A DNA stretch of 64,000 nt, taken from Alcaligenaceae bacterium. GTDB taxonomy: Bacteria > Pseudomonadota > Gammaproteobacteria > Burkholderiales > Burkholderiaceae_B. Within the stretch, counting starts at the first letter, position 1, and the number at the start of each line of letters is the position of its first letter. Location: positions 335,849 to 399,848 of the forward strand of contig JAUNUJ010000001.1 in assembly GCA_030538235.1 (NCBI GenBank), given 5' to 3'. Positions 1 to 64,000 of the stretch are shown piece by piece. Position numbers and translations under genes: made by a program. The notes under the pieces were generated by a model. It had not been told where the DNA came from. It was given only the letters and a program-made list of their open reading frames with translations, and did not search any database.

Positions 1-1
1 G

Positions 2-724
2 CTCTTAATCACTGCTTGGGTCTTTTACGTGGTGGCACTTAGCCCCGATCTAATTGCTATGGACTCCTTATCGGGTCAAGTTGTTTTTTTGTTTTTAGCT
101 TTATTTGATCTATTTGTCTTATATCGCTTGTTCAATGTCTTTAATACCCAAACTCTGAATTGTCTCAGAATTAGAGGTGTCATCGGCGTGCTTTATGCCT
201 TTACTTTGGTTTTTTTTGAGCCGTCACCGAGCCTGTTTTATCTGCATAGTGGTCTAATTTTCGTAACCATGGTGTTTGCTTTGTATTTTTTTGCTTCTTT
301 AAGCTTAAATCAAATATATAGTGACAAATCTGTAAAAACAAAAGAGCTGAATATAAGCTTTGGCATATTTTTATATACTGCGCAGACGCTTGTTGGCGGC
401 ACCGCTGCTCTTTTACTAGTGTTTGCAGATCAATGGTTATATGATGATATGCGAATGACTAGCTCAATCAAAGGGCTCTACGTCTTGATTGCGCTTTTTT
501 CATTTTATGGCGTTTATCGTTTGTTTTATCGGCTGAATCGTCTGACACTTAATTATATCCGGATTTTTCAGCTTGCTCTAATCGCAGTCAGTGTGTATTT
601 AGCTCATTATTTTGAGACAGGTACTGAGGAGGGGGCTTTTACGAGGTTCTTGGACTATGCGATGCTCCTAGCTTTTGCGGCCTATTTCTTTTTCTCGAAG
701 CGGATGCGGACGCGATATCATTAG
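2..724 (+). CDS. Membrane protein of unknown function, 5' end missing
   Basis: The reading frame is open to the left edge of the window, and the codons before the first GTG (position 29) continue a hydrophobic helix (LLITAWVFYVVAL), so the true start lies upstream and the gene is partial. About six hydrophobic segments are visible, separated by short loops, with a basic C-terminus (SKRMRTRY). This is an integral inner-membrane protein. I do not recognise the family and see no catalytic motif. It ends about 160 bp before gabD, with no clear terminator between them. Confidence 0.75.
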   Translation, partial: LLITAWVFYVVALSPDLIAMDSLSGQVVFLFLALFDLFVLYRLFNVFNTQTLNCLRIRGVIGVLYAFTLVFFEPSPSLFYLHSGLIFVTMVFALYFFASLSLNQIYSDKSVKTKELNISFGIFLYTAQTLVGGTAALLLVFADQWLYDDMRMTSSIKGLYVLIALFSFYGVYRLFYRLNRLTLNYIRIFQLALIAVSVYLAHYFETGTEEGAFTRFLDYAMLLAFAAYFFFSKRMRTRYH

Positions 725-886
725 ATAATTTTCAGCTCTTTATGCTATATCAATTATTAAAAGCCGGGGCTTTCTGGAGATTGTGGACAGCGCTCTTAAC
801 ATGATGCACCAATCTACTTAAAATCATCTAGGCACGGCCTTTGTTTTGAGGCACAGTAGTGAGTAGATCAATAAAAGGAGATAGTA

Positions 887-2341
887 ATGCGAGGATTAAC
901 CCGACAGGACTTATTTAGACAACAAGCGTATATCAATGGTCAATGGCTTGATGCTGATAGTGGAGAAACGCTTGAGGTTAAAAACCCGGCTAATGGTGAG
1001 CTTCTTGGTACGGTACCCAAAATGTCGCAGACGGAAACACGCCGTGCCATTGAGGCAGCTGAAATAGCTCAGAAGCAATGGCGTAACAAGACCGCAAAAG
1101 AGCGTGCGATTATTTTACGTCGCTGGTTTGATTTAGTGATGCAGAATCAGGACGATTTGGCGCGCATCATGACCCTAGAGCAGGGTAAGCCATTAGCAGA
1201 AGCTAAAGGTGAGATTGCTTATGGTGCCTCTTATATTGAGTGGTACGGTGAAGAGGCTAAGCGTGCTTATGGTGAGGTCATTCCAGGTCCGGCTGCGGAT
1301 AGACGGATTGTTGTGACCAAAGAGCCGGTAGGGGTGTGTGCAGCGATTACACCGTGGAATTTTCCCTCCTCCATGATCACTCGTAAAGCCGCGGCGGCTT
1401 TAGCTGCGGGATGTTCGATTGTGGTTAAACCGGCGACCCATACGCCTTATTCTGCTTTTGCGCTTTGTGTGTTAGCTGAAGAGGCAGGCGTTCCGCTAGG
1501 TGTTTTGTCAGTGTTGACCGGGTCCTCTGCTGATATTGGTAAAGAAATGACCTCCAATCCTATTGTCCGTAAATTCAGCTTTACCGGTTCAACTGAGGTG
1601 GGTCGCCTCTTGATGTCCCAATGCGCGGATCAAATCAAGAAGATCTCTTTGGAGCTTGGGGGCAATGCGCCATTTATCGTTTTTGATGATGCTGATCTGG
1701 ATGCTGCGGTTGAGGGAGCATTAGCGTCTAAATATCGTAATGCCGGTCAGACCTGTGTTTGTGCTAATCGTATCTATGTGCAAGACGGGGTTTATGATCT
1801 TTTTGCTCAAAAGTTTGCCGAGGCTGTTAAACAGATTAAAGTGGGTGACGGTACCGTTGAGGGTGTTACTCAAGGACCTCTAATTGATGCTGCCGCTGTG
1901 GATAAAGTAAAAGAGCATATTGATGATGCCCTAGACAAAGGCGGGGCCATTCTTATTGGTGGTAAAAGTCATCGTTTAGGTGGTTTATTCTTTGAACCGA
2001 CGGTAATGACTGGCATCACTGCCGATATGAAAGTTGCCCGTGAGGAAACTTTTGGACCGTTAGCGCCCTTATTCCGTTTTAATACAGAGGAAGAAGTGAT
2101 CCAGATGGCAAATAACACTGAATATGGACTAGCAGCTTATTTCTATAGTCGTGATTTAGCGCGTGTTTGGCGTGTTGCTGAGGGTTTAGAGTACGGTATG
2201 GTGGCTATAAATAGCGGCATTCTGTCTAATGAAACAGCCCCCTTTGGTGGTATTAAGCAATCAGGGATAGGTCGTGAGGGTGCCAAGCAAGGTTTGGATG
2301 AGTATCTTGAAACTAAGTATCTGCTGATGGGTGGCATTTAG
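887..2341 (+). CDS. gabD: Succinate-semialdehyde dehydrogenase (NAD(P)+), GabD
   Basis: Oxidises succinate semialdehyde to succinate with NAD(P)+, the last step of the GABA shunt, in the cytoplasm. The 484 residues match the usual GabD length. The aldehyde-dehydrogenase fold is marked by TPWNFPSSM near residue 155, FTGSTEVGR near 233, catalytic Glu256 in SLELGGN and nucleophile Cys290 in GQTCVCANR. Cys292, two residues on, is a common feature of this family. The ATG follows a strong ribosome site (AAAGGAG) at the right distance. No gabT or gabP lies beside it, so the GABA-shunt role rests on family similarity; a related semialdehyde dehydrogenase cannot be excluded. Confidence 0.9.
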   Translation: MRGLTRQDLFRQQAYINGQWLDADSGETLEVKNPANGELLGTVPKMSQTETRRAIEAAEIAQKQWRNKTAKERAIILRRWFDLVMQNQDDLARIMTLEQGKPLAEAKGEIAYGASYIEWYGEEAKRAYGEVIPGPAADRRIVVTKEPVGVCAAITPWNFPSSMITRKAAAALAAGCSIVVKPATHTPYSAFALCVLAEEAGVPLGVLSVLTGSSADIGKEMTSNPIVRKFSFTGSTEVGRLLMSQCADQIKKISLELGGNAPFIVFDDADLDAAVEGALASKYRNAGQTCVCANRIYVQDGVYDLFAQKFAEAVKQIKVGDGTVEGVTQGPLIDAAAVDKVKEHIDDALDKGGAILIGGKSHRLGGLFFEPTVMTGITADMKVAREETFGPLAPLFRFNTEEEVIQMANNTEYGLAAYFYSRDLARVWRVAEGLEYGMVAINSGILSNETAPFGGIKQSGIGREGAKQGLDEYLETKYLLMGGI

Positions 2342-2392
2342 TAATTTCGCTCGACTTTGGGATGCTAGATATAGTGTTCTAGCTCTACTCGC

Positions 2393-2433
2393 ACAGAGCC
2401 TTTCTGATGGTTATTTATTTTGAGGGGCTCTGT
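2393..2433. terminator. Weak hairpin between convergent genes
   Basis: An 8-bp inverted repeat (ACAGAGCC at 2393-2400 and GGCTCTGT at 2426-2433) with a 25-nt loop sits between gabD and the convergent esterase gene. There is no T-run on the plus side, so a terminator role is tentative. Confidence 0.3.
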
Positions 2434-2452
2434 TCGTATAAAGCTGAGAAAG

Positions 2453-3526
2453 CTATTTCGAACGTGCTAAATGGCCTTTAAAAAAATGCCATATCAATTG
2501 ACTTGAATTAGGTCCATATTTGGAATTAAAAGGCAGCCTGTCATCACCACCGGCCCAAGCATGATCCAGACGTTTGATTGCTATTAATTCAAGCATTCTT
2601 TTGCGACCGTCCCTATAGAGGGTCTGACTGTATTCCTTATTGCTACGTGGGTGATATCGTGTAGTAATACCTAGAGACTCCAAGGGGATATTATTCAGAT
2701 ATAGAAATTGTTTGACCAGTTCCTGCGCATTACGTTTATGAACTATTCTATCTCGCTCACCTTGAAGTATGATGGTGGGCATAAGATGTCTATGTGGTGG
2801 GGTAAATCCAGCCATATAAGAAGCCAATGCTTGGTCGCTATCAGAAAAATCATCTTGCATGACTTTGACTGCTGTTTGTAAATCATGAGCACGACCAAGT
2901 ACAGGGCCGCTGTGCATTGCTAAGGCGTTGAATTGTTCAGGAAAACTGGCCGCCAAAATACCTGCCATGGCCGCACCTGCCGATAAACCAGCAATAAATA
3001 CTTTTTGCGGATCTAAACCATGCATGAGAATCGTGCTATGAATGATTTTCATGATGCTATGTGCTTCTGCCATGCCTTGGTTATCACTTAAATCATGCCA
3101 GCGCCAGCAGTTAGCTATATGGTTACGACGACTTTGTTGAGGGTATAGTACAAGGAAACCATTGCGTTGGGCGATCACATTCATCTGGGTCCCTTGAGCA
3201 AATACCGACGCGTCTTGTTGGCAACCATGCAACATCACCACTAGCGGCATGCCCTTAGTATCAGGGTGGCGAACGGTAGGAGAGGGCTTAAAGACATAGT
3301 AATCGAGCCGAGAAACCAGTTTTTTATCACTAAAAGCGGGGGCGATAAAGACATGCTTGCGCCACTCACCACGTTTTTGAGGATCGGGTCGTCCTAATAA
3401 TACATTAGCCGCTTTAAGTTGCTCCGGTAGGATGATCTTTGCTTGTTTTGCGATGTTTTGTTGAATTTTGAAAAGATGCCTACTTGCTTTAATTAAGGAC
3501 TTTTTAGAACGAGAACGCTTGGCCAT
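2453..3526 (-). CDS. PHB-depolymerase-family esterase (second of a tandem pair)
   Basis: An alpha/beta-hydrolase of the poly(3-hydroxyalkanoate) depolymerase / feruloyl-esterase type (LpqC-like). Visible features are the oxyanion-hole strand LVVMLHGCQQDA (His100-Gly101), the lipase box GLSAG with nucleophile Ser182, a candidate acid in GERDR and a C-terminal catalytic His in RLDHAWAGGD. No cleavable signal peptide is evident; the N-terminus is basic and Ser/Lys-rich. The ATG follows the TAA of its upstream paralogue directly, so translation is probably coupled. The substrate is unknown: no PHA synthase or phasin gene is nearby, so the polymer assignment is by family only. Confidence 0.8.
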   Translation of the reverse strand: MAKRSRSKKSLIKASRHLFKIQQNIAKQAKIILPEQLKAANVLLGRPDPQKRGEWRKHVFIAPAFSDKKLVSRLDYYVFKPSPTVRHPDTKGMPLVVMLHGCQQDASVFAQGTQMNVIAQRNGFLVLYPQQSRRNHIANCWRWHDLSDNQGMAEAHSIMKIIHSTILMHGLDPQKVFIAGLSAGAAMAGILAASFPEQFNALAMHSGPVLGRAHDLQTAVKVMQDDFSDSDQALASYMAGFTPPHRHLMPTIILQGERDRIVHKRNAQELVKQFLYLNNIPLESLGITTRYHPRSNKEYSQTLYRDGRKRMLELIAIKRLDHAWAGGDDRLPFNSKYGPNSSQLIWHFFKGHLARSK

Positions 3527-4612
3527 TTACTTCAGCTCATTTGAAGGCGTGGCATGATGATAGAAGAATCTTAAAATCATCTCACTTGAATTAGGTCCGT
3601 ATTCACCATTAAAAGGTAAAGAAGTATCTCCACCGGCCCAATCATGAGCCATATTGTCTACCTCCAGAACCTTAATCACCGGTTTGTCCTTACAGCAATA
3701 GACCTTTTGCGTATAGGCGTTTTGAGTGTCTGTTTCGTGTCGACTGATGAGAGCTTCGGTATCAAGCGCTAAGTCATTTAAAAATAAAGCTTGCTTTGTC
3801 AGCGCTGCGGCATTGCTGATGTTGACTCGACGATCCATAACACCATGAATAATCAGGGTGGGAATATCATGGAGCTTGGGTTTAGCGAAGGTACGTAGAG
3901 AAGCTATCAAGTCCTCATCATTGGTCGCTGTGAATCGACTCATCACCTCCAGACCACTCACCATATTATTAGCATGACCAAAGACCGGACCACTATGCAA
4001 GGCGACCGCAGCGATTTTTTCAGGAAAACTAAAAGCCAGGACAGTCGCCATACCGGCACCGGCCGACATGCCGGCGACAAAGACGCGGTCGGGATGGATG
4101 TCGTGTTTTTTAATTGTCTGCGCAATTAATTCACTAATGGTATTGGCCTCAGCCATACCCGCATTTGAGGCGAGATTGAACCAACGCCAACATTGGGCGA
4201 GATGATGACTTTTGCTTTGTTCTGGATAGAGTACAACAAAACCGAAGCGCTGAGCAAAGACATTCATTTGTGAGCCCTGTGCAAAGACACTGGCATTTTG
4301 CTCACAACCATGTAACATCACCACAAGACCGCGATACTTGCTGTTAAGACCATCTTTTGCGGGGGCTGGGATAAAGGTATAATAGTCTAGCGAATCCACA
4401 AAGGTCTCAGTACTGCTTTTAGGAGCTTCAAATACATGTCGTTGCCACTCACCGATATGCCTAGGGTCAGGGCGTAAGACAGTCATTTCATTGGACTGAA
4501 TCGTAGGTAGTAAATGACCCGCAGACTTTAAAAATTCATTTTGTATATTAAAAAATGTCTTGGTTTGTTGAATAAAGCTGGAAACACCTAGAACAAAGGG
4601 ATTAAATAGCAT
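3527..4612 (-). CDS. PHB-depolymerase-family esterase (first of a tandem pair)
   Basis: A paralogue of the next gene on the same strand: both share LDYY, VVMLHGC, a second NASVFAQG/DASVFAQG block, NCWRW/QCWRW and a C-terminal HDWAGGD/HAWAGGD block. The lipase box is GMSAG with the nucleophile at Ser183 (counted from the ATG used here). The ATG at 4612 is preferred to a GTG at 4621 because an AGGA ribosome site lies 11 nt before the ATG but only 2 nt before the GTG. The N-terminal about 50 residues are poorly conserved and moderately hydrophobic. It shares a transcript with the second esterase. The natural ester substrate cannot be told from sequence. Confidence 0.8.
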   Translation of the reverse strand: MLFNPFVLGVSSFIQQTKTFFNIQNEFLKSAGHLLPTIQSNEMTVLRPDPRHIGEWQRHVFEAPKSSTETFVDSLDYYTFIPAPAKDGLNSKYRGLVVMLHGCEQNASVFAQGSQMNVFAQRFGFVVLYPEQSKSHHLAQCWRWFNLASNAGMAEANTISELIAQTIKKHDIHPDRVFVAGMSAGAGMATVLAFSFPEKIAAVALHSGPVFGHANNMVSGLEVMSRFTATNDEDLIASLRTFAKPKLHDIPTLIIHGVMDRRVNISNAAALTKQALFLNDLALDTEALISRHETDTQNAYTQKVYCCKDKPVIKVLEVDNMAHDWAGGDTSLPFNGEYGPNSSEMILRFFYHHATPSNELK

Positions 4613-4719
4613 AAATCGCACGGTCCTGTTAAGCAGTATGGCTAGGTCTTAAACCTGTTTCAATCCTTTAGCATAGCAACCGCTGAGCCTAGATGGCAAG
4701 TGTAATATTTACTTTAATC

Positions 4720-5196
4720 ATGAGCATGAATCAAGATCATATTTTTATGGAAATGGCCCTGCGTCAAGCTGCTAAAGCTGCAGCGATTGGTGAAGTACCA
4801 ATTGGTGCGGTGGTGATCGGACCGGATAATCAGCTCTTAGCCGAGGGTTTTAATCAGAGTATTACGCTCAATGACCCCAGTGCTCATGCTGAAATGCAAG
4901 CCATTAGGCAAGCGGCTAGTCGATTGGCTAATTATCGCTTAAGCGATTGCACGCTTTATGTCAGTCTGGAACCTTGTGCCATGTGTATGGGGGCGATTTT
5001 ACATAGTCGGATTAAGCGTGTGGTTTTTGCTGCTAGTGACCCTAAAACAGGGGCCTGCGGTAGTGTGATTAGCCTACAATCCGAAGCCCGTCTTAATCAT
5101 CACTGCACCGTCACTCAGGGCGTATTAGCGGAACAGGCAGCAATCATGCTAAAAGACTTCTTTAAAGCGCGTCGCTTGGCTAAAAAGAGCGTTTGA
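4720..5196 (+). CDS. tadA: tRNA-specific adenosine deaminase TadA
   Basis: Deaminates adenosine-34 to inosine in tRNA-Arg(ACG), allowing one tRNA to read CGU, CGC and CGA. The cytidine/deoxycytidylate deaminase zinc site is complete: HAE (zinc His plus the proton-shuttle Glu) and PCAMC with two zinc cysteines. The core EVPIGAVVI and SRIKRVVFAASDPKTGA blocks are typical of TadA. The frame is open from an ATG at 4693, but the family normally starts about 10 residues before the MALRQAAKAA helix. I therefore use ATG 4720; ATG 4726 is equally plausible and no start has a strong ribosome site. Confidence 0.9.
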   Translation: MSMNQDHIFMEMALRQAAKAAAIGEVPIGAVVIGPDNQLLAEGFNQSITLNDPSAHAEMQAIRQAASRLANYRLSDCTLYVSLEPCAMCMGAILHSRIKRVVFAASDPKTGACGSVISLQSEARLNHHCTVTQGVLAEQAAIMLKDFFKARRLAKKSV

Positions 5197-5244
5197 GATA
5201 GGCATAATTTATAATATAGCGAAAGTTTTTATAGGAAAATCCTC

Positions 5245-6312
5245 ATGGATAATCACGAGCTGCCAAATAAAAGTATTGTCGAGCAAGAGGCTGAAAATTT
5301 ATTGAACGATCAACAGATTGTCTCTGATGAAGCCAATGACGTGCCACCTTATGTCGTAGAGTACGCTGATAAAATTCCACTGTATATATTGTCACCATCA
5401 AGTGCGGTGAGAGATCCCGCTATGTTTGATGTGGCCAAAGCACGGCTTAGTGATTATGGTTTTGAGGTGACTCTTGACCAAGAAGCTCAGGGTAAAGTAT
5501 CGCGCTTTGCCGGCACCGATGAGCAACGTGCCGAGTCTTTTAGCCGGGCGGCCCGTAGTGATGCTGAGGTGGTGATTGCTAGTCGAGGCGGTTATGGTAT
5601 TAGTCGGATTCTACATTTAATTGATTGGGATCTACTTGCTAAACATCCTAAGCATTATGTGGGTTATAGCGACTTTACGGCGTTTAATTTGGCCCTATTA
5701 GCCAAAACTGGCATGATGAGTTACACCGGACCTGCTGCTATTCCTGACTTTGGAGGCGATGAGGTTGATGATTTGACCGCCGAGTTATTTATTGAAACCA
5801 TGCGCGATGAATTGGAAATTCTCTGCTTCGAGGCAGCGGGTTCCGATGATGTCGATGTGCGCGGTACTTTATGGGGCGGTAATCTCGCCATGATTTGTTC
5901 ACTTATCGGTACGCCGTATTTACCGAAAATTGACGATGGTATTTTATTTATCGAAGACGTGGGTGAGCATCCATACCGTGTTGAACGTATGCTCTGGCAA
6001 CTATGGCAGGTCGGTATCCTAGGCAATCAGCGGGCCATTATCCTCGGTCACTTTACTGATTATCAGTTAGTGGAGCATGACAATGGTTACAACATGGATA
6101 CGGTTATACAATGGCTGCGCGACGCGGTTAAAGTGCCTTTAGTGTGCGGCTTACCCTACGGTCATGGTGAGGTGCGCGTGACCTTACCAATTGGCAAAGA
6201 AGTCGGTCTTGCCACACAAAATGATATTGCTTATCTGGTCTTGGAAGAGCATGCGGAAGATCACGAACATGATCAAGAGCATGACCACGATCAACAACAT
6301 AATTACGAATAA
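5245..6312 (+). CDS. ldcA: LD-carboxypeptidase (S66 family), LdcA-like, with His-rich tail
   Basis: Predicted to cleave the terminal D-alanine from muramoyl tetrapeptides during peptidoglycan recycling in the cytoplasm. The S66 triad is visible: Ser142 in GYSDFT, Glu237 in FIEDVGEHPYRVER and His307 in GLPYGHGEVRVTLPIG. RGGYG near residue 114 is also typical. Two additions stand out. There is an acidic extension of about 40 residues before the usual first strand (PLYILSPSSAV). A C-terminal tail of about 20 residues is rich in His, Asp and Glu (DHEHDQEHDHDQQH), which could bind Zn or Ni. The start has AGGAAAATCCTC before the ATG. Confidence 0.87.
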   Translation: MDNHELPNKSIVEQEAENLLNDQQIVSDEANDVPPYVVEYADKIPLYILSPSSAVRDPAMFDVAKARLSDYGFEVTLDQEAQGKVSRFAGTDEQRAESFSRAARSDAEVVIASRGGYGISRILHLIDWDLLAKHPKHYVGYSDFTAFNLALLAKTGMMSYTGPAAIPDFGGDEVDDLTAELFIETMRDELEILCFEAAGSDDVDVRGTLWGGNLAMICSLIGTPYLPKIDDGILFIEDVGEHPYRVERMLWQLWQVGILGNQRAIILGHFTDYQLVEHDNGYNMDTVIQWLRDAVKVPLVCGLPYGHGEVRVTLPIGKEVGLATQNDIAYLVLEEHAEDHEHDQEHDHDQQHNYE

Positions 6313-6348
6313 AATCTAAAAAATAGCTTAAGCTTAAAGGAAATTTAA

Positions 6349-7950
6349 TTGATATCCACATCGAATTTGACCATTCAGTTTGGTCCTAAGCCATTATTTG
6401 AAAATGTTAACGTAAAATTTTCTGATGGCAACCGTTACGGTTTAATTGGAGCTAATGGCTCGGGTAAATCAACCTTTATGAAAATCATCGGTGGTGATTT
6501 AGAGCCGACATCCGGTTCAGTCACCTTGGAGCCTGGTCTGAGATTGGGTAAGTTACGTCAGGACCAGTTCGCTTTTGAAGACTATTCGGTGATTGATGTC
6601 GTGATGATGGGTCACACGGAGATGTGGTCAGCCATGCAGGAGAGGGATGCGATTTATATGGATCCTGAGGCGACTGACGATGACTATATGCGCGCCGCCG
6701 ATCTAGAGGCAAAGTTTGCCGAATACGATGGTTACACGGCGGAAGCTAGGGCCTCTGAGTTGCTGCTTGGTTTAGAGTTTCCCATCGAACAACATCGTCT
6801 ACCAATGAGCGAAATTGCGCCGGGTTGGAAATTACGTGTGCTTTTGGCGCAGGCGCTTTTCTCAAATCCTGATGTGCTGTTATTGGATGAGCCGACTAAC
6901 AACCTGGATATTCACACCATTCGCTGGCTCGAAGAAGTATTGGATAAATACGATTCAACCATGGTGATTATTAGTCACGACCGCCATTTCTTAAACCAAG
7001 TTTGTACGCATATGGCTGATGTGGATTATGGCGAGATTCGAGTCTACCCAGGTAACTACGATGATTATATGTTGGCTTCAACCCAAGCTCGTGAGCGTTT
7101 ATTGTCAAATAATGCCAAGGCCAAAGAGCGGGTGGCTGAATTACAGGATTTCGTGAGTCGATTTGCAGCGAATAAATCCAAATCTAGACAAGCTACTTCA
7201 CGTTTAAAGCAAATCGATCGTATTAAAGCTGAGCAGGTGGAGATCAAGCCTTCTTCGCGCCAAAACCCCTATATGCGTTTTGAGCAAAATAAACCATTAC
7301 ACCGCTTAGCCATCAATGCCGAGAAAATCAATAAAAGTTATGACCAGCCGGTCATCAAGAACTTCAATGCCATGATTGAAGCCGGTCAAAAGGTCGCGAT
7401 TATTGGTGCCAATGGCGTCGGTAAATCCACTTTATTGCGTTTATTCGCAAATGATATAAAACCCGATAGCGGTGAAATGAAATGGGCCGAAAATGCCGAT
7501 ATGGGGTATATGGCTCAAGACGTTTCAGACCAATTTGAGGCGACCATCAATGTCTTTGATTGGATGGCTGATTTTCGTCAAACCGGCGATGATGATCAGG
7601 CGGTGCGCTCGATCTTGGGCCGTTTGCTATTTTCAGCTGATGACATCGTTAAAAAAGTTTCTGTGCTCTCCGGTGGTGAAAAAAACCGTATGACCTTTGG
7701 TCGTCTCATGCTTGGACGTCATAATGTGTTATTACTCGATGAACCGACCAACCACCTGGATATGGAATCTATCGAGTCCTTGCAAATGGCATTAGAAAAG
7801 TATAAGGGCACGGTAATTTTGGTGTCTCATGACCGTCAATTTATCTCCGGTATTGCCGATAGGATCATTGAAATTTTGCCTGATGGTGAGATTATTGACT
7901 ATTCAGGCGATTACGACGGTTATCTGGCGTCCCGAGGTCTTGAGCTTTAA
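6349..7950 (+). CDS. ybiT: ABC-F family ATPase YbiT
   Basis: A soluble twin-ATPase protein of the ABC-F group, which acts on the ribosome rather than as a transporter. Both nucleotide-binding domains are intact: Walker [10 protein letters not shown] and GANGVGKST, Walker [12 protein letters not shown] and [11 protein letters not shown], signature LSGGEKNR in the second domain, and a degenerate signature ([11 protein letters not shown]) in the first, as in YbiT. The linker between the domains is the charged P-site tRNA interaction motif type. The length (533) and the first residues ([11 protein letters not shown]) align with E. coli YbiT. This fixes a TTG start at 6349, preceded by AAAGG; no ATG fits. 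Confidence 0.93.
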
Positions 7951-7953
7951 TGT

Positions 7954-7984
7954 AATAAGACTCAGTTGATATTGAGCTCTTATT
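7954..7984. other. Intergenic hairpin after ybiT
   Basis: AATAAGACTCA and TGAGCTCTTATT form an 11-bp stem with one bulged C and an 8-nt loop. No T-run follows, so it may be an mRNA-end or processing structure rather than an intrinsic terminator. Confidence 0.3.
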
Positions 7985-8009
7985 AAAACGAATTTTTGAG
8001 GTAAATTTT

Positions 8010-8609
8010 TTGTTAGAACTGACAACAGCGGTCTCTTACGAAGAAGTAATTAAGAAAAGTCTTTTTATAGTCCATGCCGCACCGGTCAAAAGCGCTGATG
8101 AGGCATTGCGCTTTATTGAAGCGCATAGCCAGCCTGATGCCACGCATAATTGTTGGGCTTTTCGCATTGGCGAAGAGTACCGTTTCAACGATGATGGCGA
8201 GCCCGGCGGGACTGCAGGTAGACCAATTCTCGCTGCCATTGAGGGGCGTGATTTAACCAATACCGTTGTGTTAGTGATTCGTTACTATGGGGGCATTAAA
8301 TTAGGCACCGGCGGATTAGTACGCGCTTATGGTGGCACCGCGGCTAAGTGTCTACATGAGGCACCAAAGCGTGAGATTGTTGCCATGAGTCGTGTCTTTT
8401 GTGATTGCCCTTATTCTGAGATGGAACGAGTAAAGGTGCAACTATCACAAGACGGTGTACAGTTGGTATCCGAGGACTTTGATGATATCGGGGTGAAGTG
8501 GGAGTGGTTGATTCCTGTGCCCTTAGTCTCGGAGCTATGGGAATCTCATCGAAATTTAACCAGAGGTCAGGCAAATTGGGAGATTATCTCTGAGGAGGAG
8601 ATGATCTAA
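8010..8609 (+). CDS. yigZ: YigZ/IMPACT family protein
   Basis: A cytoplasmic protein of the UPF0029/IMPACT family with N-terminal Impact and C-terminal DUF1949-type domains. The family's exact biochemical role in bacteria is unsettled. Diagnostic blocks are FNDDGEPGGTAGRPIL and VVIRYYGGIKLGTGGLVRAYGG, the signature of YigZ. The C-terminal half (about residues 130-199) is the variable ACT-like part. Start is TTG at 8010 after a GAGG ribosome site 8-9 nt upstream; no ATG occurs before the conserved VIKKSLFI block. It follows ybiT by 59 bp on the same strand. Confidence 0.88.
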   Translation: MLELTTAVSYEEVIKKSLFIVHAAPVKSADEALRFIEAHSQPDATHNCWAFRIGEEYRFNDDGEPGGTAGRPILAAIEGRDLTNTVVLVIRYYGGIKLGTGGLVRAYGGTAAKCLHEAPKREIVAMSRVFCDCPYSEMERVKVQLSQDGVQLVSEDFDDIGVKWEWLIPVPLVSELWESHRNLTRGQANWEIISEEEMI

Positions 8610-8693
8610 TGCGCTATAACCATGGCGACTATTTGTCACGACTCACATAGCAATTAACACGCATCAAGTGCTAAAAAGGACCGGACTCGGCTT

Positions 8694-9206
8694 ATGCAAA
8701 AAACACTTTATATCAGAGCCCAAGCATCTGAACAGGCTTTGTCAAATGTCACAATCGCCTACGATGCTTTTCTCCAAGGCCAAGCAATTGCTGATGAGGA
8801 GGCTTTGACAAGCGAATTAATTAATTTTAATCAGGCGGCTAAGTTTTCCGCCGAATTAAATACGGTCTACTTGAGACGTAGTCCCACTCATTTTCTTTTG
8901 CAAGTAGAGGCGCTTAAAGACGATCAGTCAAAGCGTATCGTTCCGGTGATTTGTTATGGTAGCTACGATAGAGTAGCAGTGGAGTCGGGCGTTCTGACAA
9001 AGCACGTGCTGGCTGCGTTGAAGGATTTTATGTCTGAATCTGCTTATCAATTTCAGACGGAAAGTGAGGGCGAGATTGAGCGAGTTTTTAAGGAAATCAT
9101 TTGGCCTTGGTCCACGCTGATTAAGAAAAACATCCTAATTGCTGTGTTGCTATTGCTTGTTTTTTTGTTGGTGGCGATTGTGTCGGGTATTTTTCTCTTA
9201 GCTTAG
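8694..9206 (+). CDS. Small tail-anchored protein of unknown function
   Basis: 170 residues. Residues 1-135 look soluble and mixed alpha/beta, then a single long hydrophobic helix of about 25 residues (around 145-168) ends the protein, preceded by STLIKKN. This is the layout of a C-terminally anchored inner-membrane protein with a cytoplasmic head. I do not recognise the family. The ribosome site is weak: AAAAAGGA lies about 13 nt before the ATG. It is the last gene before a terminator hairpin shared with the convergent thioredoxin gene. Confidence 0.65.
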   Translation: MQKTLYIRAQASEQALSNVTIAYDAFLQGQAIADEEALTSELINFNQAAKFSAELNTVYLRRSPTHFLLQVEALKDDQSKRIVPVICYGSYDRVAVESGVLTKHVLAALKDFMSESAYQFQTESEGEIERVFKEIIWPWSTLIKKNILIAVLLLLVFLLVAIVSGIFLLA

Positions 9207-9239
9207 TTCAGTCTGTGATAGCTTTAATTCAGATATAAA

Positions 9240-9267
9240 AAAGACCGACTAGCTAGAGTCGGTCCTT
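9240..9267 (-). terminator. Intrinsic terminator of trxA (possibly bidirectional)
   Basis: GACCGACT (9243-9250) and AGTCGGTC (9257-9264) form an 8-bp stem with a 6-nt loop. On the minus strand it is followed by six T residues, fitting termination of the thioredoxin gene. On the plus side only a short T stretch follows. Confidence 0.75.
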
Positions 9268-9297
9268 TGTAATAATCTAGCATCTCAAGGTGATTAA

Positions 9298-9681
9298 TTA
9301 AGCTTGAGAGCCATCTTGTTGCTGCTCTTGTGCGGCAATTTCTGCGCGCACTTCATCCATATCGACTTCTTGGACCTTGGTTAAAAGCTCTTCAAATTGT
9401 GCGGGAGCTAATGCGCCGGGCTGAGAGAATAACAGAATGCGATCACGAAACACCATCAAGGTAGGAATAGAGCGGATCTTTAGAGCTTGAGCAATTTCTT
9501 GTTCCTGATCGGTGTCGACCTTGAAAAATTTAATATCTGTATGTTTTTCAGCAGCTGCTTCAAATGTAGGGCCGAACTGCTGACAAGGGCCACACCATGG
9601 TGCCCAGAAATCAATTACTACGGTGCCGTCTTGGTTTAGGGCATCCTGGAAAGTATCTTTGGTTAAATCTTGATAGCTCAT
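9298..9681 (-). CDS. trxA: Thioredoxin with Gln-rich C-terminal extension
   Basis: A cytoplasmic dithiol-disulfide oxidoreductase. The active site is WAPWCGPC (Cys30, Cys33) and the cis-proline is Pro73 in SIPT. The core is a complete thioredoxin fold of about 108 residues. After it comes an unusual tail of about 18 residues (Glu/Ala then QEQQQDGSQA) that standard TrxA lacks; it is probably disordered. No signal peptide is present. There may be another thioredoxin elsewhere, so the symbol is by family. It is followed by a good terminator and lies about 130 bp from the upstream permease on the same strand. Confidence 0.85.
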   Translation of the reverse strand: MSYQDLTKDTFQDALNQDGTVVIDFWAPWCGPCQQFGPTFEAAAEKHTDIKFFKVDTDQEQEIAQALKIRSIPTLMVFRDRILLFSQPGALAPAQFEELLTKVQEVDMDEVRAEIAAQEQQQDGSQA

Positions 9682-9813
9682 AACTGTCCTTTTAATAGGG
9701 TGAATGGGCAGAAACTTTAATGCAACTGCTAACTAGACCATTATATGGAGATATATTAGATAAATCCAATGTGTCTCTGCTGATTCTGTCTCAACCGGTC
9801 TTAAATTTTAAGC

Positions 9814-11103
9814 CTATTCGATGGTGAAACGTACGATAAATAAGGCTGCAACAAGAACTGTTGCTAAATGTAAGTCTCTGAATTTACCTGTAATCAGTTT
9901 CAGTACCACATAGCTTATAAAGCCAAAGGCAATCCCTTCGGCAATTGAGTAGGTAAATGGCATGATTAAAGCGGTCAGAGAAGCAGGCACCGCTTCAGTC
10001 GGGTCTGACCACTCAATCTCCACTAATTCACGCATCATCAAACCGGCCACATAAAGTAGAGCAGGCGCAGTGGCGTAGGCCGGCACAATACCGGCTATCG
10101 GCGCAAAGAATAAGGCAAGCAAAAAGAAAATACCCACTACCATGGCGGTCATACCGGTACGACCACCACTTTGCACACCCGAAGCACTTTCAACATAGGC
10201 AGTGGTACTGCTAGTGCCGAGCAATGAACCGGTTAAAATGGCTGTGCTGTCTGCAAATAAGGCTTTGCCCAAGCGATTCGGTTTGCCCTCGGGCATCAAG
10301 CCGGCGCGCTTTGCCACACCAATCAAGGTACCGGTGGCATCAAATACCTCAACCAAGACAAAGACTAAAATGACATTAATAAAACCGAAGTTCAGTACTC
10401 CCCAGACATCTAACTGTAAAAAAGTCGGGGCGATTGAAGGGGGCATGGAAATTAGGCTATCCGGTGCTTGGCTATAACCAAAGATCATGGACAGTAGGGT
10501 CACAAATAAAATACCAATCAGGATAGCCCCACGGATGCGCAAGGCGTCCAAGGCGACAATCACAAAGAAGCCTAAAATAGTAAATAGAACTTGGTGTGAG
10601 GTCATATCACCCTGGCCGACCAATGTCGCTTGGTTATCGACCACAATACCCGAAGTTTGGAGGGCAATAAAGGCTAGGAATAGACCAATACCGGCAACAA
10701 TCGAAGAACGTAGAGATTTGGGAATCCCCTCGATTAACCACGCACGGATACCGGTAGCGGTTAAAATAATGAAAATCACGCCAGAAACAAACACCGCACC
10801 AAGGGCTTGTTGCCAGGTATAACCTAAAGCGCCCACCACGGTAAACGCAAAGAAAGCATTTAAACCCATACCAGGCGCCATACCGATTGGCCAATTAGCC
10901 ACAAAGGCCATAATAAAACAGCCTAGAGCCGCAGCCAGACAGGTACTTACAAAAACGGCACCCTGATCCATACCAGTGGTGCCTAAAATTTGCGGGTTGA
11001 CGAAGATAATATACGCCATGGTCAAAAAGGTAGTGATACCCGCGACCAGCTCGGTTCGAACATTGGTGTTATGTTCTCTTAACTTGAATAGTGATTCAAA
11101 CAT
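9814..11103 (-). CDS. NCS2 purine permease (AzgA/PbuG-like, adenine/hypoxanthine/guanine)
   Basis: An inner-membrane purine:H+ symporter of the AzgA-like branch of NCS2, with about 12-14 membrane segments over 430 residues. Family blocks seen are TELVAGITTFLTMAYIIFVN near the start, GMAPGMGLNAFFAFT, and FDATGTLIGVA followed by LFADSTAILTGSLLGTSSTT. The GTG at 11115 has its AAAGAG ribosome site directly against it, whereas the ATG at 11103 has it 11 nt away, so I use the ATG. It is divergent from tsaD with only 86 bp between the starts, so promoters must be packed there. Substrate choice among purines cannot be read from sequence. Confidence 0.88.
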   Translation of the reverse strand: MFESLFKLREHNTNVRTELVAGITTFLTMAYIIFVNPQILGTTGMDQGAVFVSTCLAAALGCFIMAFVANWPIGMAPGMGLNAFFAFTVVGALGYTWQQALGAVFVSGVIFIILTATGIRAWLIEGIPKSLRSSIVAGIGLFLAFIALQTSGIVVDNQATLVGQGDMTSHQVLFTILGFFVIVALDALRIRGAILIGILFVTLLSMIFGYSQAPDSLISMPPSIAPTFLQLDVWGVLNFGFINVILVFVLVEVFDATGTLIGVAKRAGLMPEGKPNRLGKALFADSTAILTGSLLGTSSTTAYVESASGVQSGGRTGMTAMVVGIFFLLALFFAPIAGIVPAYATAPALLYVAGLMMRELVEIEWSDPTEAVPASLTALIMPFTYSIAEGIAFGFISYVVLKLITGKFRDLHLATVLVAALFIVRFTIE

Positions 11104-11189
11104 AATGGTTTGCACTCTTTATAAAAGAAGTAAAAACTAAAAATATAAGATAGTATTTTAAATCTTTAGAAAAATTTATACAGCAATTT

Positions 11190-12218
11190 ATGAATATTCT
11201 CGGTTTTGAAAGTTCCTGTGATGAAACAGGGGTGGCAATTGTTAATACAGAAAAGGGGCTGTTAGCCCATGCCTTGCATAGTCAGATTGATATGCACCAA
11301 GCGTATGGTGGGGTAGTGCCGGAATTAGCATCACGTGACCATATTCGCCGAGTCTTGCCTTTGACCTACGATGTCTTAACTAATGCCGGTCTAAGCGTGA
11401 ACGATATTGACGCCGTTGCTTTTACCGCCGGCCCCGGGTTGTCCGGTGCGTTATTAGTCACAGCCAGTGTGGCTCAAGCCTTTGCTTGGAGTCATGATTT
11501 GCCGACCATCCCCATTCATCACCTCGAGGGGCATTTGCTATCGCCTATGCTGTCCCCTGACGTGCCTGAGTTTCCTTTTGTGGCATTATTGGTCTCAGGC
11601 GGTCATACTCAATTAATGCGTGTTGATGGGGTGGGGCAGTATGAGCTGCTAGGGGAGACGCTAGATGATGCGGCCGGTGAGGCCTTTGATAAATCTGCTA
11701 AGTTGATGGGCTTGCCATACCCAGGTGGACCGCACTTGGCAAAATTAGCCGCTGGCGGTGATCCTCAGCGATTTCAGCTACCACGACCTTTAAAACATAG
11801 TCCGGATCTGGACTTCAGCTTTAGCGGTCTGAAGACTGCCGTACTCACGACCCTAAGAAAGCAGGAAAAAGAGGCTGAGATAAGCGATCAAGTTCTCGCC
11901 GATTTGGCTGCTTCCACGCAAGCTGCGATTGTTGATGTGTTGGGTCACAAGGCTATTAAAGCCATGAAGCAGACAGGCCTCAAGCGTTTAGTGGTGGCGG
12001 GCGGGGTTGGGGCAAATATCCATCTGCGTGAATTTTTAGAAGCGCAAATGCAGCGTTTGGGCGGTAAAGTCTACTTTCCGCCGCTCGTTTTATGTACTGA
12101 TAATGGGGCCATGATTGCCCATGCCGCTAGCGAACGAGTCAAAGCCGGTCTGGTCGACTTGAGCCAACGGAATTACAGCCATCGTATCCGTACCCGTTGG
12201 GATTTGGCTGAGTTGTAG
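11190..12218 (+). CDS. tsaD: tRNA N6-threonylcarbamoyladenosine transferase TsaD
   Basis: The catalytic subunit that, with TsaB and TsaE, moves threonylcarbamoyl from TC-AMP to A37 of ANN-decoding tRNAs. The first residues [17 protein letters not shown] are diagnostic. Metal-ligand His111 and His115 lie in [11 protein letters not shown]. The nucleotide-binding blocks [25 protein letters not shown] and [10 protein letters not shown] are intact. Length (342) is normal. It converges with plsY with about 12 bp between the stop codons. Confidence 0.96.
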
Positions 12219-12230
12219 TCAATTTTTGAC

Positions 12231-12917
12231 TTAGCGCTTGTTACGTTTGGCGCGACGAGCTGATTTGGCGGTAAGATTAGACGGTTTGTCTTTGTTGCTA
12301 CCGATTTTGCTCTCTTTGCCATGCATTAGATTGTTGATATTGGCTTTGTGTTTATAAATTAACCAAATCGCAATAAACAGAATCGCAGTCAACCAAGGCC
12401 AAGTAAAGCTGCCATCACCGGTGCTGAGAAATAAATAATACACTGGCGCCATGGTGGCACTAAGCAAGGCGGCCAATGAAGAATATCTGAACATCATGGC
12501 CACGACTAACCAGGTCAAAATACAGATAAAACCTAATAACGGATTAAGAGCCAATAAAATCCCCACACCGGTTGCCACACCTTTGCCGCCCTTGAAACCG
12601 AGCATGATCGAATAAACATGTCCTAAAAACACGGCGATTGCAGCAATGGTCACTATCCAGGGGGAAAGTTGCCAGTGAGTAACCAGCTGTAGGGTGACAA
12701 AGACAACTAGCCAGCCTTTAAGTAAATCACCTAATAGGGTCATCACAGCGGCCTTTTTATTGCCACTACGCAAGACATTTGTGGCGCCGGGATTGCCTGA
12801 GCCGTAGCTACGCGGATCCTCAAGTTTAAGCAACTTGGAACTGACAATAGCAAAAGAGATCGAACCAATCAGGTAAGCGACGATAGCGATAATAACGGCA
12901 AATAGCAATGATGACAT
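12231..12917 (-). CDS. plsY: Acyl-phosphate:glycerol-3-phosphate acyltransferase PlsY
   Basis: An inner-membrane enzyme making lysophosphatidic acid from acyl-phosphate (made by PlsX) and glycerol-3-phosphate. The family marks are IGSISFAIVSSKLL near the start, the DPRSYGSGNPGATNVLR motif and the LGFKGGKGVATG glycine loop. Five membrane segments are visible. The C-terminus carries an additional basic tail of about 30 residues (KSARRAKRNKR) beyond the usual end. It converges with tsaD and is divergent from surE. Confidence 0.93.
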   Translation of the reverse strand: MSSLLFAVIIAIVAYLIGSISFAIVSSKLLKLEDPRSYGSGNPGATNVLRSGNKKAAVMTLLGDLLKGWLVVFVTLQLVTHWQLSPWIVTIAAIAVFLGHVYSIMLGFKGGKGVATGVGILLALNPLLGFICILTWLVVAMMFRYSSLAALLSATMAPVYYLFLSTGDGSFTWPWLTAILFIAIWLIYKHKANINNLMHGKESKIGSNKDKPSNLTAKSARRAKRNKR

Positions 12918-13045
12918 GCGCTTTGAACTCTCAAAATAAACAATATGGCTAGATATTATATTGAAAAACTGAGTTTATCTGCCCGAGTCAGGAAAAAAAT
13001 GCATTTTCCCTTGGGATTTTTGGGGACTGTTATGAGTGCTAAGGC

Positions 13046-13054
13046 TGTTATAAT
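13046..13054 (+). promoter_or_regulatory. Extended -10 promoter element for surE
   Basis: TGTTATAAT is a perfect extended -10 (TG-N-TATAAT), about 40 nt before the surE ATG. No good -35 hexamer is apparent, which is usual for extended -10 promoters. Confidence 0.5.
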
Positions 13055-13094
13055 CTTGGTAGCTTAAATTTAATGATATGACGAATTTTTATTT

Positions 13095-13847
13095 ATGAGA
13101 AAACACATTCTGCTTTCCAATGATGACGGTTACAGTGCTAGGGGTATTGAGGTACTCTATGATGCCTTGAGTGAAATTGCCGATGTCACGGTGGTTGCAC
13201 CTGAAACCAATCATAGTGGCGCTTCTAATTCATTGACCTTAAATCGTCCTTTGGCAGTGCGACAAGCTAAAAACGGTTTTTATTATGTTAATGGCACGCC
13301 CTCTGATTCAGTGCATGTGGCCTTAACCGGTCTAATCGAAAGAAAGATCGATTTAGTCGTAGCAGGTATTAATAACGGCGCTAACTTAGGTGAGGACACG
13401 CTGTATTCCGGTACCGTAGCCGCCGCCACCGAGGGTTTCTTATTCGGCTATCCCTCAATTGCTTTTTCTTTGGTCGAGCGCGAATGGCCACATCTGGATG
13501 CCGCTGCCGAAATCAGTCAATACATTGTTAAAAGGCAGTTAGAGCAACCGCGCCAAGAACCGATGCTGTTAAGTGTTAATATCCCTGCCTTGGCTGCGCA
13601 TAACCCAAATAATATCCGTGTGACCCGTTTGGGCCGTCGCCATCCTTCACAATCCGTTGTTCCTACCACCAGTCCAAATGGTGAAATCATGTACTGGATT
13701 GGCTCAGTGGGTAATGTCCGTGATTTTGCCGATGACACTGACTTTGGTGCTGTGCAAAATGGCTTTGTCGCCGTGACGCCGTTAAATCTTGATTTGACCC
13801 ATCATGACGAAATCGATTTAACGCATCAGTGGCTTCATAGTAAATAA
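13095..13847 (+). CDS. surE: 5'/3'-nucleotidase SurE
   Basis: A metal-dependent survival-protein phosphatase acting on nucleoside monophosphates. The N-terminus ILLSNDDGYSARGIEVL has the paired metal ligands Asp10-Asp11. The second site is in APETNHSGASNSLTL, and VAGINNGANLGEDTLYSGTV supplies the other ligands. Length (250) is typical. It begins a surE-pcm-nlpD run, the conserved stationary-phase cluster of beta- and gammaproteobacteria. The gap to pcm is only 14 bp, so they are cotranscribed. Confidence 0.96.
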   Translation: MRKHILLSNDDGYSARGIEVLYDALSEIADVTVVAPETNHSGASNSLTLNRPLAVRQAKNGFYYVNGTPSDSVHVALTGLIERKIDLVVAGINNGANLGEDTLYSGTVAAATEGFLFGYPSIAFSLVEREWPHLDAAAEISQYIVKRQLEQPRQEPMLLSVNIPALAAHNPNNIRVTRLGRRHPSQSVVPTTSPNGEIMYWIGSVGNVRDFADDTDFGAVQNGFVAVTPLNLDLTHHDEIDLTHQWLHSK

Positions 13848-13861
13848 GTTTCAAGTAGTGT

Positions 13862-14722
13862 ATGGCAAGTAATCCTTTAACATTTAGACCTCATTTGCGT
13901 GATGCGCAGATTAAGCGTGAAGCCTCTAAGCTTGAGGGCATGGGCTTAATTCGTAAACCCATGGTGTCGGCGGCAAATAGCAACACCCGTATTTTATCGG
14001 GTAGTCGTGAGTTAGTAGGTGATAGCATTCGACCGGCACGTCCTTTGGAGCAACCGAATTGTCGAGCTTCCATGAATATCGGTCTAAATTCCACTCGTAT
14101 GCGTGAGGTGATGGTGCAACGTTTGCAACAGCAGGGGATTACTCATCCTGCGGTATTGGATGCAATGCTTGCTGTGCCACGTCACGCCTTTGTCGATCAG
14201 GGCTTAGCCAGTCGTGCCTACGATGATGCTGCGTTACCTATTGGTTTTAAGCAAACTATCTCTCAGCCCTATATTGTGGCGCGTATGGTGTCTTTGGCGC
14301 TTGAGGGTTCGAGCAATAACCGTGTTCTCGAAATTGGTGCGGGCTGTGGATATCAGACAGCAGTGCTCGCAGAGTTGTACAATCGTGTCTATGCGGTTGA
14401 GCGTATTCGCGGTCTTTATGAGTTAGGTGAGGAAAATCTTTCGCATATGCCAAACACCTCACATATTCATTTGTTTTATGGTGATGGCCTCAAGGGCTTA
14501 CCACAGTTTGCGCCTTTTGATGCCATTGTCATTGCCGCTGCGGGCTTGGAGTTGCCACAGACTTTATTTGAGCAGTTGACCATCGGTGGACGATTAATCG
14601 CCCCGGTAGGTGGTGTGCGTCAGCATCTGGTTATGTTCGAGAGGGTGGCTCAGCACCACTGGGAGCGTCATGAACTCGAGGAAACTCGTTTTGTGCCTCT
14701 GCTTCCTGGGATACAGTCTTAA
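13862..14722 (+). CDS. pcm: Protein-L-isoaspartate O-methyltransferase
   Basis: Repairs isoaspartyl residues by SAM-dependent methylation. The catalytic core starts near residue 75 and contains VPRHAFVDQ, QTISQPYIVARM and the SAM-binding VLEIGAGCGYQTAVLA, followed by VYAVER. The N-terminal about 75 residues before the core are absent from E. coli Pcm (208 aa), giving 286 in total; extended forms occur in related betaproteobacteria. A later start near residue 71 or 80 is possible because no strong ribosome site precedes the first ATG. It sits between surE and nlpD as expected. Confidence 0.92.
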   Translation: MASNPLTFRPHLRDAQIKREASKLEGMGLIRKPMVSAANSNTRILSGSRELVGDSIRPARPLEQPNCRASMNIGLNSTRMREVMVQRLQQQGITHPAVLDAMLAVPRHAFVDQGLASRAYDDAALPIGFKQTISQPYIVARMVSLALEGSSNNRVLEIGAGCGYQTAVLAELYNRVYAVERIRGLYELGEENLSHMPNTSHIHLFYGDGLKGLPQFAPFDAIVIAAAGLELPQTLFEQLTIGGRLIAPVGGVRQHLVMFERVAQHHWERHELEETRFVPLLPGIQS

Positions 14723-14845
14723 TTAAATTTGTTACCCCCTAGATAGTTTTGATAGGCTACAATTAATTAACAGTGGCCAGATTTTGTTAGAAAATTTTAT
14801 AGTTTCTTGGTTTTAAAAGTTCCTTAGTGATAAAAGGTTTATTTG

Positions 14846-15559
14846 ATGAATAGAAAAATATATATCGTCGGAGCAATATGTTTTTCAGCTTTATTAGCTG
14901 CTTGTGGTTCCGGCTCCAAGGCCCCAATCACATCTGCCGGCGGTGCCGGTGCAGCAAGCTCGGCAGCTGGTACCTATGTGGTGCAGCGCGGTGATACTTT
15001 GTATTCAATCGCCAGACGCCATGGTACAACAGTTGCTAATCTCTCTAATCTCAATGGTATTACTGATCCCTCGCAGCTTGAGGTGGGTCAGCGTTTACGT
15101 GTGGGTGGTGCGGCAGCGAGATCTTCTGCGCCGGCACGTACCACTGCTGCTCAAACACCGGCAGCTAGCGGACAAACCAGTCGTGCCGCCGATGCAGCAG
15201 CACTCTCATGGGCTTGGCCGGTGCGTGGCAATGTGATTAATCAGTTCTCTAACACCACACGCGGTATTGATATTGCCGGTACCATCGGTACTCCGGTCAA
15301 TGCCGCCGCTGACGGTACCGTATCTTATGTCGGTAATGGTCTGCGTGGATTAGGCAATCTCGTTTTAGTGACTCACAATAATGGCTTTATTACTGCCTAT
15401 GCACACAATAGCCGCATTACTGTACAAACCAATGAACGCGTGAAGCGAGGCCAAAAAATTGCCGAATTAGGGGATAGTGATACCACATCGCCGCGACTGC
15501 ATTTTCAGATCCGTCGCAACGGTACCCCGGTAAATCCGCTTTCCTACTTACCTCGATAG
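14846..15559 (+). CDS. nlpD: Murein hydrolase activator NlpD (LysM + degenerate M23, lipoprotein)
   Basis: An outer-membrane lipoprotein expected to activate an AmiC-type amidase at the septum. The signal ends in a lipobox (ALLAAC, Cys20 from the ATG used here). A LysM domain follows (VVQRGDTLYSIARRHGTTV to QRLRVG), then a Ser/Ala/Thr-rich linker and a LytM/M23 domain. The zinc ligands are lost: TRGIDIAG replaces the usual H-x3-D start, and PRLHF has Arg in place of the first His of HLH. This is the known non-catalytic NlpD pattern. The frame opens at a TTG (14843), but the adjoining ATG at 14846 has AAAGG upstream. rpoS, the usual next gene, is absent. Confidence 0.93.
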   Translation: MNRKIYIVGAICFSALLAACGSGSKAPITSAGGAGAASSAAGTYVVQRGDTLYSIARRHGTTVANLSNLNGITDPSQLEVGQRLRVGGAAARSSAPARTTAAQTPAASGQTSRAADAAALSWAWPVRGNVINQFSNTTRGIDIAGTIGTPVNAAADGTVSYVGNGLRGLGNLVLVTHNNGFITAYAHNSRITVQTNERVKRGQKIAELGDSDTTSPRLHFQIRRNGTPVNPLSYLPR

Positions 15560-15580
15560 TTTTTGTTGCTTGCTCTTGCC

Positions 15581-16366
15581 ATGTATCCACGCCTCGTCTT
15601 TGATTTAGAAACCATCCCTGATGCACATGGCATACGTCAGCTGATGCAACTCGATCCCGCTTTATCGGATGCCGAGGTGGTTGATCTTGCTATGCAGGAG
15701 CGAATTGAGCAGACCGGCTCTGATTTCATGCCACTCCATCTACAGAAGATTATTGCGATTGGCTGTGTTTTTAGAAATAAAGACAGTTTTCATGTCAAGA
15801 GTCTTGGTGAGCCCGGTGATGACGAGGCCTCACTGATACGTAGTTTCTTCAAGGTCATCGATCACTATACACCGGTGTTAATTTCATGGAATGGCTCCGG
15901 TTTCGATTTACCGGTACTGCATTATCGGGCCTTAATTCATGGCATTGCTTCGCGTCGTTATTGGGATAAAGGCGAGGATGATCGCAGTTTTCAATACAAT
16001 AATTACCTCAGTCGCTATCACGAACGTCATACTGATTTAATGGATGTGTTAGCTGCTTATACTTTTCGTGCTAATGCGCCACTGGATCAGCTTGCCAAGT
16101 TATGCGGTTTTCCGGGCAAACTCGGAATGGACGGTAGTCAGGTCTGGCCCACTTATCTTGCCGGTGGCATTGATGAGATTCGAGCCTATTGCGAGACAGA
16201 TGTCGTCAACACCTGGTTGATGTACTTACGTTATTTGCTTTTAAAGTGCGAATTGGATCAGACCGCATATGATACTGAGGTTCAATTGGTGCATGATTCC
16301 TTATCTGCGATAAAAGATCAGGCCCCTTGGACTGAGTATCTGGCCGATTGGAATTATTCTTCCTAA
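15581..16366 (+). CDS. Predicted 3'-5' exonuclease, PolB-exonuclease-like
   Basis: A DEDD-type exonuclease of the family described as related to the PolB proofreading domain. Exo I is VFDLETIPD, Exo II is ISWNGSGFDLPVLHYRAL, and Exo III is YCETDVVNTWLMYLRY, so the metal-binding acids are all present. The open frame begins with TTG-TTG at 15563, but ATG 15581 starts just before the first strand (MYPRLVFDLETIPD) and is used here. It follows nlpD by about 20 bp and is probably in the same transcript. The cellular substrate is unknown. Confidence 0.82.
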   Translation: MYPRLVFDLETIPDAHGIRQLMQLDPALSDAEVVDLAMQERIEQTGSDFMPLHLQKIIAIGCVFRNKDSFHVKSLGEPGDDEASLIRSFFKVIDHYTPVLISWNGSGFDLPVLHYRALIHGIASRRYWDKGEDDRSFQYNNYLSRYHERHTDLMDVLAAYTFRANAPLDQLAKLCGFPGKLGMDGSQVWPTYLAGGIDEIRAYCETDVVNTWLMYLRYLLLKCELDQTAYDTEVQLVHDSLSAIKDQAPWTEYLADWNYSS

Positions 16367-16466
16367 GTTCGTAACGGACTGAAATAATTAAGCTAAATTT
16401 GAAATTCTTTAGAAACGACACCTGGTCTAAACTACATTCAATGGTTAACAAACAGGAGTTATTTCA

Positions 16467-17081
16467 ATGAATACGAAGACATTTTTAAAGGCCTCAATTA
16501 TTTCACTAGGTTTGACTTTAGGTTCAACTGCCGCTATGGCTCAAGCAGGTCCCGGAGCAGGTCAGGGCATGCAACAAGGCGCTGATGGTGTGCAGCGTGG
16601 TATGAAACAGGGTCCACGTGCCGATATGCGTAAGCAAGGCCGCATGATGCAAGATTGCCAGATGACGTATGGTCAGCGTGGCTTTCAGGGTTTTGCCATG
16701 ATGGTACCCGGTTATGGTCCAGTCCCACAGGATGTTGTGGACAGTTTAAATCTTAGCGATGCACAAAAAGACAAAATTGCTAAAATTAAAGCCAGTGTTC
16801 AGGACAAAATGCAGCAACGTTGGGATTCTCGCCCATTTACAGCCATGGTAGAGCTGCGCAATAAGCAATTGGCTGACGGCAAATTAAATCCTGAAGAAAT
16901 CATCAAAGAGCGTGAAAAGCTAAGAGATTCCATGCAGGATCGTCGCGGCGAATTCACTGATGAGTGGATTGAAGTGTGGAATGATTTAAATGACGAACAG
17001 CAAGCCAAACTTGCTGAGTATTTTAAAGACACCGATACCAACACACGTGGTGCTCGCGGCACGGGTCCTCGTAACCGCTAG
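16467..17081 (+). CDS. Spy/CpxP-like periplasmic protein
   Basis: 204 residues with a Sec signal peptide (cleavage predicted after AMA, residue 25). A Gly/Gln/Met-rich stretch of about 40 residues follows, then a helical domain with SLNLSDAQKDKIAKIK, which resembles the LTxxQ motif of Spy/CpxP-type periplasmic chaperones and metal-response proteins. A second copy-like motif is WNDLNDEQQAKLAEYF near residue 172. The C-terminus is Arg/Gly-rich. A clear GGAG ribosome site precedes the ATG. The family call is by motif and layout; the function is only inferred. Confidence 0.65.
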   Translation: MNTKTFLKASIISLGLTLGSTAAMAQAGPGAGQGMQQGADGVQRGMKQGPRADMRKQGRMMQDCQMTYGQRGFQGFAMMVPGYGPVPQDVVDSLNLSDAQKDKIAKIKASVQDKMQQRWDSRPFTAMVELRNKQLADGKLNPEEIIKEREKLRDSMQDRRGEFTDEWIEVWNDLNDEQQAKLAEYFKDTDTNTRGARGTGPRNR

Positions 17082-17162
17082 TTAATTGTAGCTTGGCAAT
17101 ATAGTAGTTGATTTTTTGTAAGATGTTTTAACCCCCCAAAGTCTTTTGTAGACTTCCTCTTG

Positions 17163-17199
17163 ACGGTGCTAGTGATTGTTTAACTGGCACCGTTTTTTT
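17163..17199 (+). terminator. Intrinsic terminator after the Spy-like gene
   Basis: ACGGTGCTAGT and ACTGGCACCGT form an 11-bp stem (one G-U pair) with a 9-nt loop, followed by six further T residues. Confidence 0.9.
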
Positions 17200-17250
17200 A
17201 TTGTTCGCAAATCTCAGGTAAAATAGCCCCTTAGCTATAGCAGGTGAGAT

Positions 17251-18654
17251 ATGTCCGAATTTTTTACGATTGAATCCATTGATCTTGATGCCCGCGGTAT
17301 TGCTCGTCGCGACGGTAAAACGATTTTTGTCGAAGGCGCACTACCGGGTGAAAAAGTCAGAGCCAATGTGGTTAGAAGAAAACCTTCTTATGAAATTGCT
17401 GTGACCCAAGAGGTACTAAAAGCGTCTTCATTACGAGTGGAGCCCAAATGTCCAAATTTTGGGGTTTGTGGCGGCTGTTTGATGCAGCATCTAGATCCAC
17501 GGGCACAGGTAGCCATTAAACAAAGAGCATTAGAGGATTGTTTTAAACATATTGCTAAGCTCAATATCCCACAAGTCTTGCCCGCTATCTATGGTCCGAA
17601 CTGGCATTATCGCTATCGTGCTCGCTTATCGGTGCGTTATGTTGCCAAAAAAGGCGGCGTACTGATTGGTTTCAGAGAGCGTAAAAGCAGTTATGTGGCC
17701 GATATGACTGAGTGCTTGGTGTTGCCGAAAAAATTATCGGATATGCTTCCGGCTTTGCGCAAATTAATTGAGTCGCTGAGTATTCGCGAGCGCATTCCAC
17801 AAATGGAAGTGGCGGTTGGTGATGAATTGTTGGTTTTGGTGTTACGTCATCTTGAACCCTTCGAAGAAAGTGATTTCGAAAAGCTCAAAGTCTTTGCTGC
17901 CGAGCATGGAGTGAGCTGGTGGTTACAACCCAAAGGTCCGGATACGGTGCATGCCCTAGCGCCTGATGATGAGACGAAATTAGCCTATACCTTGCCACAG
18001 TTCGGTTTGAGAATGGCCTATCGCCCCACAGATTTTACACAGGTGAATCACTTTATTAATCGCTCAATGATTGCTAAAGCCTTGAGTTTACTTGCTGTAG
18101 AGCCAACGGATAGGGTCGCGGATTTATTCTGTGGTTTAGGAAACTTCACTTTGCCCTTAGCAACGCAGGCTAAGGAAGTGGTCGGGATCGAGGGTAGTGA
18201 CACCCTGACTGAAAGGGCCTTATCCGCAGCCACTGAGCATGGATTGCAGGACAAAGCCTCTTTTTCTACATTGAATTTATTTGAGGTCGATGTCGCTTGG
18301 TTGCGTGATTTGGGTTACTTTGATCGTATGTTAATTGATCCACCTCGCGATGGTGCGTTGGCGGTCTCTAGAGCATTAGCCGCATTGGCAGCGGAAGAGC
18401 GTCCAAAACGCATTGTGTATGTGTCCTGTAATCCATCGACTCTGGCCCGTGATGCGGCTATTTTGGTTAGAGTGGGTGGTTATCGTCTGATGAGTGCCGG
18501 TGTCATTAATATGTTCCCACATACAGGGCATGTCGAATCAATCGCTGTCTTTGAATATCATCCAGGCGATCCGATTCCGGAGTCGGAAATTGACGAGGAA
18601 GTGCTTGATGAGTCGCACAGCGTCGAAAGCGACAGCACAGATTCAATTGAATAA
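17251..18654 (+). CDS. rlmD: 23S rRNA (uracil-1939-C5)-methyltransferase RlmD
   Basis: Methylates U1939 of 23S rRNA using SAM. An N-terminal TRAM domain (about residues 1-58) is followed by a 4Fe-4S site formed by Cys67, Cys73, Cys76 and Cys155. The methyltransferase domain has the SAM loop VADLFCGLGNFTLPLA and the catalytic nucleophile Cys393 in YVSCNPSTLARD. Length is 467. The last about 35 residues form an acidic Ser/Glu/Asp tail (SHSVESDSTDSIE) beyond the conserved domain. It has its own upstream terminator and ends in a bidirectional terminator facing metR. Confidence 0.95.
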   Translation: MSEFFTIESIDLDARGIARRDGKTIFVEGALPGEKVRANVVRRKPSYEIAVTQEVLKASSLRVEPKCPNFGVCGGCLMQHLDPRAQVAIKQRALEDCFKHIAKLNIPQVLPAIYGPNWHYRYRARLSVRYVAKKGGVLIGFRERKSSYVADMTECLVLPKKLSDMLPALRKLIESLSIRERIPQMEVAVGDELLVLVLRHLEPFEESDFEKLKVFAAEHGVSWWLQPKGPDTVHALAPDDETKLAYTLPQFGLRMAYRPTDFTQVNHFINRSMIAKALSLLAVEPTDRVADLFCGLGNFTLPLATQAKEVVGIEGSDTLTERALSAATEHGLQDKASFSTLNLFEVDVAWLRDLGYFDRMLIDPPRDGALAVSRALAALAAEERPKRIVYVSCNPSTLARDAAILVRVGGYRLMSAGVINMFPHTGHVESIAVFEYHPGDPIPESEIDEEVLDESHSVESDSTDSIE

Positions 18655-18676
18655 TTGATGTCATACTATCCGCATT

Positions 18677-18708
18677 AAACCCCAAGCATTATCATCTGTT
18701 TGGGGTTT
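18677..18708. terminator. Bidirectional terminator between rlmD and metR
   Basis: AAACCCCAA (18677-18685) and TTGGGGTTT (18700-18708) form a 9-bp stem with a 14-nt loop. The A/T flanks provide a U-rich 3' end in both directions. Confidence 0.8.
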
Positions 18709-18721
18709 ATTTATTCTAAGA

Positions 18722-19645
18722 CTAAACTTTTCTGATACCCGCTAGATTTTTAAAACAAGTTTTAGTAACCAGTGCTAAGAACTCTTGTAGATAGCCGGAT
18801 TGTATATCTTCTTGTCTGGCGCCAGCATAGAGCGTAACCCAAATACCCGGTGCTTTATCTAGATGACAGATCCTTAGCCAATCATATTTTAAGGCTTGCT
18901 CCAAGGCCCAACTGGGGAGTGCTGTAACCCCTCGATTGCTGCTGACTAATTGAATAATCATGGGTGTTAGCTCGTTATGACGAATTTGTTTGGGCTCTAT
19001 CCCTGCGGGATCTAAAAATTCAGTAAAAATATCAAGCCTATTTTTATCCACAGGGTAGGTAATCAGCGTTTCGTTTTCTAAATCTTTGGCTTTGATGAAT
19101 TTCTTATTGGCGAGACGATGATCATGCGCTACTGCAAGCACCATCTCATATTGAAAAAGCGCTTGGTATTCGATACCGGGAATTTTTTCAGGGTCCGAGG
19201 TAATAACTAAGTCCAGTTCGCCCCGACTTAGCGCCGGCAAGGGATTAAAAGAAAAAGCAGCCGATAAGTCCAAGGATACATCGGGCCAAATCAGTCGATA
19301 TTCATTTAGCGTGGGCATCAGCCAATCAAAACAAGAATGACAATCAATGGCCAAGTACAGTCTACCGCTATGACCGCTAGCTAAACGCTCGATCTCTCGT
19401 TCGCTTTGCTCAAGTCGGGGTAAAACCTCATCGGCTAATTCCAGAATTTTCAAACCCGCCGTGGTGAGTTGCGCCGGTCGACGGCGACGATTCAAGACAT
19501 CAAGCCCTAATTTATTTTCTAATTCTTTAATTTGATGAGACAAGGCGGATTGCGTCATCCCTAGACTTTCCGCCGCTTGTTGGAGGGTCGGATAGTCACG
19601 TAAAGCGACAAGACTATAAAGATGACGAATTTCAAGTTTGTTCAT
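18722..19645 (-). CDS. metR: LysR-family regulator MetR
   Basis: A LysR-type activator of methionine genes that uses homocysteine as coinducer in known systems. The winged-helix N-terminus has AAESLGMTQSALSHQIKELE. The effector domain carries AIDCHSCFDWLMPTL, closely matching the IECHSC..WL.PAL block characteristic of MetR, and also GELDLVITSD. Length 307 is typical. A perfect MetR-type palindrome lies about 120 bp upstream. In most genomes metR is next to metE, often divergent; here metE is about 7 kb away beyond a transporter and a helicase gene. Confidence 0.88.
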   Translation of the reverse strand: MNKLEIRHLYSLVALRDYPTLQQAAESLGMTQSALSHQIKELENKLGLDVLNRRRRPAQLTTAGLKILELADEVLPRLEQSEREIERLASGHSGRLYLAIDCHSCFDWLMPTLNEYRLIWPDVSLDLSAAFSFNPLPALSRGELDLVITSDPEKIPGIEYQALFQYEMVLAVAHDHRLANKKFIKAKDLENETLITYPVDKNRLDIFTEFLDPAGIEPKQIRHNELTPMIIQLVSSNRGVTALPSWALEQALKYDWLRICHLDKAPGIWVTLYAGARQEDIQSGYLQEFLALVTKTCFKNLAGIRKV

Positions 19646-19763
19646 AGTAAGAAATGATTATTTGGATTGGCTAAAGAACTTAATTCCTTATAAAACGGAC
19701 ACAAAATCTTATCAACCAAGGAAAAAACTAAGTTTATATATTGTACGTAGAAAAGGTTTTTTA

Positions 19764-19776
19764 TGAAAATAATTCA
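19764..19776. promoter_or_regulatory. MetR-type operator (TGAA-N5-TTCA)
   Basis: TGAAAATAATTCA matches the MetR consensus TGAA-N5-TTCA exactly and extends to a longer dyad (ATGAA-AATAA-TTCAT). It lies between metR and the divergent riboswitch-transporter unit, and is a likely autoregulation site. No equally good copy was seen in front of metE. Confidence 0.6.
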
Positions 19777-19888
19777 TTTTATAATTTATTTTTTATTTGA
19801 AATTTAAAGTAAGTTGTGATATTTAGCAAATTGATAACGCTAAAGAGATTATATTCAGGGACCGCGGCGGTTAAAGAATGGCTGTGAT

Positions 19889-19917
19889 TGGACAGCGCCC
19901 CCATAATACGGTAGACT
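19889..19917 (+). promoter_or_regulatory. Sigma-70-like promoter of the TPP-riboswitch transcript
   Basis: TGGACA (-35) and TAGACT (-10) are separated by exactly 17 bp. The expected start of transcription, about 7 nt downstream, falls at the first base of the riboswitch P1 helix, which supports the call. Confidence 0.45.
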
Positions 19918-19922
19918 GACAC

Positions 19923-20010
19923 CATCTTGTCGGGGTGCCCAAGCATTTGCTAGGGCTGAGATAACACCCGTGAACCTGATCCAGTTCGTACTGGCGGAGG
20001 AAATAAGATG
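19923..20010 (+). ncRNA. TPP riboswitch (THI element)
   Basis: The conserved thi-box core is present: TCGGGGTGCC, GGGCTGAGA, ACACCCGTGAACCTGATCC and ACTGGCGGAGGAA in the right order. The outer P1 helix is closed by CATCTT (19923-19928) and AAGATG (20005-20010). By the known class, TPP binding should switch off the transporter genes that follow, which supports a thiamine-precursor substrate. Confidence 0.95.
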
Positions 20011-20048
20011 CGATACCACAGGCCTATATCAGGTCGGTATGTCCATGC

Positions 20049-20109
20049 AAACTCCTTAGTCCGTGATCTGTTGTTCAGTAGAAGCATTTTCACTAGGCAA
20101 AAGGAGTTT
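20049..20109 (+). promoter_or_regulatory. Riboswitch expression platform: ribosome-site-sequestering hairpin
   Basis: AAACTCCTT (20049-20057) is perfectly complementary to AAGGAGTTT (20101-20109). The latter contains the thiZ ribosome site AAGGAG, 11 nt before its ATG. Adjacent AGT and ACT extend the pairing with a bulge. The stem would hide the ribosome site; the T-rich run TTTTTCTATTT right after it could also make it act as a terminator. Which mechanism operates cannot be decided by eye. Confidence 0.6.
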
Positions 20110-20117
20110 TTCTATTT

Positions 20118-20867
20118 ATGTCACCGGGAATCACTTTGCAGGATATTGGCCTCAGTTTTGCCAATAAGCCGCTTTTTAGCCGTTTAAATTCGCATTTCAA
20201 GGGTGGCAGTTGGCATAGTATCCTGGGTCGTTCCGGTGTCGGTAAGAGCAGTTTGCTGCAAAGCATTGCCGGCTTGCTAAGTGGCACCACCTTGGAAGGT
20301 ACGGTGATAGCAGACGATCAACGCCCTCTAAACGGCAGAATTGCCTGGATGGGTCAACGTGATTCATTACTTCCTTGGCTCACTGTGCAGGAAAATGTCT
20401 TATTAGGTCCTCGCTTGCGTAAGCAACGTTCTAAAGAAGCGCAGGCACGTGCTCAAACTTTATTGGAGCAGGTGGGTTTAGGTGATTTGGGACATCGAAT
20501 GCCCGAACATCTGTCGGGTGGTCAACGTCAACGTGTGGCCTTAGCTCGAACCCTGATGGAAGACAAACCTATTGTTTTGATGGATGAACCTTTTTCCGCA
20601 TTAGATGCCATTACCAAACTTCAATTGCAAGATCTGGCAGTGACGCTATTGCATGACAGAACCGTGTTACTGATTACTCATGATCCCTTGGAGGCCTTGC
20701 GTTTAAGTGATGAAGTCTGGGTAATGACAGGCCGACCGGTCACCATGAAGCGGATGTTCAATATTAAGATGCCGGCACCGCGTGCTTTGGATGATAGCCG
20801 TATTTTATCGTGGCAGGGTGAGTTATTGTCTCATTTGCAGCAAGACCAGGAGGTACCGGTAGCGTGA
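20118..20867 (+). CDS. thiZ: Thiamine-precursor ABC transporter ATPase (ThiZ-like)
   Basis: The ATP-binding subunit of an importer of the nitrate/taurine/NMT1 class. It has Walker A GRSGVGKS (residues 37-44), Q-loop MGQRDSLLPWLTV, signature LSGGQRQRVALARTL, Walker B IVLMDEPFSALD and switch His in LLITHDPLEAL. Length is 249. It is the first gene after the TPP riboswitch. Its stop overlaps the permease start by 4 bp, so the two are translationally coupled. The substrate is inferred from the riboswitch and the binding protein: probably a hydroxymethylpyrimidine or formylaminopyrimidine thiamine precursor. Confidence 0.85.
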   Translation: MSPGITLQDIGLSFANKPLFSRLNSHFKGGSWHSILGRSGVGKSSLLQSIAGLLSGTTLEGTVIADDQRPLNGRIAWMGQRDSLLPWLTVQENVLLGPRLRKQRSKEAQARAQTLLEQVGLGDLGHRMPEHLSGGQRQRVALARTLMEDKPIVLMDEPFSALDAITKLQLQDLAVTLLHDRTVLLITHDPLEALRLSDEVWVMTGRPVTMKRMFNIKMPAPRALDDSRILSWQGELLSHLQQDQEVPVA

Positions 20868-21628
20868 GGGTATCTCGATCTTTTCAAAAAATTTCTCCGG
20901 CAATTCGATTGCTACTAGTGACTGTCAGTCTTTTTATGTTGTGGCAGGTGGTGGTCTGGATAACTAAAACACCACATTTTATTTTGCCGGGACCGCTGCG
21001 TGTTTTTAACGTGTTGTGGGCGCAGCGCGTATTAATTGCAGAGCATTCTCTGGTGACTTTAGCGGAAATCCTGATGGGTATGTTCTTAGGCAGTCTACTC
21101 GGATTTCTTAGCGCCATGTTGTTGCAGTGGTCACGCACGCTGAGTGCATGGTTATTACCAGTTTTGATTGTGAGTCAAGCTATTCCGGTCTTTGCTTTAG
21201 CGCCTATTTTGATGCTTTGGTTTGGTTACGGTATGGCTTCCAAGGTGATAATGGCCGCGTTAATCATCTTTTTCCCGGTGACTTCAGCTTGTTATGACGG
21301 CTTGCAACGCACCTCAAGAGATTGGTTAGAATTAGCTAATACTATGGGTGCTACTAAGTCACAGCTTTTATGGCAGATTCGTCTACCTGCCGCTATGCCG
21401 TCACTAGCCTCAGGGCTTCGCGTGGCTGCGGCCACTGCGCCGATTGGTGCGGTAATTGGCGAATGGGTTGGTTCCAGTCGTGGACTGGGTTATTTGATGC
21501 TACACGCCAATGCCCGCATGCAGGTAGATACAGTCTTTGCCTCACTGATTGTCTTGGCCTGTTTATCTTTATTGCTCTATTTCACGGTGGACTACCTTTT
21601 GCGTAGGCTCATTTATTGGACTGTTTAA
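20864..21628 (+). CDS. thiX: Thiamine-precursor ABC transporter permease (ThiX-like)
   Basis: An inner-membrane permease with about six membrane helices in 254 residues. The EAA loop that contacts the ATPase is seen as ELANTMGATKSQLLWQIRLPAAMP. The GTG start overlaps the thiZ stop (GTGA) by 4 bp, giving coupled translation. Its length and the LPGPLRVFNVLW block near the N-terminus fit the NMT1/taurine-type permeases. It lies between ATPase and binding protein in one operon. Confidence 0.85.
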   Translation: MRVSRSFQKISPAIRLLLVTVSLFMLWQVVVWITKTPHFILPGPLRVFNVLWAQRVLIAEHSLVTLAEILMGMFLGSLLGFLSAMLLQWSRTLSAWLLPVLIVSQAIPVFALAPILMLWFGYGMASKVIMAALIIFFPVTSACYDGLQRTSRDWLELANTMGATKSQLLWQIRLPAAMPSLASGLRVAAATAPIGAVIGEWVGSSRGLGYLMLHANARMQVDTVFASLIVLACLSLLLYFTVDYLLRRLIYWTV

Positions 21629-21659
21629 TATTTCTTTATTTATCATTTGGAGGAGATTT

Positions 21660-22616
21660 ATGAAATCTTTATTTTCAAGTAAAAAACTTCTTGCTGCAGG
21701 TGCTTTGAGTCTGCTCATGAGCGCTCAGGCTCTGGCAGAGGATAAGGTCACTTTGCTACTTGACTGGTTCGTTAATCCGGATCACGCACCCATTATTATT
21801 GCCGAGAAAAAAGGCTATTTCAGTGAACAAAATCTTAAGGTTGAAATACAGGAGCCGGCAGACCCCTCTATGCCACCCAAATTAGTCGCTGCCGGTAAAG
21901 CCGATATGGCGGTGACTTATCAGCCGCAATTGCATATGCAGATTGATGAGGGTTTGCCATTAACCCGCATTTCAACTTTGGTCGCCACGCCGTTGAACAC
22001 TCTTGTTACGCTCAAAAGTAGCAATATCACCTCAATTGCCGAATTGAAAGGTAAGAAGATCGGTTTCTCAGTAGGTGGTTTCGAGGATGTGTTGTTGAAA
22101 GTGATGCTGAGAAAATATGATTTGACCTTTGATGATGTTGAGCTAGTTAATGTGAACTGGTCACTGTCGCCATCTTTGATTACCGGCAAAGTCGATGCGG
22201 TGATAGGGTCATATCGTAACTTTGAATTAAATCAGCTGGATATTGAAAACCACCCAGGTCATGCATTTTACGTAGAGGAAGAGGGCGTACCGTCATATGA
22301 AGAGCTGATTATCGTGGTGAATAATGCGGATCGTGACGATGATAAATATCGTCGTTTCAATATTGCCATGGCCCAAGCGGTGCAATACCTTGTCAATCAC
22401 CCGGATGAGGCTTGGACTTTATTCAAAGACTATAAACCGGCTGAATTGGATGATGAGTTGAATCGTCGCGCTTGGAAAGATACCTTGCCACGCTTTGCCT
22501 TGAGACCTGGCGCGTTAAATCATCGCGGCTATGAGTCATTTGCGAAGTTTATGCATGAACAAGGCTTGATTAAGCAAGTGCCAGCAGCGGTTGAGGACTA
22601 TGCGATTGAACCATGA
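21660..22616 (+). CDS. thiY: Thiamine-precursor ABC transporter substrate-binding protein (ThiY/NMT1 family)
   Basis: A periplasmic binding protein of 318 residues with a Sec signal (KKLLAAGALSLLMSAQALA, cleaved about residue 22). The mature N-terminus VTLLLDWFVNPDHAPIIIA is the NMT1/THI5-like signature. The frame is open further upstream to 21549, but that would overlap the permease and bury the signal peptide. The ATG at 21660 has a strong GGAGGAGA ribosome site. It closes the riboswitch-controlled operon and is followed by a terminator. Precursor identity (HMP, or formyl-aminomethyl-pyrimidine as in the characterised ThiY) is inferred. Confidence 0.85.
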   Translation: MKSLFSSKKLLAAGALSLLMSAQALAEDKVTLLLDWFVNPDHAPIIIAEKKGYFSEQNLKVEIQEPADPSMPPKLVAAGKADMAVTYQPQLHMQIDEGLPLTRISTLVATPLNTLVTLKSSNITSIAELKGKKIGFSVGGFEDVLLKVMLRKYDLTFDDVELVNVNWSLSPSLITGKVDAVIGSYRNFELNQLDIENHPGHAFYVEEEGVPSYEELIIVVNNADRDDDKYRRFNIAMAQAVQYLVNHPDEAWTLFKDYKPAELDDELNRRAWKDTLPRFALRPGALNHRGYESFAKFMHEQGLIKQVPAAVEDYAIEP

Positions 22617-22665
22617 TTTTCTGGTTTGCTCCTAATTGAGTGAAAGCTTAGCTTAATTAAATGTT

Positions 22666-22702
22666 AGGTGTATGGGCGTGAGGCTTGTACACCTGTTTTT
22701 TT
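22666..22702 (+). terminator. Intrinsic terminator of the thiZXY operon
   Basis: AGGTGTA (22666-22672) and TACACCT (22688-22694) form a 7-bp stem with a 15-nt loop, then G and seven T residues. Confidence 0.75.
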
Positions 22703-22814
22703 GGGGATGCTTTCCAACTGATTAGATAAATATTATTACGGGATGGATTGATTTACTTATAGCCGGTGTTTATTCGTGTCAGAATCGATAAAATCCAAAC
22801 TTTCCTACTACACG

Positions 22815-23013
22815 TCAGTGCACTTGCAGGTTTTCAAGGTCATCATTCTTTACCAAGTACTCTCCGTGCAGCTCCTTGTTATCAGAGCTAATCATATAGC
22901 CAAGTCCCGGTCGTCTCCGTACACGTTTAATGAGTAAGCTGTCGTGGTAAGTGAAGACATATACGCCGTTGTAATCAAACTAAATGGTGGATCGGTCTAC
23001 TAAATTGATTGAA
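22815..23013 (-). pseudogene. Remnant of an S24-peptidase (LexA/CI-type) phage repressor
   Basis: Reading the minus strand gives a C-terminal S24 peptidase fragment: INLVDRSTI, an in-frame TAG, then FDYNGVYVFTYHDSLLIKR and RRRPGLGYMISSDNKEL, ending in a TGA at 22815-22817. The DRS..(x)..NGVYVF..D..LIKR pattern with a later ISDN is the typical repressor C-terminal half. The helix-turn-helix half and the catalytic Ser region are missing, and a second stop lies just upstream, so it is a dead fragment. It points to former prophage or mobile DNA at this place. Otherwise the 499-bp gap after thiY holds only the thi terminator. Confidence 0.6.
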
Positions 23014-23115
23014 GGGGCGCTGACTGCTCAAATGCTTTAACTCTTAATTAATAGCTCTGAGAAATTTCAAATAAATTAATCGACTCAAAACACTAAGCCA
23101 TCTAAAAATCCGCTA

Positions 23116-26100
23116 TCAAGCCACAGCTAATTTAGCCGCCTCATGCCACATAAAGGATGGCATTGGATCACGTAATCCCCAAGTGATATTCATGGGTTTG
23201 CTGCCACTGTGATGTAAGTAACAAACTTCGCCGAAGTTAACATAGCCCATGGTGTTGCCGTGTTCGTCGTTTGATTGTTCTCGTACAAAAAGAAATATGC
23301 GTTTGCGGTTTATATGCTGTTCAACGTAGCTGAGTCCCCGACCTTTATCCGGTCGTGCGCTATTTTGTGATTGCCAGTGAAAGAGTTCTTCACTAATCGC
23401 ATAATCATGGTACATGGTAGTTGGCGAGAACTGCTTAGGGTTTTTGTTTAAAGTGACAAATAACAATTCAATGTTGTCATTATTTAATTCCAAAACCCCC
23501 TCGCGTGTAGACAGTTTCTTTTCAAAGCGATGCGCTCCGAAAGCGGCTAGAATCTGGTCGCGAGCATATCGTGCGTGTAATAAGAGCGGTATCTGTTCCA
23601 GTTCAGGCAAGGGTTTTTGTATGTGTTTAATTTGATTGATGAGTAGGGGTATCAGGGCTTTCAACTCAGTTTTGAGGTGAGGGTGATCCAAAGCCTTAAT
23701 ACTCTGCGCTAAGGTTGCAAAACCAAGCGCTTCGCCTGATTCATTCCATAGGTCATAATGCAGCATCAAAGCTAACTTAGGATTCATTTCATCACTAAGG
23801 CAAAAGTCTTTTTCAACAAGTTCTTGAATAAAGTGTAGATAATTACTTGCATCACAATTAAGCAAGCGGTTTTTTATTCTGGATATCCAGTCTTTAAGGT
23901 GGTCTGTTTTAATCGAATCAGATAATTCATAACTTAGATTCGTATTATTAAGATTTAACCAACCACCATACTTATAAATATCGTTAAGATTTACTTGTGG
24001 GAAAATTCGAAGAAAATTAGCCAGAGTTAATGGTTTAGTACTTGTTTGTGAGTAATTTCCGAGCAAGCGTAGGATACTTCGTTTATTAACAATAGCTTTG
24101 CGGATATTATTCAGAATAATCTCTTGGCTGGTTTTGGTCATTTCGATCTGACAGCCCAGAGGTAGGCGAGGGAATCCTTGCTTAATCTCACCACTAAGGC
24201 TTTGATGGCTTGGCCCTATTAGGGCCCGGAATTTCTGACTAAAGTCATACTCCACTCGAGCATTGCCAATAAAATCTAACACCGTGCACACTTCTTTATT
24301 CGGGGCTAAGCGTAAGCCGCGGCCTAATTGTTGCAGAAAAATGGTTAAGCTTTCGGTAGGTCGTAAAAATAGCAAGGTATCGACTTCCGGAATATCTATA
24401 CCTTCGTTGAAAATATCCACCACGCACAAGATATTAATTTCGCCAGTGCGTATTGCCTGTTGTTTAGCGCCACGCTCTTGGCTGTTTTTGCTCGTTAGTA
24501 CATCGCTTTTAAGGCCTTTAAGTAGAAATTGCTTGCACATATATTCTGCATGCTCCTGACTGACACAAAAAGCTAAAGCGCGCATCTGCTTAATATCGGT
24601 AATAATCTCTGCGATGGATTGAATGATTTTTACCGCTCGCGTTGAGTGATGTGTGTAGAGCTTGGTTAAAGCAGCGATTTCGTAACGGCCGTTACTCCAA
24701 TTAATACTGCGTAGATCCGTGTCGTCATCGATTAGAAAATACTGAAAAGGGCATAGGTGCCGGCGATTAATAGCTTCAGTTAAGCGGATTTCAGCAGCAA
24801 TGGTGTCATGGAAGTCTTGCAGAATATCTGCACCGTCATGACGCTCCGGGGTCGCTGTTAGGCCTAAAAGAACCTTAGGTTTAAAGTGATTGATAATCTC
24901 GCGATAACTTTTAGCGGCAATATGATGTACTTCATCTATCACGATATAGTCGTAGAAGTCTTCAGATAGGCGTAGGTTTTGTAATTGTCTATCTAAGGTC
25001 TGCACAGAGGCAAAGAGCTGACGATAATTTTCCGGCTCATAATAGCCAACCCATAGTTGACCGAAGTGCCTATCTCTTAATACTTGACGGTATGAATTTA
25101 AGGCTTGTTTTAAAATTTCTTCTCGATGGGCTATAAATAAAAAATTTGCATCAGGTTTGTCTTGAACAAAACGCGCGAAATCAAATGCTGATATTAAGGT
25201 CTTGCCTGTACCGGTAGCGGCAACCACTAAATTTCTATAACGACCGTGCAATTCTCTTTCAGCTTGAAGCTGGTCAAGGATTTCTTGTTGATGAGAAAAA
25301 GGGGTTATGGAATAAAATGTGATTTCATCTTCTTCTGTCGTTTGAGTGCGTTGCTGCTTCAGTGATTGGCGTAGCCTTTGAATTGATTCCATAGAGTGTT
25401 CAAAACGGGTGAATTCTTTGGATTGCCAATAAGTCTCAAAGGTGTGCAGTGCTTTATCAAGAACATGAGGGATTTCTTGTGTGGTCAGTTTTAAATTCCA
25501 CTCTAAGCCATTTGTCAGTGCAGAGCGAGAAAGGTTAGAGGATCCAATATACCCCGTATGAAAACCCGTATCTCTTAGAAAAAGATAGCTTTTAGCATGT
25601 AAGCGCTCAGTCTGAGTGTTGTAACTTACTTTAATTTCCGTATTAGCCAAACGTGCTAATTCTTCAATGGCTTTAGAGTCGGTGGCACCCATATAGGTGG
25701 TGGTGATGATTTTAAGTTGTCCACCTTGTTCAGTGAATTGTTTAAATGCCGGCATCAACATTCGGATGCCGCTCCACTTGATAAAAGACACTAATAAATA
25801 AATTTGATTAGCGCAAACAATTTCTCGTTTAAGCTCCGATTCTAAGGATAGTTCAGCATGGCTACCACTGAATAACTCACTTTGAGATAATCCGGTTTGC
25901 GGGTAATGATCCTGAACAAAGCGTTGAAGATTATCGGCGATTGGGTTATCCAAGCGATATAGTGCAGTAAGGATCCGACCTTGCGTATCAAGTAAGTTGT
26001 CCTCGACTAAGTGCTCGTCTTGAAGTCGGTCTTTAAGCCAAAAAAGCAGGTCATTCGCTAAGGTGATTTGTTGTTGTAATTGTTGATCACTCGTGGGTAT

Positions 26101-26262
26101 GGAATTAACCGCGTATTCTAAAATTCCCGCTAAAAATCGACTCAAAAAGGTTGCGGCTTCAGTTTTATCTAAGACGCGTTCACCAATGAAAAACTCTTGC
26201 TCATTTAGATTCGAAGCAATAAGTTGAGTAATGAGTGATTCATAAAGACCGAGTTGCTGCAT
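23116..26262 (-). CDS. PLD-nuclease / superfamily 2 helicase / DUF3427 protein
   Basis: A 1048-residue protein (ATG 26262; a GTG at 26271 is the alternative). Residue numbers here count from the GTG. Order of parts: a helical N-terminus; a phospholipase-D-like nuclease domain (about 135-280) with His225-Ala-Lys227 in LHAKSYLF and YIGSSNLSRSAL; an SF2 helicase core with Walker A ATGTGKT (352-358), DEVH box (446-449), TAT (472-474), DIFNEGIDIPEVD and QQLGRGLR (647-654); and a C-terminal DUF3427 region with FLFVRE, SGSKPMNITWGLRDPMP. All helicase motifs look intact. Such proteins are often in accessory or defence-like regions; the function here is unknown. It lies alone, opposite to its neighbours, between thiY and metE. 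Confidence 0.85.
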   Translation of the reverse strand: MQQLGLYESLITQLIASNLNEQEFFIGERVLDKTEAATFLSRFLAGILEYAVNSIPTSDQQLQQQITLANDLLFWLKDRLQDEHLVEDNLLDTQGRILTALYRLDNPIADNLQRFVQDHYPQTGLSQSELFSGSHAELSLESELKREIVCANQIYLLVSFIKWSGIRMLMPAFKQFTEQGGQLKIITTTYMGATDSKAIEELARLANTEIKVSYNTQTERLHAKSYLFLRDTGFHTGYIGSSNLSRSALTNGLEWNLKLTTQEIPHVLDKALHTFETYWQSKEFTRFEHSMESIQRLRQSLKQQRTQTTEEDEITFYSITPFSHQQEILDQLQAERELHGRYRNLVVAATGTGKTLISAFDFARFVQDKPDANFLFIAHREEILKQALNSYRQVLRDRHFGQLWVGYYEPENYRQLFASVQTLDRQLQNLRLSEDFYDYIVIDEVHHIAAKSYREIINHFKPKVLLGLTATPERHDGADILQDFHDTIAAEIRLTEAINRRHLCPFQYFLIDDDTDLRSINWSNGRYEIAALTKLYTHHSTRAVKIIQSIAEIITDIKQMRALAFCVSQEHAEYMCKQFLLKGLKSDVLTSKNSQERGAKQQAIRTGEINILCVVDIFNEGIDIPEVDTLLFLRPTESLTIFLQQLGRGLRLAPNKEVCTVLDFIGNARVEYDFSQKFRALIGPSHQSLSGEIKQGFPRLPLGCQIEMTKTSQEIILNNIRKAIVNKRSILRLLGNYSQTSTKPLTLANFLRIFPQVNLNDIYKYGGWLNLNNTNLSYELSDSIKTDHLKDWISRIKNRLLNCDASNYLHFIQELVEKDFCLSDEMNPKLALMLHYDLWNESGEALGFATLAQSIKALDHPHLKTELKALIPLLINQIKHIQKPLPELEQIPLLLHARYARDQILAAFGAHRFEKKLSTREGVLELNNDNIELLFVTLNKNPKQFSPTTMYHDYAISEELFHWQSQNSARPDKGRGLSYVEQHINRKRIFLFVREQSNDEHGNTMGYVNFGEVCYLHHSGSKPMNITWGLRDPMPSFMWHEAAKLAVA

Positions 26263-26971
26263 AGGTTTCACTTAAATCAATTGGAAAATCGAAATAGACT
26301 ATCTCATTATGCCAGGTTAGTCTTAAGTTGTTAGAGCGTGGTATTTTTATTTCGAACTTGAGCGTTTTGATGGTTGATTTTCATGGTTGTTGCTTTTAAA
26401 AATAACTAACACGGTCTTGCGCTCAGGTGAACCGACGAGCATGTACTCATGGTAGTTTTTAAGTTTCATGAGTCAATAGTCATCCCAGACGGCATATGAC
26501 CAAGACATTCAAACAGGATCAAAACAAACTTCGATGTTGACCGGGTCGGTAGGATCCACATCATCAGATAATCGATTTTTTTCAGCACAGTGTCATAGCT
26601 GAGGTCTGCGAGGCGACAAGCATTTATTAAAGTGATGCTCTCATCTTTATTGAGGGCATCATTAGCGTGAGCATCCCTTACGCAATAAATCCGTAAGAAT
26701 TAAAATCTCGATTATCAACTCAATATGAAACCGTATCCCTTGTCATTGCCAATTTTCTAAAGAAGAAACTAGATTCTCGACAATTTACGGTGAATGGAAA
26801 ATCATATAAATCAATAGCTTAAGATTTAGTATTAAGTTTACTCATATTAAACCAATTTATATAAGAGCAAACATGCGCTTGTATGAACACAATAGATACA
26901 TTGATTGGGCTCTAAGTTAAAAACTTCTTGTTCAGTAGTAAAGAAATAATGTTTTATTGTAAGGTAATAAT
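26263..26971. other. 700-bp intergenic stretch with decayed coding remnants
   Basis: Three minus-strand segments look like broken protein-coding DNA. 26565-26699 reads through about 45 codons including IYCVRDAHANDAL and LADLSYDTVLKKIDYL. About 26509-26563, in a shifted frame, reads DVDPTDPVNIEVCFDPV then a stop. 26347-26469 is a 40-codon open frame starting MKLKNYHEYMLVGSPERK. No segment has a good ribosome site. I do not recognise the parent protein; the frame changes suggest a degraded gene. The right-hand 270 bp before metE is AT-rich and must hold the metE promoter, but I could not identify it or a perfect MetR site. Confidence 0.35.
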
Positions 26972-29293
26972 ATGTCTAATATTCATAATTTAGGTTTACC
27001 AAGAATTGGCGCAGACCGCGAACTTAAAAAAGCACTGGAGAGCTTTTGGGCTGGGAATTCCAGTGAGGAATCACTGCTGGAAACCGGCAAGCAACTCAGA
27101 GAGCGTCATTGGCAAGCACAGAAAGCCGAGAATTTCGTTTGCGTCGGTGATTTTGCTTGGTATGACCATATATTGGAGTGGTCTTGTACCCTTGGGGTGA
27201 TTCCAAAGCGTTTTCAGGGTCTTGAAAAAAATAAAACCATCGGTTTAAGAACGCTATTTGCGATGGCTCGTGGCATTCAAGGCGACGATTTCCAAGCGCC
27301 TGCTTGTGAAATGACTAAATGGTTCGATACGAACTACCACTATATCGTGCCTGAGTTAGAGGAAAATCAGATGTTTTCTCTAAGTCGTGATTTTTTCTTT
27401 GAACAGATTAAAGAAGCGCAAGCGTTAGGCCACAAAGTGAAGCCTATTATCCCCGGTCCGATTACTTACCTTGCCCTCAGTAAGGGTGAGGGCTTAACGG
27501 CAGGTACCGATTCCGATGATAAATTAGTGTTATTGCCGGCTTTAGTGGTAGCTTATGTAGAGGTCTTTGCCAAGCTTAAAGAGTTGGGTATTGAGTGGGT
27601 GCAGATTGATGAGCCAGTAGCGACTCTCAATCTTGAGCCAAGTTGGCAAGAGGCTTTGCTTGATTCACATAAAATTTTAGCTGAACAAGGCCTGAAAACC
27701 TTAGTGGCAACTTATTTTGAAAGTCCTGAGCCGAACAAAGCGTTTTTATTGGAGTTTGCTACCCAAGGCCCTCATGGTTTACATATTGATTTAACCCGTG
27801 GCGAATTGGATTTAGATGGTTTTGTTCGTGCATGGCCTAAGGACAAGGTGCTTTCTCTGGGTGTGATCAGTGGTCGTGAGATTTGGCGCACGGATCTTGA
27901 AAAAGTGTTGGAACGAATTTCACCAAGTGCACACTTACTGGGGGATAATTTATGGTTAGCACCGTCTTCCTCACTATTGCATGTCCCTTATGATGTGAAT
28001 CTGGAGCAAAAGCTCAACAAGGATGTGAAGCAGCATTTATCCTTTGCGTTGCAAAAAATCGATGAATTACAATTATTAGCGAGCAAATTAGAGTCGGTAC
28101 AACTGGGCCAAGCCCTAAGCGTCAAACAACAAGCGGTTTGGGAACAGCAAGCAGCCACCATTGAAAATCGTCGTCAATCCACACAAATTCATAATCCGGC
28201 AGTACAGCAGCGCCTCAAAGAGGTAGACAAGATTAAGTTAAAGCGCCCAACGTATGAAATTCGTGCTGAAGCTCAGCGGAAGCGCTTGAATCTACCGGCA
28301 TTCCCCACCACAACGATTGGTTCTTTCCCGCAGACCGCCGAGATTCGTCAATTACGACGCGAGTGGAAGCAGGGCAAGAGTAGCGATAGGGCTTATGAAG
28401 AGGGCATCAAGGAACAGATTAAGGATGCCATTCAACGCCAAGAAAAGCTGGGTATTGATGTGCTCGTGCACGGTGAAGCGGAGCGCAATGATATGGTTGA
28501 ATACTTTGGAGAGCTCTTGGGTGGTTTTGCCTTTACTGAACACGGTTGGGTACAGAGCTACGGTTCGCGCTGTGTTAAACCACCGATTATTTACGGTGAC
28601 GTGAGTCGTTTGATGCCGATGACGGTGAGTTGGAGCCAATACGCCCAATCACTCAGTGATAAATACGTTAAAGGCATGTTGACGGGACCGGTGACTTTAT
28701 TAGAATGGTCTTTTGTTCGTGATGATCAACCGCGTGCTGAGACTTGTCGTCAATTGGCATTGGCATTGCGTGACGAGATTCTGGACTTGGAAAAAGCCGG
28801 TATTAAAATTATTCAAATTGATGAGCCAGCCATTCGCGAGGGCTTACCGCTACGCAAAGAAAATTGGGAGCAATATTTACGTTGGGCTGTCGATTGTTTT
28901 TTATTAGCAACATCAGGTGTTGCAAATGACACCCAAATCCATACTCATATGTGTTATTCGGAGTTTAATGACATCATTGAATCAATTGCGGAGTTGGATG
29001 CTGATGTAATCACCATCGAAACCTCACGCTCTAATATGGATTTACTTGATGCCTTTGAAGCGTTTCACTATCCAAATGACATTGGTCCCGGTGTTTATGA
29101 TATTCACTCACCAAATATCCCTGAAAAAGACTGGATGGTTCAGCTACTGGAAAAGGCCTCACAAAAAATTCCAGCCGAAAGGATATGGGTTAACCCTGAC
29201 TGTGGTTTAAAAACTCGCCATTGGCCTGAAGTCGAGGCGGCTCTTGAATTGATGGTGGCAGCTGCTAAGGAACTAAGGACACGCTTTCAGTAA
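26972..29293 (+). CDS. metE: Cobalamin-independent methionine synthase MetE
   Basis: Transfers a methyl group from 5-methyltetrahydropteroyl-triglutamate to homocysteine. The 773 residues give the usual two-barrel protein: an N-terminal domain starting NLGLPRIGADRELKKALE, and a catalytic C-terminal half beginning at FPTTTIGSFPQT. Zinc ligands are His659 and Cys661 (THMCYSEF), Glu683 (TIETSRSN) and Cys744 (NPDCGLKTR), with the same spacing between His and Glu as in E. coli. The gene is full length and intact. Its last 280 bp belong to a perfect direct repeat found again 1428 bp downstream. It would normally be activated by MetR. Confidence 0.96.
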   Translation: MSNIHNLGLPRIGADRELKKALESFWAGNSSEESLLETGKQLRERHWQAQKAENFVCVGDFAWYDHILEWSCTLGVIPKRFQGLEKNKTIGLRTLFAMARGIQGDDFQAPACEMTKWFDTNYHYIVPELEENQMFSLSRDFFFEQIKEAQALGHKVKPIIPGPITYLALSKGEGLTAGTDSDDKLVLLPALVVAYVEVFAKLKELGIEWVQIDEPVATLNLEPSWQEALLDSHKILAEQGLKTLVATYFESPEPNKAFLLEFATQGPHGLHIDLTRGELDLDGFVRAWPKDKVLSLGVISGREIWRTDLEKVLERISPSAHLLGDNLWLAPSSSLLHVPYDVNLEQKLNKDVKQHLSFALQKIDELQLLASKLESVQLGQALSVKQQAVWEQQAATIENRRQSTQIHNPAVQQRLKEVDKIKLKRPTYEIRAEAQRKRLNLPAFPTTTIGSFPQTAEIRQLRREWKQGKSSDRAYEEGIKEQIKDAIQRQEKLGIDVLVHGEAERNDMVEYFGELLGGFAFTEHGWVQSYGSRCVKPPIIYGDVSRLMPMTVSWSQYAQSLSDKYVKGMLTGPVTLLEWSFVRDDQPRAETCRQLALALRDEILDLEKAGIKIIQIDEPAIREGLPLRKENWEQYLRWAVDCFLLATSGVANDTQIHTHMCYSEFNDIIESIAELDADVITIETSRSNMDLLDAFEAFHYPNDIGPGVYDIHSPNIPEKDWMVQLLEKASQKIPAERIWVNPDCGLKTRHWPEVEAALELMVAAAKELRTRFQ

Positions 29294-29315
29294 CATGCGG
29301 TATCATTTTTGCGTT
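29012..29315 (+). repeat. 304-bp perfect direct repeat, copy A (end of metE)
   Basis: From ACCATCGAAACC through the metE stop to TTTTTGCGTT, every base is the same as in the copy 1428 bp downstream. Identity stops abruptly at both ends (C before the first base here, T in copy B; GTAGAAC after the last base here, ATACTCT in copy B). Confidence 0.97.
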
Positions 29316-29399
29316 GTAGAACACCGAGTAAAATATATCTTGCTGTTCAAATAATGCGCTTAAATTAGCTTACCCACAAAAAAATCATATTCAAGTAAA

Positions 29400-29440
29400 G
29401 ACCATCGTTCCTTTGAAAGGGTCGATGGTTTTTTGGATTT
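29400..29440 (+). terminator. metE terminator, within a degraded copy of the DUF2889 gene start
   Basis: ACCATCG (29401-29407) and CGATGGT (29423-29429), plus an inner CCTTT/AAGG pairing, form a hairpin followed by a T-run to 29434, so it can act as an intrinsic terminator. The same stretch lines up with 30833-30873 inside the DUF2889 gene: GACCATCG, GA.AGGG, CGATGGT, TTT, GGAT all agree, with a 1-nt length difference in the loop. It is therefore probably a decayed relic of that gene. Confidence 0.7.
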
Positions 29441-29581
29441 AAGAGTTGACTAGCTTAGTAGAATATTCTCCTTTTGCCTATATGCTTTTCTTTGAGTCTA
29501 ATAAACTTATGCGCTTTTAAAATTAATTTAATAATCCATTGTTAAACTGAGTACTCTTCAAGGTAAAGCGAGAGAGCTCTG

Positions 29582-30088
29582 ATGTTTATTTGCAACTTAA
29601 ATCTAAGTGAAAAAGCAAGTAATTTTGTAACGCTTAAGTGTCCAGGTATTGGCAATTTCAAAGTCTTTTCTTCCTCAGACGCTGAAACAAGAAATCGCAT
29701 TGAGTGTTCTCATCTCACAAATGCAACGCTCCCTCCCGGAAGTTATTGGATTGTCGATCGTCCCAGAGGCGGCGTTCGATCTCGAATGATTGCGATGATT
29801 CAGGGCTTTGTTTCAGGTAATGATCGAGACGACTGGTTCGCTCTTTACAGGATTGATGAAAAGTTTGATGATGAGACCGAAATTCAGGGTAATACCCGTT
29901 CCAATTTTCGTATTCATCCAAGGTCTTATGCTGGTACTTCCTATGGTTGTATCACTTTCGAACATCAATCGGATTACAATGTTTTCCGCAATTTTGTCTT
30001 AAAAATAGCTCCCCGTACCATGGGGGATAGAAAAGTGTATGGCATTGTTAATGTATTTGGTGTCGCGTTTTCAAACGAGGATTGTTGA
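29582..30088 (+). CDS. DUF2778 (Tlde1-like) L,D-transpeptidase-type toxin
   Basis: 168 residues with the DUF2778 pattern: LPPGSYWIVDRPRGG near residue 50, then WFALYRIDEKFDDET, then SNFRIHPRSYAGTSYGCITF. The last block has the His112...Ser120-x-Gly122-Cys123 active site of L,D-transpeptidase-like enzymes. DUF2778 proteins include the type VI secretion effector Tlde1, which attacks peptidoglycan tetrapeptides in the periplasm of rivals. No signal peptide is present, as expected for a secreted effector or a contact-delivered toxin. It overlaps the next gene by one base (TGATG), typical of effector-immunity pairs. No T6SS genes are in the window, so the delivery route is unknown. Confidence 0.72.
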   Translation: MFICNLNLSEKASNFVTLKCPGIGNFKVFSSSDAETRNRIECSHLTNATLPPGSYWIVDRPRGGVRSRMIAMIQGFVSGNDRDDWFALYRIDEKFDDETEIQGNTRSNFRIHPRSYAGTSYGCITFEHQSDYNVFRNFVLKIAPRTMGDRKVYGIVNVFGVAFSNEDC

Positions 30089-30411
30089 TGTCAATAAAAC
30101 CTGATCCGGAAAAATTTAAAAATAAATTACTATTTATTTTCTTATGGCATATCTTGTTTTTAATACTCATTAAATTGAATCCCGTGTTTGAGCTTACCTC
30201 TGTACAAGCAACAAATATCATGAAGTTTATGCAATCACTGGATTTCAATTATACGATTGATGCACATAATACAGCGTTTTATACGCTGATGATTTCGAGC
30301 TATTATTTAATCAGTTATTTTATTTTAAAAGTTTTTCTCTTTTTTTTTGAGTTGATATATTTTCTTGTGATCCGACCACTATTAGCTCGCCATAGAAAAA
30401 TAGGTCGCTAG
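30088..30411 (+). CDS. Small membrane protein, probable immunity partner of the DUF2778 toxin
   Basis: 107 residues from the ATG at 30088 (TGATG overlap with the toxin stop; GAGG lies 7 nt upstream). The open frame extends to a TTG at 30082, which is less likely. Two hydrophobic regions are seen, about residues 14-31 and 64-95, with a stretch of about 33 residues between them that could face the periplasm, and a basic C-terminus (RHRKIGR). I do not recognise a family. Calling it immunity rests on coupling to the toxin and membrane topology suited to blocking a periplasmic enzyme. Confidence 0.55.
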   Translation: MSIKPDPEKFKNKLLFIFLWHILFLILIKLNPVFELTSVQATNIMKFMQSLDFNYTIDAHNTAFYTLMISSYYLISYFILKVFLFFFELIYFLVIRPLLARHRKIGR

Positions 30412-30439
30412 ATAGCTTAGGATAAATCATTTGAGTTTT

Positions 30440-30721
30440 ACCATCGAAACCTCACGCTCTAATATGGATTTACTTGATGCCTTTGAAGCGTTTCACTATC
30501 CAAATGACATTGGTCCCGGTGTTTATGATATTCACTCACCAAATATCCCTGAAAAAGACTGGATGGTTCAGCTACTGGAAAAGGCCTCACAAAAAATTCC
30601 AGCCGAAAGGATATGGGTTAACCCTGACTGTGGTTTAAAAACTCGCCATTGGCCTGAAGTCGAGGCGGCTCTTGAATTGATGGTGGCAGCTGCTAAGGAA
30701 CTAAGGACACGCTTTCAGTAA
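30440..30721 (+). pseudogene. metE: Duplicated 3' fragment of metE
   Basis: Encodes the last 93 residues of MetE in frame, including the zinc ligands Glu683 and Cys744 but not His659 or Cys661, so it cannot be active alone. A TTG at 30431 (TTGAGTTTT) could in principle start it, but no ribosome site supports expression. The stop and 22 bp after it are also shared with metE. Confidence 0.9.
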
Positions 30722-30743
30722 CATGCGGTATCATTTTTGCGTT
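30440..30743 (+). repeat. 304-bp perfect direct repeat, copy B
   Basis: Identical to 29012-29315. It lies between the immunity-like gene and the DUF2889 gene. The 1124 bp between the copies hold the toxin pair and the degraded DUF2889 start. Confidence 0.97.
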
Positions 30744-30797
30744 ATACTCTGCAGAGTAAAAAAATATAAATTGTATATTTGAGGTTATAAACTCAAA

Positions 30798-31334
30798 GTG
30801 GTTGAACGCAAAAAAATCCATACAAGACAAATGACCATCGACTCTTATGAGAGGGACGATGGTCTTTGGGATCTGGAAGCTAAATTAGTTGATTTCAAAA
30901 ACTACGATTTTACAAAATCAGATGGTTCAGTTAGAAAATCCGGCGAAGCCGTACATGATATGACTATCTGTTTGACGGTAGATGACGAGGGTTTGATTAT
31001 AGATGCCAACGTTTCATACGACGCCGCACCTTATGGTGTGGTTTGTCGGGCCATCGAGGAATCATACAAAGGCCTGATCGGACTTCATCTCTTAAAAGGT
31101 TTTCGTCACAAGGTTCGCGAAAAGTTTAGTAAGACAGATGGGTGCACACACATGAGCGAATTAGCTGTGCTGATTCCGACCGTGTTTGTACAAAGTTTAT
31201 CCAGTAAACGCATCAACGACGCTGTTGATAGTGGTCGTCGACCCTTTCAGCTAGAGGGTTGTCACGCTTATTCCTTGGATTCCCCAGTAGTAAAAGAGTT
31301 TTATCCCCAATGGTATGTACCTAGTACAGACTAA
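30798..31334 (+). CDS. DUF2889 domain protein
   Basis: 178 residues with the DUF2889 signature: IHTRQMTIDSYERDDGLWD, then AVHDMTICLTVDDEGLI, YDAAPYGVVC, and GCTHMSEL near the middle. The function of the family is unknown. The start is GTG; the family conserves HTR close to the N-terminus, so the ATG at 30831 would cut off conserved residues. The hairpin GACCATCG/CGATGGTC occurs inside the coding region near the start and matches the metE terminator upstream. It precedes sucC by 68 bp. Confidence 0.85.
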   Translation: MVERKKIHTRQMTIDSYERDDGLWDLEAKLVDFKNYDFTKSDGSVRKSGEAVHDMTICLTVDDEGLIIDANVSYDAAPYGVVCRAIEESYKGLIGLHLLKGFRHKVREKFSKTDGCTHMSELAVLIPTVFVQSLSSKRINDAVDSGRRPFQLEGCHAYSLDSPVVKEFYPQWYVPSTD

Positions 31335-31402
31335 GGTTGTTGTAAATCGAGTACTTTATTTTTTTAAATAGAGTTTTTTCCATTATTTCTTATAGGTCAT
31401 CT

Positions 31403-32563
31403 ATGAATATTCATGAGTATCAAGGCAAGGAACTATTAAGAAAGTTCGGCGTTAATGTACCTCGCGGTATTCCGGCTTTTACGGTAGAAGAGGCTGTCAA
31501 GGCAGCAGAAGAGCTTGGCGGTCCAGTTTGGGTTGTTAAAGCACAAATTCATGCCGGCGGTCGTGGTAAAGGCGGTGGTGTTAAATTAGCAAAATCTGTT
31601 GATGAAGTACGCCAACTAGCTTCTGAAATCCTCGGCATGCAGTTAGTTACTCACCAGACCGGTCCTGAGGGTCGTCTGGTTAAGCGTCTGCTTATCGAAG
31701 AGGGTGCGGATATTAAAAAAGAGTATTACCTCGGTATTGTTACGGATCGTGGTACTCAGAAAAACGCCGTTATGGCTTCTAGCGAAGGCGGTATGGACAT
31801 TGAAGAAGTGGCAGCTGAAACGCCCGAAAAGCTTCTTAAGGTTTTTGTTGATCCAGCCACCGGTTTAACCGCAGAAGATGCTGAGCAATTAGCTCGCGGC
31901 ATTGGTATTCCTGATGAGTCTATCGCCGAAGCGGTTGACCAGTTCCAAAAGCTATACCAAGCTTACTGGGAAACTGACGCTTCTTTAGCCGAAATTAATC
32001 CGCTAATTTTAACCGGTGATGGTCATATTCGTGCCTTAGATGCGAAGTTTAACTTTGACTCTAATGCTTTATTCCGTCAGCCTGAAATTCTTGAGTTCCG
32101 TGACCTCGACGAAGAGGATCCAGCAGAGATTGAGGCGAGCAAGTTTGACTTAGCTTATATTCAGTTAGACGGTAATATCGGCTGCTTGGTAAATGGCGCC
32201 GGTCTCGCCATGGCGACCATGGATACGATCAAATTATTTGGTGGTGAGCCTGCAAACTTCCTTGATGTAGGTGGTGGTGCAACAGCTGAAAAAGTAACTG
32301 AAGCTTTCAAAATCATGTTGAAAAATGACGATGTAAAAGCGATTTTAGTTAATATTTTCGGCGGTATCATGCGTTGTGATGTGATTGCTGAGGGCGTTGT
32401 CGCTGCATGTCGTGCGGTGGATTTAGACGTGCCTTTAGTGGTTCGCATGAAGGGCACTAACGAGGAGTTAGGTAAGCAGATTCTTGCTGACTCCGGCCTA
32501 CCGATTATTAGCGCTGATACGATGGCTGAAGCCGCAACCAAGGTTGTTGAAGCTGCCAAATAA
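31403..32563 (+). CDS. sucC: Succinyl-CoA synthetase beta subunit
   Basis: The ADP-forming TCA-cycle enzyme that couples succinyl-CoA cleavage to nucleoside triphosphate synthesis, as a SucC2-SucD2 tetramer. The ATP-grasp N-terminus is [17 protein letters not shown], with [13 protein letters not shown] near residue 53. The C-terminal CoA-ligase domain has [12 protein letters not shown] and [15 protein letters not shown]. Length 386 is typical. It is followed after 15 bp by sucD. Confidence 0.97.
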
Positions 32564-32578
32564 GATAGAGGATTACAA

Positions 32579-33460
32579 ATGTCAATTTTAATCAATAAAG
32601 ATACCAAGGTGATCACTCAGGGGATCACCGGTAAGACTGGTCAATACCACACGCGCTTTAGCCGTGAGTACGCTAACGGCAAGGAGGCTTTTGTCGCTGG
32701 CGTTAACCCAAAACGTGTGGGTGAGGATTTCGAAGGTATTCCTATTTACGGTACTGTTCAAGACGCTAAAAATGAAACCGGCGCCACAGTCTCTGTAATC
32801 TACGTACCACCGGCAGGCGCTGCTGCTGCCATTTTAGAAGCAGTTGAAGCCGAGCTTGAACTGGTTATTTGTATTACTGAGGGTATTCCGGTCCGTGATA
32901 TGTTGGAAGTTCGCAACAAAATGCGTGCTCTAGACAGTAAGACCTTATTATTAGGCCCTAACTGTCCGGGTCTGATTGTTCCAGACGAACTGAAAATCGG
33001 TATTATGCCGGCGCATATTCACCGTAAGGGCAGAATCGGTGTTGTTAGCCGTTCCGGTACCTTAACCTATGAAGCGGTTGCTCAGTTAACTGAATTAGGT
33101 TTAGGTCAGTCTGCAGCTGTCGGTATTGGTGGTGACCCGATTAACGGTCTGAAACACATCGACGTACTTAAAATGTTCAATGACGACCCTGATACCGATG
33201 CCGTTGTGATGATCGGTGAGATTGGTGGTCCTGATGAAGTAGAAGCTGCTCGTTGGGCTAAAGACAATATGAACAAACCGGTGGTTGGCTTTATTGCCGG
33301 TGTTACGGCTCCTGCCGGTAAGCGCATGGGCCACGCCGGTGCGTTAATTTCTGGTGGCGATGACACCGCAGATGCTAAATTAGCAGTGATGGAAGAGTGC
33401 GGCATTAAAACCACTCGCAACCCATCTGAAATGGGCAAATTATTAAAGTCTATTCTTTAA
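32579..33460 (+). CDS. sucD: Succinyl-CoA synthetase alpha subunit
   Basis: Carries the CoA site and the phosphohistidine. QGITGKTGQYHTRF near the start and GPNCPGLIVPDELKIGIMP mark the CoA-binding domain, and the active His is in GKRMGHAGALISGG. Length 293 is typical. A GAGG ribosome site lies in front of the ATG. It ends in a strong terminator. Confidence 0.97.
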   Translation: MSILINKDTKVITQGITGKTGQYHTRFSREYANGKEAFVAGVNPKRVGEDFEGIPIYGTVQDAKNETGATVSVIYVPPAGAAAAILEAVEAELELVICITEGIPVRDMLEVRNKMRALDSKTLLLGPNCPGLIVPDELKIGIMPAHIHRKGRIGVVSRSGTLTYEAVAQLTELGLGQSAAVGIGGDPINGLKHIDVLKMFNDDPDTDAVVMIGEIGGPDEVEAARWAKDNMNKPVVGFIAGVTAPAGKRMGHAGALISGGDDTADAKLAVMEECGIKTTRNPSEMGKLLKSIL

Positions 33461-33480
33461 TATAGTCCGGTAGTTGTTCT

Positions 33481-33516
33481 AAACCCCTAGCTGTTTTTTG
33501 ATGGCTAGGGGTTTTT
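33481..33516 (+). terminator. Intrinsic terminator of sucCD
   Basis: AAACCCCTAGC and GCTAGGGGTTT form an 11-bp stem with a 12-nt loop; the T-run continues to 33516. Confidence 0.95.
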
Positions 33517-33617
33517 ACTTACTTATTATCAAAACATAGAGATTTTTTGCCTCTATAATAAGCGCGCTTGAGTTATAATTTTTTTCTTCCTTTCGTGCTT
33601 ATCAGGAAAAAAACAAC

Positions 33618-34343
33618 ATGATTGAATTCATTCAGATGATTCACTGGGGTGCAGTGTTTCAAATCATTCTAATTGACATTTTACTCGGTGGCGATAATGC
33701 CATTATCATCGCATTAGCTTGCCGTAATCTGGACAAGCATCAACGTATCAAGGGTATCCTCTGGGGAACAGCAGGAGCGATTATTCTCCGTGTGATCTTG
33801 ATCTTCTTTGCGATGTCACTCTTACTGATACCTTATTTAAAAATTGTCGGTGCTTTATTGCTGCTATGGATTGGTATTAAATTATTAGTCCCTCAGGAAG
33901 AACATCATGAGGTTAAGGCTAGTGCAAGCGTTTGGGGTGCCATACGAACCATTCTAATTGCTGACTTGGTGATGAGTTTTGATAATGTCATTGCGATTGC
34001 TGGTGCTGCACAAAACACCGCTGATGATCATCAGATGTTCTATGTAATCTTTGGTTTGCTGGTGAGCGTCCCGATTATTATTTGGGGTAGTTCCTTAGTT
34101 CTTAAATTGATTGATCGTTTCCCATGGGTGGTTATTTTTGGTGCCGCTTTATTGGGTTGGATTGCCGGTGGTTTAATCGTTGGGGATGTCGCTTTCAAAG
34201 ACTACTTCTTTGAGGGTCAGGCGGCCAGTAAAACCATCAAATACACAGCCGAACTAATTGGTGCGGCAGTGGTTGTGGGTGTTGGTTTGTTATGGGCGCG
34301 CATCAAAACGAATCAGATGAAAAATAATCCTAAGGTTTCTTAG
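33618..34343 (+). CDS. TerC family (YjbE-type) membrane protein
   Basis: 241 residues, about seven membrane helices. The TerC pattern is clear: DILLGGDNAIIIALACRNL in helix 1-2 and LIADLVMSFDNVIAIAGAA in the second half, each with paired acidic residues thought to bind metal. Relatives are linked to manganese export or metal homeostasis. It follows the sucD terminator, so it is probably a separate transcript. The exact metal substrate cannot be told from sequence. Confidence 0.85.
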   Translation: MIEFIQMIHWGAVFQIILIDILLGGDNAIIIALACRNLDKHQRIKGILWGTAGAIILRVILIFFAMSLLLIPYLKIVGALLLLWIGIKLLVPQEEHHEVKASASVWGAIRTILIADLVMSFDNVIAIAGAAQNTADDHQMFYVIFGLLVSVPIIIWGSSLVLKLIDRFPWVVIFGAALLGWIAGGLIVGDVAFKDYFFEGQAASKTIKYTAELIGAAVVVGVGLLWARIKTNQMKNNPKVS

Positions 34344-34460
34344 TTTAATCCTTTCGATTTATTTATTAAGTAACCATCATGTGTGTGGCTTTGATATCAT
34401 TATTAAAGTCTAACCATGATGGTTATTTGTTTTATAGTTAAAGAATTTTCTCGAGAACAC

Positions 34461-35411
34461 ATGAATTTACCTGAAAAAATCGTGATCGCCACCCGTGCCA
34501 GTCGATTAGCGCTTTGGCAAGCCGAATTTGTTCAAGCTGCTTTGCAAACTCAATACCCCGGGTTAGAGGTTGAGTTACTCAAAATGACGACCAAAGGTGA
34601 TCAGATTATTGACCGTAGCCTATCAAAAATTGGCGGTAAGGGCCTTTTTGTCAAAGAATTGGAAACTGCTTTGCTAGATGGTCGCGCAGATTTAGCGGTG
34701 CATTCTCTTAAGGATGTGCCGATGGAGCTTTATGAAGAGTTCTCACTCAGCACTATTCTAAAGCGAGCTGATCCCCGTGATGCGTTTGTTTCTAATCAAT
34801 ACGACACGCTCGATGATTTAGCTGATGGCGCTATCGTCGGTACCTCAAGTTTACGACGCGAGGCGCAGATCCGAGCACGCTACCCTCATCTTGTCGTGCA
34901 GCCTTTACGTGGCAATCTAGACACTCGTTTAGGAAAATTAGACGCTGGTGATTATGACGCGATTATTTTAGCCGCTTCCGGTTTGGAGCGTTTAGGTCTG
35001 GGTGATCGTATTCGTTCACGCTTATCATTAGAGCAAAGTTTACCAGCCGCTGGTCAGGGTGCTTTGGGTATCGAAATTCTCGCCTCTCGCAATGATATGA
35101 GCGAACTATTAGCCTTTTTGTCCTGTGCCGAAGCGACCGCGACAGCGATGGCTGAGCGCGCTATCTCTCAAGCCCTCGGTGGTTCTTGCCAGGTGCCTAT
35201 CGCCGCGCACGCCATTATTGAAAATGGTCAATTGTATTTAAGAGCGATGGTTGCTTTGCCTGACGGCACCGAGAGTCTAATGACTGAAATTCGCGGTGAC
35301 TTAGCTGATGCCGAATCGTTGGGTAATAAAGCAGCTGAAGACTTACTAGCTCAAGGTGGTCAACGTATTCTGGATGAAGCCTTAAAGCAAAGCTCAGCTC
35401 GTACATTTTAA
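34461..35411 (+). CDS. hemC: Porphobilinogen deaminase HemC
   Basis: Polymerises four porphobilinogens to hydroxymethylbilane. The chosen ATG gives [20 protein letters not shown] at the normal N-terminus; the frame extends 15 codons further to an ATG at 34416, which would add a non-homologous stretch. The dipyrromethane cofactor is held by Cys243 in [25 protein letters not shown] and [10 protein letters not shown] are intact. Length is 316. hemD follows after 13 bp. Confidence 0.95.
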
Positions 35412-35424
35412 TCCCCAATTCGAC

Positions 35425-36222
35425 ATGCAATTCGATTTAGTGGTCAATACTCGACCGGCGCACAAAAGCTCGGAGCTTCTAAATTTGTTGACTGATTTTG
35501 AGCAGTTGAGTTTACCTGCTCTGACTTTGTTACCACTAAATTTTGAATTGCCGAAAAATTGGCAAAGCAATGACTTTGTTTTTTTTGTGAGTCAATTCGC
35601 TGTCGATAGTTTTTTTGCCCGCCTTAAAACCTTAGGACTCGATTGGCCGAACTCATTATTTGCCGCTGCCGTAGGTCAAGTATCGGCAGACGCCTTAATT
35701 GCTCAGGGTGTTGCTGTCAATAAGGTCTTGGTCGCACCACAGGGAGAGGCGGACTCAGAGTCCTTTTTAGACTGGTTCCAAAGTAATTATCAAGCGCCCA
35801 AACAGGTCATGATTGTACGCGCAGAGCATGGACGCAACTGGTTAAATGAGCAGCTACAAAAGCGTCAGGTTAAAACGACTTTTTTAGCGGTTTATCAGCG
35901 TGGAGCGGCCACTTGGTCGGTGTCAGATAAGCAGCCTTTATTGGATTTATTAGCCACCAAACCGCAAGCAAGAGTCTGCTGGCTGCTGACTAGCCGAGAA
36001 AGCGTCGATGCGGTGCTTAGCCAATGGCAACAAGAGCCTTTGCTTGCTGAATTATGTTGGCAGCATGATTTCTTAGTCTTTCATCCGCGTATCGCGGAAC
36101 ATTTAAAACATAAACAATTAAGCTATGCGCCGAACTATCGGGGTAAGTTGAGTGTGCATCTATGTCAACCGGATAACCCAAGTATTGTAGAGACTCTGCA
36201 GCGATTGTGCAGCAAAGGATAG
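35425..36222 (+). CDS. hemD: Uroporphyrinogen-III synthase HemD
   Basis: Closes hydroxymethylbilane into uroporphyrinogen III. This family is poorly conserved. Support comes from position directly after hemC, length 265, the N-terminal VNTRPAHKSSEL, FVSQFAVDSFF near residue 52, AAVGQVSADAL near 84 and LLTSRESVDAVL in the second lobe. It is followed 4 bp later by the pabB-pabC fusion. Confidence 0.9.
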   Translation: MQFDLVVNTRPAHKSSELLNLLTDFEQLSLPALTLLPLNFELPKNWQSNDFVFFVSQFAVDSFFARLKTLGLDWPNSLFAAAVGQVSADALIAQGVAVNKVLVAPQGEADSESFLDWFQSNYQAPKQVMIVRAEHGRNWLNEQLQKRQVKTTFLAVYQRGAATWSVSDKQPLLDLLATKPQARVCWLLTSRESVDAVLSQWQQEPLLAELCWQHDFLVFHPRIAEHLKHKQLSYAPNYRGKLSVHLCQPDNPSIVETLQRLCSKG

Positions 36223-36226
36223 AATT

Positions 36227-38128
36227 TTGACTACTCAATCATTAAATCACTTTGTTCTATTAGATGATGTCTCAAGTGATAGGGCGACCTTGTTGAGCGA
36301 TTTTCACAGTCATTTGTGCTTTGATGTGGCACAGCTTAGTCAACTGGATAGTGCGGTTTCCGGTGCTTGGGAGCAGGGTTTATCGACATTTTTCTATATA
36401 CCCTATGAGTTTGGGGTGGAGCTTGTTAATGAGCAGCTTAGTCCCGAAGTCCATGATCATTTGAATCGTCATATTCATGTCTTTTGTTTTAGAAAAAAGC
36501 AGAGTCTGAATAGTGACGAGATTCGTCAATATTTAGATTCTCATCCTGATGAGGCAGCAGGTATTGCCGAGGCTAAACTTTCAATAGGGCCCGATGATTT
36601 TTATCAAAAGATTGAGGCTGTTCGTGCGGCGATTAGTCGTGGTGATCTCTATCAGATTAATTTCACAACCACTTTGGATTTTAAAAGCTATGGCCATCCG
36701 CTCGCCTTATACCGTCGCTTGCGTAAACAGCAGCAAGTGCCTTATGGGGCGCTTGCACATTTGCCCATAGAAAATCAGCCCTGGTTATTGTGCTTTTCGC
36801 CGGAGTTGTTTTTGGAAATCCTTCCTGACGCCATGATACGCGCTAAGCCGATGAAGGGCACTGCGCCTATCTTAGATGATGGTCAAGACGAGCAACGAGC
36901 ACTCGATTTAAAACGCGATCTCAAGAATCGCGCTGAAAATTTGATGATTGTTGACTTGTTGCGCAATGACCTTGGCCGTATTGCCAACATAGGACAGGTC
37001 AAAGTCCCGGCTTTATTTGAGGTGAATCGTTTTGGTGCCGTGTGGCAAATGACCAGCACGATTGAAGCGCAAATGCCGAGCAATCTAAAACTATCCGAGT
37101 TGATACAAGCAACTTTTCCTTGTGGTTCGATAACCGGTGCGCCTAAGAAAATGAGCATGCAGTTAATTAACCAGTTGGAACAAAGACAAAGAGGAATTTA
37201 TACTGGCAGTATAGGTTTAATCGAAGCGAATTCGGATGCGGAACCGCTTAATTCGCTGTCTTTTTTCGGTCAGCTCAATGTGATGATTAGAAGCTTTCAT
37301 TTGCAAGAGGTTGATGGCCACTACCAAGCCTCTGTGGGGGTTGGTTCAGGTGTGGTGATTGATAGTCAACCCGAACTGGAATATGAAGAATGTCTATGGA
37401 AAGTGCGTTTTCTTTTGGGCCTAGTACCCGAATTTGGTATTTTTGAAACCATGCGCTGGGAAAATGGCGCTTGTGTGCTGTTAGAGCGGCATAAAGCACG
37501 TTTGCTTAGTTCTGCTGAAGCGCTACGATATCCACTAACTGCAGAGGCCTTGGCGCAGGCGTGGTGCTATTTTTTGCAAGAACTACCGAAGCAGGGCGTA
37601 TATAGACTAAAGTTAAGCCTGCAACCAAATCAACACGTCACACAAAGCCACAAAAATAGCTGGCGCTTTGAATTTAACACCGATTTTAGCTTAGTTGCCA
37701 CACTGTATGAACTTGAAGAGTTAGCGCCTAATCAGTCGCTTTTAGTTAATAAAAACTCAGTCTTTCAGCTGGATTATTTAAGTCGTCATAAAACCGACCA
37801 ACGAAGTGTTTATGATCTTGTATTAAATCAAGCGACCACTGATGGAGCCTTTGATCAACTACTTTTTGACCACGAGTTGACACTCCTAGAGGGCGCTCGC
37901 AGCAACGTTTTCTTGAAAATTGATGGTCAATGGTATACACCATGTCATGAATTACCATTATTAAATGGGGTGATGCGACAGGAAGTCATGGCAAATCCTT
38001 GGCATTATCTGGGCGCTCAGGAAGTTATTGAGGCTCATTTGCATTATGATGACGTCATCAAGGCTGAAGAGATCGCCCTAAGCAATGCGTTGCGCGGATT
38101 AATTCGGGTAAAGCGCTTATTAGTTTAA
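36227..38128 (+). CDS. pabB: Fused aminodeoxychorismate synthase component I / aminodeoxychorismate lyase
   Basis: A 633-residue PabB-PabC fusion giving p-aminobenzoate for folate synthesis. The PabB part (about 100-395) has GDLYQINFT, the chorismate-binding RAKPMKGTAP, LRNDLGRI and GSITGAPKKM. The PabC part (about 400-633) is a class IV PLP lyase with FGIFETMRWENG, candidate PLP Lys522 in LSRHKTDQR and LEGARSNVFL. The start is TTG (36227), 7 nt after AAAGGA; no in-frame ATG precedes the conserved domain. It sits between hemD and hemX. The glutaminase PabA must be supplied elsewhere. Confidence 0.9.
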   Translation: MTTQSLNHFVLLDDVSSDRATLLSDFHSHLCFDVAQLSQLDSAVSGAWEQGLSTFFYIPYEFGVELVNEQLSPEVHDHLNRHIHVFCFRKKQSLNSDEIRQYLDSHPDEAAGIAEAKLSIGPDDFYQKIEAVRAAISRGDLYQINFTTTLDFKSYGHPLALYRRLRKQQQVPYGALAHLPIENQPWLLCFSPELFLEILPDAMIRAKPMKGTAPILDDGQDEQRALDLKRDLKNRAENLMIVDLLRNDLGRIANIGQVKVPALFEVNRFGAVWQMTSTIEAQMPSNLKLSELIQATFPCGSITGAPKKMSMQLINQLEQRQRGIYTGSIGLIEANSDAEPLNSLSFFGQLNVMIRSFHLQEVDGHYQASVGVGSGVVIDSQPELEYEECLWKVRFLLGLVPEFGIFETMRWENGACVLLERHKARLLSSAEALRYPLTAEALAQAWCYFLQELPKQGVYRLKLSLQPNQHVTQSHKNSWRFEFNTDFSLVATLYELEELAPNQSLLVNKNSVFQLDYLSRHKTDQRSVYDLVLNQATTDGAFDQLLFDHELTLLEGARSNVFLKIDGQWYTPCHELPLLNGVMRQEVMANPWHYLGAQEVIEAHLHYDDVIKAEEIALSNALRGLIRVKRLLV

Positions 38129-38321
38129 ACTTTATCAATTAAGTACTTAGTAATTCGTGATAAATTGCATTAATGCTTAATCCGTCGTTGTGATTGGTAT
38201 AGAATCAAAAAGATAGTAAAATTCTAAATCACAATAGAATTGCCTCTTTAGGCACTAATTTAATGATAAAAATATCAGTCCTATCAAGGCTAACAACTTA
38301 ATCATCTGAAGGAAATGCAAT

Positions 38322-40337
38322 ATGGCCAAAAGTCGTAATCGTAATAATCAGGGTGGCGATCGCCCGGAAGATATTGAAAACACTACTGATGCAGAAATTC
38401 TAGACCAAGATGATCAAGTTGAAGATCAATTGATTGAAGAGGAGGCGCAAGAGCCAATGGCTAATGACAATGATCAATTACAGCAAGTTGAGACCATAAC
38501 CGAAACTGATAACTCGACTGAGGTTGAGCAACAGACTGCAGCTTATGCAGACAGTCCTAAGAAAAAGGGCAATAACGTAGTCTGGTATGGTGTTGCCGCT
38601 GTGTTAGTGGCGGCGGCTGTGGGTGGTATCTATTATTCCAACCAGGATGAAGGCAAAACTCTGACTCCCGGTACGGTAAATCAGCCAACAGCAGAAGCCA
38701 ATCCTATTCAGGAAGTGCCTGCCGATACGCAGGGACTCGAGAGTAATGACCCACCCTTAAGTGAAACTGAAGTTCCTGAGCCGAGCGCTTCTGAAGCGTT
38801 CAGCACAGAGGTTGGCGAAGAAGAGTCCAAGGCTAAATTTATGGGCACTGAGACCACATCAACAGCCGCTGCCGATGAGTCAGTTCCAGCTGATGCTAAT
38901 TCTGATGTCGCTAGTGCCGCTGATGTAGTAGAGCATCAGTCAGGTGCTGAGCTGGATACTGACACTGCAGAAGCGCCAGATGTCGCTAGCGGTGAGTCTG
39001 TTGCACAGGAATCCTCTGCAGCTGATGAGTCAGTTCCAGGTGAGCTTGGCTCGATCGTTAGCCCAGAAGTAGGCATTGGGGCTTTTGAGCAAGAAGCGCT
39101 TGCCAAAGGTGAGAAAAGCACTGAAGAAATGACTTCCATGGATGAACCAAATGCCGAGATGGTGCCGGCATCTGAAGTCGAGGTTGTTGAAAGCTCTGAG
39201 CCGGTTGTTTCAGCATCTGAGCTTTCTGAAGCTGAGGGGTCGATTGAAGAGCCTGTTGTAGCAAGCGAGTTAGCGACCGATGTGACAGCTCAAGAGTTGC
39301 CGCCGGTGGCAAATGCTGAGGAAACTGCCCCTGTAGAAGCGGTAATTGTAGAAAGCACTCCGACGGTTGAAGCCGAGCAGCTTCAGTCAGCGAATCCTGA
39401 ATTAATTGCTGAATTAGAGCGTGAATACGAAGTACTTAATGCTCGTCAACAACAGGAAATTCGTCGATTACAAGAAGAGTTGGCCGGTATGCAGCAGCAT
39501 TTGCAAGATACTAATACCAGCGCTGAAAACTTGCTTCTCAATGACGTTTCCCGTTTGATGCAGTCTGCGGAAAATGAATTGCGTTTTAATGCTAACGTGC
39601 CTAATGCTGTTTCTATCTTGACTGTTGCTCAGCGCATTACTGCTGAATCTAAAAACCGCATGCTTGAGGGTTTAGTCGGTGCGATTGGTGCTGATATCGT
39701 GGCTTTAAAATCCAGCGAATTTGCAACAACTGAGGATATGTTCAGACAGGTTCAACAGCTTGCATTACTGATTGATACAGCACCTTTGAACACCCCTGAT
39801 TACAAATCTCACAGTCAGCTGATGTTACCTACACCGACTGCTGAAGGTACCGCAGGCGTTGAAAGTACTGCTGTCGATGTAGCTCCTCCAGCGACTGATG
39901 CTGTCGATGCAGACAGTAAGTGGTATGAGCGCACGTGGACTCAAACTAAATCATTTGCTTCTAAAGCTTATGGTGCAGTAGCTAGTGATTTAGGCGAGTT
40001 AGTTCGCGTTGAAAAGCTATCCGATCCGAATTCAGGGCTTTTATCTTCTGAGCAAGCGGGTATTATGCGCAATAACCTGAAGATGCAGTTAAGCTTTGCA
40101 CAACAAGCGTTGATGAGTAGACAGCAGGGCGTATGGCAAACTTCGCTAATGACAGTGGAGCAAGCGTTAGCTCAATATTTCCGCCCAGATGCGGCAGAAA
40201 CTGTACAGGCTCAAACCATGTTAGCTGAATTAAGAAAAGCCTCTGTTCAACCGACGATGCCGGATATTGCGCATAGCCGTCGAGCCTTGTCTGAAACCTA
40301 TGAACAACTGCGTGTTCAGCGTAATTTTCAGGAGTAA
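38322..40337 (+). CDS. hemX: HemX-like membrane protein with a long acidic linker
   Basis: 671 residues. Order of parts: an acidic cytoplasmic N-terminus (1-80), one membrane helix (about 85-104), a very acidic Ala/Ser/Glu/Val-rich linker of about 250 residues (105-355), a coiled coil (about 358-398) and a C-terminal HemX domain (DLGELVRVEKLSDPNSGLLS, MRNNLKMQLSFAQQALMSR). HemX-type proteins lie between hemD and hemY in beta/gammaproteobacteria; their role in haem synthesis is not settled. The linker is far longer than usual and contains the repeat AADESVP at 183-189 and 233-239. A GAAGGAAAT ribosome site precedes the ATG. Confidence 0.88.
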   Translation: MAKSRNRNNQGGDRPEDIENTTDAEILDQDDQVEDQLIEEEAQEPMANDNDQLQQVETITETDNSTEVEQQTAAYADSPKKKGNNVVWYGVAAVLVAAAVGGIYYSNQDEGKTLTPGTVNQPTAEANPIQEVPADTQGLESNDPPLSETEVPEPSASEAFSTEVGEEESKAKFMGTETTSTAAADESVPADANSDVASAADVVEHQSGAELDTDTAEAPDVASGESVAQESSAADESVPGELGSIVSPEVGIGAFEQEALAKGEKSTEEMTSMDEPNAEMVPASEVEVVESSEPVVSASELSEAEGSIEEPVVASELATDVTAQELPPVANAEETAPVEAVIVESTPTVEAEQLQSANPELIAELEREYEVLNARQQQEIRRLQEELAGMQQHLQDTNTSAENLLLNDVSRLMQSAENELRFNANVPNAVSILTVAQRITAESKNRMLEGLVGAIGADIVALKSSEFATTEDMFRQVQQLALLIDTAPLNTPDYKSHSQLMLPTPTAEGTAGVESTAVDVAPPATDAVDADSKWYERTWTQTKSFASKAYGAVASDLGELVRVEKLSDPNSGLLSSEQAGIMRNNLKMQLSFAQQALMSRQQGVWQTSLMTVEQALAQYFRPDAAETVQAQTMLAELRKASVQPTMPDIAHSRRALSETYEQLRVQRNFQE

Positions 40338-40340
40338 CTA

Positions 40341-41687
40341 ATGAAAACAGTCATTAAATTACTCTTATTAATCGCCGTTGCAGTGTTTGCCGGAATCACT
40401 TTACAGGACACTACGGGTTATGTCAGCTTAGTCGTTAATGACGAACGTCGTACCGTCAGTCTGGTAGTCGGTCTTTTGTTCTTGGTATTGGCGTTTTTCG
40501 TTTTATATATCCTTTTACGTATTGTTTCACGCCTGCTTAACGCACCAAAAGACATTGATAATTGGCGCGAGAAGCGTCGTACTCGTCGAGATCTTGGGCT
40601 TTTAGAGCGTGGCTGGATGGGCTGGTTAGAGGGACGCGTTGATGTAGCAGAAAAAGACTTTAATAAGTTACACAGTACGACACATAGCGAGCAGCGTCAG
40701 GTTTTAGCCAGTTTGGCGGCAGCCAAGGCAGCCCATCAGGCGAATGACAATCTTAAACGCGATGAGATGTTGGCTTTAAGTCTTGATAAGGCGATGAGTT
40801 ATCCTGAACTTTATGATGCTGCAGTCACTGTAAAGGCAGAGATCTTATTAGATCAAAGCAAAAGTGACGAAGCGATTATGCTTTTAGAGAAACTCAACGA
40901 GTCACATCCTAATCAGATCCATTTGCGTAAACTGTTGCTACGTGCTTATAAGCAAGCAGGTCGTTTACGTGAAGTGATTAAGGAAGCACGTTATCTACTT
41001 AAGAAAAAGAAAATCGACGTTAATTATGCCGAAGATTTGATTCAAACGTCCGCCCACACGATTATTTCCTCGCCTTCTGAGATGCTATGGGAATCTGTTT
41101 ACGATCAGTTGACGGCTCAGGAACAAAGTAAACCGGCTATCGCCATTGCCGCATCACGCCGCTATGCTGATAGAAACGATTATAAACAGGTGATGAAGGT
41201 TCTTGAGAAGTCCTACGAGACGGATTACGATCCACTGATTCTTGAGGAGTATCTGGAGGTTGATGTCAAGGAGCAGCAATCACAGCGTCTTGCCAAGGTG
41301 CAAAAATGGTTGGAAAATGATCCTGAAAATCCCGATTTGTTGCGCGCCGCAGGCCACTTATGCTTATTGGAGCAATTATGGGGTCAAGCTGAGCGTTATC
41401 TGACTAAGAGTTTGGTACGCAAAGCTGATGCACGTACTCATGCTTTATTAGGTACTTTATATGACCGTATGTCAAAACCTGAAGAGGCGCTTAAACATTG
41501 GCGTAGAGGATCCTCTGCGGTGATTGTATTGCCTGGAGCGTCTGCTTTACCATCAGCAGATACGAGAAATGATCCTTTAAATCCACCGGATATGAAAAAC
41601 TTGGATGCACCCGATGACCACTTTATTTCATCGCGTGCGAAGTTGCAGACCATCAATAAAGATGAGTTGCCTGAGGATAAAGCATAA
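40341..41687 (+). CDS. hemY: HemY-type TPR membrane protein
   Basis: 448 residues. Two N-terminal membrane helices (about 4-22 and 40-62) form the HemY N-terminal domain (GYVSLVVNDERRTVSLVVGL). Tetratricopeptide-like helix pairs follow, for example DQSKSDEAIMLLEKLNESHPN and PEEALKHWRRGS near the end. It starts 3 bp after hemX and is the last gene of that transcript. This is the proteobacterial HemY (a TPR protein), not protoporphyrinogen oxidase of Bacillus. Its role in haem synthesis is inferred from gene order. Confidence 0.92.
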   Translation: MKTVIKLLLLIAVAVFAGITLQDTTGYVSLVVNDERRTVSLVVGLLFLVLAFFVLYILLRIVSRLLNAPKDIDNWREKRRTRRDLGLLERGWMGWLEGRVDVAEKDFNKLHSTTHSEQRQVLASLAAAKAAHQANDNLKRDEMLALSLDKAMSYPELYDAAVTVKAEILLDQSKSDEAIMLLEKLNESHPNQIHLRKLLLRAYKQAGRLREVIKEARYLLKKKKIDVNYAEDLIQTSAHTIISSPSEMLWESVYDQLTAQEQSKPAIAIAASRRYADRNDYKQVMKVLEKSYETDYDPLILEEYLEVDVKEQQSQRLAKVQKWLENDPENPDLLRAAGHLCLLEQLWGQAERYLTKSLVRKADARTHALLGTLYDRMSKPEEALKHWRRGSSAVIVLPGASALPSADTRNDPLNPPDMKNLDAPDDHFISSRAKLQTINKDELPEDKA

Positions 41688-41748
41688 GCAGTAGCTTAGC
41701 TTGATTTATAATTTTTTAATTTTAAGTTCTAACATTTTGAGGTAAATT

Positions 41749-42279
41749 ATGAGCTTAGTAAATGTCCCTGCCGGCTGCAATGCGCCGGATGAGTTCAATG
41801 TTGTGATTGAAATTCCGATGAACTCTGATCCAATCAAATACGAAGTTTGTGACAAAACAGGTGCGGTTGTTGTGGATCGTATTATGCTTGCAGCCATGCA
41901 TTATCCTTTAAACTATGGTTATATACCACAAACTTTATCGCTTGATGGTGACCCGGTTGATGTTTTGGTTAAAACGCCATATCCGATCCAGGCCGGTGCG
42001 GTTATCAAATGTCGTACTATCGGTGTCTTAGAGATGGAAGACGAAGCAGGTATTGACGCTAAACTGATTGCTGTACCTGTCGATAAGTTATACCCAGTGT
42101 ATGCATCAATTCAATCAATTGATGATTTACCTGAGTTAGAGCGCGCGCAAATCAAGCATTTCTTTGAGCATTACAAAGATCTGGAGCAGGGCAAATGGGT
42201 CAAGGTAACCGGCTGGAATACAGCTGAGGTTGCTAAAAATGAAATTACTGCCAGTATTGAACGCTTCAAGCCTGAATAA
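41749..42279 (+). CDS. ppa: Inorganic pyrophosphatase
   Basis: A soluble family I pyrophosphatase that hydrolyses PPi to two phosphates. Key blocks are [40 protein letters not shown] (metal Asp ligands) and [11 protein letters not shown] with the active Lys/Tyr. Length 176 is typical of the E. coli-type enzyme. GAGG lies before the ATG and a very strong terminator follows. Confidence 0.96.
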
Positions 42280-42304
42280 TTTTGTTTCTTGATACTTTGT
42301 AAGC

Positions 42305-42342
42305 ACAAAAGCTGCATCCCTTCGATGCAGCTTTTGTTTTTT
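42305..42342 (+). terminator. Intrinsic terminator of ppa
   Basis: ACAAAAGCTGCATC and GATGCAGCTTTTGT form a perfect 14-bp stem with a 5-nt loop (CCTTC), followed by a T-run. Confidence 0.95.
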
Positions 42343-42818
42343 CAGAGATTGAATTGATTGCACGTGGCAACTTTATTAAAACATTAAACTGTGGTGTTGA
42401 GTAGACGCTTATTTAAGTCTAAACATTTAAAATGTAAACGGTCATTACATCATTACTTTACTCCTGCATTAGTTTTTATCCCCTCAATGCCTCAAATTTA
42501 GTTGCTGAGTTAATTAGCTCATTGTTCTTATTAAGACTATGATATGTCAAGGCGCGTATAGGCCCTTGATTGCGCTATTTAAGCTAATCCTCATGCTGCG
42601 AAGCAGCATGAAATAATATCGTGACTATGATGAGAAATTAAGCTGCTTAGTAAGTTCAAGTTTTTGAATCCAAGCTATTGCTGAAGTTAATTAATTTGGT
42701 AATAAAAAGTCGCATTTTTAACCCTTGGTAATACCCTAAGCGCTTAAATACGGTCTACACTTGACGCAGTTTCACTTGATTCTGCTTTTAAAGCAAATTA
42801 CATAAGGGGTAAAAAACC
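42343..42818. other. AT-rich intergenic stretch with one perfect hairpin
   Basis: About 475 bp with no credible gene on either strand. The only structure seen is TCATGCTGC-GAA-GCAGCATGA at 42591-42611, a perfect 9-bp stem with a 3-nt loop and no T-run. The right end must hold the promoter of the lipoprotein gene, which I could not define. Confidence 0.5.
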
Positions 42819-43190
42819 ATGAAATTAAATCTATTAATCGCATCTGTATTTGCATCTGTAGCATTAGTCGCTTGTGGTGATAGTGGTTCATCTAACAACG
42901 CAACAACATCCTCAGATGCACCGGCACCTACTGTTGAGTCGACCAACTCTTCTAATGCCGTCGTATCTACAACAGCTTCTGAAATTCCACCGATTTGTGC
43001 AGAGTATTTTGCTGCAATTGATGAGTTTGTTGCAAAATACCCTGAAATTGGCAATACCTATCAGGAAGCGGTAGCTACCACTAAAAAGCAGATTGAAGAT
43101 GCCGCAGCCGCTGATAAAGATTCCTTTGCAGCAGGTTGTCAAGCGTCTTATGACGCCTTCAAAGAAGCAGTTGCCAGTATGCCTCAATAA
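42819..43190 (+). CDS. Small lipoprotein, paralogue of the next gene (DUF5339-like)
   Basis: 123 residues. The signal ends in a lipobox (ALVAC, Cys19) and Asp follows at +2 after Gly (CGDSG), so the final membrane is uncertain. A Ser/Thr/Asn/Ala-rich linker (about 20-54) leads to a small helical domain starting IPPICAEYFAAIDEFVAKYP. Cys60 and Cys107 are conserved in the neighbour and could form a disulfide. The domain resembles DUF5339; function is unknown. The start has AAGGGG before the ATG, and a strong terminator follows. Confidence 0.75.
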   Translation: MKLNLLIASVFASVALVACGDSGSSNNATTSSDAPAPTVESTNSSNAVVSTTASEIPPICAEYFAAIDEFVAKYPEIGNTYQEAVATTKKQIEDAAAADKDSFAAGCQASYDAFKEAVASMPQ

Positions 43191-43250
43191 ATCTTAGTCC
43201 TGTTCTTCTCGCTTTATGGCGTCTCAGAAGGGCATTGTATTTAAGGTTAC

Positions 43251-43288
43251 AAAAAGGATGATAGATAAAAATCTATCATCCTTTTTTT
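43251..43288 (+). terminator. Intrinsic terminator of the lipoprotein gene
   Basis: AAAAAGGATGATAGAT and its exact complement form a 16-bp stem with an AAAA loop, ending in seven T residues. Confidence 0.95.
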
Positions 43289-43309
43289 GCTTGTCATAAA
43301 TCTTATATA

Positions 43310-43338
43310 TTGCCGACATCGTACTGACATATTACTAT
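43310..43338 (+). promoter_or_regulatory. Possible promoter of the second small secreted protein
   Basis: TTGCCG and TACTAT are 17 bp apart, each matching the sigma-70 consensus at four of six positions, about 60 bp before the gene. Confidence 0.3.
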
Positions 43339-43400
43339 GAAACAATGTCAGCTGCTTTTGGAGATAAAAGTTTCTTGTTTATGTTTTAAGGTTATATATT

Positions 43401-43664
43401 ATGAAATTAAAATTATTAGTCGCTGCTATATTTGCTTCAGCATCTTTTGCTACTCACGCATCTGCTATTCCACAAGTTTGTCAGGATTATTTTTCTGCTG
43501 TTGAAGAATTTGCTGCAAAACACCCACAAGTTGCTGACGTTTACAAGCAATCAATTGAAAGCACTAGACAACAATTAAACAGTGTACCGGGCGACAAATC
43601 GATGTTAGCTCCTGGTTGTCAAAGCGCTTTTGATGCCTTTAAGCAATCAACCGCTAGCATGTAA
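43401..43664 (+). CDS. Small periplasmic protein, paralogue of the preceding lipoprotein (DUF5339-like)
   Basis: 87 residues. A cleavable Sec signal ends in HASA (residue 22), with no lipobox. The mature part IPQVCQDYFSAVEEFAAKHP runs parallel to the lipoprotein domain, with Cys27 and Cys73 matching Cys60 and Cys107 there and similar spacing (46 versus 47). It ends FDAFKQSTASM, like YDAFKEAVASMPQ upstream. So the pair is a duplication in which one copy is anchored with a linker and the other is free. Function is unknown. It has its own terminator. Confidence 0.72.
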   Translation: MKLKLLVAAIFASASFATHASAIPQVCQDYFSAVEEFAAKHPQVADVYKQSIESTRQQLNSVPGDKSMLAPGCQSAFDAFKQSTASM

Positions 43665-43689
43665 GACAATCTGTATTGTTAATATAAGC

Positions 43690-43724
43690 AAAAAAGCTGT
43701 GACTCATAGAATCACAGCTTTTTT
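43690..43724. terminator. Terminator between the small secreted protein and valS
   Basis: AAAAAAGCTGTGA and TCACAGCTTTTTT form a 13-bp stem with a 9-nt loop. The A- and T-runs allow action in both directions for these convergent genes. Confidence 0.9.
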
Positions 43725-43805
43725 GTTTTTGGGTTAGCAGACTCAGCGCAGGTTTCAAGGTTTGACAGTTGAGCCGAGTCTAATCAGCTTATCTTCGCGG
43801 ACTAA

Positions 43806-46643
43806 CTAGGCCAATTTAGCCATTTGCTCCTTGACCTGAGTCAGTTGTTCACCAAATCTGGCGACGCGTTCTTTTTCTTGCTCAACCACAGCAGCCGGGG
43901 CTTTGTTAACGAAGTTTTCGTTGTTGAGTTTGGCCTCGGCCTTGGTGATCTCGGTTTGTAAGCGTTGGGCTTCTTTGTCTAGACGAGCTAGTTCGGCTTC
44001 TTTGTCGATTTCTACCTTAAGCATTAACTGACTTTGACCTAAGCTTTGAACTGGGAAGCCTAAATCCGGAAGTTCATCAACAATCTGCACTTCACTGAGT
44101 TTAGCCAGAGCTTTAAGATAGGGCACGTAGCTAGTTAACTTATCAGCATCACCCACAGCTAATAAAGGCACGCGTTCAGCAGGGGAGAGTTGCATTTCGC
44201 CACGTAATACGCGAATCGCTTCAACGTGAGCCTGTAAATCTTCAACCACGCTGATGGCATTGTCGTCGATTAGACTCTCATCAGACTGAGGATAGGGTCT
44301 GATGCTGATTGATGTCTTTTGCGATTTGGTCATCACGCCGGCCGCCAAAGCGACTTTTTGCCACAATTCCTCAGTAATAAAAGGAATGATCGGATGAGCA
44401 ATTCTTAAGAGAGATTCAAGTACATTGATCAACGTGCGACGGGTGCCACGCTGTTGGGCTTCATTGCCATTTTGTAGTTGAACCTTGGCCATTTCCAAGT
44501 ACCAGTCACAATAAACGTCCCAAACAAAATGGTATATAGCATTAGCCAAAATATCGAAACGATAATCGGCAAAGGCTTTAGCCACAGTTTTCTTAAACTT
44601 GTGCAACTCACTGATAATCCAGTGATCAACAAAACTCAGTTCGAATTCAGATTTGCCAAGATTATGACCCTCGACATTCATCAGTACAAAGCGGGTCGCA
44701 TTCCATAATTTATTACAGAAGTTGCGATAACCGCCACAACGATTTAAGTCGAAGTTCATATTGCGCCCTGGGGTTGCATAAGCAGCCATGGTGAAGCGCA
44801 ACGCATCGGCGCCATAAGGTTCGATGCCGTCCGGGAAGTTTTGGCGCGTGACTTTTTCGATCTGAGCGGCTTGCTGAGGATTCATCAAGCCCTCGGTACG
44901 CTTTTTAATTAGTGTTTCTAAATCAACCCCGTCGATAATATCAACGGGATCTAGGGTGTTGCCTTTAGACTTTGACATTTTTTGACCCTGAGCATCCAGA
45001 ATCAAACCGTGAATGTAGACCTGTTTAAAGGGGATTTGACCCGTCAAGTGTTTGCTCATCATAATCATGCGAGCAACCCAGAAGAAAATAATATCGAAAC
45101 CGGTCACAAGGACATTAGATGGCATGTAACGACTGTAGTCAGGCGTTTTTTCAGGCCAACCCATAGTGGTAAATGGCACTAGGGCAGAAGAGAACCAGGT
45201 ATCCAGTACATCTTCGTCACGAGTCAGTGCTCCCTCAACACCGGCTTTTTTAGCCTGCTTCAGAGCTTCGCCTTCAGTGCGTGCCACGAAAACTTGACCA
45301 TCTTCGCTATACCAAGCCGGAATTTGATGACCCCACCAGAGTTGACGAGAAATACACCAGTCCTGTATGTTATTAAGCCACTGATTATAGGTGTTGACCC
45401 AGTTTTCAGGATGGAATTTAATTTCGCCACTGCTGACTGCTTCCAACGCGACTTCGGTAATGCTCTTGCCCGGATTGTAAGTGCCTTCAGGGGCCGGCTT
45501 TGACATGGCGACAAACCATTGGTCCGTCAACATGGGCTCAAGCACGGTTTTAGTGCGATCGCCACGGGGTACCATCAGTTTGTGTGGTTTAATTTCAGCT
45601 AATAAATCCAATTCTTTGAGTGCTTTTAGGATTTCTTGACGCGCTTCAAAGCGATCTAGTCCTTGATATTGAACTGGTGCATTATCGTTGATCTTGGCGT
45701 CTAATGTCAGGATGTTGATAATTGGCAAGTGGTGGCGCTGGCCAACGGCATAGTCATTAAAGTCGTGAGCCGGCGTGACTTTAACCACACCAGTACCGAA
45801 TTCCTTGTCAACGTAATCGTCGGCAATGATTGGGATAATGCGTTGCGCGATGGGTAACACGACATTTTTACCAATCAGGTGGTTATAGCGCTCGTCTTCT
45901 GGGTGTACCATCAGCGCAGAGTCACCCAACATGGTCTCAGGGCGCGTGGTGGCCACAGTTAAGTGCGTTAATTCGCCACTGGGTTCAACCAATGGATAAC
46001 GTATATGCCAGAGTAGACCATTTTCCTCGGTGTTTTCTACTTCCAGATCGGACACTGCAGTTCCCAGTACCGGATCCCAATTCACTAAGCGCTTGCCGCG
46101 GTAGATTAAGCCTTGTTCGTATAAACGTACAAAGGTTTCGACCACACCCTTGGACATGCGTTCGTCCATCGTGAAGTACTCACGACTCCAGTCGGCAGAT
46201 GAGCCTAGGCGACGGAATTGTGACATCATGGTGTTACCGGATTTTTCCTTCCAGTCCCAGACGCAATCGACAAATTTATTACGACCTAAATCATGACGGG
46301 AGATTTTTTGTGCGTCCAATTGACGTTCCACCACGATCTGGGTGGCGATCCCGGCGTGGTCAGTACCTGGTACAAATACAGTGTCACAACCGAGCATACG
46401 ATGATAGCGAATTAGACTATCCATAACCGCTTGGTTGAAAGCGTGTCCCATATGTAGGGTACCGGTGACGTTCGGCGGGGGGAACTGGATGGTATAGGGT
46501 TTACCGCTTTCAGGTGAGCTAGTTTGGGTAAACTGTCCCGCTTTAAAAATACCTAAGTCATTCCATCGATCATACCAAGAAGATTCGATATTTTTTGGCT
46601 CAAAACTTTTAGCAAGTTCTTCACTAAGAGGGGTTTGATTCAT
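43806..46643 (-). CDS. valS: Valyl-tRNA synthetase
   Basis: A class I aminoacyl-tRNA synthetase, 945 residues. The HIGH motif appears as [15 protein letters not shown] and the KMSKS loop as [10 protein letters not shown]. The editing domain block [11 protein letters not shown] is present, and a coiled-coil C-terminal arm of about 65 residues closes the protein. All expected parts are intact. It is the only minus-strand gene in the right-hand 33 kb and is divergent from ndk across about 290 bp in which I could not define promoters. Confidence 0.97.
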
Positions 46644-46932
46644 TTGTTTTCCGTCGTTAAATACTGGATTAATTCAAGTTTTATAAAACTAATGCTTTTT
46701 CTTATTTAATGCTATATTTTAGGATGTAAGAGCCACTGTTTGCATGTTAAAATGAAGGTTTGTGTAAAACAGCTGAAAAACTCAACTATCTAGGCAGCTT
46801 TGCTGACTCGATAAATCGTGTCTTTATATGTTTTTAGATAGCTTTGGGTCGATTCCTAAGCTTTGTTTTGGACTATTCAGTGTTGTTTTGTACTTTACTT
46901 TTAAGATTAACCTATTTATTTTGGAGCAAAAT

Positions 46933-47340
46933 ATGGCAGCTGAACGCACCTTATCGATTATTAAACCTGACGCAGTAGCTAAAAACGTAATCGGCGAGAT
47001 TATTTCTCGTTTTGAAAAAGCAGGTCTAAAAGTAGTTGAAGCAAAAATGGTACAACTATCTCGCGAAGACGCCGAAGGTTTCTATGCAGTGCATAAAGAG
47101 CGTCCTTTCTTTAACGATTTAGTTGAATTCATGATTTCAGGTCCTGTATTTGTTCAGGTTCTGGAAGGCGCTGACGCTATCGCTAAAAATCGCGAACTAA
47201 TGGGCGCTACTAACCCTAAAGAAGCTGCTCCCGGTACTATCCGCGCTGACTTCGCTGAAAGCATCGATGCTAACGCTGTTCACGGTTCAGACGCTCCTGA
47301 AACTGCTGCAGTTGAGATCGAGTACTTCTTCGGCAAGTAA
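46933..47340 (+). CDS. ndk: Nucleoside diphosphate kinase
   Basis: Transfers gamma-phosphate between nucleotides through a phospho-His. [12 protein letters not shown] begins the conserved fold and the active His is in NAVHGSDA. The frame is open for 35 codons further upstream, but that stretch is hydrophobic and non-homologous, and the ATG at 46933 has TTGGAG before it. Length 135 is slightly shorter than the usual 141, ending at EYFFGK. It begins the long ndk-rlmN-rodZ-ispG-hisS run. Confidence 0.96.
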
Positions 47341-47355
47341 TTAATTTCTATTTCA

Positions 47356-48522
47356 ATGACTGAAAAGCAAAACTTATTAGGTTTAGATTTAGAAGCCCTG
47401 ACCTCTGAGTTATCAGAGGCAGGGCATAAGCCTTTTCGTGCTAAGCAACTACTGCGTTGGGTTCACCAGCGTGGTGAAGCTGATTTCACCCAAATGACTG
47501 ATCTGGCTAAGGACTTTCGTTCTCAGTTGGAGAGTCGTTATTGTGTACAAACACTGAATCCCATTCTTGATAAAACTTCCGCTGATGGTACTCGTAAGTG
47601 GCTCTTCGATGTGGGCAATAACAACGCCATTGAGACAGTTTTTATTCCTGAGGATGACCGCGGCACTTTATGCATCTCAAGTCAGGCCGGTTGTACAGTG
47701 GCCTGTCCTTTTTGTTCGACCGGTTATCAGGGCTTTAATCGTAACTTAAGCGCCGCTGAGATCATTGCTCAGCTATGGTATGCACGCGCCGAATTACTTA
47801 ACAATCAAGCAGCAGCACGCACCGATGGTCAGTCACCATCTGAACCGCTACGCGTTATTTCTAATGTGGTCATGATGGGTATGGGTGAGCCATTACTTAA
47901 CTATAGAGAGCTATTGCCGGCCTTGAAGTTGATGGTTGAAGACAACGCCTACGGTTTATCGCGTCGTCGGGTTACCGTTTCGACTTCCGGGGTGGTACCC
48001 ATGATGGATCGTTTGGCTGAGGATTGTCCTGTTGCCTTGGCGGTTTCTTTACACGCCCCAAATGACGAGCTTCGTGATAGGCTTGTTCCTTTAAATAAAA
48101 AGTATCCTTTACGTGAGTTGATTGCTGCTTGTAATCGTTATTTAGAGCATGCGCCACGTGATTTTGTGACTTTCGAATATATTATGCTCGATGGCGTCAA
48201 TGACTCCGATGGGCATGCTGACGAGTTGATTGAGATAAGCAAACAAGTTCGTTGCAAAATAAATCTAATTCCTTTTAATCCCTTCCCGCAATCAGGTCTA
48301 AAGCGTTCCTCCAATAACCGCATTCGAGCTTTTGCAGAGCGCTTACAAAGCGCAGGTGTGGTAACAACAACACGCAAAACACGAGGCGATGATATTGACG
48401 CCGCTTGTGGTCAATTGGCCGGTGACGTCAAAGACCGTACGAAAATCACCCTAAAGCGTCGAGATGACGAGGTGATTCCTATTGCAGATGGGGTTATTCC
48501 AATTTACGAGGTGCAAAAGTGA
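47356..48522 (+). CDS. rlmN: Dual-specificity RNA methyltransferase RlmN
   Basis: A radical-SAM enzyme methylating C2 of A2503 in 23S rRNA and A37 in some tRNAs. The 4Fe-4S site is CTVACPFC, and GMGEPLLNY and [12 protein letters not shown] are family marks. The methyl-carrying Cys lies near the C-terminal end ([12 protein letters not shown]). Length 388. Its stop overlaps the rodZ GTG by 4 bp. Confidence 0.96.
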
Positions 48523-49037
48523 ACCCTCAAAATGATATGCCTGATTTAACCAGAGAGTCCGCACCCCAGCCGGAGATGGCCGATTCATTGGGTGGCTTGC
48601 TGCATGCGAGCCGTATACGTAAGAGTTTAAGTCTTGAAGAGCTTGCCGGTGCAACAAAGTACAGCAAGTGGCAATTACAAGCACTTGAGGAGAAAAACTG
48701 GGATATCTTACCTCAGGGTTTTGTCCTGCGTGCCTTGGTGCGTAAATATGCCGAGGCCCTCGGCGTTGATCCTGATTTAGCTATTGAGATGTTAGCTCGA
48801 GAAACCGGCAATAAACCCCAGAATGCTAAATCGCCTAACTTGGTTAGTAGTCTGGATTACAAAATGTCGCCAACGCCGACGGGTGACTCTAGAGGTCGCG
48901 GTTTTTCATTTTCCACCCTTATTTGGTTGTTGCTTTTAGTGATTCTGGTGGTTTTAGGGGTAGCATTGTGGCAGGGCGCTATTACCCTTGAAGACCTTAA
49001 TTTAGGTTTCGTCAAAGATTGGTTTGACGCAGTTTGA
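48519..49037 (+). CDS. rodZ: Short RodZ-like cytoskeletal helix-turn-helix membrane protein
   Basis: 172 residues with an N-terminal helix-turn-helix (about 18-88: [40 protein letters not shown]) of the RodZ type, then one membrane helix (about 128-150) and only about 20 residues beyond it. The periplasmic RodZ C-terminal domain (DUF4115) is missing, so this is a truncated form or a lineage-specific short RodZ. It sits in the usual place between rlmN and ispG. The start is GTG, in a GTGA overlap with rlmN. Confidence 0.85.
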
Positions 49038-49045
49038 GTGAGTAT

Positions 49046-50320
49046 ATGAAGACTGATTTTGACCCTAGAGAGACTCCTTTTGCTATAGGACCACTAAGAC
49101 GCCATCACACCCACCAAGTCAACATCCGTTGGCAAGACAATGTCGTGTCGGTTGGCGGCTCAGCCCCGGTGGTAGTGCAATCGATGACTAATACTGATAC
49201 TGCTGATGCGATCGGAACAGCGATTCAGGTCAAGGAGTTGGCGATGGCTGGTTCTGAATTAGTGCGTATTACAGTCAATACCCCCGAGGCGGCAAAAGAG
49301 GTCCCCGTTATTCGAGAGCAACTCGACAAGATGGGCATTGATGTACCCTTGGTCGGAGATTTTCACTACAACGGTCATAAGCTTCTAACTGATTTTCCTG
49401 ATTGCGCTCAAGCACTTTCTAAATACCGCATTAACCCGGGCAATATGGGTGGTGGTAAGCGTCGCGATGATAATTTTGCGCAAATGATTGATGTTGCCAT
49501 TAAAAACAATAAACCGGTACGTATTGGGGTGAACTGGGGCAGCCTAGATCAGGATTTGATGGCCACCATGATGGACCAAAATAATCAACGGGCCAAGCCT
49601 TGGGAAGCCCAGGCGGTCATGCGTGAGGCACTTGTGGTTTCTGCCATCACCAATGCCATGCGCGCAGAAGAGCTTGGTCTTGCGGCCGATAAGATTATTT
49701 TGTCTTGTAAAGTCAGTCATGTGCAGGATCTGATTTCGGTTTATCGTAACCTCGCTTCACGCTGTCATTATGCCTTGCATTTAGGGTTGACAGAGGCCGG
49801 TATGGGTTCCAAAGGCATTGTTGCATCCACCGCTGCTTTAGCCGTGCTGATGCAAGAGGGGATTGGTGATACGATTCGTATCTCATTGACACCGGAGCCG
49901 GGTGGCAATCGAGCCAATGAAGTTATCGTGGCTCAGGAAATGCTGCAAACTATGGGGCTTCGAGCCTTTACGCCGATGGTCGTAGCTTGTCCGGGATGTG
50001 GTCGAACCAGCAGTACCTTTTTCCAAGAATTAGCCGATAGTATCCAACAATTCCTGCGTAATAGTATGCCAGAGTGGAGCCAACGTTATCCTGGTGTAGA
50101 GAGTATGAATGTCGCTGTAATGGGCTGTGTGGTTAATGGTCCTGGCGAAAGTCGTCATGCCGATATCGGTATTAGTTTGCCCGGTACCGGCGAGGTTCCT
50201 GCAGCCCCGGTATTTATTGATGGGGAGCGTCGCATGACTCTCAAAGGCGATGGTATTGCAGAAGAATTTCAGAAAATCGTCGAGGAGTATGTTGATCAAC
50301 GCTATGGTCAACGCTCTTAA
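49046..50320 (+). CDS. ispG: 4-hydroxy-3-methylbut-2-enyl diphosphate synthase IspG
   Basis: The penultimate MEP-pathway enzyme for isoprenoid precursors, using a 4Fe-4S cluster bound by [15 protein letters not shown] and [26 protein letters not shown] near the start and the long N-terminal TIM barrel are typical. The frame opens at a TTG (49034) overlapping the rodZ stop. The ATG at 49046 leaves a normal N-terminus and is preferred, though ribosome sites do not decide it. Length about 424. Confidence 0.94.
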
Positions 50321-50349
50321 TTAAAAAATAGTTTAAAAAAATAATTCTT

Positions 50350-51657
50350 ATGTCAAAAACTTTTAATAAAGTTAATGCTATTCGCGGTATGAATGATATT
50401 CTGCCCGATGAAAGTTATAAATGGGAGCAGTTAGAAAGCATTATCAAATCACTGCTTTCTCAATACGGTTATCAAAATATCCGTACGCCGATTCTAGAAC
50501 AAACTCGTTTATTTGCGCGAGGCATTGGTGAGGTGACAGATATTGTCGAAAAAGAAATGTACACCTTCACCATGAACAAAAGCGCTGAAACAGTTGATCC
50601 CGAGGATATGTTGACCATGCGTCCTGAGTTCACCGCCGGCGTGGTGCGGGCTGCGATTCAGCACAATCTTTTATACGATCGGCCGGTGCGCGCCTTTGCT
50701 ATGGGTCAAGTTTTTAGACATGAACGCCCACAAAAGGGGCGTTATCGACAGTTCCATCAACTATCCGTTGAGGCCATGGGATTTGATGGTCCGGATATGG
50801 ATGTTGAGGTTATTTTACTACTGGCGCGCTTATGGCGAGCTTTAGGTCTAAACAATATTCGTCTGGAATTAAATTGTTTGGGACAAAGCGATGAGCGCGC
50901 CAAACATCGTGAGGCATTAATTGCCTATCTTGAAGAGCACGTTGACATTCTTGACGAAGATGCTAAACGTCGTATGTATAGCAATCCTTTGCGTGTCTTA
51001 GATACAAAAAATCCGACGATGCAGGAGATGGCTGATAATGCCCCTAAGTTATTCGATTACTTAGGTGCTGAGTCCGAGGCGCACTTTGAAGCAGTTTGTC
51101 AGCGCTTACAACAGGCCGGTATTGAGTACATCATTAATCCGCGTTTAGTCCGTGGTTTGGATTATTACAATCTAACTGTTTTTGAATGGGTAACTGATGA
51201 ACTCGGGGCCCAAGGCACGGTCTGTGGGGGTGGTCGTTATGATGGTTTATTTGAACTTTTAGGTGGTAAATCGACCCCTTGCGTGGGTTTTGGTTTGGGT
51301 TTGGAGCGTTTACTTGAATTGGCTGATGAGCAGGGAGCATTTACGCCACCCCAAGAGGCTGAGCTGTATTTTGTCCATCAGGGTGAAAAAGCCTCTCAGA
51401 CAGCTGCTTTATTAGCTGAACAATGCCGTGATGCTGGTTGGAAGGTGATGGTGCATTCGGGCTCTTCTGGATTCAAGTCGCAGTTCAGACGTGCAGACCT
51501 TAGTGGGGCGCGTTGGGCTATCGTGATTGGTGAGCAAGAGTTAGAGCAAAGCAAAGTGGCTGTTAAGCCTTTGCGTGAATCAGAAAATGGTACTATTGAA
51601 AATCAGTTTGAAGTAGCTCAAACAGATTTAGTTCAAGTTTTAGCAGAAAGGAAGTAG
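50350..51657 (+). CDS. hisS: Histidyl-tRNA synthetase
   Basis: A class II synthetase, 435 residues. Motif 1 is around [18 protein letters not shown], motif 2 [18 protein letters not shown], the histidine loops are [13 protein letters not shown] and [14 protein letters not shown], and motif 3 is [13 protein letters not shown]-terminal anticodon-binding domain follows. It is 30 bp from ispG and 6 bp from yfgM. Its paralogue hisZ lies 10 kb downstream and lacks the anticodon domain. Confidence 0.97.
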
Positions 51658-51663
51658 AAAAGC

Positions 51664-52323
51664 ATGGCTTTTGACTTAGAAGAACAGGAAAAAATTGACC
51701 GGCTCAAAGCGTGGTGGGAGCAGTGGGGGAATGTTGTCAGTGGCCTTATACTGGCAATTTTATTAGCCATTTTAGGTTGGTATGCTTGGAATTGGTATCA
51801 GAACTATCAAACACGCAATGCTTTGGGTTATTTTGAAATTGTAGAAAATAACTACCGCACTTCAGACGATGCTTCTTCCCGTCGTCTACAAGAGGCCAAT
51901 CAAATTTTACAAGACAAATACAAGGGCAATATCTATGCTGGTCGAGCTGCGTTATTAGCCGCTCGCGCGTTTGCCGAAAAGCAGGATTATGTTCAGGCCG
52001 AAGGTGAATTACAGCGTATCCTTGACAATAGTAAGCAATATCCTGAGTTAGAGGGTGTTGCAAAATTACAATTGGCGACGATTTATACCAATCAGGAAAA
52101 ATTTGACCAAGCACTTAACTTGTTAAATCAAGAGCTGAGTGGTTATGAAGCCTTGTTTGCCGATAAACGTGGTGATGTTTATTTTGCTCAAGGCGATCTT
52201 ACAAATGCAACTACTCAATGGACTCAAGCCGCAGAAGCAGTCGGAGTAAGTGGCGAATTCGTTCAAACCATGCAGTTAAAGCTTAATGTATTAGGAGGGG
52301 TAAATGAGCAGCCTCAACGCTAA
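51664..52323 (+). CDS. yfgM: YfgM-type TPR membrane protein
   Basis: 219 residues with a short cytoplasmic start, one membrane helix (about 18-41), then a periplasmic TPR-like region (AGRAALLAARAFAEKQDYVQ, KLQLATIYTNQEKFDQAL). This is the YfgM family, an accessory factor near SecYEG and PpiD in E. coli. The position between hisS and bamB is conserved. It overlaps bamB by 20 bp. Confidence 0.93.
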   Translation: MAFDLEEQEKIDRLKAWWEQWGNVVSGLILAILLAILGWYAWNWYQNYQTRNALGYFEIVENNYRTSDDASSRRLQEANQILQDKYKGNIYAGRAALLAARAFAEKQDYVQAEGELQRILDNSKQYPELEGVAKLQLATIYTNQEKFDQALNLLNQELSGYEALFADKRGDVYFAQGDLTNATTQWTQAAEAVGVSGEFVQTMQLKLNVLGGVNEQPQR

Positions 52324-53479
52324 ATTCCAATCGACTCGTTTAGTAGCGCTAGCAGTCATTACTGCAGCCAGTCTAAGTGCTTGTGGATTATTTACTTCCG
52401 AGAGCCGTTTTGACCCGGTTGATTTGACCTCATATGAACAAACCGCACAAGGTAACTTAATCTGGTCACAGGCGATCGGTTCTACCGGTGATTACGGTTT
52501 TGCTCCGATTGTTTTAGGTGAAGAGGTTTTTGCTGCTGTTCCGGGTGGTCAAGTGGCACGTTTAGGTCTGGCCAACGGCGCTGTACGTTGGAGTACTAGT
52601 GTTGGCACCAATTTGTCGGCAGGCGTTGGTACTGACGGCCAAGTTGTCGTAGTTGCTACTCGTGATGGTCGTATTATTACGCTAGACGCTGCCAGTGGCA
52701 ATCAATTATGGGAGGCTCGCACTTCTACGGTGAGCTCTACGCCTCCGGTTGTTGGCGGCAATACCATTGTTGTTCGCAATGACGATTATCGTGTTCAGGG
52801 CTTTGATAGACAGAGCGGCGAATTACAGTGGTCATATATGCGTACGGCGGCGCCATTGGCTCTAAAAACCGACACTCGCATGGTGGTTGTCGATAATTTA
52901 GTTATCGTGCCGGTACCGGTGGGGCGCTTAGTGGCAATCAATCTTGCCGATGGGCGTCCGGTATGGGACATCAAGGTTAGTTCGGCGATCGGAGCGACAG
53001 ATTTAGACTCAGTCATTGATGTGGTTGGTTTGCCGGTGAGTATAAATAATGCGGTGTGTGCAAACAGTTACCAGGGCTCTATTCTGTGTTACCAGGGTGG
53101 TAGAGCACAAACGGCGCCCCAATTACTATGGACTAAAAGTTTCTCCAGTTCCGTTGGTTTAGGCGCTGCACAGAATCGTTTATATGCTTCAGGAATGCAT
53201 GGTGAAGTGACTGCTTTTGATGGCAACAATGGTGACATCATCTGGCAGGACAATGAACTGCGCAACCGTGGTTTAACCAATCCGGTTTATTTTAATAATA
53301 AAATTTATGTCGGTGACTATCAGGGTTATGTGCACTTCTTCGAACCCAATATCGGCCAGTTACAAGGTCGTGTTTCGGTTGGTGACAGTCGCGCTATCCG
53401 GTCTCCGCTGATTGCGACTCCCTATGGTGTTTTAGTACAAACCGGTGGGGGTCGTTTAGTTATGCTAGGTGCTCAGTGA
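52304..53479 (+). CDS. bamB: Outer-membrane assembly lipoprotein BamB
   Basis: Part of the BAM complex that inserts beta-barrel proteins. The lipobox SLSAC puts the lipid on Cys27. Repeated PQQ-like blade motifs ([40 protein letters not shown]) build an eight-bladed propeller in 391 residues. An AGGAGG ribosome site lies inside the end of yfgM. The stop overlaps the der GTG by 4 bp. Confidence 0.95.
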
Positions 53480-54957
53480 GTTCAAAGTTTAAACCCGTCG
53501 TGGCTATTGTTGGGCGTCCCAACGTTGGTAAGTCCACTTTATTTAATCGTCTGACGCGTTCACGTGATGCGATTGTGGCTGATTTTCCCGGTCTAACTCG
53601 TGACCGTCACTATGGTGAGGGTCGTCTTGGTGATTCACCTTATTTAGTGGTGGATACCGGGGGCTTTGAGCCTGAAACCAAAACCGGTATTTTGGTGGAA
53701 ATGGCCAGGCAAACTGAGCAAGCCATTGTCGAAGCGGATGTCGTGATTTTCCTCGTCGATGCTCGTGCTGGCATCAATAGTCACGACCATGATATCGCTG
53801 TCAAGATTCGCCGTATTGGGCGTCCAGTGGTATTGGCGGTCAACAAAGCCGAGGGCATGCAGCCGGGCCAGGCGGCCGCTGAGTTTTATGAGCTTGGCTT
53901 AGGTGAGCCCTATCAAATTTCTTCTGCTCATGGTGACGGCGTTAAAAGCTTGATTGAATTGGCTTTGGAAAAAGCGCATGAGCAACGTGATATTCACGAG
54001 GAACTGATCGAATTTGCCCTTGATGATGACTTAGTTGATGTCGAATACGATGATGATGAGCTTAGCGAGGAGGCAATCCTTGCACTGGAAGCTGAAGCAG
54101 ATGCCGTCGAGGTGAGCGAATCTGAATCAGAGTCAGAAGAAGCTGCGCCGTTTCGCGATCACCGTATTAAATTAGCCATTGTCGGTCGACCCAATGTCGG
54201 TAAATCTACACTAATTAATACCTTATTAGGTGAGGAGCGAGTGATTGCTTATGATTTGCCTGGTACCACACGTGATGCGATTGAGATTGAATTCGATCAT
54301 GGGGATCGTAAATACACCTTGATTGATACGGCAGGCTTACGTAAGCGTGGTCGAGTTTTCGAAAGTATCGAAAAGTTCTCAGTGATTAAAACCTTACAGG
54401 CCATTGAAGCGTCTAATGTCGCAATCTTGGTACTTGATGCGCAGACCGAAATTTCTGAACAGGATGCTCATATTGCCGGTTTTATTATGGAAAGTGGCAG
54501 AGCATTGGTCGTGGCCATTAACAAATGGGATGGTCTGGACGACTACAACAAGGAGTGGATTGAGCGCGAATTTAATCGTAAGTTACGCTTCCTTAGTTTT
54601 GCCAAAATGCACAAAATTTCGGCTCTTAAAGGGCGTGGAATCGGCGCTTTATTGCGTTCAGTTAATGAAGCTCACGATGCCGCTTTCCGTAAGCTGTCGA
54701 CACCGAAATTGACTCGAGTGTTGCGTGAGGCTGTGGAGCAACAAGCACCTCCACGCAAAGGCATTTTCCGTCCTAAACTACGGTACGCTCACCAGGGTGG
54801 TCAAAATCCACCATTGGTGGTGATTCACGGTAATCAGTTAGAAGCCGTGCCTGAGTCCTATCGCCGTTATTTGGAGACTCGCTTCCGCAAAGCGTTCAAG
54901 CTGGATGGAACCCCATTGAGGATTAGTTTTAAATCCTCGCATAATCCTTACGCTTAG
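53476..54957 (+). CDS. der: Ribosome-assembly GTPase Der (EngA)
   Basis: A double GTPase acting in 50S maturation. Two G domains are complete: [12 protein letters not shown] and [12 protein letters not shown] (P loops), DTGGFE and DTAGLR (G3), NKAE and NKWD (G4). A C-terminal KH-like domain ends the protein. The linker between G domains (about 178-230) is unusually acidic, with an [12 protein letters not shown] run. The start is a GTG overlapping bamB. Length 493. Confidence 0.97.
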
Positions 54958-55042
54958 TGTTTAAAGTAACCTGTGGAGTGTTTCTTTAGGTTAATTTGTT
55001 TTCCTTTTTTCTATCAACGCTGCAAATAATTCGAGTAAAACA

Positions 55043-56131
55043 ATGAGTAAATTTTGGAGTCCCTTTGTTGAGTCCTTACAGCCCTATGTGCCCGGTGAAC
55101 AGCCAAAAGAGGGCGAGTTTATTAAGTTAAACAGCAATGAATCACCGTTTCCTGCAGCCCCTGCAGTGGTGGAAGCGATTAAAGCGGCTGCTGACGGTGC
55201 TCTGCAACTTTATCCGGCAGCAGAGTCAGATGAATTACGCAAGGTGGTCGCTGAGTATTATGGTGTTCAAACTGATCAAGTCTTTGTGGCTAATGGCTCT
55301 GATGAGGCCTTAGGTCATGCCTTTAACGCGTTATTCAGGCATCAAGGCAAGAAGTTGGTTTATCCGGATCTTTCTTACAGTTTTTATCCGGTGTATGCGC
55401 GTTTATATGAAGTAGAAGTTGAAACAATCCCGGTCACAGAGGATTATCGTATTAATATCGATGATTACTGTGCTTTAGATCCAGCAGAGGTTTCCAGTAT
55501 CATTTTTCCGAATCCCAATGCACCGACCAGTGTGGCATTAGCTTTGGACGAGATTGAGCGTTTATTAAAGGCGCAACCTGATATTTTGGTAGCAGTCGAT
55601 GAGGCTTATGTGGATTTTGGTGCAGAAACCGCCATTAAACTAATACAAAACTATCCGAATTTGATCGTCTTCCAGACCTTATCTAAATCACGATCCCTAG
55701 CAGGTCTGAGAGTGGGTTTTGCATTTGGTCAAGCGGAATTGATGCAAGCTTTAACACGTGTTAAAAATAGCTTTAATTCTTATCCTCTTGATCGCCTAGC
55801 ACAAGCAGGAGCAATAGCTGCCTTTAAAGCCGATGATTATTTCCAGGAAACGCGTCAAAAAATTATTCAATGGCGTGATAAATTAACCACAGATTTGGAA
55901 GCATTAGGTTTTGAGGTGTTACCGTCATCAGCAAACTTTGTCTTTGCTACACACCCTCAACACGAGGCTGAGACACTAGCACAGGCCTTACGTGAGAAAA
56001 AAATCCTAGTCCGCCACTTTAAAATTGAACGATGCACCCCATATTTAAGAATTACTATCGGCCTTGCCGAAGAGTGTCAAGCCTTGGTCGACGCTTTAAA
56101 AGATTATTTAAGCAGCAATGGCACTAACTAA
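55043..56131 (+). CDS. hisC: Histidinol-phosphate aminotransferase
   Basis: A PLP enzyme of histidine synthesis, 362 residues. LNSNESPFPAAPAV near the start, PNPNAPTS and the PLP Lys in TLSKSRSLAGLRVGF are diagnostic of fold-type I HisC. The position between der and hfq, away from a his operon, is the usual arrangement in Bordetella-like genomes. Confidence 0.94.
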   Translation: MSKFWSPFVESLQPYVPGEQPKEGEFIKLNSNESPFPAAPAVVEAIKAAADGALQLYPAAESDELRKVVAEYYGVQTDQVFVANGSDEALGHAFNALFRHQGKKLVYPDLSYSFYPVYARLYEVEVETIPVTEDYRINIDDYCALDPAEVSSIIFPNPNAPTSVALALDEIERLLKAQPDILVAVDEAYVDFGAETAIKLIQNYPNLIVFQTLSKSRSLAGLRVGFAFGQAELMQALTRVKNSFNSYPLDRLAQAGAIAAFKADDYFQETRQKIIQWRDKLTTDLEALGFEVLPSSANFVFATHPQHEAETLAQALREKKILVRHFKIERCTPYLRITIGLAEECQALVDALKDYLSSNGTN

Positions 56132-56212
56132 TCTTTTGAAAAAATGTTAAAGTAATAGCTTCCTATATAAAATTACAATTTTAATCATATAAAAATTAAT
56201 GGAGTCTCGAGA

Positions 56213-56458
56213 ATGAGCAATAAAGGACAATCATTACAAGATCCTTTCCTAAACACCTTACGTAAAGAGCATATTCCCGTATCTATTTATTTGGTCAATG
56301 GCATCAAGCTACAGGGTCAAATCGAGTCATTTGATCAGTACGTTGTTTTACTGAAAAATACCGTGACCCAGATGGTCTACAAACACGCAATCTCTACTGT
56401 GGTGCCGGCTCGCGCTGTTAATCTACAGGGTGATGAGAACCAGGAAACTCAAGCGTAA
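56213..56458 (+). CDS. hfq: RNA chaperone Hfq
   Basis: 81 residues. The Sm1 motif is [20 protein letters not shown] and the Sm2 motif [12 protein letters not shown], with the YKH triad intact. The C-terminal tail is short (about 15 residues), as in many betaproteobacteria. TGGAG precedes the ATG. A hairpin separates it from hflX. Confidence 0.98.
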
Positions 56459-56526
56459 GCACTGATTCCGCTAAATAAATTGACTTTGTGAGTCCTTGTG
56501 ATTCTAAGGTAGTTCTAAGTCGTAAT

Positions 56527-56553
56527 AAGCCCGCTTTTTACGCGGGCTTTTAT
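56527..56553 (+). terminator. Hairpin between hfq and hflX (partial terminator)
   Basis: AAGCCCGC (56527-56534) and GCGGGCTT (56542-56549) form an 8-bp GC-rich stem with a 7-nt T-rich loop. The T-run is short (TTTTA), so it may attenuate rather than stop transcription into hflX. Confidence 0.65.
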
Positions 56554-56575
56554 ATCTAATAGACAGTTTTGTTAT

Positions 56576-57715
56576 ATGCTAAATTTAACAAAACAAAGTG
56601 AGAGCCAAATCCAAACCCCACAGATGCAAGCATTTATAGTCGACGTTAATCTCTATGGTGACCTTGATTTTCAGGCACACCATGAGGAATTAATCATGTT
56701 AGCAAAGGGTGCCGGAGCAAATATTGTCGGCACCTTGGTTGCTAATCGAGACAGGCCGGATCCGGCCCTGTTTCTTGGTAAAGGCAAGGTCGAGGAGGCA
56801 GTTGGTCTGGCACAAGCTGCAGGAGCCGAGATTATCTTATTCGGTCAAGCCTTGTCGCCAGCGCAACAGCGTAACCTCGAACGTCAATTCCAATGCCGTG
56901 TCGTTGACCGAGTGGCGTTGATTTTGGATATTTTCGCCCTCAGAGCCCAAAGCCATGAGGGTAAAATCCAGGTCGAGCTTGCTCAGTTACAGCATCTACG
57001 CTCGAGATTAAGTGGTATGTGGTCAAATCTTGAGCAGCAACAGGGTGGTATCGGTACTCGCGGACCGGGTGAAACTCAGTTAGAGCTTGACCGTCGAGTG
57101 ATTGGCGGGCGTATTAAAGCCCTAGGAGAGCGACTCAACAAGGTTCGAAAGCAGCGTGATAATCAACGTCGTCAGCGGATGAGAAGCGGCACTTTTATGG
57201 TATCTTTAGTCGGTTATACCAATACCGGCAAGTCAACCTTATTTAATGCCATGACGCGAGCCGAGGCTTATGCGGCCGATCAGCTGTTTGCTACATTAGA
57301 TACAACCACGCGTCGAGTCTGGATTGAGGGGGCAGGGCAAGTGACTTTATCCGATACCGTCGGATTTATTCGTGAGTTACCTACAACCTTGATTGAGGCT
57401 TTTAAGGCCACCCTTGAGGAGACGCTTTATGCGGATCTCTTACTGCATGTCATTGATAGCAGTAACCCCCAAAAAGAAGAGCAGATTTTCGAGGTAAATA
57501 AAGTTTTACAAGAGATTGGTGCACAACACATACCCACCATTCTTGTTTACAATAAGACAGATTTGACAGAACAGACGCCCAGACTCGAACTAAACGAGTC
57601 TGGATATGTTAGTCGAGTCTTTTTGAGTGCTAGTGAGCGAAGCGGCTTAGAGTTTCTTAGAGAGGCTATTGTTCTAACTAAACAGCAATTAGAGAAAACG
57701 ATTGATGCTAAGTAA
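56576..57715 (+). CDS. hflX: Ribosome-associated GTPase HflX
   Basis: 379 residues. The N-terminal HflX domain has NRDRPDPALFLGKGKVEE and the Gly-rich GIGTRGPGETQLELDRR. The G domain has GYTNTGKSTLF, DTVGFIRELP and NKTD. HflX splits stalled or heat-stressed ribosomes. It lies in the hfq-hflX-hflK-hflC block and overlaps hflK by 11 bp. Confidence 0.96.
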   Translation: MLNLTKQSESQIQTPQMQAFIVDVNLYGDLDFQAHHEELIMLAKGAGANIVGTLVANRDRPDPALFLGKGKVEEAVGLAQAAGAEIILFGQALSPAQQRNLERQFQCRVVDRVALILDIFALRAQSHEGKIQVELAQLQHLRSRLSGMWSNLEQQQGGIGTRGPGETQLELDRRVIGGRIKALGERLNKVRKQRDNQRRQRMRSGTFMVSLVGYTNTGKSTLFNAMTRAEAYAADQLFATLDTTTRRVWIEGAGQVTLSDTVGFIRELPTTLIEAFKATLEETLYADLLLHVIDSSNPQKEEQIFEVNKVLQEIGAQHIPTILVYNKTDLTEQTPRLELNESGYVSRVFLSASERSGLEFLREAIVLTKQQLEKTIDAK

Positions 57716-59102
57716 GATTTTTAATTTAAATGATCCAGGTTGGGGTAAAAAACCTCAAAATGATGATAGTTCTCAGGAACCTAAAAGACCCCAACAGGAC
57801 CCCAATAGTCCGCCCGATTTGGATCAAGTATGGTCCGATGTAGAAAAGAAGTTCAAAGCACTGTTTGGTGGCGGCGGTAATCGTGGAGGCGCTCCGCGCG
57901 AACCTGGCTACGGTGGCGGTCGTCCCAATATGCAGATGTCACCCAAGTTCATTCGCAAAGGCATTATATTTGCTCTGATCGTGGGTATCTTGTTGTGGCT
58001 AGCTAGCGGTTTCTTTATTATCCGTGAAGGGCAGGTGGGTGTGATTACCCAATTCGGTCAATACAAGCGCACCGTTATGCCTGGTTTCCAGTGGCACATT
58101 CCTAATCCCATTGAAAGTGTCGAGCATGTTGATATCGCCAATGTTCGTGCTTTCTCTGTAGGTTACCGTGAAAACTCTCGCAACAAGGTTCTTCCTGAAG
58201 CCCTGATGCTTACCGAAGACGAAAACATTGTTGATGTACAGTTCGATGTTCAATATCGTATTAAAGCCGGTGTTGCGGACATGGAAAATGGCATTGATAT
58301 CGGTAAAGCATTGAGTCCGGCTGCAAGTTATCTGTTTGCCACCGTAGACCCCGATGAATCAGTTCGTCAGGCCGCTGAAACTGCCATGCGTGAGGTGGTC
58401 GGCAAGGAATCAATGAACAATATTCTGTACGAGAGTCGTACTCAGGCAGCGCAAGACGTGATGCGTTTGATGCAGATTATCTTAGATCGCTATAACACTG
58501 GTATTGAAGTGATTACCGTAGCTATTCAAAACGTACAACCACCAGAGCAAGTTCAAGCGGCTTTTGAGGATGCGATTAAAGCCGGTCAGGACAATGAACG
58601 TCAGAAGAACGAGGGTCAGGCGTATGCTAGCCGTGTGATACCTGAGGCTCAAGGTCGTGCTTCTCGTATGCTGCAGAGCGCCGAGGGTTATCGTGCGCAG
58701 ATTGTCGGTGAGGCCATTGGTGAAGCCGAGCGCTTCAAACAAATTGCTAGCGAATATGCCGCAGCTCCTGAGATTACTCGTGAACGTATGTATATCAGCA
58801 CCATGGGTGAGATTTACTCAAATGCTTCTAAAGTGATGCTGGATACTGCCGATCAGCAAAATAATCCATTGATGTTTATGCCTTTAGATAGTATTTTGAA
58901 TCGTAACTCAACTAGCTCCGGTACACGTGTGGTTCCAACTGTTCCAAGCACACAGACGCAATCACAAGGCACTGTTGATGGTTCATCATTTGAGCACGGC
59001 AACACAAGCGTCGGCGGCAGCAATACTACAAGCAGTTCAACTTCAAGCGATTCGCGTAGCCGTGAGCTAAGTCGTGATCGTGAAGAATCTGCACGTCGTT
59101 AA
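57705..59102 (+). CDS. hflK: FtsH protease modulator HflK
   Basis: A membrane-anchored SPFH protein that, with HflC, surrounds the FtsH protease. A Gly/Pro/Asn-rich cytoplasmic start (about 80 residues) leads to one membrane helix (about 85-107), then the SPFH domain (EGQVGVITQFGQYKRTVMPG) and a helical arm. The C-terminus is a Ser/Thr/Arg-rich tail. A TTG at 57702 precedes the ATG; the ATG is used. It overlaps hflX. Confidence 0.95.
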   Translation: MLSKIFNLNDPGWGKKPQNDDSSQEPKRPQQDPNSPPDLDQVWSDVEKKFKALFGGGGNRGGAPREPGYGGGRPNMQMSPKFIRKGIIFALIVGILLWLASGFFIIREGQVGVITQFGQYKRTVMPGFQWHIPNPIESVEHVDIANVRAFSVGYRENSRNKVLPEALMLTEDENIVDVQFDVQYRIKAGVADMENGIDIGKALSPAASYLFATVDPDESVRQAAETAMREVVGKESMNNILYESRTQAAQDVMRLMQIILDRYNTGIEVITVAIQNVQPPEQVQAAFEDAIKAGQDNERQKNEGQAYASRVIPEAQGRASRMLQSAEGYRAQIVGEAIGEAERFKQIASEYAAAPEITRERMYISTMGEIYSNASKVMLDTADQQNNPLMFMPLDSILNRNSTSSGTRVVPTVPSTQTQSQGTVDGSSFEHGNTSVGGSNTTSSSTSSDSRSRELSRDREESARR

Positions 59103-59118
59103 TTAAGAGGATATCGTT

Positions 59119-60000
59119 ATGAAAAGACCTGTTTTTTGGGCAATTCTCCTAGGGCTTGCATTTATCATCATCTCCTCTAGTGTGTTTACGGTAAATGAGC
59201 GTAATTTTGCTTTAGTATTTAAATTAGGTGAGTGGCAGCGCACGGATACTGAACCGGGCCTTAAATTTAAAATGCCGTCACCGTTTGAAAATGTGATTTT
59301 TTTGGATAAGCGTATTCAATCGATTGAATCCAGAGACGCTGAGCGTATTCAGACATCCGAGAAAAAGAACCTAATTATTGACTCTTATGTGAAGTGGCGT
59401 ATTTCTGATCCGCGTCTCTATTACATTTCTTTCGGTAATTCAACCCAAGCAGCTCAAAATCGTTTGGCGGCACAGATTCGTGACGCTCTTAACGCTGCGG
59501 TTAACGTGCGTACGGTGCGAGCAGTTATTTCTTTTGACCGTGATGTGGTGATGCAGGAAATTCTTGCCAATATCTCCACACGTGCTGCGCCTTTAGGTAT
59601 TGAGGTGGTTGATGTGCGTTTGAAACGTATTGAGTTCTCGGCCGAGGTCTCTGATTCGGTTTACTCTCGTATGCAGGCTGAGCGTAAGCAAGAGGCCAAT
59701 AGCCTACGTGCTAGCGGTGCTGCAGAAAGTGAGCGTATTCGTGCAGAGGCCGATCGTCAGGTCGCTGAGGTCTTGGCCCAAGCCCAAGCCGAAGCTGAGG
59801 CAGTACGTGGTGCGGGTGATGCCAGTGCAACTAAGATCTACGCTGATGCTTATTCACAGCAGCCCGAATTCTTTAGTTTTTTCAATAGTTTAAATGCCTA
59901 TCGCGCTTCTTTTGCAAATAAAGAAGATACGATTGTGGTCTCGCCGGATTCAAGTTTCTTCAAATACTTCGGAAATCCAATTGGGGAGTCAGCGGAGTAG
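59119..60000 (+). CDS. hflC: FtsH protease modulator HflC
   Basis: The partner of HflK: 293 residues with an N-terminal membrane helix (about 5-23), then the SPFH domain (VNERNFALVFKLGEWQRTD), an ISFDRDVVMQEIL block and a long charged helix rich in Ala and Glu (VLAQAQAEAEAVRGAG). It starts 16 bp after hflK (AAGAGG upstream) and ends 2 bp before hisZ. Confidence 0.96.
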   Translation: MKRPVFWAILLGLAFIIISSSVFTVNERNFALVFKLGEWQRTDTEPGLKFKMPSPFENVIFLDKRIQSIESRDAERIQTSEKKNLIIDSYVKWRISDPRLYYISFGNSTQAAQNRLAAQIRDALNAAVNVRTVRAVISFDRDVVMQEILANISTRAAPLGIEVVDVRLKRIEFSAEVSDSVYSRMQAERKQEANSLRASGAAESERIRAEADRQVAEVLAQAQAEAEAVRGAGDASATKIYADAYSQQPEFFSFFNSLNAYRASFANKEDTIVVSPDSSFFKYFGNPIGESAE

Positions 60001-60002
60001 TT

Positions 60003-61163
60003 ATGAGAGCTAGTAACTGGTTATTGCCGGAATTTATCTCTGATATTTTACCGGCAGAAGCGCGTGGTCTTGAGGAGTTACGTCGTAAGCTTCTAGATCT
60101 TTATCAACACAGCGGTTTTGAATTGGTGGCACCACCTTTGGTGGAATTTACCGAGTCTTTATTTGCCGGACAGAGAGTGGATCTCCCGCAAAAAACAGCT
60201 AAGGTCATTGATCAGCTGAGTGGGCGTACCATGGGTATCCGACCGGATATAACCCCACAAGTATCACGTATTGATGCACATTTATTAAATCGCCAGGGCG
60301 TGACTCGCCTCTGTTATTGCGGGGTGGTTTTTCATGCTAAGCCGAGCGACTTGATTGGCGACCGTGAGTTAGTGCAAATAGGGGCTGAGATTTTTGGGTA
60401 CGCTGGTGGTGAGGCCGATTTGCAAATTATCGGATTAGCGTATCAGAGCCTTGAGACGGTAGGCATTACAAATGCGACCCTTGATTTGAATCATCCGGCT
60501 ATTATGCGTGCTCTGGTGGCTTCACATCCTGATTTAGAAGCTGAGGTTGATAAGCTCAATGCCTTTGTGCGCGAAAAAGCAATTACCGGTTTAAGATCAT
60601 TTTTAAGTCAATTAGTTGATGTGCCCGATGAGATTAAGAAAGCCTTATTAGTGTTACCTAATCTCTATGGTGGCAAAGAGGTCATTGAGGAGGCACGTTT
60701 GTGCTTACCGGCATTGCCTGAAATTGAGAGTGCTCTCAATGAACTCGAAATGATCGTCAAGCGATTCCCATCGGTCAGTGTGGATCTGGCCGATATCAGT
60801 GGCTACGATTATCATACCGGTATCAGCTTTGCCTTGTACGCTGAGGGTTGGCACAATGCGGTAGTCCGTGGTGGTCGTTATGACAAGGTAGCGCAGGCTT
60901 ATGGTAGAAATCGTCCTGCCACTGGCTTTAGTATGAATTTACGCAGTTTAGTCCAGGGTTTGCCTGCGGCTGAGCCAGCAGCAGCCATTAAGACTAGCTG
61001 GTCTGATGATGCGGCACAATTAGCGGCTATTCAGCAGTTGCGCTCAGAGGGGCATATTGTTGTGCAATTATTTCCTGGCACAGAGCAAACTACTGAAGAG
61101 TACGTGTTCACTCGTGAACTGGTACTTGAAAATAATCAATGGCAACTTAAAAACATTAATTAA
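60003..61163 (+). CDS. hisZ: ATP phosphoribosyltransferase regulatory subunit HisZ
   Basis: A catalytically inactive paralogue of HisS that forms the first enzyme of histidine synthesis with short-form HisG. It keeps the class II core (LPPEFISDILPAEA-like start, MGIRPDITPQVSRID, GYDYHTGISFALYA, RGGRYDKVAQAYG) but lacks the anticodon domain. Length 386. The presence of hisZ predicts a short HisG elsewhere. Confidence 0.95.
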   Translation: MRASNWLLPEFISDILPAEARGLEELRRKLLDLYQHSGFELVAPPLVEFTESLFAGQRVDLPQKTAKVIDQLSGRTMGIRPDITPQVSRIDAHLLNRQGVTRLCYCGVVFHAKPSDLIGDRELVQIGAEIFGYAGGEADLQIIGLAYQSLETVGITNATLDLNHPAIMRALVASHPDLEAEVDKLNAFVREKAITGLRSFLSQLVDVPDEIKKALLVLPNLYGGKEVIEEARLCLPALPEIESALNELEMIVKRFPSVSVDLADISGYDYHTGISFALYAEGWHNAVVRGGRYDKVAQAYGRNRPATGFSMNLRSLVQGLPAAEPAAAIKTSWSDDAAQLAAIQQLRSEGHIVVQLFPGTEQTTEEYVFTRELVLENNQWQLKNIN

Positions 61164-61217
61164 TTAATAAATCGATTAGCTGCCAAACAGTGAATTAATA
61201 AGATAGACTAGAACTGA

Positions 61218-62537
<1,320 letters not shown>

Positions 62538-62574
62538 TTGTTATTATTTGATTGGAACTAGTAAGAGGTAAAGC

Positions 62575-63123
62575 ATGGCAATCCCACCAAGTACCGATAG
62601 TGATTTATGGATAAGCTGGAGTGATTATCACCGCTTAATTGAGCAATTAGCTCTTAAAGTCTATGAGTCTAAATATCAGTTTGATACTATTGTTTGTCTA
62701 GCGCGCGGTGGTGTTAGGGTGGGTGACGTTTTATCCAGAATCTTTGATGTGCCCCTAGGTATTCTGGCTACTAGTAGCTACAGAGAAGCCGCAGGTACTG
62801 TTCAGGGTCAATTGGATATAGCTCAGTTTATTACGATAACTCGAGGTAGTCTTGAGGGGCGTATCCTGTTGGTTGATGATATGGTTGATACCGGCTTTAC
62901 CTTTCAAAAAGTTCATGAGCATTTGCTCAATCAATTTCCCGGTATTGTTGAGATGCGCTCGGCAGTCTTATGGCTCAAAGGTCATGCAACTGTAGAGCCT
63001 GATTATTATTGCCAATTTTTACCGACTAATCCATGGATTCATCAGCCTTTTGAGGATTATGATAGCCTCAGACCGCATCAATTAGAGTCTTGGATTCGCA
63101 AGGGTAGATCCTCCTCGGATTAA
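62575..63123 (+). CDS. Purine-type phosphoribosyltransferase
   Basis: 182 residues with the PRPP-binding signature ILLVDDMVDTGFTF and VCLARGGVRVGDVLSR earlier. It resembles the hypoxanthine/xanthine-guanine group. FLPTNPWIHQPFE near the end resembles the base-binding hood of xanthine phosphoribosyltransferases. Its position after purA supports purine salvage. The base preferred is uncertain. GAGG lies 10 nt before the ATG. Confidence 0.85.
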   Translation: MAIPPSTDSDLWISWSDYHRLIEQLALKVYESKYQFDTIVCLARGGVRVGDVLSRIFDVPLGILATSSYREAAGTVQGQLDIAQFITITRGSLEGRILLVDDMVDTGFTFQKVHEHLLNQFPGIVEMRSAVLWLKGHATVEPDYYCQFLPTNPWIHQPFEDYDSLRPHQLESWIRKGRSSSD

Positions 63124-63195
63124 TTACCCAATTGCCCATAAGTGTCGCTTAAAAGCTTTTGAGCGTTCTTTAAGTGCAGCTTATATTATATTTGT

Positions 63196-63224
63196 TTGCC
63201 TTTTCTATGGTTTTGCGCTATAGT
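63196..63224 (+). promoter_or_regulatory. Promoter of rpsU-dnaG
   Basis: TTGCCT (-35) and TATAGT (-10, five of six) with 17 bp between, about 50 bp before rpsU. It heads the macromolecular-synthesis operon. Confidence 0.55.
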
Positions 63225-63274
63225 AGAGGGCTATTATTTTAGTTTTATTATTAAACCTTTTTAGTTGATTGTCT

Positions 63275-63487
63275 ATGCCACAAGTACGTATTAAAGATAA
63301 TGAGCCGTTTGAAGTTGCTTTACGCCGCTTTAAGCGCACTGTTGAAAAAACCGGTCTTTTAACCGAGTTACGCGCTCGCGAATTCTACGAAAAGCCTACA
63401 GCTGAGCGTAAGCGTAAAAAAGCTGCTGCCGTTAAGCGTCACTACAAGCGCATCCGCAGCCAGCAACTGCCTCCGCGCATGTACTAA
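63275..63487 (+). CDS. rpsU: Ribosomal protein S21
   Basis: 70 residues starting [20 protein letters not shown], the standard S21 N-terminus. A TTG two codons earlier is ignored. It has the basic C-terminal [10 protein letters not shown] typical of betaproteobacteria. It is followed 21 bp later by dnaG, as in the classical rpsU-dnaG-rpoD operon. Confidence 0.97.
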
Positions 63488-63508
63488 TCTGTATAATTTT
63501 ATTCTGAG

Positions 63509-64000
63509 TTGATTCCTGAAGAATTCATCCAGGAACTACTTGCGCGAGTTGATGTTGTTGATGTCGTTGGCAAGTATGTTCAACTAAAAAAAAGCGGTCA
63601 AAATCTCCAGGGACTTTGCCCCTTTCATCAAGAAAAAACACCTTCCTTTACCGTGAGTCCTACTAAGCAGTTTTATCACTGCTTTGGCTGTGGAGCTCAC
63701 GGTACAGCTATTGGTTTTATCATGGATCATGTCGGTCTGAGTTTTCCGGAAACTGTTAAAGTTCTGGCTGACTCAGTCGGCATGCGCGTGCCTGAACCAA
63801 ATTATAGTCCTGAGACACGCGCTCGTTTCAAGGAACAGAAAACTCGCTACGATTTGATGCATGAGGCTCTGGATAAGGCACAGGACTATTATCAGCAGCA
63901 ATTAAATCAATACTCACCGGCTCAAGATTATTTAGTAAATCGTGGTTTGACGCCGGAGATTGCTCGTCGTTTTGGATTGGGTTGGACCGGTAGTGAGCGA
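63509..64000 (+). CDS. dnaG: DNA primase DnaG, N-terminal part (runs off the window)
   Basis: 164 codons are visible. It begins with IPEEFIQELLARVDVVDVVG and the CHC2 zinc finger: Cys-Pro-Phe-His in GLCPFHQEKTPSFTV and CFGC in FYHCFGCGAHGTAIGF, all ligands present. The frame carries no ATG at the expected N-terminus; TTG 63509 gives the family-typical M-I-P start and is used. The rest of the primase lies beyond the window. Confidence 0.95.
   Translation, partial: MIPEEFIQELLARVDVVDVVGKYVQLKKSGQNLQGLCPFHQEKTPSFTVSPTKQFYHCFGCGAHGTAIGFIMDHVGLSFPETVKVLADSVGMRVPEPNYSPETRARFKEQKTRYDLMHEALDKAQDYYQQQLNQYSPAQDYLVNRGLTPEIARRFGLGWTGSER

What the first reader, a model, noticed from the sequence alone, without database searches (positions are those of the whole stretch)
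29012..30743. Toxin/immunity cassette flanked by a 304-bp perfect duplication of the metE 3' end
The last 280 bp of metE plus 24 bp after it are repeated without a single change 1428 bp downstream. Between the copies lie a DUF2778 (Tlde1-like) gene and a one-base-overlapping membrane-protein gene. The arrangement keeps metE intact and leaves a spare end on the far side, which is what happens when incoming DNA carrying a homologous gene end recombines into that end. It looks like a way for small competition cassettes to move by using a core-gene terminus as a landing site, without transposase or integrase. The perfect identity suggests a recent event or ongoing gene conversion.
Basis: partly seen in the sequence, partly recalled or inferred. 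Interest (0 to 1): 0.82.

Follow-up and report, generated by a model that had tools for sequence, protein, structure and literature searches.

The report
Toxin pair inside duplicated metE end
A small bacterial weapon-and-antidote gene pair sits between two identical copies of the end of the methionine gene metE, most likely the scar of an ordinary one-sided recombination event rather than of a new mobile element.

Summary
In detail: 304 bp (the last 282 bp of metE with its stop, plus 22 bp) recur unchanged 1,428 bp downstream, around a Tlde1-domain gene and a one-base-overlapping membrane-protein gene. So the metE/DUF2889 junction is present twice: the metE part 100% identical, the adjoining part 72%. 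metE-DUF2889-sucC is an old order: in 26 of 109 metE loci DUF2889 lies on the held stretch, in 24 of these 46-329 bp after metE. Best explanation: one homologous exchange at the metE end between a cassette-bearing allele with a DUF2889 stub and an empty allele. Gene conversion of an older duplication is the main rival. A general landing-site mechanism is weakly supported: of 26 other Tlde1 loci with at least 1 kb on each side, one has a perfect 58-bp repeat from behind thrC around it (G247) and one has Rhs repeats. No genome of the same species was available. Ordinary mechanism, unusually readable scar.

The parts
26972..29293 (+). metE, intact, 773 aa
29012..29315 (+). repeat copy 1: last 282 bp of metE plus 22 bp
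   Evidence: 304/304 identical to 30440-30743
29316..29462 (+). decayed upstream region and 5' end of a DUF2889 gene, frameshifted (local alignment 29330-29462)
   Evidence: score 69.5, max of 500 mononucleotide shuffles 39; 92 of 127 ungapped positions identical to the intact copy; no homology to the rest of DUF2889 after 29470
29582..30088 (+). Tlde1-domain (DUF2778) gene, 168 aa; H112 and C123
   Evidence: PF10908 78.4 bits; the H...SxGC motif
30088..30411 (+). putative immunity gene, 107-aa membrane protein, overlaps the Tlde1 stop by one base
   Evidence: no family hit
30439..30440 (.). non-homologous junction: cassette end joined to an internal point of metE
   Evidence: no homology upstream of the two copies (score 18; 258 of 300 shuffles reach it)
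30440..30743 (+). repeat copy 2: orphan metE 3' end
30798..31334 (+). intact DUF2889 gene, 178 aa
   Evidence: PF11136 130.6 bits; orthologs in 4 of 7 other genus genomes
31403..33460 (+). sucC and sucD, conserved downstream neighbours

Best explanation
The structure is a small merodiploid made by one homologous exchange at the metE 3' end between two alleles of the same locus. One allele had lost most of DUF2889 and carried the Tlde1-immunity cassette behind a DUF2889 stub (metE-stub-Tlde1-immunity). The other was the ancestral empty allele (metE-DUF2889-sucCD). DNA of one allele entered a cell with the other; one end recombined homologously at the metE/promoter junction (edge at 29315/30743), and the other end was joined without homology inside metE (30439/30440), either by circularisation before a single crossover or by illegitimate joining. 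The result keeps metE and DUF2889 intact, puts stub and cassette between them, and leaves an exact copy of the metE end on the far side. Shown: the exact repeat, the stub, the sharp identity break, no detectable homology at the other junction, the old gene order in the family. Inferred: the two-allele history, the entry route, and that the pair is a T6SS effector and its immunity protein.
For: 0 of 304 mismatches in the repeat against 35 of 127 in the adjoining homologous stub (Fisher p = 6e-21, counts), so a recombination edge lies at 29315/30743. The stub is a real DUF2889 start. metE-DUF2889-sucC is the old family order. DUF2889 can be absent: G005 (100% complete) has no DUF2889 hit and has metE about 300 bp before sucC. 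No 16-mer is shared between the cassette and the rest of the window on either strand, and no recombinase gene lies in it. ComEC, a DNA-uptake channel family, is in 8 of 8 genus genomes, but also in 10 of 14 named control genomes including E. coli, so this is weak. Precedent: in E. coli, 56 of 60 clones expected to be one-sided insertions instead had a partial duplication of the homologous end (109-950 bp in the 14 sequenced), explained as single crossovers of recircularised fragments (PMC3240628, sections 12 and 14 read).
Against: No genome of the same species with either parental allele was found. Gene conversion could also keep the metE copies identical. One-sided insertion in transformable species generally gives deletions, with 3-10 bp microhomology at the joint (PMC3240628 introduction, passage seen); no such microhomology to the upstream metE sequence is seen here, though the donor side of the joint is unknown. 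The stub is no closer to the window's own DUF2889 start than to congeners' (own 72% of 127 positions, G003 75% of 109, G001 80% of 79, G006 70% of 131, G002 66% of 61), and only 5 own-derived sites were testable (2 shared by the stub, 1 in the congener state, 2 other), so its lineage is undecided.
Confidence: 0.5

Rival explanations
1. Old duplication kept identical by gene conversion: the junction metE/DUF2889 was duplicated when the cassette arrived, the DUF2889 copy decayed, and RecA-dependent conversion between the two nearby metE ends has erased differences.
For: Explains an old decayed stub beside identical repeats. In G029 a T6SS-type gene array (Tae4 domain) has a 273-bp perfect stretch inside 77%-identical tandem copies, which looks like conversion.
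Against: Needs conversion to cover all 304 bp and stop exactly at the stub edge, though the stub was once as similar; on both sides one copy is under selection and one is not, so the asymmetry is unexplained.
Confidence: 0.25
2. One reading: core-gene ends are used repeatedly as landing sites by small competition cassettes, a mobility route without its own enzymes.
For: A second Tlde1 cassette, in G247 (another genus), sits between thrC and an NnrS gene and is flanked by a perfect 58-bp direct repeat of the sequence behind thrC, which looks like a terminator hairpin by eye. A 37-base core of it occurs at these two places only in G247, and not in 6 other genomes of its genus at up to 3 mismatches. 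The thrC-NnrS interval holds other ORFs in G248 and G250.
Against: Only 1 of 26 other Tlde1 loci with at least 1 kb on each side shows a core-gene repeat. In G247 no diverged homology continues past the repeat (score 35.5; 31 of 300 shuffles reach it), so it need not be the same process; there thrC is split over two overlapping frames and the Tlde1 gene has an in-frame stop, so the assembly or the locus may be damaged. No Tlde1 on 109 held metE stretches.
Confidence: 0.1
3. Assembly artefact or mixed culture: two strains' alleles (cassette and empty) were joined in series at the shared metE end.
For: A 304-bp repeat exceeds common short-read lengths (recalled), and the structure equals the two presumed alleles in series.
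Against: Contig of 401 kb; genome 99.45% complete with 0.08% contamination; a joining error would also have to supply the internal junction 30439/30440.
Confidence: 0.1
4. Remnant of an integrase-borne island that integrates in the metE 3' end and restores it, integrase now lost.
For: Islands that restore a gene end are well known (recalled).
Against: No integrase in the cassette; a 304-bp perfect repeat is far longer than usual att cores (recalled); the DUF2889 stub next to copy 1 is not expected.
Confidence: 0.05

Closest known systems
Single-crossover integration of recircularised fragments, and homology-facilitated illegitimate recombination (PMC3240628, sections 12 and 14 and passages seen)
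   Same: One homologous and one non-homologous junction, partial duplication of the homologous end (109-950 bp there), no dedicated enzyme.
   Different: There a laboratory plasmid in conjugation; here a natural locus with a competition cassette, entry route unknown.
T6SS effector-immunity module gain in Vibrio cholerae (Kirchberger et al. 2017, PMC5361080, passages seen)
   Same: Effector-immunity module added, proposed by one-sided homology.
   Different: There the anchor lies in T6SS clusters and the old immunity gene is shifted downstream; here the anchor is a housekeeping gene end on another contig than the T6SS cluster, and neither neighbour gene is lost.
Transformation-made merodiploids of Streptococcus pneumoniae (PMC3784515, abstract and outline seen)
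   Same: Transformation gives partial duplications bordered by repeats.
   Different: Those are about 100-900 kb and arise by unequal crossing-over at repeats.
Meningococcal tpsA/tpsC cassettes (PMC3848433, passages seen) and Rhs orphan tips (recalled)
   Same: Repeats around toxin-immunity cassettes allow exchange; a circular intermediate by single crossover is among the models discussed.
   Different: The repeats there are part of the toxin gene itself, as in the Rhs repeats around Tlde1 in G709 (L205).
V. cholerae Aux3 (PMC7721734, passages seen)
   Same: T6SS effector-immunity genes between direct repeats.
   Different: Aux3 has an integrase and att sites; this cassette has no integrase.
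Neisseria minimal mobile elements (recalled; a search listing and one reference line seen)
   Same: Genes exchanged between conserved flanking genes by homologous recombination (recalled).
   Different: Those leave no duplicated gene end (recalled).

Membership tests
Tlde1 T6SS effector family | Tlde1 domain above Pfam cut-off | tested here: met
   78.4 bits, cut-off 30.1
Tlde1 T6SS effector family | conserved His and Cys of the active site (motif recalled) | tested here: met
   H112 and C123; the motif search found the same pattern in 7 of 8 homolog loci examined (not in L140)
Tlde1 T6SS effector family | adjacent immunity gene | tested here: inconclusive
   overlapping 107-aa membrane protein; no family hit; no convincing homology to the gene beside Tlde1 in G029. 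Salmonella Tldi1a has a sec signal (PMC9638812, passage); here a membrane protein by hydropathy
Tlde1 T6SS effector family | T6SS in the genome | tested here: met
   TssF, TssC (VipB), TssB (VipA), ImpA_N, ImpE, TagF and IcmF-domain genes at C10; completeness of the system not tested
Tlde1 T6SS effector family | delivery and toxicity | not testable with these tools
   needs assay
Single-crossover or one-sided integration | one junction in homology, donor homology continuing beyond it | tested here: met
   diverged DUF2889 start after copy 1
Single-crossover or one-sided integration | other junction without homology | tested here: met
Single-crossover or one-sided integration | RecA dependence, parental alleles | not testable with these tools
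   no conspecific genome or strain
Integrase-borne island | integrase gene in the element | tested here: not met
   only the Tlde1 and membrane-protein genes between the repeats
Minimal mobile element | different contents between the same conserved genes in different strains (recalled) | tested here: inconclusive
   no strains of the species; at family level 2 Achromobacter loci hold another large ORF between metE and DUF2889

The most novel reading that the evidence does not exclude
Effector-immunity cassettes in this family spread by single crossovers on core-gene 3' ends. Each insertion keeps the core gene, is bounded by long exact repeats, and can pop out again by RecA as a circle that carries the gene end and can re-enter any strain with that gene. 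Loss of the pair would expose the cell to its own kin's toxin, so the repeats make a reversible, enzyme-free mobile cassette held by kin killing. metE in G000 and the sequence behind thrC in G247 would be two catches of it.
Probability: 0.12. Interest if true: 0.7.

Novelty: new member of a known kind. Interest (0 to 1): 0.36.

Why it matters
How small toxin-immunity pairs without mobility genes reach new chromosomal sites is mostly inferred from end products. Here the scar can be read: an identical metE end, a diverged stub from the cassette-bearing allele, and a non-homologous join. It also makes a direct prediction, precise loss of the cassette by repeat recombination, that is easy to test.

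Tried and rejected
Viral contigs gave no relative of the Tlde1 gene (a search for close relatives only). Plasmids hold 141 records with a match, all under 60% identical, most in Klebsiella, Pantoea and Pseudomonas. No PDB sequence match at E <= 0.1. Inverted repeats near the locus are weak. Promoter-like sites were at shuffle level (7 found, mean 7.4) and terminator-like sites near it (3, mean 1.9). G005's metE-sucC interval showed no clear DUF2889 stub (best scores 33.5 and 25, no shuffle control). A first count of metE C-terminal copies used a wrong reading frame and was redone (109 of 109 loci; two Paraburkholderia loci have a second, 63-67% identical copy). Of the 26 Tlde1 loci, a third with repeats (L208, 58 bp, 91%) has both copies on one side of Tlde1 and was not counted. 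Structure prediction was not run. Paper searches listed no paper whose title or abstract start describes cassettes between core-gene-end repeats; only the papers named here were opened, so this is not proof of absence.

Mended at the filing check: gene names that had been by eye (thrC, NnrS, RlmD, Tae4, AMP-binding, Rhs, Cas7fv) were tested; the span of the stub was measured and the k-mer search extended to both strands.
Full report
What is there. The 304-bp repeat is exact: 29012-29315 equals 30440-30743. It covers the last 282 bp of metE with its stop and 22 bp after it. The interval between the copies is A+T rich (35% GC against 44% for the window) and holds a Tlde1-domain gene and a 107-aa membrane-protein gene whose start overlaps the Tlde1 stop by one base. 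metE and the next gene, DUF2889, are intact.

Past copy 1 the sequence does not become foreign at once. It aligns, over 29330-29462, with the upstream region and first codons of the intact DUF2889 gene that follows copy 2: score 69.5, while 500 mononucleotide shuffles reached at most 39. A BLASTN of the window against itself extends the repeat to 29438/30872 at 89%. An alignment with four congeners shows the same upstream and N-terminal coding region. The stub has a frameshift and stops, matches the intact copy at 92 of 127 ungapped positions with 11 gap columns, and no homology to the rest of DUF2889 follows. In a hand-copied stretch of 36 columns the 10 differences, one of them a gap, fall on all three codon positions, which suits a decayed remnant, though the sample is small.

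What the order was before. I examined 109 metE loci from other genomes: 29 (at most 1.5 kb flanks) and the best 80 of a capped list (at most 6 kb flanks). In 26 of them DUF2889 is on the held stretch, and all 26 also have a sucC hit. In 24 DUF2889 starts 46-329 bp after metE; in two Achromobacter loci a large AMP-binding-domain ORF lies between (the domain was tested in L038 only). No Tlde1 match lies on any of the 109 stretches. Within the genus, DUF2889-sucCD follows RlmD in G006, G005 has metE about 300 bp before sucC and no DUF2889 hit, and in the other five genomes metE and DUF2889 are on different contigs or at least one is not found. The window therefore keeps the family order, with a cassette and a duplicated junction placed into it.

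How it arose. The metE part of the duplicated junction has 0 of 304 differences and the DUF2889 part 35 of 127 (Fisher p = 6e-21). The two parts cannot have the same history of change since one duplication unless something reset the metE part. The simplest single event is an exchange between a cassette allele (metE-stub-cassette) and an empty allele (metE-DUF2889): homologous at the metE end, non-homologous at 30439/30440, where no homology is found. An experimental precedent is close: in E. coli, 56 of 60 clones expected to be one-sided insertions had a partial duplication of the homologous end instead, 109-950 bp in the 14 sequenced, explained by recircularisation and single crossover (PMC3240628, sections 12 and 14). 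That paper's introduction says that one-sided insertion in transformable species generally gives deletions, so circularisation fits the duplication better. The main rival is an older duplication with gene conversion; it cannot be excluded without strains of the same species.

Is it a general route? I looked for Tlde1 in 268 family genomes (11 with a match), 399 drawn from the order (11) and 369 from the class (7); each count includes the window's genome and the sets overlap. Of 40 Tlde1 loci tested for direct repeats within at most 1.5 kb, two are the window's own, two are second views of the same place and ten lack 1 kb on one side; that leaves 26, two of them fragments. Two of the 26 have direct repeats around Tlde1: L205 (G709), where the 873-bp repeats lie in an Rhs-type toxin gene, a known arrangement (recalled), and L147 (G247), a perfect 58-bp repeat of the sequence behind thrC. 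A 37-base core of the G247 repeat occurs at these two places only, and in none of six relatives; the thrC-NnrS interval holds other ORFs in G248 and G250, none of note in G249, and in G246, G245 and G029 the two genes are not neighbours. In G247 itself thrC is split over two overlapping frames. As a control, 0 of 29 metE loci of the same size had repeats around the match; two had short local repeats. This is suggestive but thin: one further case, without the diverged continuation seen in the window.

Function of the pair. The genome has T6SS genes (TssB, TssC, TssF, ImpA_N, ImpE, TagF and IcmF domains at C10), the Tlde1 domain keeps its His and Cys, and Tlde1a of Salmonella is a T6SS effector encoded as a pair with its immunity protein Tldi1a (PMC9638812, passages seen). 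The small membrane protein is a plausible immunity protein by position only; Tldi1a has a sec signal, so it may differ in kind. In G029 a Tlde1 gene also overlaps the next gene, hydrophobic by eye, but the two neighbour proteins show no convincing homology and that gene has no Pfam hit.

Verdict. A real and well-placed observation, explained best by known recombination, with a fossil that makes the event unusually legible. It is not evidence for a new class of mobile element, though a second repeat-flanked cassette keeps that reading alive.

Noticed in passing
L155 6044-6101 and 7300-7357 (G247): Perfect 58-bp direct repeat of the sequence behind thrC (terminator-like by eye) flanks another Tlde1 cassette whose Tlde1 gene has an in-frame stop; thrC there is split over two frames; other ORFs fill the thrC-NnrS interval in G248 and G250.
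   Followed up: partly
L121 1059-3301, 3487-4507 and 6700-7720 (G029): Array with Tae4-domain T6SS effector genes: tandem 77% copies with a 273-bp perfect stretch, and a 98% inverted 1-kb copy carrying a second copy of the gene next to Tlde1, beside Tlde1 fragments only.
   Followed up: partly
window 18655-30797: A block of about 12 kb (metR-like, sulfonate-type ABC transporter, large helicase-like gene, metE, cassette) lies between RlmD and DUF2889, which are neighbours in congener G006.
   Followed up: partly
window 23116-26271: 1051-aa gene on the minus strand with helicase similarity to RadD and type I restriction R subunits, below curated cut-offs, between the ABC genes and metE; possible defence gene.
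   Followed up: no
L129 1-8142 (G001): Cas3-like and Cas7fv (type I-Fv) genes and a repeat array with 60-bp spacing upstream of the DUF2889-sucCD block.
   Followed up: partly
L038 6666-10721, L046 6706-10797: In two Achromobacter species a large ORF (1351 and 1363 aa; AMP-binding domain tested in L038) sits between metE and DUF2889, the same interval as the cassette.
   Followed up: partly
L123 3129-3410 (G002): C-terminal remnant of a Tlde1 gene in a congener that has TssB.
   Followed up: no
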